Source: an uncultured Flavobacteriales bacterium (GTDB taxonomy: Bacteria > Bacteroidota > Bacteroidia > Flavobacteriales_D > Crocinitomicaceae). Taken from it: a stretch of DNA of 64,000 nt. Below the pieces are notes generated by a model. It made no database searches. It was not told the origin of the DNA and was given only the letters and a program-made list of their open reading frames with translations. The position numbers and the translations under genes were made by a program. Shown piece by piece: positions 1 to 64,000 of this stretch. Each line of letters begins with the position of its first letter. Position 1 is the first letter of the stretch. The DNA is taken from positions 1 to 64,000 of the forward strand of contig CAIOSO010000033.1 in NCBI GenBank assembly GCA_903860985.1, read 5' to 3'.

Positions 1-1217
1 GTATTGTAAGCTCTAGCTAAACGTGTAATGGAGTCCAAAAGAATACATACATCGTGGCCACATTCTACCAATCGTTTTGCTTTTTCAAGCACCATATTCG
101 CCACTTTTACGTGTCGTTCCGCTGGTTCATCGAAAGTAGAGGCAATCACTTCGGCTTTGACACTTCTCGCCATGTCTGTAACCTCCTCAGGACGCTCATC
201 GATTAAAAGAACAATTAAATAGGTTTCTGGATGATTAGCTGCAATTGCATTTGCCACATCCTTCAATAACATCGTTTTACCGGTCTTAGGCTGCGCAACA
301 ATCATTCCGCGTTGTCCTTTACCAATTGGTGCAAAAAGATCCATGACACGTGTCGACAATGTCTCTTGTGCATGTCCAGTTAGTTTAAATTTCTCCGAAG
401 GGAATAATGGAGTTAAATATTGGAAAGGTACTCTATCGCGAATATAAGAAGGATGACGTCCGTTAATGGATTCCACTTTCACCAACGGGAAGAATTTCTC
501 TCCTTCTTTTGGTGGACGTATGCTTCCTTTTACTGTATCACCTGTTTTTAATCCAAATAATTTGATTTGATTCTGAGAAACATAAATATCATCCGGAGAC
601 GGTAAATAGTTGTAGTCAGAAGAACGCAAGAATCCAAATCCTTCTTGAATCACTTCCAAAACACCTTCTGCTGAAACAATTCCAACTAAATCGTAGTTTG
701 ATTCATCTGCTTTTTCCGTAGATTCAACCGGGGTATTTCGCTGATGCTGTGGCCGTTGTTGATTCGGATTCTGATTTTGATTTTGATTCGGGTTCTGATT
801 CGGGTTTTGCTGACGGTTGTTATCGCGTCTATTTTGTTGATTATTCGGTGTTTCTCCTTGTGGAGTATTGCGTTCCGTGCGTTCGTGACGGTGAACGGGC
901 TTTTTAGCCTCAGAGCTTGACTCTTCTAAAGTTTCTTCTGAAGGCGCTTGATTTTCTGTAGATATTTCAGCAGTAGGTGCCTCCACGATTTGACGAATTC
1001 TGGGTTTGCGTTCGATTCGTGCAGGTCGATCGGTTTTTTCTTCCTTTACCTCCACAGATTCAGTAGAATTTGTTGGCACTTCCGCACGTACTTCTTTGCC
1101 CGCAATTTGTTCAACGAGTTCCGTTTTTTTCAATAATTCACTATTTTCTATTCCGAGGGATTGTGCCATAGCACGAAGGTCTGAGATTTTTTTTGTCTCT
1201 AATGTTTTACGATCCAT
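1..1217 (-). CDS. rho: Transcription termination factor Rho (partial; C-terminus runs off the window start) with a long disordered N-terminal region
   Basis: Reverse-strand translation from ATG at 1217 begins [23 protein letters not shown] and the window edge encodes ...[18 protein letters not shown], typical of the Rho ATPase core. An N/Q/P-rich linker lies between. Confidence 0.93.
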
Positions 1218-1333
1218 TAATGATTGTGTATGTAAATAACGTGTGATTTTGGAGATGCTTGAACCGAAGGTTCGCAAGAATATACCGCAAGTTTACTAAA
1301 AATTGTTTATTCAAGCACCATTTTCTGAGAAAA

Positions 1334-2596
1334 CTATGTTTTTCTTTTCTTCTTTTTCGCAGCGGGGAATAGTATGTTGTTTAAAATCAAGCGATAACCT
1401 GGTGAGTTTGGGTGTAAACTTAAATCAGTGTATGGATCCCCAACGTAATGCTGGTAATCTTCCGGGTCGTGTCCGCCGTAAAAAGTCCAAGTTCCTTGAC
1501 CCATTTCACCGTGAATATAGCGTGCGGTATTCGCCGCTTTGTTTTCGCCAAGAATTAGTACATTCGATTTAATTAGTTCTTTTCTGAAATCCGTTGTTTG
1601 ACCCATGAATCCATTTACGACGTCAACGTGACATTGCGTTAACATTGTTGGAACAACGTCCCACTTTGCAGAGAAATCGAACAAGGTAAATTGATCCATT
1701 TTTTGAGTAATCTGTCCTTTTATGCGCAGGTCACTGGCATCGATGTCACTGTATTCATATACCATTGGATCTTGAATGAGGTGAAAATCTTGAAAGGCAA
1801 ATGTTTGATTAAAGTTGAGTTTGTCTTGCGCCCTTGAATCTGCCGGATCTCCATCGAAAACGGCGGCACATAGGTCTACTCCTTGAGCTGCCAACGCAAT
1901 ATCGAAACTGTCTGTCCCACTGCACATCGTGAACAAGAATCCACCCCCGATGACAAAATTCTTTAAGTTTTGCGCCACAGCTAATTTCAGTTCAGAAACT
2001 TTATTAAATCCAAGCATTTTTGCATTTTTCTCTGCGACAGCCACCTGTTCTTGATACCAAGCTTGATAACGCGCGTTCGCATAAAACTTACCGTATTGTC
2101 CTGTAAAATCTTCGTGGTGTAAATGCAACCAATCGTATTTAGGTAAAAGTCCCATCACGATGGCGGAATCATAAATTTTATCATACGGAATCTCCGCATA
2201 TTCTAAAACCAAAGTCACGGCATCATCCCACGGTTGCTTGTTCGGTGGCGTATACACGGCGATTTTCGGCGCTTTTTCCAACTGAACAATCTCCATGTTC
2301 ACTTCAGGATTAGAAATTTCTGTCCGAATTTGATTCACTTGTCCTTCTGCCAATACTTGGTAACGCACATTTCGAATGATCAGTTCCTCCTCCAATGATT
2401 TTAAATGTGGAACAAGAAAAGATCCTCCACGGTAATTCAATAACCATTCAACCGTTACATTGTGTTCAAGACAATAAAACGCAATGCCGTACGCTTTTAA
2501 ATGATCAGTTTGCGCTTCATCCATTGGGATAAGTAACTGTGTACTTCTTCCAACGAGGGAAATAAATAAAAGAAAGGAGAGAAGAAATAAACGCAT
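1334..2596 (-). CDS. Secreted protein of the family usually labelled 'asparagine synthetase B' in Bacteroidota
   Basis: 420-aa ORF with signal peptide (MRLFLLSFLLFISLVGRS) followed by LLIPMDEAQTDHLKAYGIAFY, recognised from the Bacteroidota family. No AsnB catalytic motifs seen. Confidence 0.6.
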   Translation of the reverse strand: MRLFLLSFLLFISLVGRSTQLLIPMDEAQTDHLKAYGIAFYCLEHNVTVEWLLNYRGGSFLVPHLKSLEEELIIRNVRYQVLAEGQVNQIRTEISNPEVNMEIVQLEKAPKIAVYTPPNKQPWDDAVTLVLEYAEIPYDKIYDSAIVMGLLPKYDWLHLHHEDFTGQYGKFYANARYQAWYQEQVAVAEKNAKMLGFNKVSELKLAVAQNLKNFVIGGGFLFTMCSGTDSFDIALAAQGVDLCAAVFDGDPADSRAQDKLNFNQTFAFQDFHLIQDPMVYEYSDIDASDLRIKGQITQKMDQFTLFDFSAKWDVVPTMLTQCHVDVVNGFMGQTTDFRKELIKSNVLILGENKAANTARYIHGEMGQGTWTFYGGHDPEDYQHYVGDPYTDLSLHPNSPGYRLILNNILFPAAKKKKRKT

Positions 2597-2599
2597 GGT

Positions 2600-4156
2600 T
2601 TAGAAAGGATTTTCGTCAGCACCACTGTTGTCAAATATGTCTGAGTCCTCACCTTCATCCATTTTACTCTTAATCGTATAGGTGTTCGAGTCCTGGTTAA
2701 ATGAGTTTAAACCGGCGTTATTGTTATTCCCAGCGATATCCAATTCTGGAACTTCATGTAAGTTTTCAAAACGCGCGTATTCTGGAACGAAACGTAATTG
2801 AACAGAATCCAATGCCCCGTTTCTATGTTTGGCAATGATGATTTCACCAATACCATGTAACGAATTCCCATCGTCGTCTTGGGTGATGTTATAGTATTCG
2901 GGACGGTAAATGAACGATACAATATCTGCATCCTGCTCAATCGCACCAGATTCACGTAAGTCGGATAACATCGGTTTTTTATCACCACCACGTGTTTCCA
3001 CGGATCGACTTAGCTGAGATAATGCAATAATTGGGACATTCAATTCTTTCGCAATTTCTTTAATGGATCGAGAGATAGTGGATATTTCTTGCTCTCTGTT
3101 ACCACCGCCTTTTCCATCTTTTGCGGACATCAATTGAAGGTAATCGATGATGATCATTTCGATGTTGTGCTGTGCCTTTAAACGACGACATTTTGCGCGA
3201 AAATCGAAAATACTGATACCAGGTGTGTCATCGATAAAAATAGGCGCTGTTGCCAATTTGGTGATGCGCGAGTGCAGTTGTTGGAATTCGTGTTCCTTCA
3301 AATCGCCTTTTCGCAGTTTTTCGGCAGAAAGTCGCGATTCGCTGGCAATTAAACGTTTTACTAATTGAACCGAGGACATCTCCAAGGAGAATATAGCAAC
3401 CCCCATGTTGTAGTCAACTGCCGAATTTCTGGCCATGGAAAGGACAAATGCCGTTTTCCCCATACCTGGACGCGCAGCCAATACAATCATGTCGGAACGT
3501 TGCCATCCGGAAGTAATTTTATCTAAGCCATGGAATCCGGTTGGAACTCCAGAAACACCATCAGAATTTTGAGATGCTTTTTCAATTTCTTGAATGGCTT
3601 CGCGAACAACCGTTTGCATGGTGCTTACTTGTTTGCTCATGTTATTCTCGGCAATGAGAAATAAGTCTGATTCTGCGGCATTCAATAAATCAAAAACATC
3701 ACGTGTTTCATCGTAGGCATCGCGGATTATTTCACTGCTGACACGAATTAATTCGCGTTTGATGAATTTCTCTGATATGATGCGGGCGTGATGTTGAATG
3801 TGTGCGGAAGATGCAACCCGATTGGTTAATCCCGCAATATAAGCTGCACCACCAGCCGCTTCCAATTCTCCATTTTTCTGAAGACGAGAAGTAACCGTGA
3901 CTAGATCAATTGGATTTGTCGTTGCAAATAATTCATGGATAGCCTTGTAAATAAATTGATGCTTGGGATCGTAAAAACTATTCTGATTCAAGATATCAAT
4001 GGTGTCATTCACCGCATTCTTTTCCAACATCATTGCGCCTAGCACAACTTGTTCAATATCAACTGCTTGAGGAGGTATTCTTCCAAGTTCGTTGATCAGT
4101 TGACCTTGTGTTTTTAAGCGTGTAATTGGTTTACGAATGTTATCGGGATTGTCCAT
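2600..4156 (-). CDS. dnaB: Replicative DNA helicase DnaB
   Basis: 518 aa with PPQAVDIEQVVLGAMMLE, the Walker A AARPGMGKTAFVLSMARN, and IIIDYLQLM...EISTISRSIKEIAKELNVPIIALSQLSR. Confidence 0.97.
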   Translation of the reverse strand: MDNPDNIRKPITRLKTQGQLINELGRIPPQAVDIEQVVLGAMMLEKNAVNDTIDILNQNSFYDPKHQFIYKAIHELFATTNPIDLVTVTSRLQKNGELEAAGGAAYIAGLTNRVASSAHIQHHARIISEKFIKRELIRVSSEIIRDAYDETRDVFDLLNAAESDLFLIAENNMSKQVSTMQTVVREAIQEIEKASQNSDGVSGVPTGFHGLDKITSGWQRSDMIVLAARPGMGKTAFVLSMARNSAVDYNMGVAIFSLEMSSVQLVKRLIASESRLSAEKLRKGDLKEHEFQQLHSRITKLATAPIFIDDTPGISIFDFRAKCRRLKAQHNIEMIIIDYLQLMSAKDGKGGGNREQEISTISRSIKEIAKELNVPIIALSQLSRSVETRGGDKKPMLSDLRESGAIEQDADIVSFIYRPEYYNITQDDDGNSLHGIGEIIIAKHRNGALDSVQLRFVPEYARFENLHEVPELDIAGNNNNAGLNSFNQDSNTYTIKSKMDEGEDSDIFDNSGADENPF

Positions 4157-4251
4157 GAAACAAATATACGGATTCGAAAATCATCCTTCTATTGTCGGAT
4201 TCAATTTCTTATGAAAAAGATGTGAAAGGTACTTATGAACAATTGTTAATA

Positions 4252-4911
4252 TCACTTCAATTCCAATAGGGCCTTTTTCGTTCCAATATGGCAAGTAATG
4301 TAGTCGATTTCTTTTTTCGGACTTCTTGCGGGTGAATGAGATCGACCATAAAAGATGATTTGAAGGTGGAGTTTGTTCCAAGATTCTCTAGGAAAGAGTG
4401 CCTTTGCATCCTTTTCCGTTTGAACGACGTTTTTTCCTGATGTCAAACCCCATCGTGTCAGTAAACGGTGAATGTGCGTATCCACTGGAAAAGCGGGATG
4501 TCCAAATGCCTGCGACATCACCACAGATGCGGTTTTATGTCCGACACCTGGCATGGCTTCCAAGGCTTCAAATGAATTGGGTACTTGTCCTTTGTGTTCG
4601 TTTAAAATCATGTGGGACAAGGTCCAAATGGCGTATGCTTTTTTAGGTGATAGTCCACACGGACGAATGATTGCCTGAATTTCTTCCATACTTAGGGTAA
4701 TCATATCGGTTGGATTCGAAGCTTTGGCAAAAAGTAATGGGGTGATTTTATTCACGCGCTCATCGGTGCATTGTGCCGAAAGCAATACAGCGATTAATAA
4801 GGTGTATGCGTCGTCGTGATCCAAGGGTATAGGTGTTTCCGGATAGATTTTACTCAATTCCGACATCACATAATGTGCTTTTTCTTTTTTCGTCATTTCA
4901 ATAAAAACCAA
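4252..4911 (-). CDS. nth: Endonuclease III (DNA glycosylase/AP lyase)
   Basis: 219 aa with [40 protein letters not shown] and [15 protein letters not shown] (HhH-GPD). Confidence 0.93.
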
Positions 4912-5737
4912 GTGTGAATAAATGATACCAGCGGTCCTCCGTCGCTAAAAAATAAAGCATCAGGATCCCACTCACGTAACGTGAAAAATAAGACCCCATG
5001 ATGAAAAAGGCATCCTTTTTTTTGTACATAATAAAAATAAAAGGAACGAGGAAAAAAGGAAACAACACAAATTGCGCCCAATAAAAACTAAAATGAATGG
5101 GTATTTTCTGCAAAAAATTTTGACTTTGCGAGTAGACAGCGGTAGATTGATGTAGCATCGCCGTTTTTTCGATGGTGATAAACGGATTGATGTCGAAGAA
5201 ACGATTGGAAAAGGCATTTAAAAAAAAGTGATCGCCATTTTTTGTTACTGCTAAACTCACTAGATTCCCATTCATGCTTTGATAGACTTCTGTGGAGTAG
5301 GAGGTAATGACTCCGGGAACTTGGTGCTTTGGCAATATGAGGTCCAGGCATAAAACGATGAGAATGATCATGCCCGTATACGCTATAATGCGGTGTAACA
5401 AAAATACGGGTCCAGTTTGTAAGCGGACATACAATTTCGCTAGTTCTTCCTCTTCTTTTTTCTTTCGAGCTTGAAATTGTTGCCGTGCATGTGCTTGATA
5501 TTCGGCATACCGCGTTTGGAATGGTTGCGCGGCTTGTTCGGTATATTCAATCTCTTCAATTGTTCCGGACATTAAAATTTCGTACGCTTCTTGAATTTCA
5601 ATGAATGTTTTTTCCGCATCCGCATCCTTGTTCACATCGGGATGGTATTTCTTCACTAATTTCCGATAACGCTTGCGGATTTCATCCTCACTCGCTCCTG
5701 GTTTTAGACCAAAAATTTTATAAGCTGAGCCACGCAT
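4898..5737 (-). CDS. DnaJ-domain membrane protein
   Basis: J-domain [33 protein letters not shown] followed by hydrophobic segments. Start taken at the internal Met (MRGSAYK) because the ORF-track start overlaps menE by about 65 nt. Confidence 0.8.
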
Positions 5738-6728
5738 CTGCTGCCGTTTGTTCAAAGGTGAGTGTTCGTTGTATTTTTCCACTTGCTGTTAAAATCATCG
5801 TAGCTGATTGAGTAAATTTTGGTATTTCATGGGAAGAAAAATACGGGACAAGGTCTATTTTTTTGAGTGAACAAGGTTCTTCTGTCACCAAAACGAGTGC
5901 CTCTCCCCAAAGTGGATGTGGGATAGAATGCAGGAAAAACCGACCTGAAATATAGGTGGAAAGTCGCTGTTCTAATGCTTCGGGATGTATCTTTTTTCCA
6001 CCAGAATTAATCACAAAGTCTGTTCGTCCCTTCCATAAAAATGCCTGTTCACTCAATAATTCCACTGCATCGGTTGTTTGAATAGCTTGTGATTGTAATT
6101 CAGGATAATGGATTGTTAAACAGTTATCTGTGGTCGTGGTAAAACGAATTCCAGGTAAGGCTTGATAAGCGGTCTCTTTGCCTATTTCTCGAAGTGCAAC
6201 ATGCGACACCGTTTCCGTCATCCCGTAACTTTGATAGGCCTTAATTCCATGAAAAAGAAGTTGCTCACTTAATTCCATCGAAATGTCAGCTCCTCCAATC
6301 AAGATGTTTTGTACGGTTTTAAGTTTGGATAATGAAGATGGATTCTTGAGGATATGCGCCAATTGCGTAGGGACTAATGCCACAAAATCAATCGGTTCCG
6401 CGAGCTGTTCGAGTGGATCTAAGGATGGTTCTGTAATGTACACTGTGTAGTTTCCAACGAGGGCTCTCACGAGCATCATTTTACCTCCAATGGAATCCGG
6501 AGACAAACAAAGCAAGGCTTTCGTGCTTTTTTGCAAATGGAAAAATGCATGTGTTTTTTGAGCGGAAACGATCAATTGTGCTTTCGTAAAATGAAGTACT
6601 TTGGGATTTCCTGTCGAGCCGGATGTTTGAATGCTGAATGGAGCCTCATCTTCCCATTGCCGACAGAATAACTCGACTTTGGACCTGCTATCCTCTTTCA
6701 GTTGAATCGATTGAAATAACGGATGCAT
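5718..6728 (-). CDS. menE: AMP-dependent acyl-CoA synthetase, O-succinylbenzoate-CoA ligase-like
   Basis: 336 aa with [37 protein letters not shown] and [20 protein letters not shown]. Confidence 0.75.
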
Positions 6729-6730
6729 GA

Positions 6731-8451
6731 TCAGTATTCGATGTCCAAATTGAACAGGTTTTTCAAGGTATGCAGATTCGGGTTCTTCCGAGCAAGCGCA
6801 TTAAACTTATCTTTCCCTGTCAAAAACTTCGTTTCTTTTTCTGGTTCATTGCTCATGGATAATTGAATGTCCACGTGAAAGTTTTGTAAACTTTTTCGCA
6901 TGAATTCAATAAATCCCACCAACTCCGCATGGATATAATCCATCTGAACTTGATTGTCAACCACGATTCCCAAAACTTCTTCACTGATCAACACTGGATC
7001 GCGTTTGATTAAGGCATTATAGAAGGTCTCTAATCCATTTTCTTTAACGACATACGCATACTGTTTCCAGTACATTTTAACATGTTCAATGCTAAATCCC
7101 TCCCTCGGTTGGTCCTCTAAATTTCCTTGTTGCTGGGACTCCTTAATTTTCTCAATGGAATCTTTGATGGAAATATGTTTCGTGGAGATAACGCCTTGTG
7201 GACTGGTGAGGACCTTGTTTTCTACGTTTTCAACAACGGGTTTGCTTGCAACGACAGCTGGTTTGTTGACAGGTGCTGAAGCGTTTGATTTTCGTAATGT
7301 TTGGGTTGGAAAAGGCAGAATAACAACGCTATCCGTCAGTCCTTTTTTTTTTCAGACTCTTGTTTTAATGAACAGAGTTGCATGAGTGCTACTTCAATCA
7401 ACAAACGTTGATTTTTGGAGGATTTATAATCGACATCTGTTTTACTTAGAATCGTTAAGGCTCTCATGATGCGTGTTGCTTCAATTTCCTTCGACTGTTC
7501 GACAAATCGTTGTCGTATCGTTTCTGGAACTTCCAATAAATTGGATGTTCGCGCATCCTTGCACACCAATAAATTGCGCAGGTGTTCCGCTAGTCCAACA
7601 ACAAAGTTTTGTCCATCGAATCCTTTTTCAAATACGTCATTCAAGATCAATAAGGACACTGAAATGTCTTCTTTCTCCGCCGCATCCATTACTTTGAAGT
7701 AATATTCGTAATCGAGGATGTTTAGGTTGTCTAATACGTCCTTGTAGGTTAATGTTGTTCCCGCAAAGGTGACAATTTGATCAAAAATGGATAAAGCGTC
7801 TCTTAATGCGCCATCTGCTTTCATCGCAATTTGATGCAAGGCTTCAGGGTCCGCAGAAACACCTTCCTTCGTCGCTATTTGAGCCAAATGATCAGCGATG
7901 TCCTTTACGCGAATTCTGCTAAAATCAAAGATTTGACAGCGTGAAAGGATGGTAGGAATGATTTTATGTTTTTCCGTCGTTGCCAAAATGAAAATGGCAT
8001 GCTTCGGTGGCTCCTCTAATGTTTTCAAAAATGCGTTAAATGCACTATTTGACAACATGTGAACCTCATCGATGATGTATATTTTGTGGGTACCTATTTG
8101 CGGTGCAATGCGCACTTGATCAATTAGGTTTCGGATGTCATCAACGGAGTTGTTCGATGCCGCATCTAATTCATATATGTTTAATGAATTTCCCGTGTGA
8201 AAGGATAAACATGAATCACATTGATCACAGGCCTCTATTTGCTCCGTAGGATGGAAACAATTAATGGTCTTCGCTAATATTCGGGCAGTAGTTGTTTTTC
8301 CCACACCACGTGAACCACAGAATAAAAAAGCTTGTGCTAGGTGTTCACTTTTAATGGCATTCTTGAGCGTGTTCGTAATCGTATGCTGTCCAACAACCGT
8401 GTCAAAGGTTTGTGGACGATATTTGCGGGCAGAAACGACAAAATCACTCAT
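6731..8451 (-). CDS. dnaX: DNA polymerase III subunit gamma/tau, predicted frameshift-joined product (573 aa) across the A10 tract at 7343-7352; the 0-frame product ends at 7336 (371 aa)
   Basis: The N-terminal ORF is the classical DnaX clamp-loader ATPase (SRGVGKTTTARILAKTINC, CDQCDSC zinc module, LKTLEEPPKHAIFILATTE). After TCTGAAAAAAAAAAGGACTGA, the -1 frame is open through 7075 and continues as the 114-aa ORF MYWKQYAYVV...NLFNLDIEY, resembling the Bacteroidota tau C-terminus. Confidence 0.85.
7343..7352 (-). promoter_or_regulatory. Candidate slippery site: A10 homopolymer in dnaX containing an in-frame A AAA AAG heptamer
   Basis: Minus-strand sequence GAG TCT GAA AAA AAA AAG GAC TGA; the -1 frame reads GAA AAA AAA AAA GGA CTG ACG with no stop until 6731. 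Confidence 0.75.
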
Positions 8452-8481
8452 GGAACAAATATACCGTTTAAATTCTAAATG

Positions 8482-10044
8482 TCAATGCTTGATGAGGTGA
8501 TATTGATACCGTTTTTCTGGCGAAATGATCAGTAATTGATAACTTCCCGTTGGTATCGATTCAAAATAGAGCAGAGACGATTCAATTTTGCCAATTTGAA
8601 CGGACTTCCCTTCCGTTGACATCAAATAAAAATCGGAACCGATGAATTCATTGGGAATAGAAAGTTCAGTACTTACTGGATTCGGAAATACCATTCGCTC
8701 TGGCTCTGGCAAACGAACGATCTGATTTGTTGAGTCATAAATCCCTCGTTTGGTAAAATAGATTTTCAAACTTCCAGATCGGACATCTCCCCAAATCACG
8801 TTTAAGGTATCATTTTCCAAAATCACATGCATAAAGTCATTTCCTGAATCCTCTAAGATGGGCTGGTGATTTACCGCTTGATCGCTCACACTGAAATCGT
8901 TCATCCATACACCTGTTGATTGATTTCTTACCGTACAGTAAATTTCACTCGGCACGGAGTAGCCGCTAGCACTGGCATTTCTTCGATCGCGCCAACAAAC
9001 AGCCAAATCTCCATTCGTGGCGTAATCTGCCCAAACGAGGTCTTGTATTTTACCATTTCCTGCGGGATCTTGATTGATCCGAAATGGACTCGACCAACTT
9101 TGACCATTGTTACTTGTTTCAATGAAGGCAATATCTGTTTCTCCAAAAACGTCCGACAAAAAGAAATAACTTAATTGACTAGCATTGCTCGGATGTGCGA
9201 TTAATAAAGGTCCAGCTTTCACTAAGCTATTTGTAGTCCCAAATCCTTGTCCTTGAAAAGCGACGTCGTACGTGAACGTTTGACCTTGATTATTCGATTG
9301 TGCTCGTATGAGTCGAGGCAAGATACTCTGACTCGGAAGGTAGCTTGGATAAAGTGCCGTGAATCTTCCATCTGCGTTAACAACTGGTGATGCTAAAGGC
9401 TGAGTGATGACCGATCCTGCCAAAAATCCACTCGCGTCTAATAATCCAGATTGAAATGATTGTCCACCATCGGTGCTTACCGAAATGTATGGGTGATACG
9501 GAGGGACAACAATACTTGGTTGATTCGCATTGACGTTGGTCACGTAAATGGTTCCGCTACTTGGACCACTTGTTTGATCAATGCTCATCCATGGGCGATC
9601 AATACACGCTTGATTCGGACAGCTTTCAATGGACAGAACTTCCACTGGATTCCCCCAGTTTAGTCCACCGTCCACTGATTTACGAACAAGCACTTTTCCA
9701 CCTGAAAAATTCACGTTGTCATAATCGATGTAGCACATAAAAACGGATCCGTTGGCATCATAACCGAGAGATACGTCCGCACTCGAATACGTGGAAACGA
9801 TGTGTCCTTGCCATATTGGAGTAGACCAGGTACTTCCACCATTCGTTGAAACGGAACTTTTGATCGTGACTTTGTTGTTGAATTGAAGACCCATCCATGC
9901 AGCAACGAGGTGTTGTGAATTGTTGGGGTCCATGCATAAGTAAGGTTCACCTTCGAATAAATTTCCTTCAGAAACCAATTCGTTTTGTGCGAATAGAACA
10001 AGGCATGACAGGGAAAGAAAATAGGTGAGAATCCATGTTTTCAT
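8482..10044 (-). CDS. Secreted BNR/sialidase-like beta-propeller protein with T9SS C-terminal sorting domain
   Basis: Signal peptide MKTWILTYFLSLSCLVLFAQ, repeated S.DGG.(T/S)W-type motifs (VSTNGGSTWSTP, KSVDGGLNWGNP, VSTDGGQSFQS, ETSNNGQSWSSP), and C-terminal VFPNPVSTELSIP...SIPTGSYQLLI. Confidence 0.8.
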   Translation of the reverse strand: MKTWILTYFLSLSCLVLFAQNELVSEGNLFEGEPYLCMDPNNSQHLVAAWMGLQFNNKVTIKSSVSTNGGSTWSTPIWQGHIVSTYSSADVSLGYDANGSVFMCYIDYDNVNFSGGKVLVRKSVDGGLNWGNPVEVLSIESCPNQACIDRPWMSIDQTSGPSSGTIYVTNVNANQPSIVVPPYHPYISVSTDGGQSFQSGLLDASGFLAGSVITQPLASPVVNADGRFTALYPSYLPSQSILPRLIRAQSNNQGQTFTYDVAFQGQGFGTTNSLVKAGPLLIAHPSNASQLSYFFLSDVFGETDIAFIETSNNGQSWSSPFRINQDPAGNGKIQDLVWADYATNGDLAVCWRDRRNASASGYSVPSEIYCTVRNQSTGVWMNDFSVSDQAVNHQPILEDSGNDFMHVILENDTLNVIWGDVRSGSLKIYFTKRGIYDSTNQIVRLPEPERMVFPNPVSTELSIPNEFIGSDFYLMSTEGKSVQIGKIESSLLYFESIPTGSYQLLIISPEKRYQYHLIKH

Positions 10045-10062
10045 GGAGTTAAAGTTAAAAAA

Positions 10063-10092
10063 AAATGCCATCCGAAGTGGATGGCATTTCAA
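10063..10092 (-). terminator. Rho-independent terminator downstream of the M16 peptidase pair
   Basis: Inverted repeat ATGCCATCC-gaagt-GGATGGCAT flanked by A/T runs. Confidence 0.8.
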
Positions 10093-10109
10093 AAAAAATC
10101 GAGTGAATA

Positions 10110-12191
10110 TTATTCAAAGATTTTCATGTCGATTTTACCATTTACTGTCATCGATGTAACTATACCTGAAAGTACCATTGGTCCAACGGATTGAGTGATG
10201 GTATGCGCGAATTTCATTCCGTTTACTTCTTTGTAGTCTCCGTAGGTAATCGTTGATTCCATGGTTTCACCATCTCTTGACGTAATGTTAATGGTCTTCT
10301 CTTTCATAAACGTCGCCTTGTTGAAGTAATCGTAAGACTCATTTTTTCCATCGATGGTTTTCATCACATAGTAATCTGAACCATTCATGTTTTCAATACC
10401 AACCAATTCGTGAGTTAATCCATTTTTTACAAAGTTCATTTCTGGAATGATGCCATTTGACTTCGATTTGGAAACTAATTCCTCGGCAGTCAATTCGGTT
10501 TTTCCAGTCTGCATATTGAAAGAAAATCCTGTTTTACCATTGTAGAATGATTTTTGGAAAACCATTCCTTGTCCTTCTAGTTTTTGTCCCTCTGTTGACG
10601 GTGCAACAAAAATCTCAGTTGATTTCAAGGCAAATGGAATTTGGTCTCCTTTTAATTCGTACACACGTTCGAAATTTTTAATGGATTTTAATTTTTTCGC
10701 CGCATCTTTTTTTGTTGTCGTTCCTGTGAGGGCAAAAACATAATTGTCGATTAACTGCTCGGAAGTAATATCTGCAGGTTTTGAGTCCTTCATGATATTT
10801 CCAAATGGATCGAGCACTTCAATTTTACCATCTGCATCGAATGGTTTTAACTTTTCGTAAACATCTTCATTCCCGACGACGATAATATTACAGTTTTTGG
10901 AAGTGAAATATTGTTGAGCCATGAGAAGTACATCTTCTTTTGTAACGCTTTCTAAGCGTTGAAGATACGTTTGGTAGTAGTCCTTTGGAAGTTTATCGAT
11001 AATAATGTTTAATGCGAAACGGGCGATGGTTTGTGGAGGCTCTAATGAACGTGAAAATTCACCTGCCATGTTCGTTTTTGTCAAGTTTAATTCTTCGTCC
11101 GTTATAAATTCGTTCGTAATTTTTTGGAACTCCAACAAAATTTGTTCGATGGCAGAGTCAGTTACAGCATTTTGAAAATTCCCACCTGCGGATATCCAAG
11201 ACCCATCTCCCGTAATGTTCATGCTGGAATAACATCCATAGGTATAGGCTTTGTCTTCACGCAGATTCTGCATTAAACGTGTCCCAAATCCACCGCCACC
11301 AAGAATTTCATTTAAAACAGTTAAGTTCAATTGATTTTTGTCGCCTGAACGTATGTCGATCGGGAATGTCACATAGACTACCGATTGAACCGCTCCAGGT
11401 TTCTTCACAAAAACAACACGATTTCCTTTTGTAAAACTTCCGGAATTTGGTACTTCTTTAAATACTTCTCCACCAGTCCACGATCCAAAATATTTATTGA
11501 CCATTTCTTCCACTTGCTGGCGGGTAATATCACCTACCACAGCTAGGTAACTTCCATTTGGTGTAAAGTTGGATTGGTAGTAAGAAACGATGTCCTCACG
11601 TGAGATGTTATTCAAGCTCTCTTCCGTCATCACATCACCGAATGGGTGATTTGGGAAGTTGATTTTTACGGTCGCATGTCGAGCCATGGATCCAGCATCT
11701 GATTTGGTACCCATTAAACCGGAACTATTTTGTTTTTTAATGCGGTCAAATTCGGATTGAGGGAAATTGGCATTTAACAAAACATCGGACATTAAGGTTA
11801 AACCTTTGTCCATGTGTTTGGTTAAACAAGACAAAGAAAGGGAGAATTTACTAGCGCCCATATACGCTCCAATGAAATCAATTTCTTGATCCAATTGGTC
11901 CTTTGTTCTGTTCTTCGTCCCGGACATAATTAATGACCCAGCCATATCGGAAAGACCTGCTTTCGATCCTTCTATACGAGGATCTGAACCCATATTCATA
12001 TCGAAGGACACACGCGGAAGTTTATGGTTTTCAGAAAGAACGACGGTGATTCCATTTGCGGTAGTGAATACCTCAGAATCCTTAATGTTTATTTTTTTTG
12101 CTTGCGTTGGAGTAGGCATAATCGAGCGGTCTACTTGAGCCATTGTACAAGTACTTAACGCTAGAAAGCAAAGTGTGAATATCTTTTTCAT
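10110..12191 (-). CDS. M16 family peptidase-like protein (insulinase family)
   Basis: 693 aa with M16 fold motifs (SDMAGSLIMSGTKNRTKDQLDQEIDFIGA, LNEILGGGGFGTRLMQNLREDKAYTYG). The HxxEH zinc motif is absent, as in the non-catalytic partner subunits. Confidence 0.88.
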   Translation of the reverse strand: MKKIFTLCFLALSTCTMAQVDRSIMPTPTQAKKINIKDSEVFTTANGITVVLSENHKLPRVSFDMNMGSDPRIEGSKAGLSDMAGSLIMSGTKNRTKDQLDQEIDFIGAYMGASKFSLSLSCLTKHMDKGLTLMSDVLLNANFPQSEFDRIKKQNSSGLMGTKSDAGSMARHATVKINFPNHPFGDVMTEESLNNISREDIVSYYQSNFTPNGSYLAVVGDITRQQVEEMVNKYFGSWTGGEVFKEVPNSGSFTKGNRVVFVKKPGAVQSVVYVTFPIDIRSGDKNQLNLTVLNEILGGGGFGTRLMQNLREDKAYTYGCYSSMNITGDGSWISAGGNFQNAVTDSAIEQILLEFQKITNEFITDEELNLTKTNMAGEFSRSLEPPQTIARFALNIIIDKLPKDYYQTYLQRLESVTKEDVLLMAQQYFTSKNCNIIVVGNEDVYEKLKPFDADGKIEVLDPFGNIMKDSKPADITSEQLIDNYVFALTGTTTKKDAAKKLKSIKNFERVYELKGDQIPFALKSTEIFVAPSTEGQKLEGQGMVFQKSFYNGKTGFSFNMQTGKTELTAEELVSKSKSNGIIPEMNFVKNGLTHELVGIENMNGSDYYVMKTIDGKNESYDYFNKATFMKEKTINITSRDGETMESTITYGDYKEVNGMKFAHTITQSVGPMVLSGIVTSMTVNGKIDMKIFE

Positions 12192-12202
12192 GTTTCAGTC
12201 GA

Positions 12203-13675
12203 TTATTTTTCTTTTGGTAAATAGTGTAAGATGACACGTGCATCTTGCGTTAAGTATTTCAAAGCAACGCGTTGAATGTCCTCGCGGCTTACTTTTAGGT
12301 AATTGTCTAACAAGGAATTAATTCGGTTGGCATCCCCGAAATAAACGAAATTATCAGCCAAATTTTCCACAATGCCTTCGATGGTTGAATTTCCTGTAAT
12401 GATGTCGTTTTCAAATTTGTTGCGCACTTTTTGAAATTCTTCTTCAGAAATTAATTCTGTTTGAATCAATCGAATTTGTTCATCAAATTCTGTTTGAATA
12501 TCATCCAATTTAATATCTTTATTAGCGATGGCAGCAAATATTCCGATTCCCGCATCTTCTAATCCGTAGTTAAACGAGAAGGCAAATTGTGCCATTTCCT
12601 TTTTCTCCACAATGATTTTGTTGATGCGTGAGGAACTTCCTCCTGATAAAACTTCGTTCATCATTTCCAATGCGTACGAGTCAGGACTGGTTTGTTCTGG
12701 GAATTTATAGCCCATAAAAATCGCGGGAAGTTGAATGTTGTCGTAAATGACTTCTTTCGTCACTCCTGTTAAAATTGTTTTGTCTTTGCTTGTTCGATTA
12801 ATGACAATTGGTTGTGCTAAGTAACTCGTGATTAATTTTTTCGCCTCTGGACTTGTCGAAGTCATGAAGTTTTTTGTATCGAATTTACTTTTTGAAACAC
12901 TATATCGTTTTTCAAAATCCACATCACTTTGATTGATGAAATCACGGTACAAGTTAATGGCTTGTCCTTTCGGAATGGAAGCAAAGTATTTGTCGACCCA
13001 CAATTTCGTTTGAGCGACATCTAAATCACCTGCAATAGACAAAGTCGCGTTTGAAGGGACATAGTAATTTTTATAAAAATTTACATAATCTTCTTCCTGT
13101 GCAGCATCTAGGTGTTCCATGCTACCAATTGGCGCCCAATTGTATGGATGCGTCGTGAAAACACGCTTAAACATCTCCGTGAAGAAAGATCCGTATGGTT
13201 GATTGTCCACACGTTGTCTCTTTTCTTCTTTCACAACACTACGTTGTGTTTCAATTCCTTTGATGTCCACTTTCGCGTGAAGCATGCGCTCACTTTCTAA
13301 CCATAATCCAAGTTCTAACTGGTTCGATGGGAGGATTTCGTAATAGTAAGTTCGGTCTTGAGAAGTGTTGGCGTTTAATGTCCCACCGTTCTTCTCTACC
13401 AATTCACTGTACTCGCCTCTACCAATATTGGCAGAACCTTCGAACAATAAATGCTCAAAGAAATGGGCAAATCCAGTGCGATCAGCGATTTCATTTTTGG
13501 ATCCAACGTGGTATAAAACGGATACGGCGATAATTGGCGTCGCGTTTTCTTCATGAATGATTACATGTAATCCATTCGGTAAATCATAGGAGATGTAGTC
13601 AATTTTCTTTTGCCCAAAACTTAACAAGCTTAGCGCAGAAAAACATCCCAAAAATACTATCTTTTTCATTTTCAA
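12203..13675 (-). CDS. M16 family zinc metallopeptidase
   Basis: 490 aa, zinc motif HFFEHLLFEGS (HxxEH) and YYEILPSNQLELGLWLESERM. Confidence 0.93.
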   Translation of the reverse strand: MKMKKIVFLGCFSALSLLSFGQKKIDYISYDLPNGLHVIIHEENATPIIAVSVLYHVGSKNEIADRTGFAHFFEHLLFEGSANIGRGEYSELVEKNGGTLNANTSQDRTYYYEILPSNQLELGLWLESERMLHAKVDIKGIETQRSVVKEEKRQRVDNQPYGSFFTEMFKRVFTTHPYNWAPIGSMEHLDAAQEEDYVNFYKNYYVPSNATLSIAGDLDVAQTKLWVDKYFASIPKGQAINLYRDFINQSDVDFEKRYSVSKSKFDTKNFMTSTSPEAKKLITSYLAQPIVINRTSKDKTILTGVTKEVIYDNIQLPAIFMGYKFPEQTSPDSYALEMMNEVLSGGSSSRINKIIVEKKEMAQFAFSFNYGLEDAGIGIFAAIANKDIKLDDIQTEFDEQIRLIQTELISEEEFQKVRNKFENDIITGNSTIEGIVENLADNFVYFGDANRINSLLDNYLKVSREDIQRVALKYLTQDARVILHYLPKEK

Positions 13676-13788
13676 AATTTGGAATACGAATGTACTTCAG
13701 AATTTTGAGCTAAACTAAAATTCCAACTGATTTTTTAGCTTTTCAAAAAAGTCAGCATAATGGCCCGAAAATTGGTTAAATTTGACTC

Positions 13789-14883
13789 ATGAGTTTTTTT
13801 AAGCAGCTATTATTTGTTCCGGTATTCATGCTAGTTACGCTAGATGGATTCGCTCAAAATATTGTCCCGACAAGGGATTTTAATAATTACTTCGTGAATT
13901 TCCAAGAAGGATTTTTTCGACCAATTGAAATTCAACCTATCTTAAGCTATAAAGCGGGTGATGAGGTAGTGGCGTATATCGATACGCGAGGAAACATGCG
14001 CATTTACGATGGGATTGAACGAAAAGATGTGACGGCATTAAACGTCGATTACCAAGTTTCGGATCACCTTGTTGGCTATAAAATTGCAAATGGATTGCGC
14101 ATGTGGGATGCTGGAAAATTTACCCCGCTTACCAATTATGGACGTGGTTATGTTGTGAAGGATTCTATTATTGTTTTCGAAGATACACGATATCAATCCT
14201 TGAATGTCTATTGGAATAAACAAATTCTCCCCTTGGTTACCATGACGAATGGACTCCTCATGCCAGCTGCTGTGGGAGAAAACATTGCAGTATACAAAGA
14301 CAATAGCAATACCTATTTTTGTTTTTGGCAAGGAAAAACATTCGAAATTGAAACGTATAACGAGGAAATAGTTGACTTTAATATAGGAACAGATGTTTTT
14401 TGTTTTAAAGACCCGTACACGCAGAACTTCATGATGTTTGATAAAGGGGAATTTCTTGAAATTGAATTATCTCCAATTAAAAAATACAAGGCAGGTAGGG
14501 GTTTTATCGTTTACGAAGACTTAAATGGAAACTTGTGGATGTTTAAAAATGGGGAGAAAATTGCACTTTCTAATTTTTCAACATCTTTTTGGGATGTGAA
14601 GGATGACATGACCATTTGGAGTGAGAATAGCTATCTATTTGCGTATACCAACGACGAGAAAATACAGGTTGCAACCTATTTTCCAAAAGAATACCTACTA
14701 AAGAATAATACCTTTGTTTTTCGAAATATTATTGGGGGTGTTAGTGCACTTGTTAATGGCAAAATTCAAGAAATCACCAATATGCGCGATGCGGAATTTG
14801 AGATTTATGGCAATAAAGTACTCGTTAAACTGTTTAATAAAACAGCCGTAGTTTTATCGGAGGGAAAAATATATACAAACTAG
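13789..14883 (+). CDS. Secreted hypothetical protein (repetitive beta-rich)
   Basis: 364-aa ORF with signal peptide (MSFFKQLLFVPVFMLVTLDGFAQ). Ends 3 nt before the next gene, so probably cotranscribed. Confidence 0.75.
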   Translation: MSFFKQLLFVPVFMLVTLDGFAQNIVPTRDFNNYFVNFQEGFFRPIEIQPILSYKAGDEVVAYIDTRGNMRIYDGIERKDVTALNVDYQVSDHLVGYKIANGLRMWDAGKFTPLTNYGRGYVVKDSIIVFEDTRYQSLNVYWNKQILPLVTMTNGLLMPAAVGENIAVYKDNSNTYFCFWQGKTFEIETYNEEIVDFNIGTDVFCFKDPYTQNFMMFDKGEFLEIELSPIKKYKAGRGFIVYEDLNGNLWMFKNGEKIALSNFSTSFWDVKDDMTIWSENSYLFAYTNDEKIQVATYFPKEYLLKNNTFVFRNIIGGVSALVNGKIQEITNMRDAEFEIYGNKVLVKLFNKTAVVLSEGKIYTN

Positions 14884-14885
14884 AA

Positions 14886-15770
14886 ATGAATCGGATTTTT
14901 AGTTTCTTTTTGCTCTTTCTCAGTTTTCATGGTCTAGCGCAGAATCCAGCGATTGATCACCTTGAAATGCTCTATGATCAAGGATATTATAAAATTGTTT
15001 ATCGAAAATCAATGCGCTTATTGGATAAGCCAGAATATGATTTCTCGAAGCTACCAGCATACTATCAGGCGATTGCAGCATTGCAATTAGCTCAGGATGA
15101 ACAGTGGTATAAACGACATCAAACAAAGATCGAGCAGGCCAAATCGTTTTTACTGGAATTAAAGGAAACTTCCGTCGGACAAAAAATCATCAAAGCACAC
15201 ATTTCAGAAGTGAGTTTCTTAAAAAAGGACTTGGATTCTTGGTTAGCGACCAAGAAACAAAGTAAGACCTTCGATCAGGCTCATTGGCAGAGGTTTGTCC
15301 AACAGTTTTTCTCGGATTTACCACTTATTGAAGTCGATGGAAACAAGGGAAATGTCATGGTGTCTAATCGTCCCGAGTTAAAGGAACGAAATGAGTTGAT
15401 TGACATCGCCAAAAAACAATTGGGTGTTCCGTACGTATCTGCGGGAATCGATCCAAGTGGATTCGATTGCAGTGGATTTACGAGTTTTGTTTTACAACAG
15501 TATGGACAAAACATTCCAAGAAGAGCTTTGGATCAATTTGATGCCTGTTCGAAATTAGCGGAAGAAGATGCTCAAATTGGTGATTTCGTTTTCTTTTCAA
15601 ATGGGGGAGAAGTGAATCATGTAGGAATCCTCATCAACGAAAAAGGTCAAGCAAAAACCATGATTCACGCTAGTAGTTCAAAAGGAATTTCCATCGTGGA
15701 AATCGAATCATCTACCTATTGGAAGCCACGTATTGTGGGATATGGAACCTTTATTTCACCGAAGAAATAG
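14886..15770 (+). CDS. Secreted NlpC/P60 (C40) peptidoglycan endopeptidase
   Basis: C-terminal QLGVPYVSAGIDPSGFDCSGFTSFVLQQYG...DFVFFSNGGEVNHVGILI with catalytic Cys and His contexts. Confidence 0.9.
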   Translation: MNRIFSFFLLFLSFHGLAQNPAIDHLEMLYDQGYYKIVYRKSMRLLDKPEYDFSKLPAYYQAIAALQLAQDEQWYKRHQTKIEQAKSFLLELKETSVGQKIIKAHISEVSFLKKDLDSWLATKKQSKTFDQAHWQRFVQQFFSDLPLIEVDGNKGNVMVSNRPELKERNELIDIAKKQLGVPYVSAGIDPSGFDCSGFTSFVLQQYGQNIPRRALDQFDACSKLAEEDAQIGDFVFFSNGGEVNHVGILINEKGQAKTMIHASSSKGISIVEIESSTYWKPRIVGYGTFISPKK

Positions 15771-16260
15771 GTTTGCTGAGCAGGATTAGTCCAAGAAAGA
15801 CTAGAAAAATTAATTCCATTCCACCAGCGCTCCAAACATTTGGAGAGATGAAGAAGATTAATGTACTTGGGATTAATAAGTAAAATACAATCCTGGCTCT
15901 TTTTTGAATGTGTTCAGCTCGCCTCCAAATCAATTGGAATAAAGCGAAATAAATAAAATAGACCAGCGGAATGAACATCAACTGAGCATAGTCCAACAAT
16001 AAATTCGGTTGATTGAATAGGATCAAACAAATGAGCCACTCAAATCCCACAAATACCCAAGTGGATATCAGAAAAGAAGTGGATGATTTATCCTGATGAA
16101 AATAGTTGATGAGTGCAATCAATAGGCTGAGTAAACTCAAAATCGCCAATTGCAAATAAGGAAAAAATTGCCATTCCATCAGTTGAATACTGCTGTACAT
16201 TCCACTAAAAATGAAAATGCCAATGAAGGAGATGATTCCGTATTGTTTGAATTGATCCAT
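15751..16260 (-). CDS. Integral membrane protein, unknown function
   Basis: 169 aa with multiple hydrophobic helices. Its start overlaps the stop of the downstream-coordinate arginase-family gene. Confidence 0.7.
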   Translation of the reverse strand: MDQFKQYGIISFIGIFIFSGMYSSIQLMEWQFFPYLQLAILSLLSLLIALINYFHQDKSSTSFLISTWVFVGFEWLICLILFNQPNLLLDYAQLMFIPLVYFIYFALFQLIWRRAEHIQKRARIVFYLLIPSTLIFFISPNVWSAGGMELIFLVFLGLILLSKPISSVK

Positions 16261-17306
16261 TATCCTAAGTGATTTCGACGTGATTTCTCACAAGCGCATA
16301 CCAATTGCCATAGAGCTCTTGCTCCGACATTTGCATCCCAATCCCCTTCTGGACCTGGAGCAACTTCATTTAAATCAAAGCCAATGATTTTACGTCCAGA
16401 TTCAACCAAGGCGAATAACATATAACTCACCTCTTGTAACTCGAATCCGCCTGCAACGGGTGTTCCTGTATGTGGACATAATTCGGGTTTTAATCCGTCA
16501 ATGTCGAAGGAAACATAAACATTCATCGGTAGGTCTTGAATCAGTTCGCTCACTTGATCCGACCATGTTCTTCCCGTGTATTGTTCATTTTTAATGTTCC
16601 AATCGTAATACGTTTGAACGCGAGTGGAATCTCGACTTAAAAATACTTCTCGTTCTGAAACATCGCGTATGCCAACTTGTACCAGTTTGGACATGTTTTG
16701 AGCGTGTTTAAGGACATTAAACATAATACTGGCGTGTGATTGTGCAAATCCTTCATACGCATCACGAAGGTCAGCGTGTGCGTCAATTTGTAAGATACCA
16801 AAATCCTCGTAGGTTTCGTTCAATGCCTCGATAAGCCCGAGTGGGGTAGAGTGTTCTCCGCCCAAGACCGCTGGGATTTTCCCTTGCTTCAATAATGCTA
16901 AGCAACGTTCTTTTAAATTTGCCCTTAACGCTTCGTGAGCTGCATTGATTTCATCCAGTACCGTTTGGTATTTCAATCGTGCTTTTTCCTCGCCGTTGGA
17001 TTCCAAATACTGAATGTATTCCATTCCTTTTTCACAGCAGTGTGCATTGATGTCTTTCCATTCTTCCGAAATAGGCGACATATATACTTTCGTATCGTAC
17101 GCCCGCTCTAAATCGGGGTGAAAAAAGTCGAGTTGCGTCGAGGCCTCCAAAATAGCTTCAGGTCCATTGCTCGTACCTTTTCCGTAGGAAGCTGTTGCGT
17201 CCCAAGGAATGGGAACAATAACGATATCCGCCTCGTTTTCTGTATAAGGAAATCCAAAAATATTTCCGTTGGCTATTCCGACGCCATTTGGATCAAATTC
17301 ACTCAT
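16260..17306 (-). CDS. Arginase/agmatinase/formiminoglutamase family hydrolase
   Basis: GGEHSTPLG, QIDAHADLRDAYEG and VSFDIDGLKPELCP metal-binding motifs of the ureohydrolase family. Confidence 0.92.
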   Translation of the reverse strand: MSEFDPNGVGIANGNIFGFPYTENEADIVIVPIPWDATASYGKGTSNGPEAILEASTQLDFFHPDLERAYDTKVYMSPISEEWKDINAHCCEKGMEYIQYLESNGEEKARLKYQTVLDEINAAHEALRANLKERCLALLKQGKIPAVLGGEHSTPLGLIEALNETYEDFGILQIDAHADLRDAYEGFAQSHASIMFNVLKHAQNMSKLVQVGIRDVSEREVFLSRDSTRVQTYYDWNIKNEQYTGRTWSDQVSELIQDLPMNVYVSFDIDGLKPELCPHTGTPVAGGFELQEVSYMLFALVESGRKIIGFDLNEVAPGPEGDWDANVGARALWQLVCACEKSRRNHLG

Positions 17307-18115
17307 TTTATTTTCTTAAAGTAATCAACTGCTTTGCGTACAGAGCCATGTTCCAATAAAAGCGCTTGTGCTTCTGGCATGGAAACTCCTATTTCTTCCG
17401 CGACCATGCGTGCACCACGGTCTACTAATTTGTGGTTGCTTAATTGCATATCCACCATTTTATTTCCTTTCACTCTTCCTAGTTTGATCATCAAGCTGGT
17501 CGAAATCATATTCAATACTAATTTTTGTGCTGTTCCAGATTTCATTCGGGTACTTCCAGTGACGAATTCGGGTCCAACAACGGGTGCAATCGGGAATTCC
17601 ACTGCGGCAGCAAGTGGAGAATCCGGATTACAGGAAATTCCTGCGGTTAATAGTCCGTGTTCCTTCGCTTTTTCGATTCCACCAAGGACATACGGTGTAC
17701 TTCCGCTTGCGGCGATTCCAACAACCGTGTCAAGTTCAGTCATGCTGTATTGTTCCAAATCTATCCACGCTTGATCTCGGTCATCTTCGGCAAATTCGAC
17801 TGCCTTGCGAATCGCGGCATCTCCTCCAGCAATGAGTCCAACGACGATGCCATGATCGATGCCAAAGGTTGGTGGACATTCACTTGCGTCAACGATTCCC
17901 AAGCGACCGCTAGTGCCAGCGCCAATGTAGAATAACCTTCCGCCTAGAGCCATGCGCTGACTACAGGCATTCACAAATGCTTCAATGGCCGGAATTTCTT
18001 TTTCAACGGAAAGCGCAACGGTTTGATCTTCCCGATTGATGTTTTGCAATAAGTCCAATGTGGACATTTTATCTAAATCCTGATAATGCGAGCTCGATTC
18101 GGTAACTTTCTTCAT
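17303..18115 (-). CDS. murQ: N-acetylmuramic acid 6-phosphate etherase
   Basis: SIS domain with GRLFYIGAGTSGRLGIVDASECPPTFG and VGPEFVTGSTRMKSGTAQKLVLNM. Confidence 0.96.
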   Translation of the reverse strand: MKKVTESSSHYQDLDKMSTLDLLQNINREDQTVALSVEKEIPAIEAFVNACSQRMALGGRLFYIGAGTSGRLGIVDASECPPTFGIDHGIVVGLIAGGDAAIRKAVEFAEDDRDQAWIDLEQYSMTELDTVVGIAASGSTPYVLGGIEKAKEHGLLTAGISCNPDSPLAAAVEFPIAPVVGPEFVTGSTRMKSGTAQKLVLNMISTSLMIKLGRVKGNKMVDMQLSNHKLVDRGARMVAEEIGVSMPEAQALLLEHGSVRKAVDYFKKIK

Positions 18116-18116
18116 C

Positions 18117-18611
18117 TTAATGCAAATAAGCTTTCGAATCGGTGTCGTTCAAGTCAACTTCCACGTGATTTTTCAATGTGGTAGATAATCCAAGTCCAGC
18201 GAAATCTGTTTTAATCGGATAACGTCGGTGCTGACGATCAATCAAAGCAACCGTTTTAATCGCTTTCGTTGATTGTTCTAAGAACTTCATTAATGCGTAT
18301 TGCATGGTCTTCCCTGAATTGATGACATCATCTACTAGAATGATAAAGCCTTTTTTTAATTCCTTTTCGTCTATGGATAACTGAATCGCTTCGCTCCACG
18401 GTTCATCTTTGTTGACCTTGATTTCAAAACAAACAACCTCAAGCGAACTATTTGCACGAATGATTTCTGTCAGTTTTTGAGCGATGATGCTTCCATTTCC
18501 CGCAATCCCACCAATGAAGATGCGTTCTTCTTCGAAACAGTTTTCCAAAATTTGGTGTCCAATTCGGATGATTTTTTGTTCGATTTGCTGATGATTCAGG
18601 ATGATTTGCAT
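18117..18611 (-). CDS. Phosphoribosyltransferase, PyrR/Hpt-like
   Basis: PRPP loop ILVDDVINSGKTMQYA and IDRQHRRYPIKTDFAGLGLSTTLKNHVEV. Confidence 0.85.
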   Translation of the reverse strand: MQIILNHQQIEQKIIRIGHQILENCFEEERIFIGGIAGNGSIIAQKLTEIIRANSSLEVVCFEIKVNKDEPWSEAIQLSIDEKELKKGFIILVDDVINSGKTMQYALMKFLEQSTKAIKTVALIDRQHRRYPIKTDFAGLGLSTTLKNHVEVDLNDTDSKAYLH

Positions 18612-18675
18612 AGTGAAATTGAATTATAAATCAAAGTTAATAAACAAACGACTTGTTCGAAGTTTCAGGTAAAAA

Positions 18676-18698
18676 AAAATCCCGACAATGCCGGGATT
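18676..18698 (-). terminator. Rho-independent terminator downstream of the BtuG/YncE-like gene
   Basis: AATCCCG-acaatgc-CGGGATT hairpin next to an A/T run. Confidence 0.65.
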
Positions 18699-18718
18699 TA
18701 AATAGTACGAAATGAAAG

Positions 18719-19975
18719 TTAAAGTTTGATCACTTTTTGACAAGTTCCGTTGATGCTTACGTAGTAAATCCCTGAAGGAAGCACCGAAATGTTTAAGGTT
18801 TCATCCGTACTTGAAAGAACGGTAGCACCATTTAGGTCTAATAGGGAAACCAACTCATTTGCTGGTTTGCCTTGGATTGTTAGAATGTCATTCGTTGGAT
18901 TCGGAGAAACACTAAAGTTCGCACTTGTTTCATTTGCTCCTGCCGAAGATCGAATATCAAAAACGATGGTTCCAGGTGAAACACCAGCAGCGAATTGATG
19001 GACTTCCGTATTCAATGCATCGTAAATGAAAACCGTTCCTGTAGAGAAGAAATCCGTCGTTGAAGCATAAAATTCACCACTGATTGGTTCTTGTGCCAGT
19101 TCGTAGAAATTTACGTTGATACCGTTTACTGGTCCAATATTATTCATTCCATTGATATCAAAGTTGTTTAAACTCGTCTCCATGGAAATTTGATAAGTGA
19201 TTTTGTTATCTCTTAAAGCGGAAGTACCACATCCAGCGATGGCGTTAGCAATATTCACGGTTGAGGACATGTTTGTTGCCAAATCGAATTTCGAAATCGA
19301 AGTTCCATTCCAGTCTTTGTTGTTAACCGTATACAAGGCAGAGCCGTATTTCACTAAGTTATCCGGGTTTTTTCCATCTGGACCTAAATCAACTTCGTTG
19401 CCATAGGATAGGTTCGATAGGTTTAATTGGCCAATGATTCCTTTTTCATTTCCCCATTCGTACGCATTGTTCACGACTAAGAAAGCTGTTGTTCCATCAA
19501 TCACGATGTTTTGAGTCGCCCATTTTGGACCAGTCACCGTATCAAAAGCCTGAATCAACTGTAAATCTGATGTTTGGTAAACATGTAAATAAGAATCATA
19601 CGTCGTCATGTACTCCCCGCGAGTTGCGACCAATTTATTTTGGTGTACTGCTAGGTTTCGAACACCTGGACAAGAAATGCTCGCGATTTCTTGATGTGTA
19701 TTCAAATCCATTTTAAAGATTTTCGAATCTGCCGCTACGAAATAGAAATTCCCGTCAATCACTAAATCGGATGCGAAACGCATGTTTTCCAAAGTATCCA
19801 CTACTTGGTATAGTTGCGTTGTTGGATTATAACTACCAATGGTCACAGGTTCTAAGATTGCGCCTGTTTGGTAATCAAAAGATCCTTCATTCACCACCAA
19901 AACTTGGTGTAATTGATTTTGCGCAAAGCTCCAAGAGCTTGCAAATAAACTTAATGTAATCAATGCCTTTTTCAT
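18719..19975 (-). CDS. Secreted YncE/DUF5074-like beta-propeller protein with T9SS C-terminal sorting domain; candidate B12-binding surface protein (BtuG-like)
   Basis: Signal peptide MKKALITLSLFASSWSFAQ, propeller-like repeats, C-terminal SVSPNPTNDILTIQGKP...VLPSGIYYVSINGTCQKVIKL, and an upstream cobalamin riboswitch. Confidence 0.75.
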   Translation of the reverse strand: MKKALITLSLFASSWSFAQNQLHQVLVVNEGSFDYQTGAILEPVTIGSYNPTTQLYQVVDTLENMRFASDLVIDGNFYFVAADSKIFKMDLNTHQEIASISCPGVRNLAVHQNKLVATRGEYMTTYDSYLHVYQTSDLQLIQAFDTVTGPKWATQNIVIDGTTAFLVVNNAYEWGNEKGIIGQLNLSNLSYGNEVDLGPDGKNPDNLVKYGSALYTVNNKDWNGTSISKFDLATNMSSTVNIANAIAGCGTSALRDNKITYQISMETSLNNFDINGMNNIGPVNGINVNFYELAQEPISGEFYASTTDFFSTGTVFIYDALNTEVHQFAAGVSPGTIVFDIRSSAGANETSANFSVSPNPTNDILTIQGKPANELVSLLDLNGATVLSSTDETLNISVLPSGIYYVSINGTCQKVIKL

Positions 19976-20089
19976 TCGTTCTGTTTTTTTGAATGTGAAA
20001 CAATAAAAAACTAGAAGAAGAAAAAAGTAGGAAAAGCTAGGATGCAAAACACCCTTGGCGAGTCCGACCTTTATCTGAAGTCTTCTCTC

Positions 20090-20247
20090 TGTTCATTGGC
20101 AAGTCTTCTGGCTCATGTCCTTTTCAATTCGTCTTCCCAATTACTCAGTGACTTAATGAATTGCATTTTAGACATTTACAGCTGCAGATACAGCTCCGGA
20201 TTCTAACCGGATTCCTTATTAATCTCAAATACGAGAACCAATGGACG
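20090..20247 (-). promoter_or_regulatory. Cobalamin (adenosylcobalamin/AdoCbl-family) riboswitch
   Basis: Reverse-strand AATAAGGAATCCGGTTAGAATCCGGAGCTGTATCTGCAGCTGTAAATG...AAGTCACTGAGTAATTGGGAAGACG...GACATGAGCCAGAAGACTTGCC matches the conserved core. CATTGG/CCAATG forms the closing stem. Confidence 0.93.
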
Positions 20248-20250
20248 ATG

Positions 20251-20258
20251 CAAAGATA
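20251..20258 (-). promoter_or_regulatory. Bacteroidota -7 element for the riboswitch transcript
   Basis: TATCTTTG on the minus strand (TAnnTTTG consensus) immediately upstream of the riboswitch. Confidence 0.55.
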
Positions 20259-20409
20259 ATTTAATATTCCTACAAACGTTTTTTCCTACATTTTTGATTC
20301 AATTTTAACATGAATTAGAACTTAAATGTTAATAAATAATTAATTTTTTTTAATTATTACTCATTATTTTACCTAACTTTCAACTATTAACCTACTAAAC
20401 TATATTACT

Positions 20410-21177
20410 ATGGAAAAGAACTTACCTTATGTAAGTGTTGGGATTATCGATGATAATTACAATAAAAGAGTACTGCCATTCATGGGTAGAATCGATGACG
20501 GGAGTTTATTCAAATGGTTCATTACAACTATTTGGAGATTGGCATCTTACGCAATGTTAATTGGCGGCCTCTATTTTATCATTGCCAATTTAATGGGCGA
20601 TGACAATTATTGTGATACTACATTTGTTGACGGCATGACTGGCGGAGCAAAAGTTGGAGCAGCAGTTGGATTGGTTGTTGGTATATTAATCAGCGTGGTA
20701 TGCGCCTGGTTTTTATATAGTTTAACAAAGAAAAGAACAGATCAATTAAATGATGCTTCTTACAATGGCCTTCTACATTTTGTAAGCCATGAGTTGATTC
20801 CGCGTAGCATTACATTGTTTGGGGAGTTGTTTTTCACTTTGGTGATGTATGTAAGTGTTCTTCAGCTTGTTGCTGCATTGGATGGACATTCTGCTTACGC
20901 GCCTTTGATGGATTACATGGGAATGTTTCAATCCATAATGATTCCAGGAATGGATGCGATAAATGGCTTAATACCAAATAAAATATTTGGAGATTTTGAC
21001 CTAATGGATATCACATTGCGCATGGCCGGAATGGGAATCGCAGGTTCTTTTGTTATTCTAATGTTTTATTACATTATGAAAGAAGTTTATCTGTATGGTT
21101 TAAAAATTATTTTAGCATTAATAAGCTTCATCCCGAAATTTGCCATTCCACTTTCTATGAGACAGTCTGGAAACTAA
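20410..21177 (+). CDS. Integral membrane protein, unknown function
   Basis: 255-aa ORF with several transmembrane segments and a terminator downstream. Confidence 0.7.
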   Translation: MEKNLPYVSVGIIDDNYNKRVLPFMGRIDDGSLFKWFITTIWRLASYAMLIGGLYFIIANLMGDDNYCDTTFVDGMTGGAKVGAAVGLVVGILISVVCAWFLYSLTKKRTDQLNDASYNGLLHFVSHELIPRSITLFGELFFTLVMYVSVLQLVAALDGHSAYAPLMDYMGMFQSIMIPGMDAINGLIPNKIFGDFDLMDITLRMAGMGIAGSFVILMFYYIMKEVYLYGLKIILALISFIPKFAIPLSMRQSGN

Positions 21178-21197
21178 TTTCAACTAATTTTATTAAA

Positions 21198-21221
21198 ACC
21201 TCCTTCGGGAGGTTTTTTTTT
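21198..21221 (+). terminator. Rho-independent terminator
   Basis: AAACCTCC-ttcg-GGAGGTTTTTTTTT. Confidence 0.9.
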
Positions 21222-21235
21222 ACCCAAAAATTAAA

Positions 21236-21267
21236 TTTGGCACTTTTGAAAACTTGAGCTATCTTTG
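21236..21267 (+). promoter_or_regulatory. Bacteroidota-type sigma promoter for rpsO
   Basis: TTTG (21236-21239), 20-nt spacer, TATCTTTG (21260-21267). Confidence 0.7.
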
Positions 21268-21324
21268 CACCCGTATTGACCAAGGGTGTCAGTCTACATA
21301 ATAATCATTTACATAAATATTAGC

Positions 21325-21594
21325 ATGTATTTAAATTCAGAAAAGAAAAAAGAGATCTTCGCTCAACATGGTGGATCTGAGGTAAACACTGGTTCTACAG
21401 AAGGACAAGTGGCATTATTTACTTACCGCATCAGTCACTTAACAGAGCATTTGAAAAAGAATCGTAAGGACTTCGGTACACAACGTTCACTTCAACTTTT
21501 AGTTGGAAAGCGTCGTAGTCTTTTGGATTATTTGAAAAGAAAAGATATCGAGAAATACAGAGCGTTGGTTAAGGAATTAGGACTTCGTCGTTAA
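21325..21594 (+). CDS. rpsO: 30S ribosomal protein S15
   Basis: MYLNSEKKKEIFAQHGGSEVNTGSTEGQVALFTYRISHLTEHLKKNRKDFGTQRSLQLLVGKRRSLLDYLK. Start trimmed to the internal ATG. Confidence 0.97.
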   Translation: MYLNSEKKKEIFAQHGGSEVNTGSTEGQVALFTYRISHLTEHLKKNRKDFGTQRSLQLLVGKRRSLLDYLKRKDIEKYRALVKELGLRR

Positions 21595-21619
21595 TCCAAT
21601 CATCGATCACATTTTATTG

Positions 21620-21662
21620 AAAGAGGGGGACTTCGGCTTTATGTCGCAAGTCCCTTTTTTGT
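21620..21662 (+). terminator. Terminator or attenuator hairpin between rpsO and pnp
   Basis: GGGACTT...AAGTCCC followed by TTTTTT. Confidence 0.7.
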
Positions 21663-21686
21663 ACATTAATTAGTAAATAAATAAAG

Positions 21687-23840
21687 ATGAATATAGGTTT
21701 AAAAAGGTCAATTGTTACCGGCGGCAAGGAGATAAGCGTCGAGACAGGTAAGTTGGCAAAGCAAGCGGATGGTTCCGTTGTGGTGCGCATGGGCGACACC
21801 ATGTTATTGGCTACGATTGTAGCTAATCATGAAGCAAAAGAAGGCGTAGATTTCCTTCCTCTAACGGTAGATTACCGCGAGAAGTATTCTGCAGCTGGAC
21901 GTTTTCCAGGTGGATTCTTCCGTCGTGAAGCGCGTCCCTCTGAGACTGAAATCTTAGTAATGCGTTTGGTGGATCGTGCACTTCGTCCACTTTTCCCAGA
22001 CGATTACCACGCAGAAGTTCAATTGATGATTCAATTGATTTCATACGATGGTGTAAACAATCCAGATGCATTGTGTGGATTTGCTGCATCAGCAGCAATC
22101 GCTGTTTCAAACATTCCATTCAATGGTCCAATGTCTGAAGTTCGTGTTGGACGCATCAATGGTGAATACGTATTGAATCCAACGATGGCTCAAATGGAGT
22201 TGTCGGATATTGATATCGTGATCGCAGGAACAATGAAAGACATCAACATGTTGGAAGGTGAAATGCAAGAGATCTCTGAAGCTGAATTAGTGGAAGTTTT
22301 CAAAATTGCACACGTTGCGATTAAAGAACAATGTCAATTCCAATTGGACCTTGCAGCAGAAATTCCTACTGCAAATCCAAAAAGAGAATATAGCCACGAA
22401 TCACACAACGAAGAAGTTCGTGCAAGAGTGTTCGAGGTGGCAATGGAAAAATGTAAAGATGTTGCTCGTATGGGCTTGGCAAATAAGTCAAAACGTACCG
22501 AGTTATTCGATGCCATCAAAGACGAAGTGAAAGCTTCTTTCTCGGAAGAAGAAATAGTAGAAGCAGCGAAATTTATTTCTCCTTACTTCTCGGAAGTGAA
22601 GAAAAAAGCAGTTCGTTGGGTGATGTTGAACGAACGCAAACGTTTGGATGGTCGTAACTTCGACGAAATTCGTCCAATCTGGGCGGAAGTTGATTACTTA
22701 CCAATGGTTCACGGATCAGCAGTATTTACGCGTGGAGAAACACAATCATTGACAACCGTTACCCTTGGTGGTAAAATGGATGAGCAGTTAATTGATGGTG
22801 CAACATTCAAAGGAACAGAGAAATTCTTATTACACTATAATTTCCCTCCATTCTCAACAGGTGAAGCGAAACCATTACGTGGAACTTCTCGCCGTGAAAT
22901 CGGACACGGTAACTTGGCGCTTCGTGCCTTGAAACCAGTTTTACCTGAAGATAATCCTTACACCATTCGTATCGTTTCTGATATCCTTGAGTCAAACGGT
23001 TCGTCTTCTATGGCAACTGTTTGTGCTGGAACCTTGGCATTGATGGATAGTGGTGTGCAAATCAAAGCGCCAGTATCTGGAATCGCAATGGGACTTGTTG
23101 CAGACGAAGGGAAATTCGCTGTATTGTCTGATATCTTAGGTGACGAAGATCACTTGGGTGACATGGACTTTAAAATTACGGGTACAGCAAAAGGAATCAC
23201 TGCTTGTCAAATGGACATCAAAGTAGACGGACTTCCATATGAAGTATTGATCGAAGCGTTGGAACAAGCGAAAGCTGGACGTATGCACATCTTAGGGAAA
23301 ATCACTGAGACAATGGCAGCGCCACGTACGACATTGAAACCACAAACTCCACGAATCGAAGCATTCAATGTGCCAAACGATATGATCGGAGCGATTATCG
23401 GACCTGGAGGAAAAATCATCCAAGGTTTACAGAAAGAAACGAAAACAACCATCACTATTGAAGAATTAGCAACGGGTGAAGGTCGTGTTCAAATTCTTTC
23501 GACAAACGGTGACGACATGAACGAAGCAATTCGCCTGATTCGTTTAATCGCTTTCCCTCCACAAGTGGAAGACGGAGCGACTTACGAAGGTAAAGTGAAA
23601 TCAGTGAAGGACTTCGGTTGTTTCGTTGAGATCCTTACTGGTACAGACGGATTAATTCACATCTCTGAATTTAGCTGGGAAAAAGTAGCGAAAATGGAAG
23701 ATGTAGTGAAAGAAGGCGATGTATTGACATTTAAAGTAATGGGTCGCGATCCAAAAACGAAAAAATGGAAATTGTCTCGTAAAGTTCTTTTACCGAAACC
23801 AGAACGTCCATCAGATAACGTTGATGCTCCTCAAGCGTAA
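21687..23840 (+). CDS. pnp: Polynucleotide phosphorylase
   Basis: 717 aa. RNase PH duplicate ([33 protein letters not shown]), KH domain ([16 protein letters not shown]) and S1 domain ([15 protein letters not shown]). Confidence 0.98.
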
Positions 23841-23865
23841 TCAATAAAGATGAAAAATTAGTTAA

Positions 23866-23890
23866 AAAGGCGGCCTCGGTCGCCTTTTTT
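23866..23890 (+). terminator. Rho-independent terminator of pnp
   Basis: AAAAAGGCG-gcctcggt-CGCCTTTTTT. Confidence 0.88.
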
Positions 23891-23948
23891 AATGTTAAGA
23901 ACATCTTAAATACACATTGATTTCTTACCTTTACAAAAAATAATTTTT

Positions 23949-26648
23949 ATGAAAAGAATTTTACTTGTTTTAATCGTATTTATTGGTTTCCAAGGATTTA
24001 GTCAAGCTTTCGAACCGTTCAACTTTACAGGAGCAGCCAATGCAAATGGTTGGGCAACGCAAAGTGGAACGGCTGGTGAATTGTTAGCTATTACAACTCC
24101 TTCGACTTCAGGAAATAGTTTGTCTTTTACAGGTTTGCAAGCATCGGTTGGAAATCGAATCAACTTGACATCTACGGGAACAGAGGATATCAATAAAGTA
24201 TTTATTCCAACGGGAACAACTGCTTATATGTCCTTTTTATTGAAAGTTCAAAATACAACGGGATTAACGGCGACTGGAAACTATTTCGCAGGATTTGGTG
24301 GCACATCTGGTGCAACTGTGACGGTTTATTTTCCGAGAATCTTCATTAAATCTGGAACGACTCCTGGAACTTTCCAAGTGGGAGTGTTAAATACATCAGG
24401 AGGGACAGGTGCTGTCGCTACCTATGTATCAACTGAATATGCTACAGGTACAACGTTACTGATTGTTGTGAAAGCCTCATCAACTGCGGTAGGTGGTGTG
24501 ATTAATTCATCTTTGTGGGTGAATCCAATTCCAGGTGCAGCAGAACCGGCAGCGGCAGTTACAAATGCTGGAGGAACAAGTACATGGCCAACGAACGGAG
24601 TTCAATCGGTTATTTTGCGTCAAGCGGCTGGAACAGGGAACCTAGAATTAGATGAATTCCGTACCGGAACTACGTGGGCGGCAGTAACACCGGCAGCGGC
24701 GGCATCTTGTACGACTTACAATACAATTACAACCACAGCGTGTTCATCTTATACCTTGAATACTCAAACGTATTCAGCAACTGGAACGTACATTCAAACG
24801 TTAGCGAATGCGAATGCAGCGGGATGTGACAGCGTCATCAACTTGAATTTAACGATTCATCAACCAACAAGTGCAACGCTTACGGTTACCAACTGTGGAC
24901 CTTATACGATTAACAATCAAACGTACGCAGCCTCAGGAACCTACATGCAAATGTTGACCAACGCGGCAGGATGTGATAGTATGTTGCACGTGAATTTAAC
25001 GGTCGTTTCAAACATAACGTATTACCAAGATGCAGATGGCGATGGATTTGGGAATCTTGCCGTATCTCAAGTGGGTTGCTCGCCAATTACTGGTTATGTG
25101 ACAAATAGCACTGACTGTAATGACAACAATAACGCAATTTATCCAGGAGCAACAGAAATTGAAGCAAATGGAATCGATGAAGATTGTAATGGTGTAGATG
25201 CGCCATTGTCTCCAGTGAACATGGGACAATATGAATTTACAGATGTCGCTAATTGTCCGGTTTTAGCTAACAACGTGACCACGCAACCAACGAATGCGAC
25301 ATTTGGAACATTTACAAATTCCGGTGCCAATTGTACAGCAACGGCAAATGTCTTTAATAATACGGCATGGAATACGGCAGCTGCAATCGATTTAAGTCAA
25401 TACAATCAATTCTCCATTTCAGGAAATGAGTGTTATAACTTGAACTTAGCGAAAATTGCCTTCAACCACAGAGTTTCTTCCACAGGTGGAACACCAGTGA
25501 TTTACCTCCGATCTAGTTTGGATAATTACACTTCCAATATTGATACCATTGCTTCTGCGTGGAATGGAAATGTGATGTTAGATGACACGATTTCTTTGCC
25601 AGCAGCGTTTGCAAATGTTCATGCAGTTACGTTCCGTTTGTACGTGACTTCGATGGCAACGAATACATCTACGTTTAGAATGGACAATGTTTCGCTTTGG
25701 GGGAATTCATTCTCCGTAGCGCCTCAAACGTATTACGCGGATGTCGATCAAGATGGATTCGGTGACCTTGCAAATGATACCTTGGTGTGTACCATGCCAG
25801 CTGGATTCGTAACAAACAGTCAAGATTGTAACGATGCAGATGCAGCGATTAATCCAAATACGGTTTGGTACATGGATATGGACGGTGACCTACAAGGTGA
25901 CTTGATGGCAACCTTCACAGGATGTACGCCTCCAAATGGCTACGTGTTGAACTCAGGTGACTGTGACGATACAAATCCAACAGTATCGGCTCCAACGATG
26001 TATTATGTGGATGCAGATAACGATGGATTCGGAGATGATGCGACAGGAACGTTAGCATGCACGCAACCAGCAAATACGGTAACAATCGGCGGTGACTGTG
26101 ACGACACAAACAATGCCATTTATCCAGGCGCAACAGAAATCTGTGACGGATTCGATAACAACTGTAATGGAACAAACGACGAAGGATTAATCTTCAATAC
26201 CTACTATTTGGATTCAGATAACGATCAATTTGGTGCAGGTATTGGATTGGTTTCTTGTCAAGCAATTCCTCTTCCAGGATACGTATTGGTGAATGGTGAC
26301 TGTGATGACATGAATCCAAATGTATATCCAGGAGCGACGGAGATTATAGGTAATGACATGGATGAAAACTGCGATGGCGTAGATGGATACCTTGGATTAA
26401 CGGATTTAACAAGCGTTCAAGTAGGACTTGTTCCGAATCCATCTAACGGTGTATTTGCTGTTCAGTTCAACGCGGAAGTTGCGAATGCAAACATCCAAGT
26501 GACGGACATGAATGGAAAAGTATTATTCCAAGAGTTGATGAATGGAACAAGCCTTGAAGTAAGTAATTTACAACTTTCAACGGGTGCATACTTGGTACAT
26601 GTGACGCTTGTAAACCAAAAAGAAATCCTCCGTTTGATCATTCAATAG
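23949..26648 (+). CDS. Large secreted protein with MopE-like metal-binding repeats and T9SS C-terminal domain
   Basis: Signal peptide MKRILLVLIVFIGFQGFSQ; several copies of YY.DADGDGFG...DCDDTN..IYPGATEICDG.DNNCNG; C-terminal VPNPSNGVFAVQF...LSTGAYLVHV. Confidence 0.85.
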   Translation: MKRILLVLIVFIGFQGFSQAFEPFNFTGAANANGWATQSGTAGELLAITTPSTSGNSLSFTGLQASVGNRINLTSTGTEDINKVFIPTGTTAYMSFLLKVQNTTGLTATGNYFAGFGGTSGATVTVYFPRIFIKSGTTPGTFQVGVLNTSGGTGAVATYVSTEYATGTTLLIVVKASSTAVGGVINSSLWVNPIPGAAEPAAAVTNAGGTSTWPTNGVQSVILRQAAGTGNLELDEFRTGTTWAAVTPAAAASCTTYNTITTTACSSYTLNTQTYSATGTYIQTLANANAAGCDSVINLNLTIHQPTSATLTVTNCGPYTINNQTYAASGTYMQMLTNAAGCDSMLHVNLTVVSNITYYQDADGDGFGNLAVSQVGCSPITGYVTNSTDCNDNNNAIYPGATEIEANGIDEDCNGVDAPLSPVNMGQYEFTDVANCPVLANNVTTQPTNATFGTFTNSGANCTATANVFNNTAWNTAAAIDLSQYNQFSISGNECYNLNLAKIAFNHRVSSTGGTPVIYLRSSLDNYTSNIDTIASAWNGNVMLDDTISLPAAFANVHAVTFRLYVTSMATNTSTFRMDNVSLWGNSFSVAPQTYYADVDQDGFGDLANDTLVCTMPAGFVTNSQDCNDADAAINPNTVWYMDMDGDLQGDLMATFTGCTPPNGYVLNSGDCDDTNPTVSAPTMYYVDADNDGFGDDATGTLACTQPANTVTIGGDCDDTNNAIYPGATEICDGFDNNCNGTNDEGLIFNTYYLDSDNDQFGAGIGLVSCQAIPLPGYVLVNGDCDDMNPNVYPGATEIIGNDMDENCDGVDGYLGLTDLTSVQVGLVPNPSNGVFAVQFNAEVANANIQVTDMNGKVLFQELMNGTSLEVSNLQLSTGAYLVHVTLVNQKEILRLIIQ

Positions 26649-26677
26649 GAAGGAAGAATTTTGAACATAATAAAGAA

Positions 26678-26698
26678 AAGGCCGAAAGGCCTTTTTTT
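26678..26698 (+). terminator. Rho-independent terminator
   Basis: AAAAGGCC-gaaa-GGCCTTTTTTT. Confidence 0.85.
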
Positions 26699-26755
26699 GT
26701 AACTTGTGGTTTTATTTTTCGTCTAACTTTACGCAAATATTTATACCGTTTATTT

Positions 26756-29731
26756 ATGTTTAAATCTATTTTCTCAGCGCTATTATTCGTGATTTCCAGC
26801 AATGTGTTTGCTCAAGATTACTGGCAACAAGAAGTCAATTACACCATTCAAGTAAGACTGAACGATAACAATCATACTTTAAGTGGTTTTGAGGTTTTCG
26901 AATACGTAAATAACTCCCCAAATACCTTGGACCGCATTTACATGCATGTTTGGCCGAATGCCTATAAGGATGGAAGTTCAGCTTTGGCAAAACAATTGTA
27001 CCGTCAAGGTGATGGAAAATTGACCTTCGCAAAGGAAGAAGACCGCGGATACATCGATTCCTTAAATTTTAAGTCCGAGGGGACACCGTTGAAATGGGAG
27101 TACGATGCTGAGAATCCGGATATCTGTGTGATTTACCTGAATACACCGTTGCGCAATGGAGATCGCGTTCGCATCACCACACCCTTCAAAGTGAAAATTC
27201 CTTCCGGTGAGATTTCACGCATGGGACACATCGGACAATCCTATCAAATTACACAGTGGTACCCTAAACCAGCTGTTTATGACAAAAATGGGTGGAATGC
27301 GATTCCCTATTTAAATCAAGGTGAATTCTATTCTGAATACGGTTCTTACGATGTGAGCATCACGTTACCTAAAAATTACATCATCGGTGCAACGGGGGAC
27401 TTACAAACAAAAAGTGAAGTAGCTTTCATGGATGAGCAGGTGAAATTAACGGGAGAGAAAATCGAATCATGGATAAGTAACATGGAAAAAGAAAAGAAAG
27501 GTTCTTTCCCTGAATCTTCTTCGGAAATGAAAACCATTCGTTATACACAAAGTCAAGTGCATGATTTTGCATGGTTTGCGGACAAACGTTATGGTGTTTT
27601 GAAAGGAGAAGTGGAATTGCCTCACTCCAAACGAAAAGTGACTTCATGGGCTTTGTTTACGCCTCAAAATGCAAAATATTGGAAAAATGCCATTGAATAC
27701 ATCAACGATGGAACGTATTATTATTCCCTGTGGAATGGAGATTATCCATACAACCAAGTTACCGCGGTAGATGGAACAATCAGTGCCGGTGGCGGAATGG
27801 AATATCCAAATGTTACCGTGATTGGTAATGCGAGTTCGAAAGAGGAATTAGAAGTGGTGATTGTACACGAAGTTGGACACAACTGGTTTTATGGAATTCT
27901 AGGTTCCAACGAGCGCGTGCACGGATGGATGGACGAAGGAATGAATACCTTGAACGAGATGCGTTACGTACAAACGAAGTACCCAGATAATACGCGTTTC
28001 TCTGATATGATTCTAAATGGACGTTTCCACTTGGAAGATTTGGATCACCATGATTCAGGAGACATCACGTATTCTTCTTTGGCATCACTTGGATTAGATC
28101 AACCGATTGAAACACACTCAGATCAGTTTACGAGCATTAACTACGGTGGAATCATGTATCAGAAAACAGGACTCGTGTTCTTTTACCTGAAAGATTACTT
28201 AGGCGAAGAGAAATTCAATGCAGCCATGTCGGCGTATTTTGAAGCGTGGAAATTTAAACATCCGCAACCGGAGGACATGCGCAAAGTACTCGAAACAACA
28301 TCCGGAAAAGACCTTTCCTGGTTGTTCAAAGATTTAATCCAAACGACCAATCACGTAGATTACAAACTGAAAAATGTTGGAATTGGCAAACAGGGAGCTG
28401 TGGTTCGCGTGAAAAACGTTGGACAAGTGAATGGTCCAATCGAAATCAATGTGTATGCAAAGGATCAACTCGTGGAAACACATTGGTTAGAGCCAGGACA
28501 AACAGCGGCGACCTTGAAAACTCCGTTCAAGGACATTCAAAAAGTCATCATCGACGAGTCTAAGGATATTCCAGAATTGAACCGTAACAACAACACGTGG
28601 AGAGCGAATACGCTTCTACATAAAATCGAACCAATCAAACAAGAGTTCCTTTTCAGCGACAACGAAGCGGATCACAATAGTGTACGTTGGACTCCAATGC
28701 TTGGTGGAAATGTGTATGACGGATTTATGTTAGGAGCAACGTTCCACAACCTTGGACTTCCATTCCAAAAGTTTAGTTACGTCCTTACGCCAATGTTTGG
28801 TTTCTACAGCAAGAAACCAGTTGGAATGGCAGAGTTTTCTTACTCGATACTACCAAAAAAGGGATTGAAAGTAGAACACCTTGGACTTTCGGTTAAATCT
28901 TTCTCGAGAAACAGTTTTTCAGGAGAGAATTTCGTGGCATTGACACCTTATTGGTCCGCAGCGATTGGAAACCGTAAGAATCGTAGTAACATCAGTCAAG
29001 ATGTACTATTAAAAGGACTTTACGGAATAAAAACGTCTGAATTTGGAGAAAAGGAGACCGGAGCGATGGCACAATATGCATTTCAATATTCAAATCCAGA
29101 TCACCAATTTGGCGTAAAGTTTAGAGCGGAATATCTCAACGGTAAACAAGTGCAAGTTGGAAGAATCTCCGTTACTGCAAAATACGACTGGCGTTACCTG
29201 AAAAACAAGATGGAACGCAAATTAGAATTGCGCGCGTTCTTCGGAAGTAATGTTTTATACAAACAAACCATGTCGCCAATTCAAATTTATTCAGATCGTT
29301 ATTCATTGAGCATGAGTGGTGGACGTGGTAACCAAGATTTGTTCTACGAAGAATACAATTTTGCGCGTAACGACGTCTCTGGATTCTGGTCCCAACAGCG
29401 CATGGAAAATTACGGAAACTTCAAAAGTACCAGCAATTTTGGTGTGACATCGAGTTGGTTAGGAAGTGTGAATCTTTATTTTCAATTGCCTATCAAACCA
29501 AATCTCTTTGGAATTTTTGCAGATTACGGCGCATTCTCGAATGGCACTTCGGTTCAAACAGCTTACAATGCTGGGTTAGGTGTTCGTTTGACCAATGTAT
29601 TGAGTGTGTATTTCCCACTCGTCCGCAGTACGAACATGGGCTCACTCTGGACAAACTACTCGAATGAGATTCGCTTTAGTTTAAAACTTAATTTAGTCAA
29701 TTCAACAAACCTTTTCGCACGATTTAAATAA
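26756..29731 (+). CDS. M1 family metallopeptidase
   Basis: 991 aa with zinc motif VIVHEVGHNWFYGILGSNERVHGWMDEGMN (HExxH-18-E) and GGGMEYPNV (GxMEN-like). Confidence 0.92.
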   Translation: MFKSIFSALLFVISSNVFAQDYWQQEVNYTIQVRLNDNNHTLSGFEVFEYVNNSPNTLDRIYMHVWPNAYKDGSSALAKQLYRQGDGKLTFAKEEDRGYIDSLNFKSEGTPLKWEYDAENPDICVIYLNTPLRNGDRVRITTPFKVKIPSGEISRMGHIGQSYQITQWYPKPAVYDKNGWNAIPYLNQGEFYSEYGSYDVSITLPKNYIIGATGDLQTKSEVAFMDEQVKLTGEKIESWISNMEKEKKGSFPESSSEMKTIRYTQSQVHDFAWFADKRYGVLKGEVELPHSKRKVTSWALFTPQNAKYWKNAIEYINDGTYYYSLWNGDYPYNQVTAVDGTISAGGGMEYPNVTVIGNASSKEELEVVIVHEVGHNWFYGILGSNERVHGWMDEGMNTLNEMRYVQTKYPDNTRFSDMILNGRFHLEDLDHHDSGDITYSSLASLGLDQPIETHSDQFTSINYGGIMYQKTGLVFFYLKDYLGEEKFNAAMSAYFEAWKFKHPQPEDMRKVLETTSGKDLSWLFKDLIQTTNHVDYKLKNVGIGKQGAVVRVKNVGQVNGPIEINVYAKDQLVETHWLEPGQTAATLKTPFKDIQKVIIDESKDIPELNRNNNTWRANTLLHKIEPIKQEFLFSDNEADHNSVRWTPMLGGNVYDGFMLGATFHNLGLPFQKFSYVLTPMFGFYSKKPVGMAEFSYSILPKKGLKVEHLGLSVKSFSRNSFSGENFVALTPYWSAAIGNRKNRSNISQDVLLKGLYGIKTSEFGEKETGAMAQYAFQYSNPDHQFGVKFRAEYLNGKQVQVGRISVTAKYDWRYLKNKMERKLELRAFFGSNVLYKQTMSPIQIYSDRYSLSMSGGRGNQDLFYEEYNFARNDVSGFWSQQRMENYGNFKSTSNFGVTSSWLGSVNLYFQLPIKPNLFGIFADYGAFSNGTSVQTAYNAGLGVRLTNVLSVYFPLVRSTNMGSLWTNYSNEIRFSLKLNLVNSTNLFARFK

Positions 29732-29737
29732 TATTTT

Positions 29738-31537
29738 ATGTCAGATCAAAAAGTATCCTTCGGCAAATTATTTTGGCCGAGTTTTGTCGCGGTAATGATT
29801 GCCGGACTCGTTTCGCTCTTGCTCTTTTTCTTAGTGCTTGGTGGCGTGATCGGTTCTTTCGGGAACTTTGGACCAGAACCATTGGCGATTCGCAATTCAA
29901 CCATACTTCAATTGAAATTGACGGGTGAATTGAAAGACAAAAGTGACCAATCTTTAGATATTGCCAGTTTTCAGGTGGATCGAACAGTCGGACTCCCAGA
30001 TTTACTGTATGGAATTGAAAAAGCGAAAACGGATCCAAAAATCAAAGGGATTTACTTGGAACTTGGTGGCTTGACATGTGGTATGGGAAGTGCGAAAGAA
30101 TTGCACGATGCCATCAAAGACTTTCAATCGAGCGGAAAATTTGCCGTAGCTTATTTGTCTGGGGAATATGTTTCCCAAACAGCGTACTACATCAGTTCGG
30201 CTGCCAAAGAAGTGTATGGATTCCCATCCACAACCATGGAATTTACCGGAGTCGGTGTTCAATTGATGTTCTTTAAGAATTTATTGGATAATTTGAACAT
30301 TGAGGTGGACATTGTACGCGGAAGTAACAACGACTTCAAAAGTGCAGTAGAACCGTTCTTTCGCACGAATATGAGCGATTCCAGTCGAATACAAACACAA
30401 GCTTTGCTTCGCACCATGTGGCGAACCATGCGGAACGACATTTCCCTGAACAAAGGTATGGACACCGCAATCATTGATAACCATGTAGATTCCTTACACA
30501 TCTTGGATTGTGAGTCTGCGTACAATGCAAAATTAATTACCGGTTTGCGTTACCGCGATGAGTTCATGGGACTATTGAAGAAAAAGATGAACATGACGCA
30601 GGACGAAGAATTGGAAATTCAATCCATGGAGAAATATGCCTTGAAAGCTTTTTCGGACCGACAATTATTAGTCAAACGTCAAAAGCCGAACATCGCCGTG
30701 ATTTTAGCGGAAGGAGATGTGGTGACAAGTGGCGATGGAATTTCATCCGCAAGAATTTGTAAGTTGTTTCAAAAAGTCAGAAATGACCAGAACATTGATG
30801 TGGTCGTGTTTCGAATTAATAGTCCAGGTGGAAGTGCTCTTGCCAGTGAAGAAATTTGGCGCGAAGTTTCCATGACGCAAAAGAAGAAGAAAGTCATTGT
30901 CTCCATGGGGGATGTGGCTGCTTCCGGTGGATATTACATTGCAACACCTGCAGAACGCATTTTCGCTGAACCAACTACAATCACCGGATCCATCGGTGTT
31001 TTCGGGATGATTCCATACACAGGAAAATTCATGGAGAACAAGTTAGGAATCACCTTCGATCGCGTTCGCACGAACCAACATTCCTTGACTTCTTTGAATG
31101 CGAAATTGACACCAGAAGAATTAGCAATCATGCAAGGACAAGTGGATAAAATCTACACGCAATTCTTGACACGCGTTTCGGAAGGACGTAAAATGAAGTT
31201 GGAAAAAGTGGCTGTTTTAGCACGTGGAAGAGTGTGGAGTGGGGAAGATGCCCTACGCATCGGACTTGTCGATGAACTAGGTGGTTTATCCAAAGCCATC
31301 GCTTACGCATGTAAAGGACAATCAGCGCCAAAAGTCATTTACTATCCAATCGTGAAGAAAAATACGCTATCTGAAATTGCCGAAATGATCGAGCAACAAC
31401 AGGAAGATGAAGAAACCTCCGTCAAAATGGATGTCGCTATTCCAACGGAATTAAAAGCCATCTATGCACGCATCAAGAAAATTGAAAGCATGGCCGGAAT
31501 TCAGATGCGCATGCCGTTTGAGTATGTAATGGAGTAA
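29738..31537 (+). CDS. sppA: Signal peptide peptidase SppA, 67-kDa type
   Basis: 599 aa with VVVFRINSPGGSALASEEIWREV, SMGDVAASGGYYIATPAERIFAEPTTITGSIGVFG and GRVWSGEDALRIGLVDELGG. Confidence 0.95.
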   Translation: MSDQKVSFGKLFWPSFVAVMIAGLVSLLLFFLVLGGVIGSFGNFGPEPLAIRNSTILQLKLTGELKDKSDQSLDIASFQVDRTVGLPDLLYGIEKAKTDPKIKGIYLELGGLTCGMGSAKELHDAIKDFQSSGKFAVAYLSGEYVSQTAYYISSAAKEVYGFPSTTMEFTGVGVQLMFFKNLLDNLNIEVDIVRGSNNDFKSAVEPFFRTNMSDSSRIQTQALLRTMWRTMRNDISLNKGMDTAIIDNHVDSLHILDCESAYNAKLITGLRYRDEFMGLLKKKMNMTQDEELEIQSMEKYALKAFSDRQLLVKRQKPNIAVILAEGDVVTSGDGISSARICKLFQKVRNDQNIDVVVFRINSPGGSALASEEIWREVSMTQKKKKVIVSMGDVAASGGYYIATPAERIFAEPTTITGSIGVFGMIPYTGKFMENKLGITFDRVRTNQHSLTSLNAKLTPEELAIMQGQVDKIYTQFLTRVSEGRKMKLEKVAVLARGRVWSGEDALRIGLVDELGGLSKAIAYACKGQSAPKVIYYPIVKKNTLSEIAEMIEQQQEDEETSVKMDVAIPTELKAIYARIKKIESMAGIQMRMPFEYVME

Positions 31538-31571
31538 CAGAGCGAGAGCGAGAAAGAGAGCGGGGAGCGAG

Positions 31572-31645
31572 CACTGTTCACTGATCCGCCGCGGCGGACT
31601 GTTCACTGAGCACTGTTCACTGTTCACTGAGCACTAATCACTAAT
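31572..31645. repeat. Heptanucleotide CACTNNN array 1, interrupted by the palindrome TCCGCCGCGGCGGA (31585-31598)
   Basis: CACTGTT CACTGAT-CCGCCGCGGCGGA-CTGTT CACTGAG CACTGTT CACTGTT CACTGAG CACTAAT CACTAAT. Confidence 0.97.
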
Positions 31646-31654
31646 AACCATAAA

Positions 31655-32449
31655 ATGAGTCTTGTTAATTCTTTTATCAATCAAATTGGACGTGAGTTAG
31701 GACGTGATGCCTACCGTTCTGTGATGTCGCCATCAGCGGGAAGTAGACGCAAACAACAGATTGTTGATTCGGAAGTGTCGATTTTCGATCAAGTCATCAA
31801 TTTTGAACTTTTAGCGAGTGATGAAAAGACCGTTCGGCATTTAGCGAATCTAGTTGAAAAAGCTGAAAACACGGATGTTGAAGATTTTGAGTGGAACGAG
31901 TTATTCTATGAACTTGATAATAAAATTGATTTCTGTAAGGCAAATTTACCATCTGAATTCCATGAGCAACTGGAGAAATTAGATGAAATAAATGCCAATA
32001 ACTACCATTATGCGAAATCAAAACATGTAGCTTATGTGGATTCGGTTATTTTACATTTCGAGAATGTTGCCGCTGACTTATCTAAAAAGAAACCATCCAT
32101 TGCTGCTGTTCTAACTATTGTCGGTGCACGTCCAAGTTACATGGGTGAACAATTCATCTACACACTGATTAACATCTTGTACATTTTTATTTTAGGAACA
32201 ATAGGCTTTAATGGATGGATGACTTATCACTATCCAGATTTGTTCAATGGGAATTTACCCAATCAAACGCCAGCCGATATCGCACTGATTCAGGCGATGG
32301 GAAAAGTGATGCTTGGAATTTCCATTGGATTTTATTTACTGTACTTTTTCATGGGACTTCGTAAAATCTCCAAATACCAAAAAGAAATCCAGAAGAACAT
32401 CGACTCAAAAATCAAGTTCGAAACGTACAAGGCTGAATTACTGAAGTAG
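31655..32449 (+). CDS. Hypothetical membrane protein bracketed by heptamer arrays 1 and 2
   Basis: 264-aa ORF with two hydrophobic segments near the C-terminus (FIYTLINILYIFILGTIGF, VMLGISIGFYLLYFFMGL). Confidence 0.75.
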   Translation: MSLVNSFINQIGRELGRDAYRSVMSPSAGSRRKQQIVDSEVSIFDQVINFELLASDEKTVRHLANLVEKAENTDVEDFEWNELFYELDNKIDFCKANLPSEFHEQLEKLDEINANNYHYAKSKHVAYVDSVILHFENVAADLSKKKPSIAAVLTIVGARPSYMGEQFIYTLINILYIFILGTIGFNGWMTYHYPDLFNGNLPNQTPADIALIQAMGKVMLGISIGFYLLYFFMGLRKISKYQKEIQKNIDSKIKFETYKAELLK

Positions 32450-32459
32450 TCTCAGGAAG

Positions 32460-32578
32460 CACTAGGCACTGTTCACTGTTCACTGAGCACTAATCACTGA
32501 GCACTGAGCACTGAGCACTGTTCACTGAGCACTGAGCACTGAGCACTGTTCACTGAGCACTGAGCACTGTTCACTCAT
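32460..32578. repeat. Heptanucleotide CACTNNN array 2 (17 consecutive units)
   Basis: CACTAGG CACTGTT CACTGTT CACTGAG CACTAAT (CACTGAG)x3 CACTGTT (CACTGAG)x3 CACTGTT (CACTGAG)x2 CACTGTT CACTCAT. Confidence 0.98.
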
Positions 32579-32584
32579 TACAGC

Positions 32585-33169
32585 TCACTCTCTAAAATAA
32601 ATCTGACATCCAATCGTAATGGTTTCAGGATTGCTCACTGTTTTCCCCTCTAACAATTCATCGAGTGCCATGGAAATATATGGATTTTCTACTTCGTTCG
32701 GATGCATTCCGTTGTCGTCAATAGCTCCATTGTATACGATGTTGAAATGTTCTCCATCGCGCCAAATAATAAATGCATGCGGTGTTTTTTGCGCATGAAA
32801 TAACTTCGCGACTTCTTGAGTTGGATCATACAAATACGGAAAATTAAAATGTTCCTTCTTTGCCTTTTGAATCATTTTCAGATAAGTATCTTCTTCATAA
32901 CTTATCGTATCCATGGAACTGATTGCAATGATTGGAACTCCCAATTTGGTGTATTTTTCATTTAAGTCATTCAAACGTTTTGGATAAAGTTTCGCAAATG
33001 GACAATGATTACAGGTAAAAATGACAACAAAGCCTTTGGCCATTGGAAAATCGCCTAAAGAGACCATTCGTCCATCTACGTTTTTCAAGGAAAAGTTATC
33101 TGTAATAGTAACTTGACCGAATGAGGTAATTCCGATGGTTAAAAAGAAAAGAAAGAGTTTAGTTTTCAT
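32585..33169 (-). CDS. Secreted thioredoxin-fold (AhpC/TSA-like) protein
   Basis: GFVVIFTCNHCPFAKLYPKRLNDLNEKY with CxxC, plus IISMDT and KTPHAFI regions typical of the redoxin family. Confidence 0.85.
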   Translation of the reverse strand: MKTKLFLFFLTIGITSFGQVTITDNFSLKNVDGRMVSLGDFPMAKGFVVIFTCNHCPFAKLYPKRLNDLNEKYTKLGVPIIAISSMDTISYEEDTYLKMIQKAKKEHFNFPYLYDPTQEVAKLFHAQKTPHAFIIWRDGEHFNIVYNGAIDDNGMHPNEVENPYISMALDELLEGKTVSNPETITIGCQIYFRE

Positions 33170-33644
33170 TGTTATTCATCAGTTTTAGGTAGTCTTGTAG
33201 CGTATGTTTCCCAGCTAATTCGATACTGGTTTCAGTTGTTGAGAAATACATTACGGTGAAAGGCAAAGTTCCATCCCAATTAAAAGAACTATCTTTCATA
33301 ATGGAAGCGTTCGGCTCAAGGTAAAAGCAATTCCCAGGGAGATTTAGTCGTTGGATTTTCTTTTTCAAATGACGATTGTTCTTTAGATCAAGTGATACAA
33401 ATTGAATCAAAACATTTTCCTTATTTAATTGATTCAAACTATCAAAAACCGGCAATTCTTCCATGCAGGGCTTGCACCATGTTGCGAAGTAATGGGTCAT
33501 GATAACTCGAGCGCTATTCGATTTTAATGCTGTTGCAAGTTCCTTTTCTTGCTGCCAAATCGGTAGATTTTGAGCATGGCTATTTAGGACTAACAACACG
33601 CTAGAAAGAACAAGAAATACTGTTGATTTAAGGTTTCGCAACAA
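33159..33644 (-). CDS. TlpA-like thiol-disulfide oxidoreductase
   Basis: HYFATWCKPCMEELPVFDSLN (WCxxC) after a signal peptide. Confidence 0.87.
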   Translation of the reverse strand: MLRNLKSTVFLVLSSVLLVLNSHAQNLPIWQQEKELATALKSNSARVIMTHYFATWCKPCMEELPVFDSLNQLNKENVLIQFVSLDLKNNRHLKKKIQRLNLPGNCFYLEPNASIMKDSSFNWDGTLPFTVMYFSTTETSIELAGKHTLQDYLKLMNNNEN

Positions 33645-33645
33645 C

Positions 33646-35358
33646 TTATTCGATGATGAATTTCTTCGTTGTTTTCGCCTTCGTTTTTTGTTCCATCAAT
33701 TCAAGGAAATACGTTCCTTTTTTCAGGTGAGAAACATCGATGCCAGATGATAATTCTGGTTTAGGAAGCATCATCACGATTTTACCAGAAGCATTCGTAA
33801 CGGTTGCGTAATAGATTTCGGAGGGAACGTCTCCCAATTGAACAAAAATCTTCTCCCTTGTTGGATTCGGGAAAATCGTAAAATCACTCGATAAGGAAAT
33901 TTCGTTTATTCCGACTGGTTGCGTCACGACAAATTGCCCCATCATTCCTTCATCTTCATGCAAGGCAATGTGACAATGGTACATGAATGGATGCGTGGCA
34001 TCGGCGTAGTCGCTGAATTTCGCGATGAAACGAACGGTTTTCATGCGTTCAACTAAGATGACATCTTTCCATCCAGCTTGTTGTGCACTGGGTGCAACAC
34101 CGTTGATCGTCAGGATTTTAAATTCAACATCGTGAATGTGAAATGGATGTCCAAATCCAGAGGTGCTTTTCAATTCCCAAACTTCTGTTTGATCTAACGG
34201 AATAGAATGATTAATCACATTCATATTGAATAATTGATGTCCTAAAATAAAGGCATTTGGACCGAGAATAGGAACGCTTGTGACGCCAGTGCTATCACTG
34301 ATGGTAATGGTGCGCGTTAAAGCAGCATCTTGCTCTAAAGGAAATTGGTTTGAAACGAGTGCCGTTGGAATCGAGGAAACTGGATTAGCCGTTTGATTTC
34401 CAATGTTTAATTTGAGGATGTTGTAATTGGTGTGTCCCAGAAAACTCGCAAAGGGTCCATTTGGAAAACTTTCAGAACCGGGAATGAAATTCGCAAGGCT
34501 CTGATTAAACGCTTTCAAAAAAACAGTACTTCCTGCTTGTCCCGATAAGTCTACTAAAATTTCTATGCGTTCACCTGCGGACAAAATATATCGAGGTGTA
34601 GTACCATTAACCAGGACAGGAGCGTCTAGCAATCCACCATCTGTGCCAATCACATAAAAGGAACGATTGTCACTGAAGCCTAAATTATATGAAGTTTCAA
34701 TGGCTCCATTTAACAAACGAAATCGCACCACTTGCGCGGGAACGTTATACTGCGCTCTTAAAGTCATATTTGCCAAAATACTGTCTCCGTAGGGTACAAT
34801 CGCGAATTGATGTTGTGCATTGATGTCTCGGTCAGTTATCATGACAGGAATGTCATCCACGCCATATTTTCTCGGTAAATTCAATGCGGCTTCTTCTGCA
34901 TCACGAACAATGATAAATCCACCAATACCTTTGGTCACTTGTTCCTGCGACATTTCATGCATGTGCGGATGGTACCAAAGTGTAGATGCTTGATTTTTTA
35001 CTTCCCAATAAGGTTGCCAAGTTGTTCCAGGTGGAATTATCTGATGTGGACCACCGTCCATGACAGCCGGTAAATGCATCCCGTGCCAATGTAATGTGGT
35101 TGAGTCATTTAAGTGATTGTTGACAGTCATGTGAACAATGTCACCTTTGTTCATCAATAATGTAGGACCCCAAAATTTACCATTCACGCCGCCGGTTATG
35201 GTTTGATTTCCAGTAGGAACAATTTGCGCAAAGGTGTCTCGAATGTTTAGTGTGAAGTTGGGACCACTTAAGGTATCCGGAATCCACATGGTATTGTAGC
35301 TTTGAGCAAAACTAATACCAGATAATAACAAGGTAAAAAGGAAGGATAAATTTTTCAT
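33646..35358 (-). CDS. Multicopper oxidase with T9SS C-terminal sorting domain
   Basis: Copper motifs TLHWHGMHLP, LWYHPHMHE, HPFHIHDVEF, HPFMYHCHIALHEDEGMM; C-terminal IFPNPTREKIFVQLG...LKKGTYFLEL. Confidence 0.93.
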   Translation of the reverse strand: MKNLSFLFTLLLSGISFAQSYNTMWIPDTLSGPNFTLNIRDTFAQIVPTGNQTITGGVNGKFWGPTLLMNKGDIVHMTVNNHLNDSTTLHWHGMHLPAVMDGGPHQIIPPGTTWQPYWEVKNQASTLWYHPHMHEMSQEQVTKGIGGFIIVRDAEEAALNLPRKYGVDDIPVMITDRDINAQHQFAIVPYGDSILANMTLRAQYNVPAQVVRFRLLNGAIETSYNLGFSDNRSFYVIGTDGGLLDAPVLVNGTTPRYILSAGERIEILVDLSGQAGSTVFLKAFNQSLANFIPGSESFPNGPFASFLGHTNYNILKLNIGNQTANPVSSIPTALVSNQFPLEQDAALTRTITISDSTGVTSVPILGPNAFILGHQLFNMNVINHSIPLDQTEVWELKSTSGFGHPFHIHDVEFKILTINGVAPSAQQAGWKDVILVERMKTVRFIAKFSDYADATHPFMYHCHIALHEDEGMMGQFVVTQPVGINEISLSSDFTIFPNPTREKIFVQLGDVPSEIYYATVTNASGKIVMMLPKPELSSGIDVSHLKKGTYFLELMEQKTKAKTTKKFIIE

Positions 35359-35445
35359 AAAAACAAAAGTATGTATTTAAACCTTTGAGAATTATTCGCT
35401 AAAAAACTTGCGTTTGAAAAGTAAATAATTGGTTATGTTACTAGG

Positions 35446-35519
35446 CACTGTTCACTGAGCACTGTTCACTGAGCACTGTTCACTGTTCACTGATCCGCCG
35501 CGGCGGACTGTTCACTAGT
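35446..35519. repeat. Heptanucleotide CACTNNN array 3, interrupted by the palindrome TCCGCCGCGGCGGA (35494-35507)
   Basis: CACTGTT CACTGAG CACTGTT CACTGAG CACTGTT CACTGTT CACTGAT-CCGCCGCGGCGGA-CTGTT CACTAGT, touching the stop codon of the E1 dehydrogenase. Confidence 0.97.
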
Positions 35520-37963
35520 CAATACAAACTCGGATACTTCGCCGGCTCCGCTTCATGCATCATCGCATACACTTTTTCAATGATGTCGTCGATGCTTGGT
35601 TTGGAGAAGTAGTCACCGTCGGAACCATAAGCCGGACGATGGTCTTTCGAACTCAAGGTTTCTGGTGCGGAGTCGAGGTGGTAGTAGCCTTTTTGCTCCA
35701 CGAGAATTTTATCCAACATGAATCCGGTTGCACCACTGCTGACGTCTTCGTCCACAATCAGTAAACGATTCGTTTTCGCCAAGGAATCACTGATCATGTG
35801 TTTGATGTCGAAAGGCAACAAGGTTTGAACGTCAATCAGTTCGACGGATATTCCCATGTGCTCCAATTGTTGGGCAGCTACCTCGCAAAGGTTGAAGGTT
35901 GATCCGTAAGAAACCAATGTTAAGTCTTTTCCTTCTTTCACGATTTCCGGCATACCTAATGCTTCGGTGAACGTTCCAAAGTTAATTGGCATGCGCTCTT
36001 TCGTGCGGTAACCGTTCAATGGTTCAATCACCAACGCTGGTTCGTCTGCTTGTAATAATGTATTGTAGAATCCTGCGGCTTTCGTCATGTTTCTTGGAAC
36101 ACAAACGTGAATACCACGAATCGAATTGACAATCATTCCCATCGGTGAACCACTGTGCCAGATTCCTTCGAGGCGGTGTCCACGTGTGGAAATAATCAAC
36201 GGTGCTTTTTGTCCACCTTTTGTACGGTACTGAACAGTCGCTAAATCGTCGGACATGATTTGAATCGCGTACAACAAGTAATCCAAGTACTGTATCTCTG
36301 CAATTGGACGTAGTCCACGCATCGCCATGCCAATTCCTTGTCCGATGATCGTACACTCGCGAATTCCAGTGTCTGAAACGCGTCCTTCGCCGAATTGCTC
36401 TTGTAATCCTTCTAAGGATTGATTCACACCACCAATTCTTCCAGCATCTTCTCCGAAGACAAGAACCTCTGGTCGACTCTCTAAAATCGTGCGGTAGTTT
36501 TCACGAAGAATGATGCGACCGTCTTCCATTTGAACGTCATCCGCATATTTCGGTGCCACTGCTGGAACATTCATCGCTGAATGGGCAGATTGCGAATGCA
36601 AATGCGAACTGTAACGATCGAAGTTTCCGGAAATCATGCTTTGAATCCAGTTTCCAAGTGTTTTTTTCGAGGAAATTTGCTCCTCGCGAACTTGACGCAA
36701 TACTTTTCGAGCCAAGGTCAATAAATCACGACGAATCGGTTCTTTTTCTTTTTCAAGCGCTTCAATGTCCTTTTGAATAAACACGGACTGCGTACTTTCT
36801 GCCGCGACTGCTTTTAATACAGCAACTAAATCCGCTTGATCTTGTTTCATGCTATCCGTGAAACGCGACCATGCTGTATTTTTGGAGCTACGAATCATTT
36901 CTTTCGCTGCTGCTTGTATCGTATTTAATTCTTCATCCGATGCAATCGCCATTCCTTTGGCTTCGAATGAAAGAATCCATTCTTTGAACTTTTGAATGCA
37001 ATCAAAGGTTGTTTCCCATTCCAAACGCTCCGCTGATTTGTAACGCTCATGCGATCCGGAAGTGGAGTGTCCTTGCGGTTGATTCACTTCTTTCACGTGC
37101 ACCAATACAGGAATGTGTTCCTCGCGTGCCAATTTCACCGCTTTTTCATAGGTTTCACACAAATGGGCATAATCCCAACCTTTCGTGATGAAAATCTCGT
37201 ATCCGGGTTTGTCCGCCGTGCGTTGCATTCCTGATAACGCATCTGAAATGCTTCCTTTCGTTGTTTGTAATTCTCTTGGCACTGAAATCCCGTAGCCGTC
37301 GTCCCAAACGGACATCACCATCGGTACTTGCAATACACCCGCTGCGTTGATCGATTCCCAGAAAGGACCTTCACTCGTGGAGGCATCGCCAATTGTTCCA
37401 AATGCGACTTCGTTTCCACCGTTGGTGAATTTCTCAAAGGCAGGATTCGATTTCAATGCTTCTTGTTGACGGTATACTTTCGATGCTTGTGCCAATCCAA
37501 CCAAACGTGGCATTTGTCCGGCAGTTGGAGAAATATCCGCAGAGCTGTTTTTCTGCAACATCAAATTTTTCCATTCTCCGTTTGCATCCAAGTTACGTGT
37601 GGAATAATGCCCACCCATTTGACGTCCAGCAGATTGCGGTTCAACGTCCACATCTGTGTGAGCATACAATCCAGCAAAATACTGTTCAATGGTTAATTCA
37701 CCAATGGCCATCATAATGGTTTGATCGCGGTAGTATCCCGAGCGAAAATCGCCATTCTGAAACTGTTTCGCTAAGGCAATTTGCGCGAGCTCTTTTCCAT
37801 CTCCGAAAATTCCAAATTTCGCTTTACCGGTCAACACTTCTTTTCTTCCAAGAAGGGATGCTTCGCGGGATTCGCAAGCTAATTGATAGTCCGCAAGTAC
37901 CTGTTTTTTGAATGCTTCAAAATCCATTTGATCTTGCGTGTTGGGTGCTTTTTCTTTTGCCAT
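35519..37963 (-). CDS. Fused alpha/beta E1 component of a 2-oxo acid dehydrogenase (branched-chain type)
   Basis: 814 aa. Thiamine-diphosphate alpha domain (GDASTSEGPFWESINAAGVLQVPMVMSVWDDGYGISVP) and beta domain (VFGEDAGRIGGVNQSLEGLQEQFGEGRVSDTGIRE) in one ORF. Confidence 0.93.
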   Translation of the reverse strand: MAKEKAPNTQDQMDFEAFKKQVLADYQLACESREASLLGRKEVLTGKAKFGIFGDGKELAQIALAKQFQNGDFRSGYYRDQTIMMAIGELTIEQYFAGLYAHTDVDVEPQSAGRQMGGHYSTRNLDANGEWKNLMLQKNSSADISPTAGQMPRLVGLAQASKVYRQQEALKSNPAFEKFTNGGNEVAFGTIGDASTSEGPFWESINAAGVLQVPMVMSVWDDGYGISVPRELQTTKGSISDALSGMQRTADKPGYEIFITKGWDYAHLCETYEKAVKLAREEHIPVLVHVKEVNQPQGHSTSGSHERYKSAERLEWETTFDCIQKFKEWILSFEAKGMAIASDEELNTIQAAAKEMIRSSKNTAWSRFTDSMKQDQADLVAVLKAVAAESTQSVFIQKDIEALEKEKEPIRRDLLTLARKVLRQVREEQISSKKTLGNWIQSMISGNFDRYSSHLHSQSAHSAMNVPAVAPKYADDVQMEDGRIILRENYRTILESRPEVLVFGEDAGRIGGVNQSLEGLQEQFGEGRVSDTGIRECTIIGQGIGMAMRGLRPIAEIQYLDYLLYAIQIMSDDLATVQYRTKGGQKAPLIISTRGHRLEGIWHSGSPMGMIVNSIRGIHVCVPRNMTKAAGFYNTLLQADEPALVIEPLNGYRTKERMPINFGTFTEALGMPEIVKEGKDLTLVSYGSTFNLCEVAAQQLEHMGISVELIDVQTLLPFDIKHMISDSLAKTNRLLIVDEDVSSGATGFMLDKILVEQKGYYHLDSAPETLSSKDHRPAYGSDGDYFSKPSIDDIIEKVYAMMHEAEPAKYPSLY

Positions 37964-38053
37964 TGTTGATTGTAATCGTATGCAAATATAAGGAAAAGGA
38001 GTGGCGTTTTTATATGGAATTTTTTAGCAATTTTGTCAAGCTATTTTGGACCT

Positions 38054-38761
38054 ATGAAATTAGAATTGTGTGCCGCTTCGATTGAAGCAATAACATTGGC
38101 GAAATCCCTTGATTTTGATCGCATTGAATTGTGTGAGAATTTGGAGCAGGGTGGACTCACGCCCTCCGCGGGGATGATCACGTATGCTTTGGACAATGGA
38201 ATCGATACGCATGTGTTGGTACGTCCAAGAGCGGGTGGATTTTGTTACAGTCCAGAAGAAATCGCTGTGATGGAACGAGACTTGGCTTTTTGTCAGCAGG
38301 CAGGTGTACAAGGAGTCGTTGTTGGGATTTTAAAATCCAATTTCGATTTGGACACCGAATCTTTAGGGACCTTGAAGGAAAAGTTCCCTGATTTCGAATG
38401 GACATTCCACCGTGCATTTGATGAAAGCATTGATTGGAAACGCTCGATGGATCAATTAATAAAATTGGGATTCCACCGGATTTTAACTTCTGGATTTGCG
38501 AGTCACGTGGACATCGGCTTACCGAATTTAAAAGAAATGAGACAGTATTCCGACGGTCGCATCGAAATCATGGCAGGTGGCGGTGTAAACGCTGGTAACA
38601 TTGCGAAAATTGCCCGAGAGGCGCAGCCGGACGCGATTCACTTTTCAGGGACAAGCAAAGTGTTGTTGGACGAAGATTCCGCCTTTTCCGAAACCATCCT
38701 GAAAGTAGAAGAACAACGTGTTCAACGCATCTTGGATGCAGTGCGCGGCGTACTCAAATAG
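38054..38761 (+). CDS. cutC: Copper homeostasis protein CutC
   Basis: MKLELCAASIEAITLAKSLDFDRIELCENLEQGGLTPS...VLVRPRAGGFCYS...TFHRAFDE...RILTSG. Start trimmed from the ORF track. Confidence 0.95.
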   Translation: MKLELCAASIEAITLAKSLDFDRIELCENLEQGGLTPSAGMITYALDNGIDTHVLVRPRAGGFCYSPEEIAVMERDLAFCQQAGVQGVVVGILKSNFDLDTESLGTLKEKFPDFEWTFHRAFDESIDWKRSMDQLIKLGFHRILTSGFASHVDIGLPNLKEMRQYSDGRIEIMAGGGVNAGNIAKIAREAQPDAIHFSGTSKVLLDEDSAFSETILKVEEQRVQRILDAVRGVLK

Positions 38762-38846
38762 ATTATCCGGTTTATTTGCTTTACCTTTGTGCAAATCCTG
38801 GGTCAATCATTAATGTATTTGTTCAACCGTAGGATTGAATAATTAT

Positions 38847-39983
38847 ATGAAATTTAATGAATTAAATCTTTTAGAGCCGATTTTAAACGCTCTTACCAAA
38901 CAAGGTTATACCGAACCAACTCCCATCCAACAACAAGCAATACCATACGTTCTCGAAGGAAGAGATGTCATGGGTTGTGCACAAACTGGAACCGGAAAAA
39001 CAGCGGCATTTGCCATTCCAATCATTCAACGCATTCACGCTTCGAAACAAACAGATAACTCGAATAAAATCAGGTCTTTAATTGTTACTCCGACACGCGA
39101 ATTAGCGATACAAATTGAAGAAAGTTTCAAGAATTACGGCAGTGAGTTAAAATTGCGTTACACCGTGATCTTTGGTGGGGTAAATCAGTCACAACAAGTA
39201 AACCGTTTGAAAAATGGGGTAGATGTGTTAATCGCTACGCCAGGACGCTTACTAGACTTGCAACAACAAGGATTCATCAAGTTAGGAAACTTAGAGATTT
39301 TTGTTTTGGATGAAGCCGATCGTATGTTAGACATGGGATTCATTCACGACGTGAAGAAAATCATCAAACTGATTCCAGCGAAACGTCAAACCTTATTTTT
39401 CTCTGCGACGATGCCAAAAGAGATTACTTCTCTAGCGAATTCGATTTTAACAGATCCAGTGAAAGTGGAAGTGAATCCAGTTTCCTCAACAGCGGAAATG
39501 ATTGACCAAGCTTTATACTACGTGGACGCCCCAGCGAAAAAAGATTTGTTGGTACACGTATTAAAAGAAACGAAAGCGCCAAGCGTATTGGTTTTCTCAC
39601 GTACGAAACACGGAGCGGACAAAATTGTGAAGTTGTTATTGAAAAACAAAGTTTCAGCGGAAGCGATTCACGGAAACAAATCACAGAATGCACGTCAGCG
39701 CGCTTTGTCGAACTTTAAAGATAAAACATCACGCGTTTTAGTGGCTACAGACATTGCTGCACGTGGAATCGACATCGATGAGTTGTCGTTCGTTATCAAC
39801 TACGACATTCCAAACATTCCAGAAACGTATGTACACCGCATTGGTCGTACCGGACGCGCAGGAGCATCAGGAATTGCCGTTTCCTTCTGTGATAAAGAAG
39901 AGCGCAAGTACATTCGCGACATTCAAAAATTGATTTCCTTGGAGATTCCAGTGGTCAGTAATCATCCATTTGCGAGTCGCTAA
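38847..39983 (+). CDS. DEAD-box ATP-dependent RNA helicase (RhlE-like)
   Basis: [42 protein letters not shown] and [10 protein letters not shown] motifs. Confidence 0.95.
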
Positions 39984-40002
39984 GTAGAACTTTATAGAAA
40001 AT

Positions 40003-40032
40003 AAAAAAGGAGCTATTCAAGCTCCTTTTTTT
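40003..40032 (+). terminator. Rho-independent terminator
   Basis: AAAAAAGGAGCT-attca-AGCTCCTTTTTTT. Confidence 0.87.
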
Positions 40033-40081
40033 ATGGTCTTTGATTTAAAAAAAAACTAGGTTTAATTGGCTTTTTATGTGC

Positions 40082-40789
40082 CTACCGAAACTGGTACGCA
40101 ATTCCCGCCTGTGCGTTCACGTAAAAGCTCGAAAAGTTTCCTTTTGGGGACATCGCTGCACAATAGGAATTTACACCGCCAGGATTACTCAAAGAAATTG
40201 TTGGTGATAAGGTATAGCGCACTGATTTTCCTGATTTCAAGGTTTGCACTTTCGCAATTTCAATCGATCCGAGTAGCACAAAACGGTTGTAAGCAGGATT
40301 GTTTTTGGTGGTTTGATTATACTGATAACCGATATATGCATCAATATAATCAGTTTTGTAGTTTTCAAAGGAAACACAAAGAAAAGTAGGAGTCAAGTAA
40401 ACACCAATCTCGAATCCAAGTGGTAAACGGTGATGAAAACCAAACATGACTTGAAGTTGCAGCATTCGATTTGAATAATAGACATAATCCCAATCAGTTA
40501 ACATGTTGTCGAGGTATTTTGGCACAGAGAAATTACGGTATTTCACAGAAGTAAATTGAAACTGAGTTCCAAGAGATAGCACATTCTTTTTCCAGTTTTT
40601 GCGAAGCATGACATTTCCGGAATGTGCAATACCTAGTTGATAATCATGTACGTATCCCACGTGTGTAATTGTTGGATTGTAGATTGTGGTAACACCACTT
40701 TTAAGTCCAGCCTCAAACTGAATTTCTTTTTGACTATGACTTATTTCTAAGACTAACAAAGACAGAAAAAAAAGATAATATCTAATCAT
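40082..40789 (-). CDS. Hypothetical outer-membrane beta-barrel-like protein
   Basis: 235-aa ORF with signal peptide and alternating beta-rich sequence ending in an aromatic-Arg (AYQFR). Confidence 0.65.
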   Translation of the reverse strand: MIRYYLFFLSLLVLEISHSQKEIQFEAGLKSGVTTIYNPTITHVGYVHDYQLGIAHSGNVMLRKNWKKNVLSLGTQFQFTSVKYRNFSVPKYLDNMLTDWDYVYYSNRMLQLQVMFGFHHRLPLGFEIGVYLTPTFLCVSFENYKTDYIDAYIGYQYNQTTKNNPAYNRFVLLGSIEIAKVQTLKSGKSVRYTLSPTISLSNPGGVNSYCAAMSPKGNFSSFYVNAQAGIAYQFR

Positions 40790-40799
40790 AGCAACGGAT

Positions 40800-41177
40800 T
40801 TAGTTAATTGAAACGGTGAATTTTTGTGGACCCCAACCCATTTGTTTCATGGCCACACCGTTAATTTCCATTCTTTTTTTATAATTGGCGGTTAATTCCC
40901 CGGTAAATTCAGATTTGTGCGTTTGCATTGACACCCAATCGTTGAGCACTCCGTGTAAGTGTGTTTTGTCGTCAAAAAATAGGGTATCCCATTCGTCTGA
41001 TTTTAAAATGAGAAAATCCTTATTTCGTTCGACGATTTTATAAATCATTGTACCACCCGTAAGTCCATTTTCATAAGTAAATGTGGCTGTATAAGGATGT
41101 AACTGCTTCAGGTATTGCTTCTCGCAACTAGCGAGTAGTAAGACCGTGAGGAATAGGATTGTTTTCATGATGTTCAA
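40800..41177 (-). CDS. Hypothetical lipoprotein
   Basis: 125 aa with lipobox-like MKTILFLTVLLLASCEKQ. Confidence 0.65.
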   Translation of the reverse strand: MNIMKTILFLTVLLLASCEKQYLKQLHPYTATFTYENGLTGGTMIYKIVERNKDFLILKSDEWDTLFFDDKTHLHGVLNDWVSMQTHKSEFTGELTANYKKRMEINGVAMKQMGWGPQKFTVSIN

Positions 41178-41255
41178 TTTTAGATCAATGAGTAACTTTA
41201 TAACGTAAAGTTCAAGTGATAAGGTTAAACTGCTTATTGTAAGTCAAATTAAGCG

Positions 41256-42188
41256 TTAACTTACTAACAATTTCTTTGTGTCGCATAATTGTTTGTTCAC
41301 GTACATACGAATGAGGTATTGTCCAGAACTAATATAATTTAAAGCTACTTCTATTTTATATTTATTTCCTTCAATTGAATTTTGAGGAATTGTTTTTATA
41401 ATTTGACCGTTGATGGTCAAAATTTCAAAGTAAACGATTGATTTAGGTTCGACAATGGTAAAGTCTATTTGAAAGTTTCCATTGTTAGGGTTAGGTGTAA
41501 TTTGAGTGATTTCAGATTTCAATTGTCTTGAAAATGTGCCGGGTTTTGTTGAACTCACTGATTTTTCAGCAGCACAACAAGAGGCAATGACCTCTTTCAA
41601 AGAATCTAATTGATATTGTTGTTCCTTAACTGCTGCGACTAACAATGGAATGATTTGATCATAATCTAATAATTTGAGATCATGTTGATTTTCAGTGATG
41701 TTTACCTCATTTAAAGTGCTTTCAACTTCTTGTGAGAAAAACCCATATTCTGAAAGGGTAGTATAGGTAGAATCTTCTTCCATGGTTACTGTATTATAAC
41801 GGTACGGTTTCAACATCATCAATTTTGCCAGTGGATCTTGTATATTAAAGTGGTTAAATTTAATAATTGAATCAGAGACTTTAAAATAATTTGCAGCATA
41901 AAGGGAATTGTATTTTCCTGATAAGTAAAATGCAATTCTACTTTTTGAGCTGCCAATATCAATTCCGGGGTCTCCATTTCCAGCTTTGATATAAAACTTC
42001 ACTTGTTGATTTACATTATTGATTGAGTAGTTTTGTTGTATTTGCAAATTCCCATTAATTAAACAAGCTGAATTTTGACCAGAACCCAAATTTCCAATAA
42101 GAACCTTTCCATATTGATCAACTTTTAATTGGCCAAGAACATTCATAGAAACTAAACTAGATAAAAATAAAGTTAGAAATGATTTCAT
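41256..42188 (-). CDS. Secreted protein with S74-like (intramolecular chaperone-type) segment and T9SS C-terminal domain
   Basis: Signal peptide; LMMLKPYRYN...SEYGFFSQEVESTLNEV and LLDYDQIIPLLVAAVKEQQYQLDSLKEVI, typical of tail-fibre/S74-like C-termini; then ITPNPNNGNFQIDF...ISSGQYLIRM. Confidence 0.7.
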   Translation of the reverse strand: MKSFLTLFLSSLVSMNVLGQLKVDQYGKVLIGNLGSGQNSACLINGNLQIQQNYSINNVNQQVKFYIKAGNGDPGIDIGSSKSRIAFYLSGKYNSLYAANYFKVSDSIIKFNHFNIQDPLAKLMMLKPYRYNTVTMEEDSTYTTLSEYGFFSQEVESTLNEVNITENQHDLKLLDYDQIIPLLVAAVKEQQYQLDSLKEVIASCCAAEKSVSSTKPGTFSRQLKSEITQITPNPNNGNFQIDFTIVEPKSIVYFEILTINGQIIKTIPQNSIEGNKYKIEVALNYISSGQYLIRMYVNKQLCDTKKLLVS

Positions 42189-42198
42189 AAATTAACAA

Positions 42199-43242
42199 TT
42201 AGTGGCATCCGCCGGTTAGTAAAAATAATTCGCCACCAATTGGGCAAAAGAAATTATTATTTAGTGTAATATTATTTTGTGCTTTAAGGACTACTTGAGA
42301 ACCAATATTAACAGTGTTGGAGCAAATATTATTACCAACGTTAAGTGTTGAGAATACATTGTTGCTTGGAAAAAGACTTCCGCAAATAACTCCATTATTT
42401 TGACACTCATAGTCTACTTCATAACATCGAAAGTTATCTATTTGCAAAGTTTCATTAATAGTTGTAGGAAGATTTGATAAACTTTTAATCATTAAATTAA
42501 ATATTATTCTTTCTGGATCGATCATTTGGTGATTATAAAGCACGCGAACCACCTTGTGATCAAGGTACCAAACCACACGGTCTTGAGATTTTTCAAGGCC
42601 GTAAGTATGCCAGTCCGAAAAGCTAAAATTTGGCTTTGTTATTTCAACATACCGCGGTAACTCTGGATAAGAAGGATATGCCCCGCTTGCATTGGTATGA
42701 ATATTAGTGCTATATACAGAAGTGCTATACGAAGTATGTAGGCCATCTGCAACCGATTCGACTATATCTATCTCTGAGTCATTGGAATATTGTGCTTGAC
42801 CATCATTTTTCCAACACCAAAATCCCGGTGCGGCATAAAAATTATTTGGAAATCTAATTGTTGCCTCAATATATCCATAGTTAAACGAATGAATGTTTGT
42901 AGATTCTACCCACCCAGAAGTGTAATTATAAATTGTGTCGTGTATACCTCCGCATGCCCAAGAATTAAAGGAAATATTTGTATCTAGATAGTTAACTTGC
43001 TCATTGCGTAAATTAATCTTCATAGAACCTCCAGAAAAATTGACGTTCGAACTTCTATAAACTTGATGATTATCTTTGTGATCACAATCATTAATTATAA
43101 TCCATTTCGAAGAGTCGTGAAAATCGAAATCATCTTCCCAAACAAGTGTGGCAAATCCAAGGTCTACGGGTGTTTGGCTATGCCCATAATTTATGGATAT
43201 CAAAATAAGGACAAACGCTTTAAGTGTTATTTTTTTCAGCAT
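42199..43242 (-). CDS. Secreted glycoside hydrolase family 16-like protein
   Basis: Catalytic-motif match NDSEIDIVES (ExDxxE), lectin-like fold context (YGYIEATIRFPNNFYAAPGFWCW, DWHTYGLEKSQDRVVWYLDHKVV). Confidence 0.85.
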   Translation of the reverse strand: MLKKITLKAFVLILISINYGHSQTPVDLGFATLVWEDDFDFHDSSKWIIINDCDHKDNHQVYRSSNVNFSGGSMKINLRNEQVNYLDTNISFNSWACGGIHDTIYNYTSGWVESTNIHSFNYGYIEATIRFPNNFYAAPGFWCWKNDGQAQYSNDSEIDIVESVADGLHTSYSTSVYSTNIHTNASGAYPSYPELPRYVEITKPNFSFSDWHTYGLEKSQDRVVWYLDHKVVRVLYNHQMIDPERIIFNLMIKSLSNLPTTINETLQIDNFRCYEVDYECQNNGVICGSLFPSNNVFSTLNVGNNICSNTVNIGSQVVLKAQNNITLNNNFFCPIGGELFLLTGGCH

Positions 43243-43457
43243 AGTTGAATGGTTAATTAAGTAAAATTCGATATAAATTTCAAGACCGGTACTAAATGAA
43301 AACCCTGTTTTAGATAAGGGTATCTACTTGTTTTTATTGAAAAATCAGAACTATTTGTATTCGATGGAGATTAATTAGGGTAAGTAAAAACACTTAAAAA
43401 AGTAAGTGTAAACCCTTATATTGAATTGTTAAATGTCTGTAAAATAGGAATTTAATA

Positions 43458-43472
43458 TATCGAAATTCGATA
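43458..43472. promoter_or_regulatory. Perfect inverted repeat TATCGAA-a-TTCGATA upstream of the small-protein/sensor operon
   Basis: Seen directly. TTCGATA half-sites also occur around 43269-43275 and 43503-43509. Confidence 0.4.
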
Positions 43473-43522
43473 GGAGGAATTTAAAGTGTTCTTTTTATGT
43501 ATTTTCGATAAAAAATCTAAAC

Positions 43523-43819
43523 ATGGCTGGAAAATACATTACGTTGGAACAAGCATCAAAATTAACTGCAACATTCAGAAGTACGTACCCCAATTTATCA
43601 AAAGCAGTTTCCTATTCAGCTGATCTGTTTTTGGGAGTAATGGCCCAAGATAACTGTGTTGGACTGAGGATTTATAACGGTATAGATGATTTAGGGGAAT
43701 TAACGAATGTTATTGTGGGTATTGATATAAACGGTAATGATTTAGTTGAAGGCAAAATTTTTAACTCAGGTTTAATTTGTCCTCCCAATTGCTCCGCTGA
43801 CAATGCATTAAATTCATAG
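43523..43819 (+). CDS. Small hypothetical protein, first gene of a sensor operon
   Basis: 98-aa ORF (MAGKYITLEQASKLTATFRS...) whose stop overlaps the GTG start of the next ORF. Confidence 0.7.
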   Translation: MAGKYITLEQASKLTATFRSTYPNLSKAVSYSADLFLGVMAQDNCVGLRIYNGIDDLGELTNVIVGIDINGNDLVEGKIFNSGLICPPNCSADNALNS

Positions 43820-44433
43820 TGAATTTGCTTTACACTTCTGCTTTTTTTCAATTAATAGCTGGGTTGATTCCGGTTTTAATATTGTTGAACAAAGAAATTC
43901 AATTGAAGTTTTGGTTAATGACTTATTTGATTGCATCAGTTATTTCAACTATTTCTTTATTGATTACCTCAAAGCTGGGCATACACAATGTAATAGTATT
44001 TAATACTTATGGAATCATTGAGTTTATTTGCATTACGGCGATTTATCATAAAATGATTAAAAAGGAGCATGCAATAAAGACAATCAATTTAATAGTTCTA
44101 TGCATTTTAATAAAAATATTTTATGATATGGGGACGAGTAATTATGTGCTGGATGGATTTAAAGCCACGAATCTTTTTGAAATTTCACTAGTTCTATTTT
44201 TTCTTTTTGATCAGTTAAAAAATGATGAATATTCTAAAAACGAAAGTCAATTAACTGGTTTCAGTATTTATTTTATTTCCTACAAAACTTCTGTATTTCT
44301 ATTGATCTATTATATTTCTAAAATAATTAAAACTGATTTATGGTATTTACATAATTTTATTGAAGGAAGTTTTAAATTATTAATCGCTTTTTCATTTTGG
44401 AACATCCCGAAAAAATCCACTTTCTCGAATTAG
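43819..44433 (+). CDS. Hypothetical multi-pass membrane protein
   Basis: 204-aa hydrophobic ORF. Overlaps the 5' end of the histidine kinase ORF. Confidence 0.7.
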   Translation: MNLLYTSAFFQLIAGLIPVLILLNKEIQLKFWLMTYLIASVISTISLLITSKLGIHNVIVFNTYGIIEFICITAIYHKMIKKEHAIKTINLIVLCILIKIFYDMGTSNYVLDGFKATNLFEISLVLFFLFDQLKNDEYSKNESQLTGFSIYFISYKTSVFLLIYYISKIIKTDLWYLHNFIEGSFKLLIAFSFWNIPKKSTFSN

Positions 44434-45215
44434 TTATCACAACATCTTGCGTTCTGATGTTGATTTCAATTGCATTCATTTTGCTTTATAAATTTTACAC
44501 AAAACGATTGAAACGTGAACAATCTCTTTTAAGAGAGACTCAAATCAACTTCGATCGTGAACTGAACGAAGCAACGGTGAAAGCCGAAGAAAAAGAGCGT
44601 TTGTCCATAGCCATGGACTTACACGATGAAATTGGGGGCTTATTATTGGTGTCGAAGTTAAACATCCTGAATGCAAAAGCGCTTTCAAATGCATCGCACG
44701 AACAAGCAGAAATATTGGAGGAGACCATTGTGTTGATCGAAAAAACTGCAGAGGCCATTCGACAAATTTCGAATCGCGTTTTACCGCCTTCTCTGGTGAA
44801 AATGGGATTGGAAGTTGCTTTAACCGAATTCATTCAATCTGTGAATTTGACAAAGCGTTTGGACATAGATTTTCATGCGGATATGCCAGTAAATCGATTA
44901 ACCTTGGATGCTGAATTAAACGTTTATCGAATTATCAAGGAATGTATCAATAACATTTTAAAACATGGAAATGCGTCTAAGCTTTTACTAGAAATGCAAC
45001 ATGATAAAGCGCACTTGCACCTTTATTTTTACTACCTCGGAATTGGTTTGAAGAATGAAGATGTCAAACGTTTACTCATGCAGAAAAATGGAAATGGCTT
45101 GAAAAGCATACAATCTAGAATTCAGCAGTTGAAAGCAACCATAGATTACCAAGTGAGTTCTGACAAACAGAATCACATTCGAATTAAAATCCCATTGCAT
45201 GAAATCCAACATTAA
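44397..45215 (+). CDS. HisKA_3-type sensor histidine kinase with atypical ATP-binding G1 motif
   Basis: TM segment, phosphoacceptor region RLSIAMDLHDEIGGLL, N-box YRIIKECINNILKHG, G2-like GNGLKSIQSRIQQL. Confidence 0.85.
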   Translation: MEHPEKIHFLELVITTSCVLMLISIAFILLYKFYTKRLKREQSLLRETQINFDRELNEATVKAEEKERLSIAMDLHDEIGGLLLVSKLNILNAKALSNASHEQAEILEETIVLIEKTAEAIRQISNRVLPPSLVKMGLEVALTEFIQSVNLTKRLDIDFHADMPVNRLTLDAELNVYRIIKECINNILKHGNASKLLLEMQHDKAHLHLYFYYLGIGLKNEDVKRLLMQKNGNGLKSIQSRIQQLKATIDYQVSSDKQNHIRIKIPLHEIQH

Positions 45216-45861
45216 ACTCGTGATTGTGGACGATCAGATGCTCGTTCAACAAGGTATGAAAAAATTATTTGATGCTCACTCGCACATCGAAGTCGTTTAC
45301 CAAGCCTCAAATGGCATCGATGTCATCAGTTGGTTCAAGGAAAATAAAGGAATACAGGTGGATGTAGTTCTGATGGATATTCAAATGCCCGGGATGGATG
45401 GGTGGGAAACGACAGAATTGTTGACTAGAAAATTCCCGAACTTGAAAATCATTGGCTTAAGTTCCTATGACAATGAGGCTTTTATTGATCGCTTTTTGAA
45501 ATGTGGTGGTAGGGGATATTTGCTGAAAGTACAAGACATAACCGAAATTATTGATGCTATTGAACAAGTGGTTGAATTGGGATTCTATGTTAATGAGCGA
45601 GTTCCTCTGTCCAAGATTCAAGGATTCATTGATAAAAAGGTCATTCAAAACACATTCAACACCACAGACTTAACCAACCAACAAATTAAAATTGTTCAAC
45701 TCATTTGTCAGGAAAAAACAAGTCAGGAAATTGCGGATATCCTTTTTTTATCCAAGAAAACGGTGGAATCACATCGAGATAAAATTCTTTTGAAAACCAA
45801 TTCCAAAAACATGGCTGGCATCGTCCTTTACGCCATAAAGCATCAGTTGATTTCCATCTAA
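45199..45861 (+). CDS. NarL/LuxR-family response regulator
   Basis: Receiver VVIVDD...VVLMDIQMPGMDGWE and HTH QQIKIVQLICQEKTSQEIADILFLSKKTVESHRDKILLKTNSKN. Confidence 0.95.
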   Translation: MKSNIKLVIVDDQMLVQQGMKKLFDAHSHIEVVYQASNGIDVISWFKENKGIQVDVVLMDIQMPGMDGWETTELLTRKFPNLKIIGLSSYDNEAFIDRFLKCGGRGYLLKVQDITEIIDAIEQVVELGFYVNERVPLSKIQGFIDKKVIQNTFNTTDLTNQQIKIVQLICQEKTSQEIADILFLSKKTVESHRDKILLKTNSKNMAGIVLYAIKHQLISI

Positions 45862-45866
45862 AACAA

Positions 45867-45895
45867 AAAAGGAGCCTTTTCAAGCTCCTTTTTTT
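45867..45895 (+). terminator. Rho-independent terminator
   Basis: AAAAAAGGAGC-cttttcaa-GCTCCTTTTTTT. Confidence 0.82.
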
Positions 45896-45917
45896 ATGTG
45901 ATCATTTTCGGTTTGAA

Positions 45918-47165
45918 TTAAACCGCTGCAATTTTATCTGAAACGTATTCTCCAGCTTTCAACTTACCAACGATTTTAGAGAAACACTCAATCGTGTAGC
46001 GTACATCTTCTAAGGTATGTGTTGCTGTTGGAATCAAACGTAGAATAATCATTCCTTTCGGTACAACTGGGTATACAACCATCGAACAGAACACATTGTA
46101 GTTCTCACGTAGATCGTAGATCAAGTTTGTCGATTCAGGAATGGATCCATTTAAGTAAACTGGTGTTACACATGAGTTGGTTGGACCAATCTCGAATCCA
46201 GCTTCTGTTAATCCTGTTTGCAAAGCTTCTGTGATTTCCCACAATTTCGCTTTGTACTCTGGGTGATTTCTCATTAACTCCAAACGTTTCAAAGCTCCAA
46301 TTACCAGAGGCAATGGCATCGCTTTCGCGAAGATTTGTGAACGCATGTTGTAGCGTAAGTATTCAACCACTTGCTCATCCGATGAAATGAATCCACCAAT
46401 CAAGGCAAAAGATTTTGCGAAGGTACCGAAGTAAATATCGATGCCGTCTTGACATCCTTGCTCTTCACCTGTTCCACCGCCATTTGCACCAAGTGTTCCG
46501 ATGCCGTGGGCGTCATCTGCGAATAAACGGAAGCTATATTTTTCTTTCAGTGCAACGATTTCTTTTAGAATTCCTTGGTCTCCACGCATTCCGAAAACAC
46601 CTTCTGTAATAACAAGGATTGCTCCTCCTGTTTCAGCCGCTAATTTTGTTGCGCGTTGTAATTGTTTTTCGCAATCCTCTAAATCGTTGTGTTTGAAAAC
46701 GAAACGTTTCCCCATGTGTAAACGCACACCATCAAGGATACATGCGTGAGATTCCGCGTCGTATACGATCACGTCGTGACGATCCACTAAACAGTCAATT
46801 GCCGAAACAACCGCCTGATATCCGAAGTTACACAAGATTGTACTTTCTTTATTGACAAACGCCGACAACTCGCGCTCCAATTGCTCGTGGTGATCGGAGT
46901 TTCCACTCATCATACGTGCACCCATCGGAGATCCAAATCCATAATCAGCTGCTGCTTCACCATCGATTTTTCTCACTTCCGGATGATCAGCCAATCCCAA
47001 ATAATTGTTCAATGACCAGTTCAAACGAGTTTTTCCACGGAAAATCATGTGAGGGCCAATTGGACCTTCTAACTTAGGAAAGGTAAAATATCCATGAGAT
47101 TCTTTCGCGTGTTGTCCAATAGGTCCGCGATTCGCCTGAATTTTTTCGAAAATATCTGCTGACAT
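45918..47165 (-). CDS. PLP-dependent alpha-oxoamine synthase (serine palmitoyltransferase/KBL-like)
   Basis: LNWSLNNYLGLADHPEVRK, FADDAHGIGTLGANGGGTGE, TFAKSFALIGGFISS (PLP lysine). Confidence 0.85.
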   Translation of the reverse strand: MSADIFEKIQANRGPIGQHAKESHGYFTFPKLEGPIGPHMIFRGKTRLNWSLNNYLGLADHPEVRKIDGEAAADYGFGSPMGARMMSGNSDHHEQLERELSAFVNKESTILCNFGYQAVVSAIDCLVDRHDVIVYDAESHACILDGVRLHMGKRFVFKHNDLEDCEKQLQRATKLAAETGGAILVITEGVFGMRGDQGILKEIVALKEKYSFRLFADDAHGIGTLGANGGGTGEEQGCQDGIDIYFGTFAKSFALIGGFISSDEQVVEYLRYNMRSQIFAKAMPLPLVIGALKRLELMRNHPEYKAKLWEITEALQTGLTEAGFEIGPTNSCVTPVYLNGSIPESTNLIYDLRENYNVFCSMVVYPVVPKGMIILRLIPTATHTLEDVRYTIECFSKIVGKLKAGEYVSDKIAAV

Positions 47166-47260
47166 GTATGTAATTTTTATGCAAAGTTAAAGGAATCTTC
47201 ACATTGGATTCGTTTTGGAGTCTGTATTTATCAACAGATAAATGCACAATTCTCCGATAG

Positions 47261-50047
47261 TTAACGCCTTGGATGTAGTTTTTGTTCTAAGAAGTGCGCT
47301 GTTTCTGTGTTTTTTGCCACAACCATTTCTTCCGGTGTCCCTTCGAAAAGCAAGTGTCCTCCTTGTTCACCGCCCGTGGGGCCTAATTCGATGATGTGAT
47401 CCGCACATTTGATGACTTCCATGTTGTGCTCAATGACTAAAATGGAATGTCCACGGTCAATTAATGCGTTAAATGCAATAACTAATTTGTCAATGTCGTA
47501 AAAATGCAAGCCTGTCGTTGGTTCGTCGAAGATAAATAGGGTGGGAGGCGCCTGTGTTCCTTTGGCTAAAAAAGATCCGAGTTTGATGCGTTGTGCTTCT
47601 CCGCCACTCATCGTACTGGAGGACTGCCCGACTTTCAAATAGCCTAAACCGACATCGACCAATGGCTGAATTTTCTCAACGATTTTGGCGTCCAAACGAT
47701 CTTGACCTTCCTTAAAGAATGCCAATGATTCGTCAAGTGTCATTTCGAGAATGTCGTAAATGGACTTTCCTCGGTATTCGATTTCTAAGGTTTCGGATTT
47801 GTAGCGCGTACCTTTGCAGGCTTCGCAATTCAAATGGACGTCAGCCATAAATTGCATCGCAACGGTGATGCTTCCTTCGCCTTCGCACATCTCGCAACGT
47901 CCACCTTCTACGTTGAAACTGAAGAAGCCTGGCTTGTATCCGCGCATTTTCGCAAGTTGCTGTCTAGCAAATAGTTCACGTATGTCATCGAAAGCTTTAA
48001 CGTAAGTGATTGGATTGCTTCGAGAAGACTTGCCGATGGGATTCTGGTCCACGAATTCTACGTGTTTGATCGATTTTAAATCTCCTGAAATTCCGTCGCA
48101 TTTCCCGATTAAATCTCCGCTTAATCCAAGCTCTTTCCGAATGGATGGGTATAGTAATGATTTAATTAAAGTCGATTTTCCTGAACCAGAAACTCCCGTG
48201 ATGCACACGAGTTTATTTAGTGGAAAATCAAGCGTGAGGTTTTTTAAATTATTTTGTCTTGCGCCTGAAAGTGTGATGCGGTTCTTTCCGCTGCGTCTCT
48301 TTTGTGGGACAGGAATTTCTTTGATACCTAGTAAATACTTGGCAGTTAAACTGTCCTTTGCGTTGATGAGCGCTTTGTAATCTCCTTGAAAAACGACTTC
48401 ACCGCCGTGCGATCCCGCTAAAGGACCAATGTCCAAAATCTCATCGGCTGCCATCATGATTTCTTCTTCGTGCTCCACGACAATCACTGTGTTTCCGAGT
48501 GCTTTGAGGTTCAGTAGGACTTTGATCAATCGGGCAGTGTCTTTTGGATGTAATCCAATCGAAGGTTCGTCCAAAATGTAAATGGATCCAACGAGGCTAC
48601 TTCCCAGTGATGTGGCCAAATGAATGCGCTGCGATTCCCCACCGGACAAGGTGTTGGCTCCACGGTTTAAGCTTAAGTAACCGAGTCCAACGTCTTTCAG
48701 GAATCCCAGTCGCTGTTGAATTTCGGGAAGAATGTGTTTCGATACTTGTCGGTCGTAATCGTTTAAGGAAAGTCCTTGAAAAAATGCCGCTGCATCGTCA
48801 ATGGATTTGAGTACAAGATCTTGAATCGAACAGCCATTGATCTTCACGTAAGCAGCGTCTCCACGTAATCGCGTTCCTTTACATTCAGGACAGTTTGTCT
48901 TACCGCGATAGCGAGAAAGCATGACGCGGTATTGAATCTTATATGTTTGATTTTCAATGAATTTAAAAAACTTACTTAAACCTTCGAAATAAGTATTTCC
49001 TTTCCAAAGTAAGTCGTATTGTTCTGGGCTTAGTTCCTTCACTGGACGGTGAATTGGGAAGTCGAATTTCTTTGCGTTGTAGGTTAGCTGGTTCAAGTAT
49101 TCACCCATGGAGTCGCCTTTCCATGGTGCGATTGCGCCTTCGTATACGCTGAGGTTTCGATTCGGAAAAACCAATTCTTCATCGATTCCAAGTACCATTC
49201 CGTATCCCTCACACGTTTTACATGCTCCATAAGGATTGTTGAAAGCGAAAAGATTCACGCTCGGCTCTTGAAAGCTCATATCGTCCAATTCGAAACGATT
49301 GCTAAACCATTGAAGTTTCTGCTCCTTGTGGTGTAGAATCGCACAAATTCCTTTTCCTTCTGTGAAGGCAAGCCCGAGTGAATCAGTACAGCGGTTTAAA
49401 TTACTTTCGTCGGAGAAATCATTGTTGAAACGATCGATGGCCAAGAGGAATTCTTCATCGAATTCAGAGCTCAATAAGTCCTCAATTAATTTAAATGAAT
49501 CATTTAAATATACTCTTGTAAAACCTTGTTTATAAAGTGATTCTAATTTATTTAAGTAGCTTTCTGTTTCAAAAATTGTGACTGGACAAAGAATGGCAAT
49601 AGCCTCGTTAAGCCAGTGCTTACTGAGGAAATTGATGACATCTTTAATTTGATGTTTTTGTACTTCTTTACCAGAAACAGGTGAATACGTTTTTCCAACT
49701 CGGGCGTAAAATAACTTGAGGTAATCGTAAATCTCGGTGGTCGTTCCGACGGTGGATCGTGGATTGCTCGAAATGACTTTTTGTTGAATCGCAATCGAAG
49801 GGGCAATTCCTTTGATGTATTCCGTTTCAGGTTTGTTTAGTTTTCCTAAAAATTGTCTTGCATAGGAGGACATGCTTTCGATGAAACGACGTTGTCCCTC
49901 CGCGAAAATGGTATCGAAGGCCAAACTTGATTTACCAGAACCTGATACTCCAGTGATGACCGTCAATTTCCCGTGGGGAATTTTCACGTCAATGGATTTC
50001 AGATTATGAACCCGTGCTCCTTTTATTTCTATGCATTTTTCCACCAT
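47261..50047 (-). CDS. uvrA: Excinuclease ABC subunit UvrA
   Basis: MVEKCIEIKGARVHNLKSIDVKIPHGKLTVITGVSGSGKSSLAFDTIFAEGQRRFIESMSSYARQFLG; second ABC domain and zinc Cys pairs. Start trimmed to internal ATG. Confidence 0.97.
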   Translation of the reverse strand: MVEKCIEIKGARVHNLKSIDVKIPHGKLTVITGVSGSGKSSLAFDTIFAEGQRRFIESMSSYARQFLGKLNKPETEYIKGIAPSIAIQQKVISSNPRSTVGTTTEIYDYLKLFYARVGKTYSPVSGKEVQKHQIKDVINFLSKHWLNEAIAILCPVTIFETESYLNKLESLYKQGFTRVYLNDSFKLIEDLLSSEFDEEFLLAIDRFNNDFSDESNLNRCTDSLGLAFTEGKGICAILHHKEQKLQWFSNRFELDDMSFQEPSVNLFAFNNPYGACKTCEGYGMVLGIDEELVFPNRNLSVYEGAIAPWKGDSMGEYLNQLTYNAKKFDFPIHRPVKELSPEQYDLLWKGNTYFEGLSKFFKFIENQTYKIQYRVMLSRYRGKTNCPECKGTRLRGDAAYVKINGCSIQDLVLKSIDDAAAFFQGLSLNDYDRQVSKHILPEIQQRLGFLKDVGLGYLSLNRGANTLSGGESQRIHLATSLGSSLVGSIYILDEPSIGLHPKDTARLIKVLLNLKALGNTVIVVEHEEEIMMAADEILDIGPLAGSHGGEVVFQGDYKALINAKDSLTAKYLLGIKEIPVPQKRRSGKNRITLSGARQNNLKNLTLDFPLNKLVCITGVSGSGKSTLIKSLLYPSIRKELGLSGDLIGKCDGISGDLKSIKHVEFVDQNPIGKSSRSNPITYVKAFDDIRELFARQQLAKMRGYKPGFFSFNVEGGRCEMCEGEGSITVAMQFMADVHLNCEACKGTRYKSETLEIEYRGKSIYDILEMTLDESLAFFKEGQDRLDAKIVEKIQPLVDVGLGYLKVGQSSSTMSGGEAQRIKLGSFLAKGTQAPPTLFIFDEPTTGLHFYDIDKLVIAFNALIDRGHSILVIEHNMEVIKCADHIIELGPTGGEQGGHLLFEGTPEEMVVAKNTETAHFLEQKLHPRR

Positions 50048-50137
50048 ACAAAAGTAACAGATGAAAAGGAATGCAGTTCGCATTCGGCGGAAATCTTAAA
50101 TAATTTCCTACTTTTAGTTCCGCTAAACAATGAATAT

Positions 50138-52099
50138 ATGACCTGGAATTCCCTCTTTCGTAAAAAATCAGTGCACGACATTTTAGAGCAAGTCCGCTTG
50201 AATGATCAAAACAGTGATGCGCATGCATTAGGGAAACACTTGAAAGTAAGAGATTTAGCGGCTTTCGGAATTGCGGCGATTATTGGCGCTGGAATTTTCA
50301 GTACGATTGGAGAAGCGAGTTCTCAGGGTGGTCCAGCCGTAGTTTTCTTATTCTTATTTACCGCAATTGCCTGTGGATTCGCGGCTTTTGCCTACGCTGA
50401 GTTCGCATCCATGGTGCCTGTGTCCGGATCTGCTTACACGTATTCGTATGTAGCCTTCGGTGAAATCATTGCATGGATCATCGGTTGGGCATTGATTATG
50501 GAGTACGCCATCGGAAACATTACGGTCGCCATCTCTTGGAGTGATTATTTCACTAACATGCTTGAAGGAATTCACATTAAAGCACTTGGGATTCCAAACG
50601 GCATTCATCTTCCTAGTTGGATTCAAATGGATTATTTGTCTGCATCGAATGGATTTCACGAAGCCAAAACCTTATTAGCGGCAGGGAAAGAACTGGTGGA
50701 TTTAGATGGATCTTTGATTCTAGCACGAGAAGCTTGGATGAGCGCGCCACAAATTTTTGGCTTTCACCTCATTTTTGATTTGCCGGCATTGTTCATCATT
50801 GTATTGATTACGTGGTTGGTCTACCGTGGAATGAAGGAAAGCCGTAATGCATCCAATATTATGGTACTTATCAAACTGGCTGTCATTTTATTGGTGATCG
50901 GTGTGGGAATGTTCTACGTGGATACGAATAATTGGAGTCCATTCGCACCGAAAGGTGTTACAGGAATTTTGAAAGGAGTTTCCGCTGTGTTTTTTGCTTA
51001 CATTGGATTCGATGCCATTTCAACCACTGCGGAAGAATGTGAGAATCCACAACGGGACTTGCCACGCGGAATGATGTGGGCGATTATCATCTGTACCATA
51101 TTGTACATCATCATCGCGCTTATTTTAACGGGAATTGTTTCCTATGAAAAATTGGCGGTGGGTGATCCATTGGCGTTTGTCTTTGATGAAATTCATATGC
51201 CGAGAATGGCTGGAATCATTTCCATTAGTGCTGTAGTTGCTATGGCTTCCGTTTTATTAGTTTTCCAAATGGGACAACCACGCATATGGATGAGCATGAG
51301 TCGCGATGGATTGTTGCCGAAACGTTTCTCGAAAGTCCATCCGAAGTACAAAACTCCTTCTTTTGCGACAATTGTCGTTGGATTCGTTGTGGCGATACCT
51401 GCTTTGTTTATGAACTTGACTATGGTCACCGATTTGTGTTCCATTGGAACCTTGTTCGCCTTCGTACTCGTGTGCGGTGGAGTCTTGGTGCTTCAAAACA
51501 AAACGGACATTCCACGTGGAAAGTTCAAAACGCCTTTTGTCAATGGTGGACTCGTGATGCCGATTCTGTTGGTTGGAACAATGGTGCTTTTATTCACTAC
51601 CTATCGCACAGAGACAATGGCGTTTGTTCAAAACGAACCGACGTATAAAACGAGTGAAGAAATGTTGTTGCAACTGAGTGAGCCTCAAATCCAAACTTTG
51701 AAAAAAGATGCAATGTCTGTCAATCAGGCTTTGGACGCGAAAAAGAATGTGACTGAATTGGATGAATTGTATGCAGAAGAAGCAGGCGCAATGAAATTAG
51801 CCGAAGTGATTGAGCAAAAAGAATGGAACAACATTCACTTGAAAAATGAAGGCTGGTCGCATTTTGCGAATAAAATTCCTAGTTGGATTTTCATTCTATT
51901 TACTATTTTCATTACCATCATGGCGGTTCGAGGCAAACTTTCCCTTATTCCAATTTTAGGCTTGTTGAGCTGTTTGTATATGATGAGTCAACTAGCATTG
52001 GCAAATTGGATTTACTTCACGATTTGGTTGTTATTGGGCTTGGTGATTTACTTCTTATATGGACGCAAGCACTCGAAATTGGCGCCACATGAGGTTTAA
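50138..52099 (+). CDS. APC-family amino acid permease
   Basis: MTWNSLFRKKSVHDILEQ...LAAFGIAAIIGAGIFSTIGEASSQGGPAVVFLFLFTAIACGFAAFAYAEFASMVPVSGSAYTYSY. Start trimmed to ATG at 50138. Confidence 0.93.
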   Translation: MTWNSLFRKKSVHDILEQVRLNDQNSDAHALGKHLKVRDLAAFGIAAIIGAGIFSTIGEASSQGGPAVVFLFLFTAIACGFAAFAYAEFASMVPVSGSAYTYSYVAFGEIIAWIIGWALIMEYAIGNITVAISWSDYFTNMLEGIHIKALGIPNGIHLPSWIQMDYLSASNGFHEAKTLLAAGKELVDLDGSLILAREAWMSAPQIFGFHLIFDLPALFIIVLITWLVYRGMKESRNASNIMVLIKLAVILLVIGVGMFYVDTNNWSPFAPKGVTGILKGVSAVFFAYIGFDAISTTAEECENPQRDLPRGMMWAIIICTILYIIIALILTGIVSYEKLAVGDPLAFVFDEIHMPRMAGIISISAVVAMASVLLVFQMGQPRIWMSMSRDGLLPKRFSKVHPKYKTPSFATIVVGFVVAIPALFMNLTMVTDLCSIGTLFAFVLVCGGVLVLQNKTDIPRGKFKTPFVNGGLVMPILLVGTMVLLFTTYRTETMAFVQNEPTYKTSEEMLLQLSEPQIQTLKKDAMSVNQALDAKKNVTELDELYAEEAGAMKLAEVIEQKEWNNIHLKNEGWSHFANKIPSWIFILFTIFITIMAVRGKLSLIPILGLLSCLYMMSQLALANWIYFTIWLLLGLVIYFLYGRKHSKLAPHEV

Positions 52100-52706
52100 T
52101 ATACGCTTGGTTTATGTTTCACTGTTGCTTTCATTGGCATCATGTACTCCGCTAATTTTAAAGACGATGGGAATGAAAAAACCGCACATTCCAACCGATG
52201 AAGAATTTTATCATTTCGGACAAAAATGGAACATGAGTATTTATTTCCAGCAAACATTGTTGCCTTCCTATATAGATGAATTAGAAAAAATAGATTCGGT
52301 CAATCCAAAATTAGCCAAGGATTTATTACAACCAATTCAAGCGATGTATTTCGATGCAAGTGGAAAGCTGGTTTCTTTTCACATTAATTGTTATGCGGGT
52401 GGATATCCCAACCTCAACTGGAACAAATTTGGGAATTTCGATCTGTTTCCCGCAAAAACGAATGCGCCATGTGATTCATCCGTGACATTATCTTGGTTAC
52501 TGCCTTATTTGAAACCGGTGGAATTTCCATGTGTCAAAATGAAAGACTTAGATTACACAGTCGTCGTTTTTTGGAGTCGTTGGACCGGAAGACAAAGTGA
52601 ACATTTGGTGGAATATGTTCAAAAGAACATCAAATTAGCGCCTAAAGAAACACGCATACAAGTGATGTACGTCAATACGGATGAAGTTTTCACGAAATTA
52701 TTCTAA
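52089..52706 (+). CDS. Hypothetical lipoprotein
   Basis: [24 protein letters not shown] lipobox-like N-terminus. Overlaps the permease 3' end. Confidence 0.7.
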
Positions 52707-53281
52707 AGTCCAAGGGATTGTTCGATTCCTAAAATCAAGGAATGAATGACTTTGATGTGAATTTCCTGAGCGCGATCGGCGAAGTTGGAATGGGGTGCGC
52801 GAATCTCGATATCGGCTAATCCAGCTAATTTACCGCCGTCTTTTCCTGTCAGGACAATCGTTTTCATGCCTTTCGCTTTTGCAGCTTCGACGGCTAGAAT
52901 GACATTTCTTGAATTTCCGGAGGTCGAAATGCCTAATAGCACATCGTTTGCTTGTCCGAGTCCTTCAATGAAGCGCGAAAAAACGAAGTCGTAGCCGTAA
53001 TCGTTGCTCACGCAGGACAAATGAGAAGGATCGGAAATACTGATGGCAGCAAGTGCACGACGGTTATCGCGAAAACGTCCGCTGAGTTCTTCGGCGAAAT
53101 GCATGGCATCACACATAGATCCACCGTTTCCACAGCTGATGATTTTTCCACCATTTTGAATGGCTTGACTCATCGCTTCAACTGCTTGTAAAATCAGTAA
53201 AAAGTTCGCCTCCGTTTGAAAATTCACCAATGTTTGCTGAGCTTCTTCGAATTGCTGTTGAATCAAGTTGCGTAGTTCCAT
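52703..53281 (-). CDS. gmhA: Sedoheptulose 7-phosphate isomerase (SIS domain)
   Basis: [60 protein letters not shown]. Confidence 0.92.
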
Positions 53282-53361
53282 GTCTGTTATTTGTCCTCAA
53301 ATTTAAACTAAATTATGTAAGAGCGCGACATGAAGCGGGAGTTTCGTATCTTTGATACATC

Positions 53362-54162
53362 ATGAATTCAAGCTATTTTCATCAAAAAGTCGTGTGGATT
53401 ACCGGAGCATCTTCGGGAATCGGCGAGGAGTTGGCCCGACAATTAGACCGCGCTGGAGCACAATTGATTTTGTCTGCCCGTAACGTAGATAAACTCAACG
53501 AACTGAAAGAAAGTCTTCAGCACAAAGAACAACATTTAGTCGTTCAAGTTGATTTAGCGGAAACGTCCAACGTTGGGCTTTTGGCACAGCAAATCGTTTC
53601 TCATTACGGAAGAATCGACGTGTTGATCAACAACGGTGGAATTAGTCAACGTGCAACGGCCTATGATACGACGATGGATGTCAACCGTCAAATCATGGAA
53701 GTTAATTTCTTCGGAAACATTGCCATGACGAAAGCGGTATTGCCGATTTTTCGTCAGCAAAAGTCCGGGCAAATACTCGTGATCAGTAGCATTGCAGGAA
53801 AATTTGGTTTTTATTTACGTTCAGCTTATAGTGCATCGAAACATGCGTTATTCGGCTACTACGAAAGTTTGGTGATGGAGGAAAGTGACTATCACTTAAA
53901 AGTGACAGTTGCTTGTCCGGGTAAAATCAACACACCTATTTCAACAAATGCGGTAACAGCGGAGGGACAAGCGCATGGACAAATGGACCACAATCAAGCG
54001 ACTGGAATGTCCGTGGAGGATTGCGTAAAACAGTTATTGCATGCTTTAGTGAAGAACAAACACGAAGTATTGATTGGTAACAAAGAACTTCTAGCCGTGA
54101 AATTGAAGCGATTTTTCCCACGGTTATTTTGGAAAATCATACCAAAACAATCACCGACTTAG
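53362..54162 (+). CDS. Short-chain dehydrogenase/reductase
   Basis: VVWITGASSGIGEELARQL, INNGG and SAYSASKHAL (YxxxK). Confidence 0.93.
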   Translation: MNSSYFHQKVVWITGASSGIGEELARQLDRAGAQLILSARNVDKLNELKESLQHKEQHLVVQVDLAETSNVGLLAQQIVSHYGRIDVLINNGGISQRATAYDTTMDVNRQIMEVNFFGNIAMTKAVLPIFRQQKSGQILVISSIAGKFGFYLRSAYSASKHALFGYYESLVMEESDYHLKVTVACPGKINTPISTNAVTAEGQAHGQMDHNQATGMSVEDCVKQLLHALVKNKHEVLIGNKELLAVKLKRFFPRLFWKIIPKQSPT

Positions 54163-54163
54163 T

Positions 54164-54690
54164 ATAGATCAAGCCAAAAAGTGGGGATAAAGAAATTGTT
54201 TTTTTGCTCTTACTTTTTGGCATTGCCCCAAAAAGTAACAAAAAGGTCTAGCGCTTAAAAGATGAAACGACCCTCATCTTCCTTGTTGCTAAAATTTCTG
54301 AAACTCGCGCTCGTACCTCGGCTCAAACAGCCAGAAATTTTAACGCAACTTCGTCGTGAGGGTTGGCGTTACATCTTTTCAAGCGCGAGGAAGCGATCTT
54401 GTGGATGATTCTTGTTATCACTTCGAAGAAAGAAATTCAAAATAGATTCAGGACAGACATAGAATCCGAAGAAAACCCTTTGCTTGAAGAGAGGTCTGTC
54501 CATTCACAGTAAGATCTGCAAAGGGAATCGAATTCGAATCCCGATATTTCGGGATTGATCTTTTTGCGAACTTTTTGGATCAAGCCAAAAAGTGGAAGAA
54601 TAAAAAAGAAAAGAAGAATATTCTGTTTGTTTTAGTGCTCATACTTTTTGGCATCCCCAAAAAAGAAACAAATTCTGATGTGTCGGGAAG
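54164..54690. repeat. Non-coding structured repeat region: two GATCAAGCCAAAAAGTGG copies flanking a long imperfect inverted repeat
   Basis: GATCAAGCCAAAAAGTGG at 54167-54184 and 54578-54595; TACTTTTTGGCAT at 54211 and 54642; inverted repeats GCGCTTAAAAGATG (54251) / CATCTTTTCAAGCGC (54372) and TTGCTAAAATTTCTG (54286) / CAGAAATTTTAACGCAA (54332). Confidence 0.8.
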
Positions 54691-54723
54691 GAATCTTGAG
54701 AATGAAAAGTGTAAACAAAAAAA

Positions 54724-54755
54724 ATAGGCTTCCAAGTGGAAGCCTATTTAGTTAA
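54724..54755 (-). terminator. Rho-independent terminator of the HU gene
   Basis: AATAGGCTTCC-aagt-GGAAGCCTATT. Confidence 0.88.
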
Positions 54756-54769
54756 GTAGAAATTTCTTC

Positions 54770-55042
54770 TTAGTTTACGCTTGAAGAAAGTTCAGAACCT
54801 GCTTTGAAACGAATCGTGTTTTTCGCTGCAATTTGGATAACTGCTCCAGTCTTAGGGTTACGTCCGTTACGAGCATTTCTTTTAGAAATGTCGAAAGATC
54901 CAAAACCTACTAAAGAAATTCTTTCTCCTTTTTTCAATGCACTTGTAGTAGCTCCTACAAATCCGTCTAATGCTTTTTTAGCATCTGCTTTTGACAATCC
55001 TGCTGCTGCAGCCATTGCGTCAATTAATTCCGCCTTGTTCAT
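54770..55042 (-). CDS. HU-family DNA-binding protein
   Basis: MNKAELIDAMAAAAGLSKADAKKALDGFVGATTSALKKGERISLVGFGSFDISKRNARNGRNPKTGAVIQIAAKNTIRFKAG. Confidence 0.97.
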   Translation of the reverse strand: MNKAELIDAMAAAAGLSKADAKKALDGFVGATTSALKKGERISLVGFGSFDISKRNARNGRNPKTGAVIQIAAKNTIRFKAGSELSSSVN

Positions 55043-55278
55043 AATAAATTGGTTTTAATAATTAGTAATAAATTTTATCGTAACAAATATATCTGAATAT
55101 CAATGCGAGTAACGGATTGAGGTGAAAAAAATGCATAAAATGTTGAAAAATCAGTCATTTTGTTAATAAAGCCCCTGATTTTCGTTGATTTTACTAGGTA
55201 TTTGACCCAATACGAAAGGAAAAATATTTTTTGAAGATCATAGCCGAACTAACAATTTAGCCTCATCTTTGTTACTAG

Positions 55279-56748
55279 ATGATGAAGGTTGCGGTAATTG
55301 GATCAGGTATCGGTGGATTGTCAAGTGCTATTCGCTTAGCCAAATTAGGACTAGATGTTTCCGTATTCGAAGCAAATGACTTCGTGGGTGGTAAGGTCAA
55401 CGAACAATGGTTGGGTGAATACCGTTTCGATATGGGTCCATCTGTTTTTACCGAACCAACCTTAATCGAAGAATTGATGTCCTTGTGCGGAAAAGATCCT
55501 TCCTTATTTCTTTATAGACAATTAGGTGAGTCCTGTCGTTATTTCTTTACAGATGGTCAACAAGTAATTGTTCCAGCCGGAATGAAACAAACGGCACAAA
55601 TCTTTGAATCATCTTTTGGAGAAAACCGTCAACGCACTGAACGCTTTTTAAAACGCTTATCGAAGAATTATCAGGCACTGTCACCTGTTTTCATACAGTC
55701 TTCATTACATCGGCTCAATCAGTGGTTTAATAAAGGTATTTTCCGTGCCATTATGCGCATTCCTTATTATGGGATGATTCGAAGCATGAATGCCGTGAAT
55801 GAAGCTCAGTTTAAAAATCCGAAGTCTGCACAATTATTGAACCGAATGGCAACGTATAATGGAAGTAGTCCGTATCGTACTCCCGGACTTTTAAACATTA
55901 TTAGTCATTTGGAATTCAATGAAGGACCAGCCATGCCGATTGGTGGTATGGTTCAAATATCTAAAACACTGCATCAACTTTGCCTCGAACTTGGCGTGAA
56001 GTTTTATGTATCCGAACGGGTGGAGGAAATTCTTCACAGCAAAAATAAGGTCAAGGGAATCCGTACCATCCATCAGAAGGTGGACTGTGACATCGTCGTT
56101 TCAAACATGGATGTTCATTTCACCTACGAGCGATTGCTGAACGGATTACATGAACCGAAAAAGATTTTACGTCAAGAGAAGTCGAGCAGTGCCATTGTGT
56201 TTTATTGGGGCATGAAATCTAGTTTCAATGAATTGGGTATACACAATATATTTTTTGCAGGGGATTATCAAGCAGAATTTGAGGCGATTTTTGAAACGAA
56301 AACGCGTTATGCCGATCCAACCATATACGTGCACATCACCTCAAAAGTAGAAAAAGGCGATGCGCCAGAGGGATCAGAAAATTGGTTTGTGATGGTCAAT
56401 GCACCAATTAACGTTGGCCAAGATTGGGATGTATTTGTTGCAGAGACACGTCGAACGTGTATCGAAAAATTATCGAAAGCATTGAAACGCGACATAGAAT
56501 CCCTGATTGAAGTAGAAGCGATCAATGAACCGAGAAAAATAGAATCCGTTTATTTCGGTAAACAAGGCTCCATTTATGGAAATTCATCGAATAGTGCGTT
56601 CTCTGCATTTTACCGGCATCCAAATTTCTCCAAAACTTTGAAAGGATTGTATTTTGCGGGTGTAACCGTTCATCCCGGCGGAGGAATACCATTGGCCTTG
56701 AACAGTGCGAAGATTGTTGAGCGTTGTGTGAGGGAGGACTTCCGATAG
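55279..56748 (+). CDS. Phytoene desaturase-family (CrtI/CrtD-like) FAD oxidoreductase
   Basis: VAVIGSGIGGLSSAIRLAKLGLDVSVFEANDFVGGKVNEQWLGEYRFDMGPSVFTEP and C-terminal LYFAGVTVHPGGGIPLALNSAKIV. Confidence 0.9.
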   Translation: MMKVAVIGSGIGGLSSAIRLAKLGLDVSVFEANDFVGGKVNEQWLGEYRFDMGPSVFTEPTLIEELMSLCGKDPSLFLYRQLGESCRYFFTDGQQVIVPAGMKQTAQIFESSFGENRQRTERFLKRLSKNYQALSPVFIQSSLHRLNQWFNKGIFRAIMRIPYYGMIRSMNAVNEAQFKNPKSAQLLNRMATYNGSSPYRTPGLLNIISHLEFNEGPAMPIGGMVQISKTLHQLCLELGVKFYVSERVEEILHSKNKVKGIRTIHQKVDCDIVVSNMDVHFTYERLLNGLHEPKKILRQEKSSSAIVFYWGMKSSFNELGIHNIFFAGDYQAEFEAIFETKTRYADPTIYVHITSKVEKGDAPEGSENWFVMVNAPINVGQDWDVFVAETRRTCIEKLSKALKRDIESLIEVEAINEPRKIESVYFGKQGSIYGNSSNSAFSAFYRHPNFSKTLKGLYFAGVTVHPGGGIPLALNSAKIVERCVREDFR

Positions 56749-56843
56749 TCAGAACCTCTAACTAAAAATTTTACTGGTAGAAAAACTTTTCTTGGATGAA
56801 TGTGCTATGGCATTAATAAATATAATAGCAAACATTTTATAAT

Positions 56844-56866
56844 TAATAGTATTACTATTATATTTG
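56844..56866 (+). promoter_or_regulatory. Candidate TetR operator overlapping the -7 box of the tetR-ABC-hlyD-tolC operon
   Basis: Perfect inverted repeat TAATAGT-att-ACTATTA (56844-56860) overlapping TATATTTG (56859-56866, TAnnTTTG). Confidence 0.65.
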
Positions 56867-56885
56867 CACTTCAATTAAAATACAC

Positions 56886-57563
56886 ATGAATCAACTGTTT
56901 TCTAAAATGTCCGTTCCGATGAATGAACATTTGTTCCTGAAAGATCCAACTTCCTCTGAATTAGGTCAAAAAATCATCAGTGGAAGTATTTCTTTGATTT
57001 CATCACTTGGTTTTGAGAAGTTTACCTTCAAGAAATTAGCTGTGGAAATTGATACAACCGAAGCATCTATTTATCGTTACTTCGAGAGCAAACAAAAGAT
57101 TTTGCTTTATTTGATTAACTGGTATTGGTCGTGCATGTGGTTCCGCATCCATATGGGTACACAAAACATAAACGATGCTGAAGTTCGATTAAAAAATTGC
57201 ATTCACATCTTAGCAGCCATTCCGAATCCAACAAATGAACTTGTTCTGGAGAATGAATTGGAATTGAAACAAATTGTCATCAATGAGTCATCAAAGGTCC
57301 TTTTGACAAAGAACGTGGATGATGAAAATCAAAACGGCGCCTTTTCTGTATATAAAAAGGTGGTAGAATTCGTTTCATCCATCATTTTGGAAATTAATCC
57401 AAGGTATGAATTTCCGAATATGCTGATTTCCACAATGATTGAGGGGAGTAACCAACAACGCTTTTTTGCCGCACATCTTCCACGCTTAACCAACGTGAAC
57501 CCACACGAGGAATTTATCGAAACATTTTTTATGGATTTAATTAACAAAACAATCAATAAATGA
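56886..57563 (+). CDS. TetR/AcrR-family transcriptional regulator
   Basis: N-terminal HTH: IISGSISLISSLGFEKFTFKKLAVEIDTTEASIYRYFESKQKILLYLI. Confidence 0.88.
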   Translation: MNQLFSKMSVPMNEHLFLKDPTSSELGQKIISGSISLISSLGFEKFTFKKLAVEIDTTEASIYRYFESKQKILLYLINWYWSCMWFRIHMGTQNINDAEVRLKNCIHILAAIPNPTNELVLENELELKQIVINESSKVLLTKNVDDENQNGAFSVYKKVVEFVSSIILEINPRYEFPNMLISTMIEGSNQQRFFAAHLPRLTNVNPHEEFIETFFMDLINKTINK

Positions 57564-59263
57564 GCTTAACAGAAACAAAATTAATCTCTCGATTTTGGCA
57601 ATTGCTAAAACCAGACCGTAAAGAAATCCGGAACTTATACCTATTCTCTATTTTGAGTGGATTACTATCGCTTGGACTTCCTCTGGGTATACAAATGATT
57701 ATTAATTTCATTGAACTAGGACAGCTCAGTGTTTCCTGGTTCGTTCTGGTATTCTTGGTTGTCATGTCCATTGGGTTATCTGGATTATTGAATATATTTC
57801 AATTGCGTATCACTGAAAATTTGCAGCAACGTATTTTTACACGTTCCGCGTTTGAATTTGCTGGACGCATACCAAACATTAAATTAACGGAGCTCTTTCA
57901 AAAGTATGCGCCAGATTTATCCAATCGCTTTTTTGATACATTGACCATTCAGAAATCGTTGTCAAAACTTCTGATCGATTTTACAGCGGCCGTATTACAG
58001 TTGTTATTCTGTCTTTTATTACTATCCTTTTACCACAGTTTCTTTATTTTCCTCGGTATATTTTTATTGCTTATTCTGGCTGTAATCATTCGACTTACTG
58101 CACCAAATGGCATGCGTACTAGTATGGAGGAGTCCAGTTATAAATATAAAGTGGCAGCATGGTTGAAGGACATCACTCATGCCCGCTTTAGTTTCAAATT
58201 GGCGGGTTCGCATCAAATGAATATGGATCGAACAGATGCCTTTGTGAATGGATATTTAAATGCAAGGGACAATCACTTTAAAGTGCTGATGAAACAGTAT
58301 GGTTACTTGATCTTATTCAAAATTTTAATCGCCCTTTGTTTTTTAATTCTTGGAGGAATCTTAGTCATTAATCAACAGATGAATATCGGTCAGTTCGTTG
58401 CCTCTGAGATTATTTTTCTTTTGATTATTGGTTCAGTGGAGAAATTGATACTCAGCATTGAGGTGGTGTATGATGTTCTCACAGCCATTGAGAAAATCCG
58501 TCAAGTAACTGACCTTACTTTAGAAAATGTTGAGGGAGAGATCATGCCGGAATCTGTTGGACTTGGTTTTTCGGTTAAATTTGAACGTGTTTCCTTTGAA
58601 TTTGAGGAGCTTCAACAACCGATTTTAATCAATGTTGATTTGTCCATAGAGAAAAACGAAATCATTGGGATAGTCTCTGATTCTTCCCTTACTTCCAATG
58701 TACTCTTTTGTTTGATGACAGGTATGTACGAAGTCAACAAAGGCTGTGTCTCGTTGAATGGAATGCCAATTGATAACTTGAAAAAATCTTCCTATCGGGA
58801 GTACATTGGAACGTATATTCCCCAGGATCATTTGTTGTTCGATAATGTCATTGAAAATGTGCGGTTTGGACGAAATCAATACGATATTGGTGAGGTAGAA
58901 CAACAGCTTAGCAGCTTAGAACTAACTTCGTATATACATTCCTTACCAAATAAATACCATTCGATTCTTAATCCTGAAGTGCATTTATTGCCTCATGACG
59001 TCAAGATTAAATTATTAATGGCGCGTGCCTTGCTCGGACAACCATCCCTATTTTTAGCAGAACAACCAACCGCGGGCTTAACAAGTTCTCAAAAAGAAGT
59101 TATTCTTTCCAGCTTATTCAATTCCATCAATAAAACCAGTTTAATCGCAAGTAACGATTTGGATGTTTTAAGTAGATGTCCGCGCATCATTGCTTTTAAA
59201 AATGGACAAGTGTGTTTCGATGGAAACTATGCATCATATCTGAAATTTGAAAAGACATGTTAA
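57560..59263 (+). CDS. ABC exporter-like protein with degenerate, probably non-hydrolytic nucleotide-binding domain
   Basis: N-terminal exporter-like membrane domain; C-terminal NBD retaining the Q-loop (YIGTYIPQDHLLFDNVIENVRFG) but with altered Walker A, signature, Walker B Glu and H-loop. Confidence 0.85.
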   Translation: MSLTETKLISRFWQLLKPDRKEIRNLYLFSILSGLLSLGLPLGIQMIINFIELGQLSVSWFVLVFLVVMSIGLSGLLNIFQLRITENLQQRIFTRSAFEFAGRIPNIKLTELFQKYAPDLSNRFFDTLTIQKSLSKLLIDFTAAVLQLLFCLLLLSFYHSFFIFLGIFLLLILAVIIRLTAPNGMRTSMEESSYKYKVAAWLKDITHARFSFKLAGSHQMNMDRTDAFVNGYLNARDNHFKVLMKQYGYLILFKILIALCFLILGGILVINQQMNIGQFVASEIIFLLIIGSVEKLILSIEVVYDVLTAIEKIRQVTDLTLENVEGEIMPESVGLGFSVKFERVSFEFEELQQPILINVDLSIEKNEIIGIVSDSSLTSNVLFCLMTGMYEVNKGCVSLNGMPIDNLKKSSYREYIGTYIPQDHLLFDNVIENVRFGRNQYDIGEVEQQLSSLELTSYIHSLPNKYHSILNPEVHLLPHDVKIKLLMARALLGQPSLFLAEQPTAGLTSSQKEVILSSLFNSINKTSLIASNDLDVLSRCPRIIAFKNGQVCFDGNYASYLKFEKTC

Positions 59264-60609
59264 ATATCTCAAGTCAAAATAAAATCACGCTGAAAACGGA
59301 AGGACTAAGTTCCATTCAGCGCGTGGAGAAAAATCAATCAACAACTCAGTTGAAAAGATCGATGACGTTCATCTTCATCGGCCTTTTTCTGATTCTTCTA
59401 TTGCCATGGACACAAAATATTCGTTCGAATGGCAAAGTTATTACCCTGCGTCCGGAACAGCGTCCACAAATGATTCAATCTATTATCGCCGGTCGTATTG
59501 AAAAATGGTATGTGAAGGATGGAGACCAAGTAAAGAAAGGCGATACGATCCTTTTTTTATCTGAAGTAAAAGAAAATTACTTGGATCCAAATTTAATTGG
59601 ACGAACAGAAAAACAATTGAAAAACAAAGAATTGTCCGTTGTTTCTTATGGAGGAAAAATTGCGGCGATGGATGAGCGAATCGATGCGCTGATTGAAGCA
59701 AACAAGCTGAAGCTGCAACAAGCAAAAATTAAACTTCAACAAGCTCAGTTGACATTAAAAGCGGATAGCATGGAATTTCATACCGCTAAAATAAATACGC
59801 GTATTACTGAACAGCAATATGAACGATTTGAGAAATTGTACAAAGCAGATGTCAAATCGCTCACGGAGTTAGAAGTTAGAAAGCTGAATTTTCAAAGAGC
59901 ACAGGCTTCCCAGATTAGTGCCCAGCAAAAATACTTGCAGAGTGCGAATGACATCATCGATGCAAGGGTAGAATATCAGTCCATTGAAGCGAAATACAGA
60001 GATGAAATTGCGAAAGCAGAATCGGAGAAATTTACCACGCTTTCAAGCCTGTACGATACGGAAGTTGATGTGATTAAATTACAGAATCAAGCGTCCAACT
60101 ATACTATTCGAAACGGCATGTATTACGTACTCGCGCCGCAAGACGGTTATGTAACTAAGGTGTTGTCCAGTGGAATTGGTGAAACCATCAAACAGGGGGA
60201 ATCTATTGCGACGATTATGCCAGAAATTTATGACCTCGCGGTGGAAATGTTTGTTAAACCAATTGACTTGCCACTTTTGAAAAAAGGACAAAAAGTTCGT
60301 GTTCAATTTGATGGTTGGCCTGCCATTGTCTTTTCAGGATGGCCGAAGTCAAGTTTCGGGACCTTTGGAGGCGAAATTTTTGCCATAGATAATTTCGCTG
60401 GAGAAGATGGCAGTTTTCGTGTCTTAGTAGCACCAGATAAGGATCAAAAATCGTGGCCAAAAGCACTACGTGTCGGCGGTGGCGCGCGTTCCATGATTTT
60501 ATTAAATCAGGTACTTGTTGGGTATGAATTGTGGCGTAAAATAAATGGCTTCCCGCCAGAATATTACAATCAGAAAAAAGAAATGAAATCAGAAAAACAA
60601 GAGAAATGA
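59257..60609 (+). CDS. HlyD/membrane fusion protein-family periplasmic adaptor
   Basis: Single N-terminal TM, RIEKWYVKDGDQVKKGDTILFLSE lipoyl half, coiled coil, YYVLAPQDGYVTKVLSSGIGETIKQGESIATIMP. Confidence 0.93.
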   Translation: MLNISSQNKITLKTEGLSSIQRVEKNQSTTQLKRSMTFIFIGLFLILLLPWTQNIRSNGKVITLRPEQRPQMIQSIIAGRIEKWYVKDGDQVKKGDTILFLSEVKENYLDPNLIGRTEKQLKNKELSVVSYGGKIAAMDERIDALIEANKLKLQQAKIKLQQAQLTLKADSMEFHTAKINTRITEQQYERFEKLYKADVKSLTELEVRKLNFQRAQASQISAQQKYLQSANDIIDARVEYQSIEAKYRDEIAKAESEKFTTLSSLYDTEVDVIKLQNQASNYTIRNGMYYVLAPQDGYVTKVLSSGIGETIKQGESIATIMPEIYDLAVEMFVKPIDLPLLKKGQKVRVQFDGWPAIVFSGWPKSSFGTFGGEIFAIDNFAGEDGSFRVLVAPDKDQKSWPKALRVGGGARSMILLNQVLVGYELWRKINGFPPEYYNQKKEMKSEKQEK

Positions 60610-61997
60610 TGAAAGTAGTTCTACTCTTTTTATGTTTATGGGGAATTCATAATGCATTCGGACAAGGGTTTTTTACAGATCAAGAGTTTTATAGGGTCGT
60701 CCTGAAAAATCATCCTTTAGCGAAGCAAGCGGGACTAAAACCAATGATGGGGGAGAGTCAGATTTTGAAAGCGCAAGGTGGTTTTGACCCAAAAGTTTTC
60801 TCTGATTATGCGGAAAAAACCTATAATGCTACCTCAAATTTTCAAAAGTTGAATGCTGGAGTAACGATTCCCACTTGGTATGGAATTCAACTGAAGTCTG
60901 GTTATGAGTCTGTCAATGGGACCTTTTTTAATCCGGAGAGTAAAACACCCACTGGCGGATTATTCTATGGAGGTATTTCAGTGAACTTAGGACAAGGATT
61001 CCTAATGGACCAACGTCGCGCTGAATTGTTCAAAGCACGCCTTTATGAAGAGAGTACGAGTTACGAGCAAGTAATGATGCTCAATCAGCTAATGTATGAA
61101 TCTGGCTTTGCTTATTGGAATTGGTTTTTAGCGCATCATTCTGAAAAAGTCCTGCGCGAATCCTATGAATTATCCTTGACTCGTTTCAATGCCGTCAAGT
61201 TAGCGGCTGAGGGAGGCGACCGTCCATACATAGACACGGTGGAAGCTCGCATTCAATTGCAAAACCGAAATGCCCTTTGGAAAAGTTATGAGACAGAGGA
61301 ACGGAATGCGCGCGTAAAATTATCAACGTATTTGTGGAATGAACAACAAGAACCAATGGAACTTTTAAGTACCAAGTTGCCGATGGAGGAACGCGAAACG
61401 AAACTTCCACTTACGCACTTTCCTTCCAATGTGGAATTGGATTCCTTGGTGGGACATCATCCCTATATAAAGATGAATAACTTGAAAATTAGAACCTTGG
61501 AAATCGATCAAAAACTAAAAAAAGAACAGTTAAAACCGGTTCTTAATTTGAATTATCAAGTCATCAATGAGCCGATTAATTACAATCCACTTTATAGTTT
61601 TTCACCAAACAACAATAAGATTGGGGTCCAATTTGAAATGCCTATATTATTGCGCAAAGAGCGAGGAGATTTGGAATTATCTAAGTTGAAAATCCAAGAT
61701 GAACAACTGACCTTCGCTTCGAATCGAGTGTACATTGAATCCAAGATTGAGCAGGCTCAAAACGATTACCTGAACGCGCAAGCACAAGTACAAATTTATC
61801 AACTTTCCGTGCAGGATTCAAAGACCTTATTCGAAGCGGAAAAGCACATGTTTGAACAAGGAGAAAGCTCTCTTTTTTTAGTCAATGCACGTGAGCTAAG
61901 CTACATTCAAGCCAAACTAAAATACTTGGAGGTATTGACTAAATGTCAACAAGCTGCTCTGACCTTTGAATTTTCCTTGGCACGATTAATCCCTTAA
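60606..61997 (+). CDS. TolC-family outer membrane protein
   Basis: 463 aa with signal peptide and long coiled-coil repeats (KIEQAQNDYLNAQAQVQIYQLSVQDSKTLFEAEKHMFEQGESSLFLVNAREL). Confidence 0.9.
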   Translation: MMKVVLLFLCLWGIHNAFGQGFFTDQEFYRVVLKNHPLAKQAGLKPMMGESQILKAQGGFDPKVFSDYAEKTYNATSNFQKLNAGVTIPTWYGIQLKSGYESVNGTFFNPESKTPTGGLFYGGISVNLGQGFLMDQRRAELFKARLYEESTSYEQVMMLNQLMYESGFAYWNWFLAHHSEKVLRESYELSLTRFNAVKLAAEGGDRPYIDTVEARIQLQNRNALWKSYETEERNARVKLSTYLWNEQQEPMELLSTKLPMEERETKLPLTHFPSNVELDSLVGHHPYIKMNNLKIRTLEIDQKLKKEQLKPVLNLNYQVINEPINYNPLYSFSPNNNKIGVQFEMPILLRKERGDLELSKLKIQDEQLTFASNRVYIESKIEQAQNDYLNAQAQVQIYQLSVQDSKTLFEAEKHMFEQGESSLFLVNARELSYIQAKLKYLEVLTKCQQAALTFEFSLARLIP

Positions 61998-62003
61998 ACT
62001 GCT

Positions 62004-62846
62004 ATGAAATTCTTTAAAGGCAGAACTGTTTTGGTTGCTTCGATGCACGGGAAAGAAGCGGTTATTGCTCCATTACTGGAAAAGGAATTAGGACTAAAAT
62101 GCATCACCAATACTGAATTTAACACGGATTTATTTGGGACATTTTCCGGCGAAATTGAGCGGACCTTAAGTCCATTAGAAACCTTAAGAAACAAATGTCT
62201 CGTTGGAATGGAGAGTCTTCAGTGTGATTTAGGAATAGCCACGGAGGGATCTTTTGGCCCCCATCCCTTTCTGCATATTGTTCCTGCTCACGAAGAAATC
62301 ATCTTATTGATAGACTCCAAGAATAAACTAGAGATTATTGCCAAAACAATGGTGACCGAAACCAATTTCCTAGGACGCGAAATATTCAGTGAACAAGATA
62401 TGATCGAGTTCATGGATGCTGTGCAATTTCCAAGTCATGGAATTATTTTGAAGGATAAAGCATCAAATTTCCAAGTTGTTTACAAGGATGCTGAATCAAG
62501 TGATGAATTACTATTCCACTTTCATTCTTATCAACAGAAATTCGGATCGGTACATGTGGAAACGGACATGCGCGCAATGCGCAATCCAACGAGGATGAAG
62601 ATTATTGAAAAGGTCTGTCAAGAATTAATTTATAAAATAGAAAATACTTGTCCTTCGTGTCAAACTCCAGGTTTCGATGTAATTGATTGCATTACAGGAC
62701 TACCATGTTCACTATGTCAAATGCCAACATCATCGATTTTGGCGAATCTATTCGCATGTCAAAAGTGTCAGTTCGTTCAACAAATGAAACGAAAGGATGG
62801 AAGGGAATTTGAAGAACCTACCTATTGTTCATTTTGTAATCCTTAA
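62004..62846 (+). CDS. Conserved hypothetical protein (possibly DUF6671) with C-terminal zinc-ribbon-like cysteines
   Basis: 280 aa; VASMHGKEAVIAPLLEKELGL, ATEGSFGPHPF...AHEEIILLID; CPSCQTPG, CSLCQ, CQKC and CSFC pairs. Confidence 0.7.
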   Translation: MKFFKGRTVLVASMHGKEAVIAPLLEKELGLKCITNTEFNTDLFGTFSGEIERTLSPLETLRNKCLVGMESLQCDLGIATEGSFGPHPFLHIVPAHEEIILLIDSKNKLEIIAKTMVTETNFLGREIFSEQDMIEFMDAVQFPSHGIILKDKASNFQVVYKDAESSDELLFHFHSYQQKFGSVHVETDMRAMRNPTRMKIIEKVCQELIYKIENTCPSCQTPGFDVIDCITGLPCSLCQMPTSSILANLFACQKCQFVQQMKRKDGREFEEPTYCSFCNP

Positions 62847-62852
62847 TTCCTA

Positions 62853-64000
62853 ATGGTGAAGACTTTAATCAAAAACGTAACGCTTATCAATGAAGGGAAA
62901 AGATTCGTTTCAGATGTGTTTATTGTGAAAAACCGCATTGAAAAAATAGCAGATAACATCTTGCTAGATCCTAGGCAAAGGGTGTTGGAAATAAATGGAA
63001 GCGGAAAAATACTCATCCCAGGAATGATCGATGATCAAGTGCATTTTAGAGAGCCGGGTTTGACTCACAAGGGAACAATTGGGACTGAATCCAAAGCTGC
63101 AGTCGCAGGTGGAATTACCTCGTTCATGGAAATGCCTAATACTTTGCCGAATGTGTTAACGAATGAGCTGCTCGAGGAGAAATACCAACGGGCGAGTCAG
63201 ACTTCATGGGCGAATTACTCCTTCTTCATGGGGATTTCCAAGGACAATTTAGAAGTAGCGTTACGCATCGATAATGAACGCGTGTGTGGCATTACCGACG
63301 ATGGACTCTATTTTCACAACGATGAAGGAATTCTCGCAAACTATCCGGAGTTCCTCGAAACCTTATTTTCGCGGTCAGAGTCCCTCATTGCCTTGCATTC
63401 TGAGGATGATGCCATCATTCATGCCAACAAGGAGTTTTACACGCAAAAATTCGGCGCGGATATTCCCTGCGAATACCACTCTAAAATCCGTCCAACGGAA
63501 GCGTGTGTCGAAGCGACCAAACGCGTCTTGGAATTGGCGGAAAAGCAGCAGAACAGGTTGCATCTTTTCCATATTTCCACGAAAGAAGAGGCGGATTTAT
63601 TAGCGAAGTATGCTGGTGATATCCGTTCCAAACGCATCACAGCGGAGGCTTGTGTCCATCACTTGTTTTTCAACGAAGAAGACTATGCGCAGCTCGGAAA
63701 CCGCATCAAGTGGAATCCATCGATTAAATCCGCAGCAGATAATCACGGATTGTTGAAAGCGCTGAATGAAGACATCCTGGACATCATTGCAACGGATCAT
63801 GCACCACATGCATGGGAAGAAAAGACCGGAACTTACGATCAAGCCAAATCGGGCGGACCTCTGGTGCAAGAAGCACTATTGGCGCTATTCGAGTTCTATC
63901 ACCGCGGACAAATGACGTTGGAGAAAATCGTTCAAAAAACCAGTCATCACGTAGCAGAAATTTACCGAATTCCAGATCGTGGATACATCCGAGAAGGATA
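62853..64000 (+). CDS. pyrC: Dihydroorotase (partial; runs off the window end)
   Basis: Translation from ATG at 62853: MVKTLIKNVTLINEGKRFVSDVFIV...ILIPGMIDDQVHFREPGLTHKGTIGTESKAAVAGGITSFMEMPNT. No stop before 64000, so it is absent from the ORF track. Confidence 0.9.
   Translation, partial: MVKTLIKNVTLINEGKRFVSDVFIVKNRIEKIADNILLDPRQRVLEINGSGKILIPGMIDDQVHFREPGLTHKGTIGTESKAAVAGGITSFMEMPNTLPNVLTNELLEEKYQRASQTSWANYSFFMGISKDNLEVALRIDNERVCGITDDGLYFHNDEGILANYPEFLETLFSRSESLIALHSEDDAIIHANKEFYTQKFGADIPCEYHSKIRPTEACVEATKRVLELAEKQQNRLHLFHISTKEEADLLAKYAGDIRSKRITAEACVHHLFFNEEDYAQLGNRIKWNPSIKSAADNHGLLKALNEDILDIIATDHAPHAWEEKTGTYDQAKSGGPLVQEALLALFEFYHRGQMTLEKIVQKTSHHVAEIYRIPDRGYIREG

Follow-up and report, generated by a model that had tools for sequence, protein, structure and literature searches.

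A conserved A10 tract in dnaX of Bacteroidota probably programs transcriptional slippage yielding short and long DnaX proteins

The window analysed here, 64,000 nt of contig CAIOSO010000033.1 (assembly GCA_903860985.1) from an uncultured Flavobacteriales bacterium of the family Crocinitomicaceae, carries on its reverse strand a dnaX gene divided between two reading frames. The 0 frame (7336–8451; 371 codons) encodes a gamma-like protein with the AAA+ clamp-loader ATPase, lid and domain III of DnaX (Pfam DNA_pol3_delta2, DNAX_ATPase_lid and DNA_pol3_gamma3), and ends in the codons GAG TCT GAA AAA AAA AAG GAC TGA, where a tract of exactly ten A's (7343–7352) is closely followed by the TGA stop that closes the short form (7336–7338). 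The −1 frame continues past the tract through a linker and the tau C-terminal domain (6731–7342). One added A joins the frames into an unbroken 573-aa product ending at 6731, and removal of one A gives a 373-aa product. The NCBIfam profile PRK14971 was matched by the N-terminal part over positions 1–369 (with a further match to TIGR02397) and by the −1 frame part over positions 433–613 of 614 (E = 1.3 × 10−20); because both parts match one profile, the two frames are two ends of one known protein, the tau C-terminal extension being continuous with the N-terminal part. As read from the sequence, the window dnaX is thus most likely a two-product gene, with gamma-like and tau-like proteins encoded in overlapping frames that meet at the A10 tract. 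The original prediction had described such a gene, and its start, end and lengths (371 and 573 aa, 6731 and 8451) were recovered on re-reading, as were its attribution of both products to a single gene split by a homopolymer and its observation that the polarity is opposite to that of E. coli dnaX, the short form lying in the 0 frame.

Homopolymers are prone to sequencing error and the window's genome is a fragmented assembly of 191 contigs, so we considered whether the split could be a sequencing or assembly error, a strain-specific lesion or a phase-variable tract in an otherwise single-frame dnaX. Among 30 dnaX loci of the same genus (the window locus counted in), all 30 had G-A10 (A11 in one) and then a TAA or TGA stop at one shared codon position, which is the outcome of the comparison with orthologues that the original prediction had proposed as a check. 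In a wider sampling of the family (150 genomes, 24 genera), the dnaX 0 frame stopped at about codon 372–400 in nearly all, and the same tract was present in a single-contig family genome (G098, locus L068) and in genomes of named isolates. In one relative (L052), the run in this context is A11 and the frame is fused over 575 aa, so that a single natural base difference separates the two states. This conservation, extending to other genera, rules out an assembly error or lesion in dnaX, upholds the original view that the split is no sequencing error and leaves the error, lesion or phase-variation reading with a negligible probability.

The tract is also held at the nucleotide level. Outside the tract, the longest A runs in the tract-bearing dnaX genes (342 kb) were two of A9, and this near absence of long A runs elsewhere in the same genes indicates that the dnaX tract is not a product of chance; the window's own genome (2.4 Mb) has A10 or longer at 10 distinct places. 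Within the genus, 25 lysine or glutamate codon columns never change their amino acid; of these, the tract columns 367–369 alone have A in the third position in 30 of 30 loci, from which it follows that the run itself is maintained. A homopolymer of at least 8–9 A or T under such nucleotide-level selection is a feature of programmed transcriptional slippage.

To place the window gene in a broader setting, we read 250 dnaX loci across the phylum (many from metagenome assemblies, and a few representing one genome fetched twice) and classed each by whether zero, one added or one removed A yields the long product. A usable tract of A9–A13 lay just past domain III in 196 of the 250, with A10 in 154, A9 in 22, A11 in 17, A12 in two and A13 in one. 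The short form was encoded, with tau reached by adding an A, in 113 of these 196 loci, tau itself was encoded in 81, and tau required removal of an A in two (L104 and L255, both A10, where one A fewer or two more would be needed, opposite to the other short-form genes). Both states occur among isolates, as in Aquimarina mytili (fused, A10) and Aquimarina sp. RZ0 (split, A10), and the encoded state changed at least 20 times on a DnaX tree (FastTree, ATPase part), a count that depends on a topology with many weak forks. The base after the tract was G, T or C, and the tract occurred in all three codon phases. In 179 of the 196 loci, neither non-tau frame stayed open for more than 8 codons, where the same linkers would predict 44 such loci; with one gene per 75%-identity cluster the figure was 50 of 62 against 11.5 expected, the 8-codon limit having been picked post hoc, after the data had been looked at. 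Several tract-less dnaX genes of the phylum, including that of Bacteroides, form one continuous frame. By these sequence comparisons, the tract, usually with close stops in the other two frames, is retained in most sampled Bacteroidota. The direction of the shift is also not conserved among orthologues (no change, an added A or a removed A, the last in two loci only), a property used as a criterion of slippage by Antonov et al. 2013 (PMC3711429).

Folding predicts an RNA hairpin immediately upstream of the window tract (ACUCUGUU-CAUUAA-AAC-A-AGAGU; 7356–7378, reverse strand), ending 3 nt before the run and of low stability in the window species (about −6.7 kcal/mol over 40 nt). In both genus and family, hairpins with a 3′ arm ending 0–4 nt before the run were more stable than in synonymous-codon nulls, and only at that tract-abutting position; over the 62 clusters of the wider set the excess gave a Wilcoxon P of 5 × 10−4. 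Covariation in the family supported a six-pair register, in which one position showed six pair types among 63 sequences, with a score reached by no shuffle under a control that leaves some relatedness. One fixed hairpin for the whole family was considered and rejected: the genus register fits the wider family worse than a shifted register, and RNAalifold retained four pairs only. A different, near-perfect hairpin adjoins the A10 tract in Flavobacteriaceae-type loci, and synonymous-null folding found no hairpin at the tract in several families, Saprospiraceae and Dysgonomonadaceae among them, so the hairpin is not a general requirement. Slippage by RNA polymerase has been described as stimulated by a nascent stem-loop beside the slip site (Penno 2015, as reported in PMC5009743), and the placement directly 5′ of the run in this genus and family, though not in several other families, is the one expected of stem-loop-stimulated slippage.

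Whether the ribosome or the RNA polymerase shifts frame had been left undecided in the original prediction, which emphasized the heptamer A_AAA_AAG. The window does carry this heptamer in the right phase, as expected if the two forms arose by programmed −1 ribosomal frameshifting in the style of E. coli dnaX but starting from a 0 frame that encodes the short form. Of the 115 short-form loci, 113 would require a −1 shift, and a published review derives reversed dnaX genes from ribosomal frameshifting, with E. coli-like signals in one Chlorobium (PMC5009743). Against this, the varying next base and codon phase show that A_AAA_AAG is not the conserved object: AAG is replaced where the next base is T or C, the tract shifts phase among relatives, and the third-position A of GAA 367 is fixed too, though it lies upstream of, and outside, the heptamer. 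The 81 loci that encode tau, and the two that need the opposite shift, also sit poorly with a −1 ribosomal device. The stimulating structure in −1 ribosomal frameshifting is usually downstream, and in the 30 same-genus loci we found no excess of structure in a 70-nt segment beginning 5 or 10 nt past the tract (mean z 0.0), the place where an E. coli-type stem-loop would be expected. Moreover, Bacteroidota ribosomes make little use of Shine–Dalgarno pairing, which stimulates the shift in E. coli dnaX. Finally, close stops are found in both non-tau frames, which favours RNA polymerase slippage because slippage enters both, whereas a −1 ribosomal shift enters one only and would never meet the other stop. 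Together, the upstream hairpin, the lack of downstream structure in the genus, the two-frame stops and the frame switching favour transcriptional slippage over −1 ribosomal frameshifting, which we consider unlikely as the main mechanism; the A10 tract nonetheless contains ribosomal slippery heptamers, and ribosomal slippage may contribute.

A second alternative is that each frame is translated into a polypeptide of its own, by translational coupling or internal initiation, so that the two are never joined. It could draw on an ATG in the tau frame at 7075, which opens a 114-aa ORF, and on stop overlaps in a branch of the family that lacks the tract (below). However, no stop interrupts the tau frame across the tract and its linker lies upstream of the ATG at 7075, in relatives the protein is encoded without a break in a single frame, and coupling would have no need of a tract conserved at the nucleotide level; we therefore regard separate translation as very improbable.

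We thus return to transcriptional slippage, to which we assign a probability of roughly 0.8: programmed slippage at the A10 tract, aided by a hairpin, that would yield both DnaX forms and leave the encoded frame nearly neutral. The sequences directly show the tract, its conserved stops, the switches of frame and, as a statistical excess, the hairpins; that slippage occurs, how extensive it is and what each of the two DnaX proteins does we infer from them. RNA polymerase would slip while copying the A10 tract, helped by a nascent hairpin formed directly behind the RNA–DNA hybrid. Transcripts with 10 (or 13) A's would then be translated into the 371-aa gamma-like clamp-loader subunit, and those with 11 (or 8 or 14) into the 573-aa tau-like subunit, whose C-terminal part would be expected to bind the polymerase and helicase, while transcripts with 9 or 12 A's would end a few codons later and give a gamma-like product too. 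Because slippage would supply all three frames, the encoded frame would hardly matter and could drift between short and long states in evolution, with selection acting on the tract and the nearby stops.

Two groups of dnaX genes and one further gene depart from the tract. In one branch of the window's family (genera g5, g9, g12, g21 and g23; loci L035, L039, L042, L050, L051, L054, L057 and L152–L160), dnaX is split at the same place, at about codons 355–380, with no tract of A8 or longer. The motif ATCNTAR occurs at the 0-frame stop in 13 of these 16 genes, and stop–start overlaps were seen in three (ATGA in L155, GTGA in L158 and TAATG in L051); a common slippery heptamer and a consistent structure were looked for in the 16 genes, and neither was found. 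In a Bacteroidales lineage, six dnaX genes without an A tract, at loci L296 (L258), L297 (L244), L307 (L280), L299, L300 and L302, have an in-frame UAG at codons 367–372, the gamma/tau boundary, beyond which tau continues in the same frame to 568–621 codons. The UAG is directly followed by a conserved AUNGCNAGR and, in most of the six, by a predicted hairpin. Pyrrolysine at the UAG was considered and discarded, as the six genomes had no PylS above the cut-off, and TAG served as the ordinary stop of other genes in the three neighbourhoods checked; the boundary UAG is therefore a reasonable candidate for a programmed readthrough site that would make both DnaX forms. A single further Bacteroidales gene, L298 (L247), seen in one genome only, has no A tract and a long frame in +1 (open over codons 366–632) after TGC TAA A, at dnaX codons 366–384.

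Considered across the phylum, these patterns raise the possibility, to which we give about an even chance, that the production of two DnaX proteins is ancient and actively maintained in much of Bacteroidota, with the output alone conserved: mostly through A10 slippage with a drifting frame, often primed by a hairpin, through UAG readthrough in one Bacteroidales lineage and through some other replacement in the branch of the window's family. A 2012 review (PMC3290774) stated that, outside the enterobacteria and Thermus, most bacteria show no signature of dnaX frameshifting and may not produce gamma; by contrast, the pattern described here suggests that a dedicated device for both forms is maintained in much of a major phylum, even where the gene looks like an ordinary single ORF. 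The purpose of gamma would thereby become testable, both by comparison and with tract-locking mutants in cultivable Bacteroidota. Annotation is affected as well, since ORF calling on its own yields a truncated DnaX, and misses tau, wherever the genome encodes the short form.

The reversed dnaX layout is already known. The original prediction was aware of no case in Bacteroidota; the layout itself had been published by Antonov et al. in 2013 (NAR gkt274, PMC3711429), whose article gives 17 genes in 12 genera, nine of them with 10 A's, names three Chlorobi and proposes transcriptional realignment for the nine A10 genes. The window gene has the same arrangement, with a 0-frame short form ending right after a poly-A run and a −1 shift at that run for tau. 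The layout was repeated as rare, and worded as ribosomal frameshifting, in a 2016 review by Atkins (PMC5009743). In contrast to the earlier set of 17 genes, our comparison covers 196 loci phylum-wide, with frame-neutral switching, stops in both wrong frames and, in several families, an abutting upstream hairpin. The dnaX of Thermus thermophilus, for which A9 transcriptional slippage was described (Larsen 2000, as cited in PMC1088944 and PMC5009743), likewise has a poly-A run inside the gene, close stops in both other frames and two products, but encodes tau and slips to gamma, whereas the window encodes the short form. E. coli dnaX shares with the window two DnaX products and the A_AAA_AAG motif; unlike in the window, its encoded frame is tau and the shift produces gamma, at a site flanked by an upstream Shine–Dalgarno-like element and a downstream stem-loop, the latter a structure with no counterpart in excess in the window's genus. 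An IS630-family element of Roseiflexus (Penno 2015, as summarized in PMC5009743 and PMC6211511) also has a nascent hairpin directly upstream of its slippage run, but its motif is of a mixed T5C5 type and the gene encodes a transposase, where the present case has A10 in a replication gene. Relative to these published accounts, the breadth of the device, the switching of the encoded frame, the excess of stops in two frames and the abutting dnaX hairpin appear to be new.
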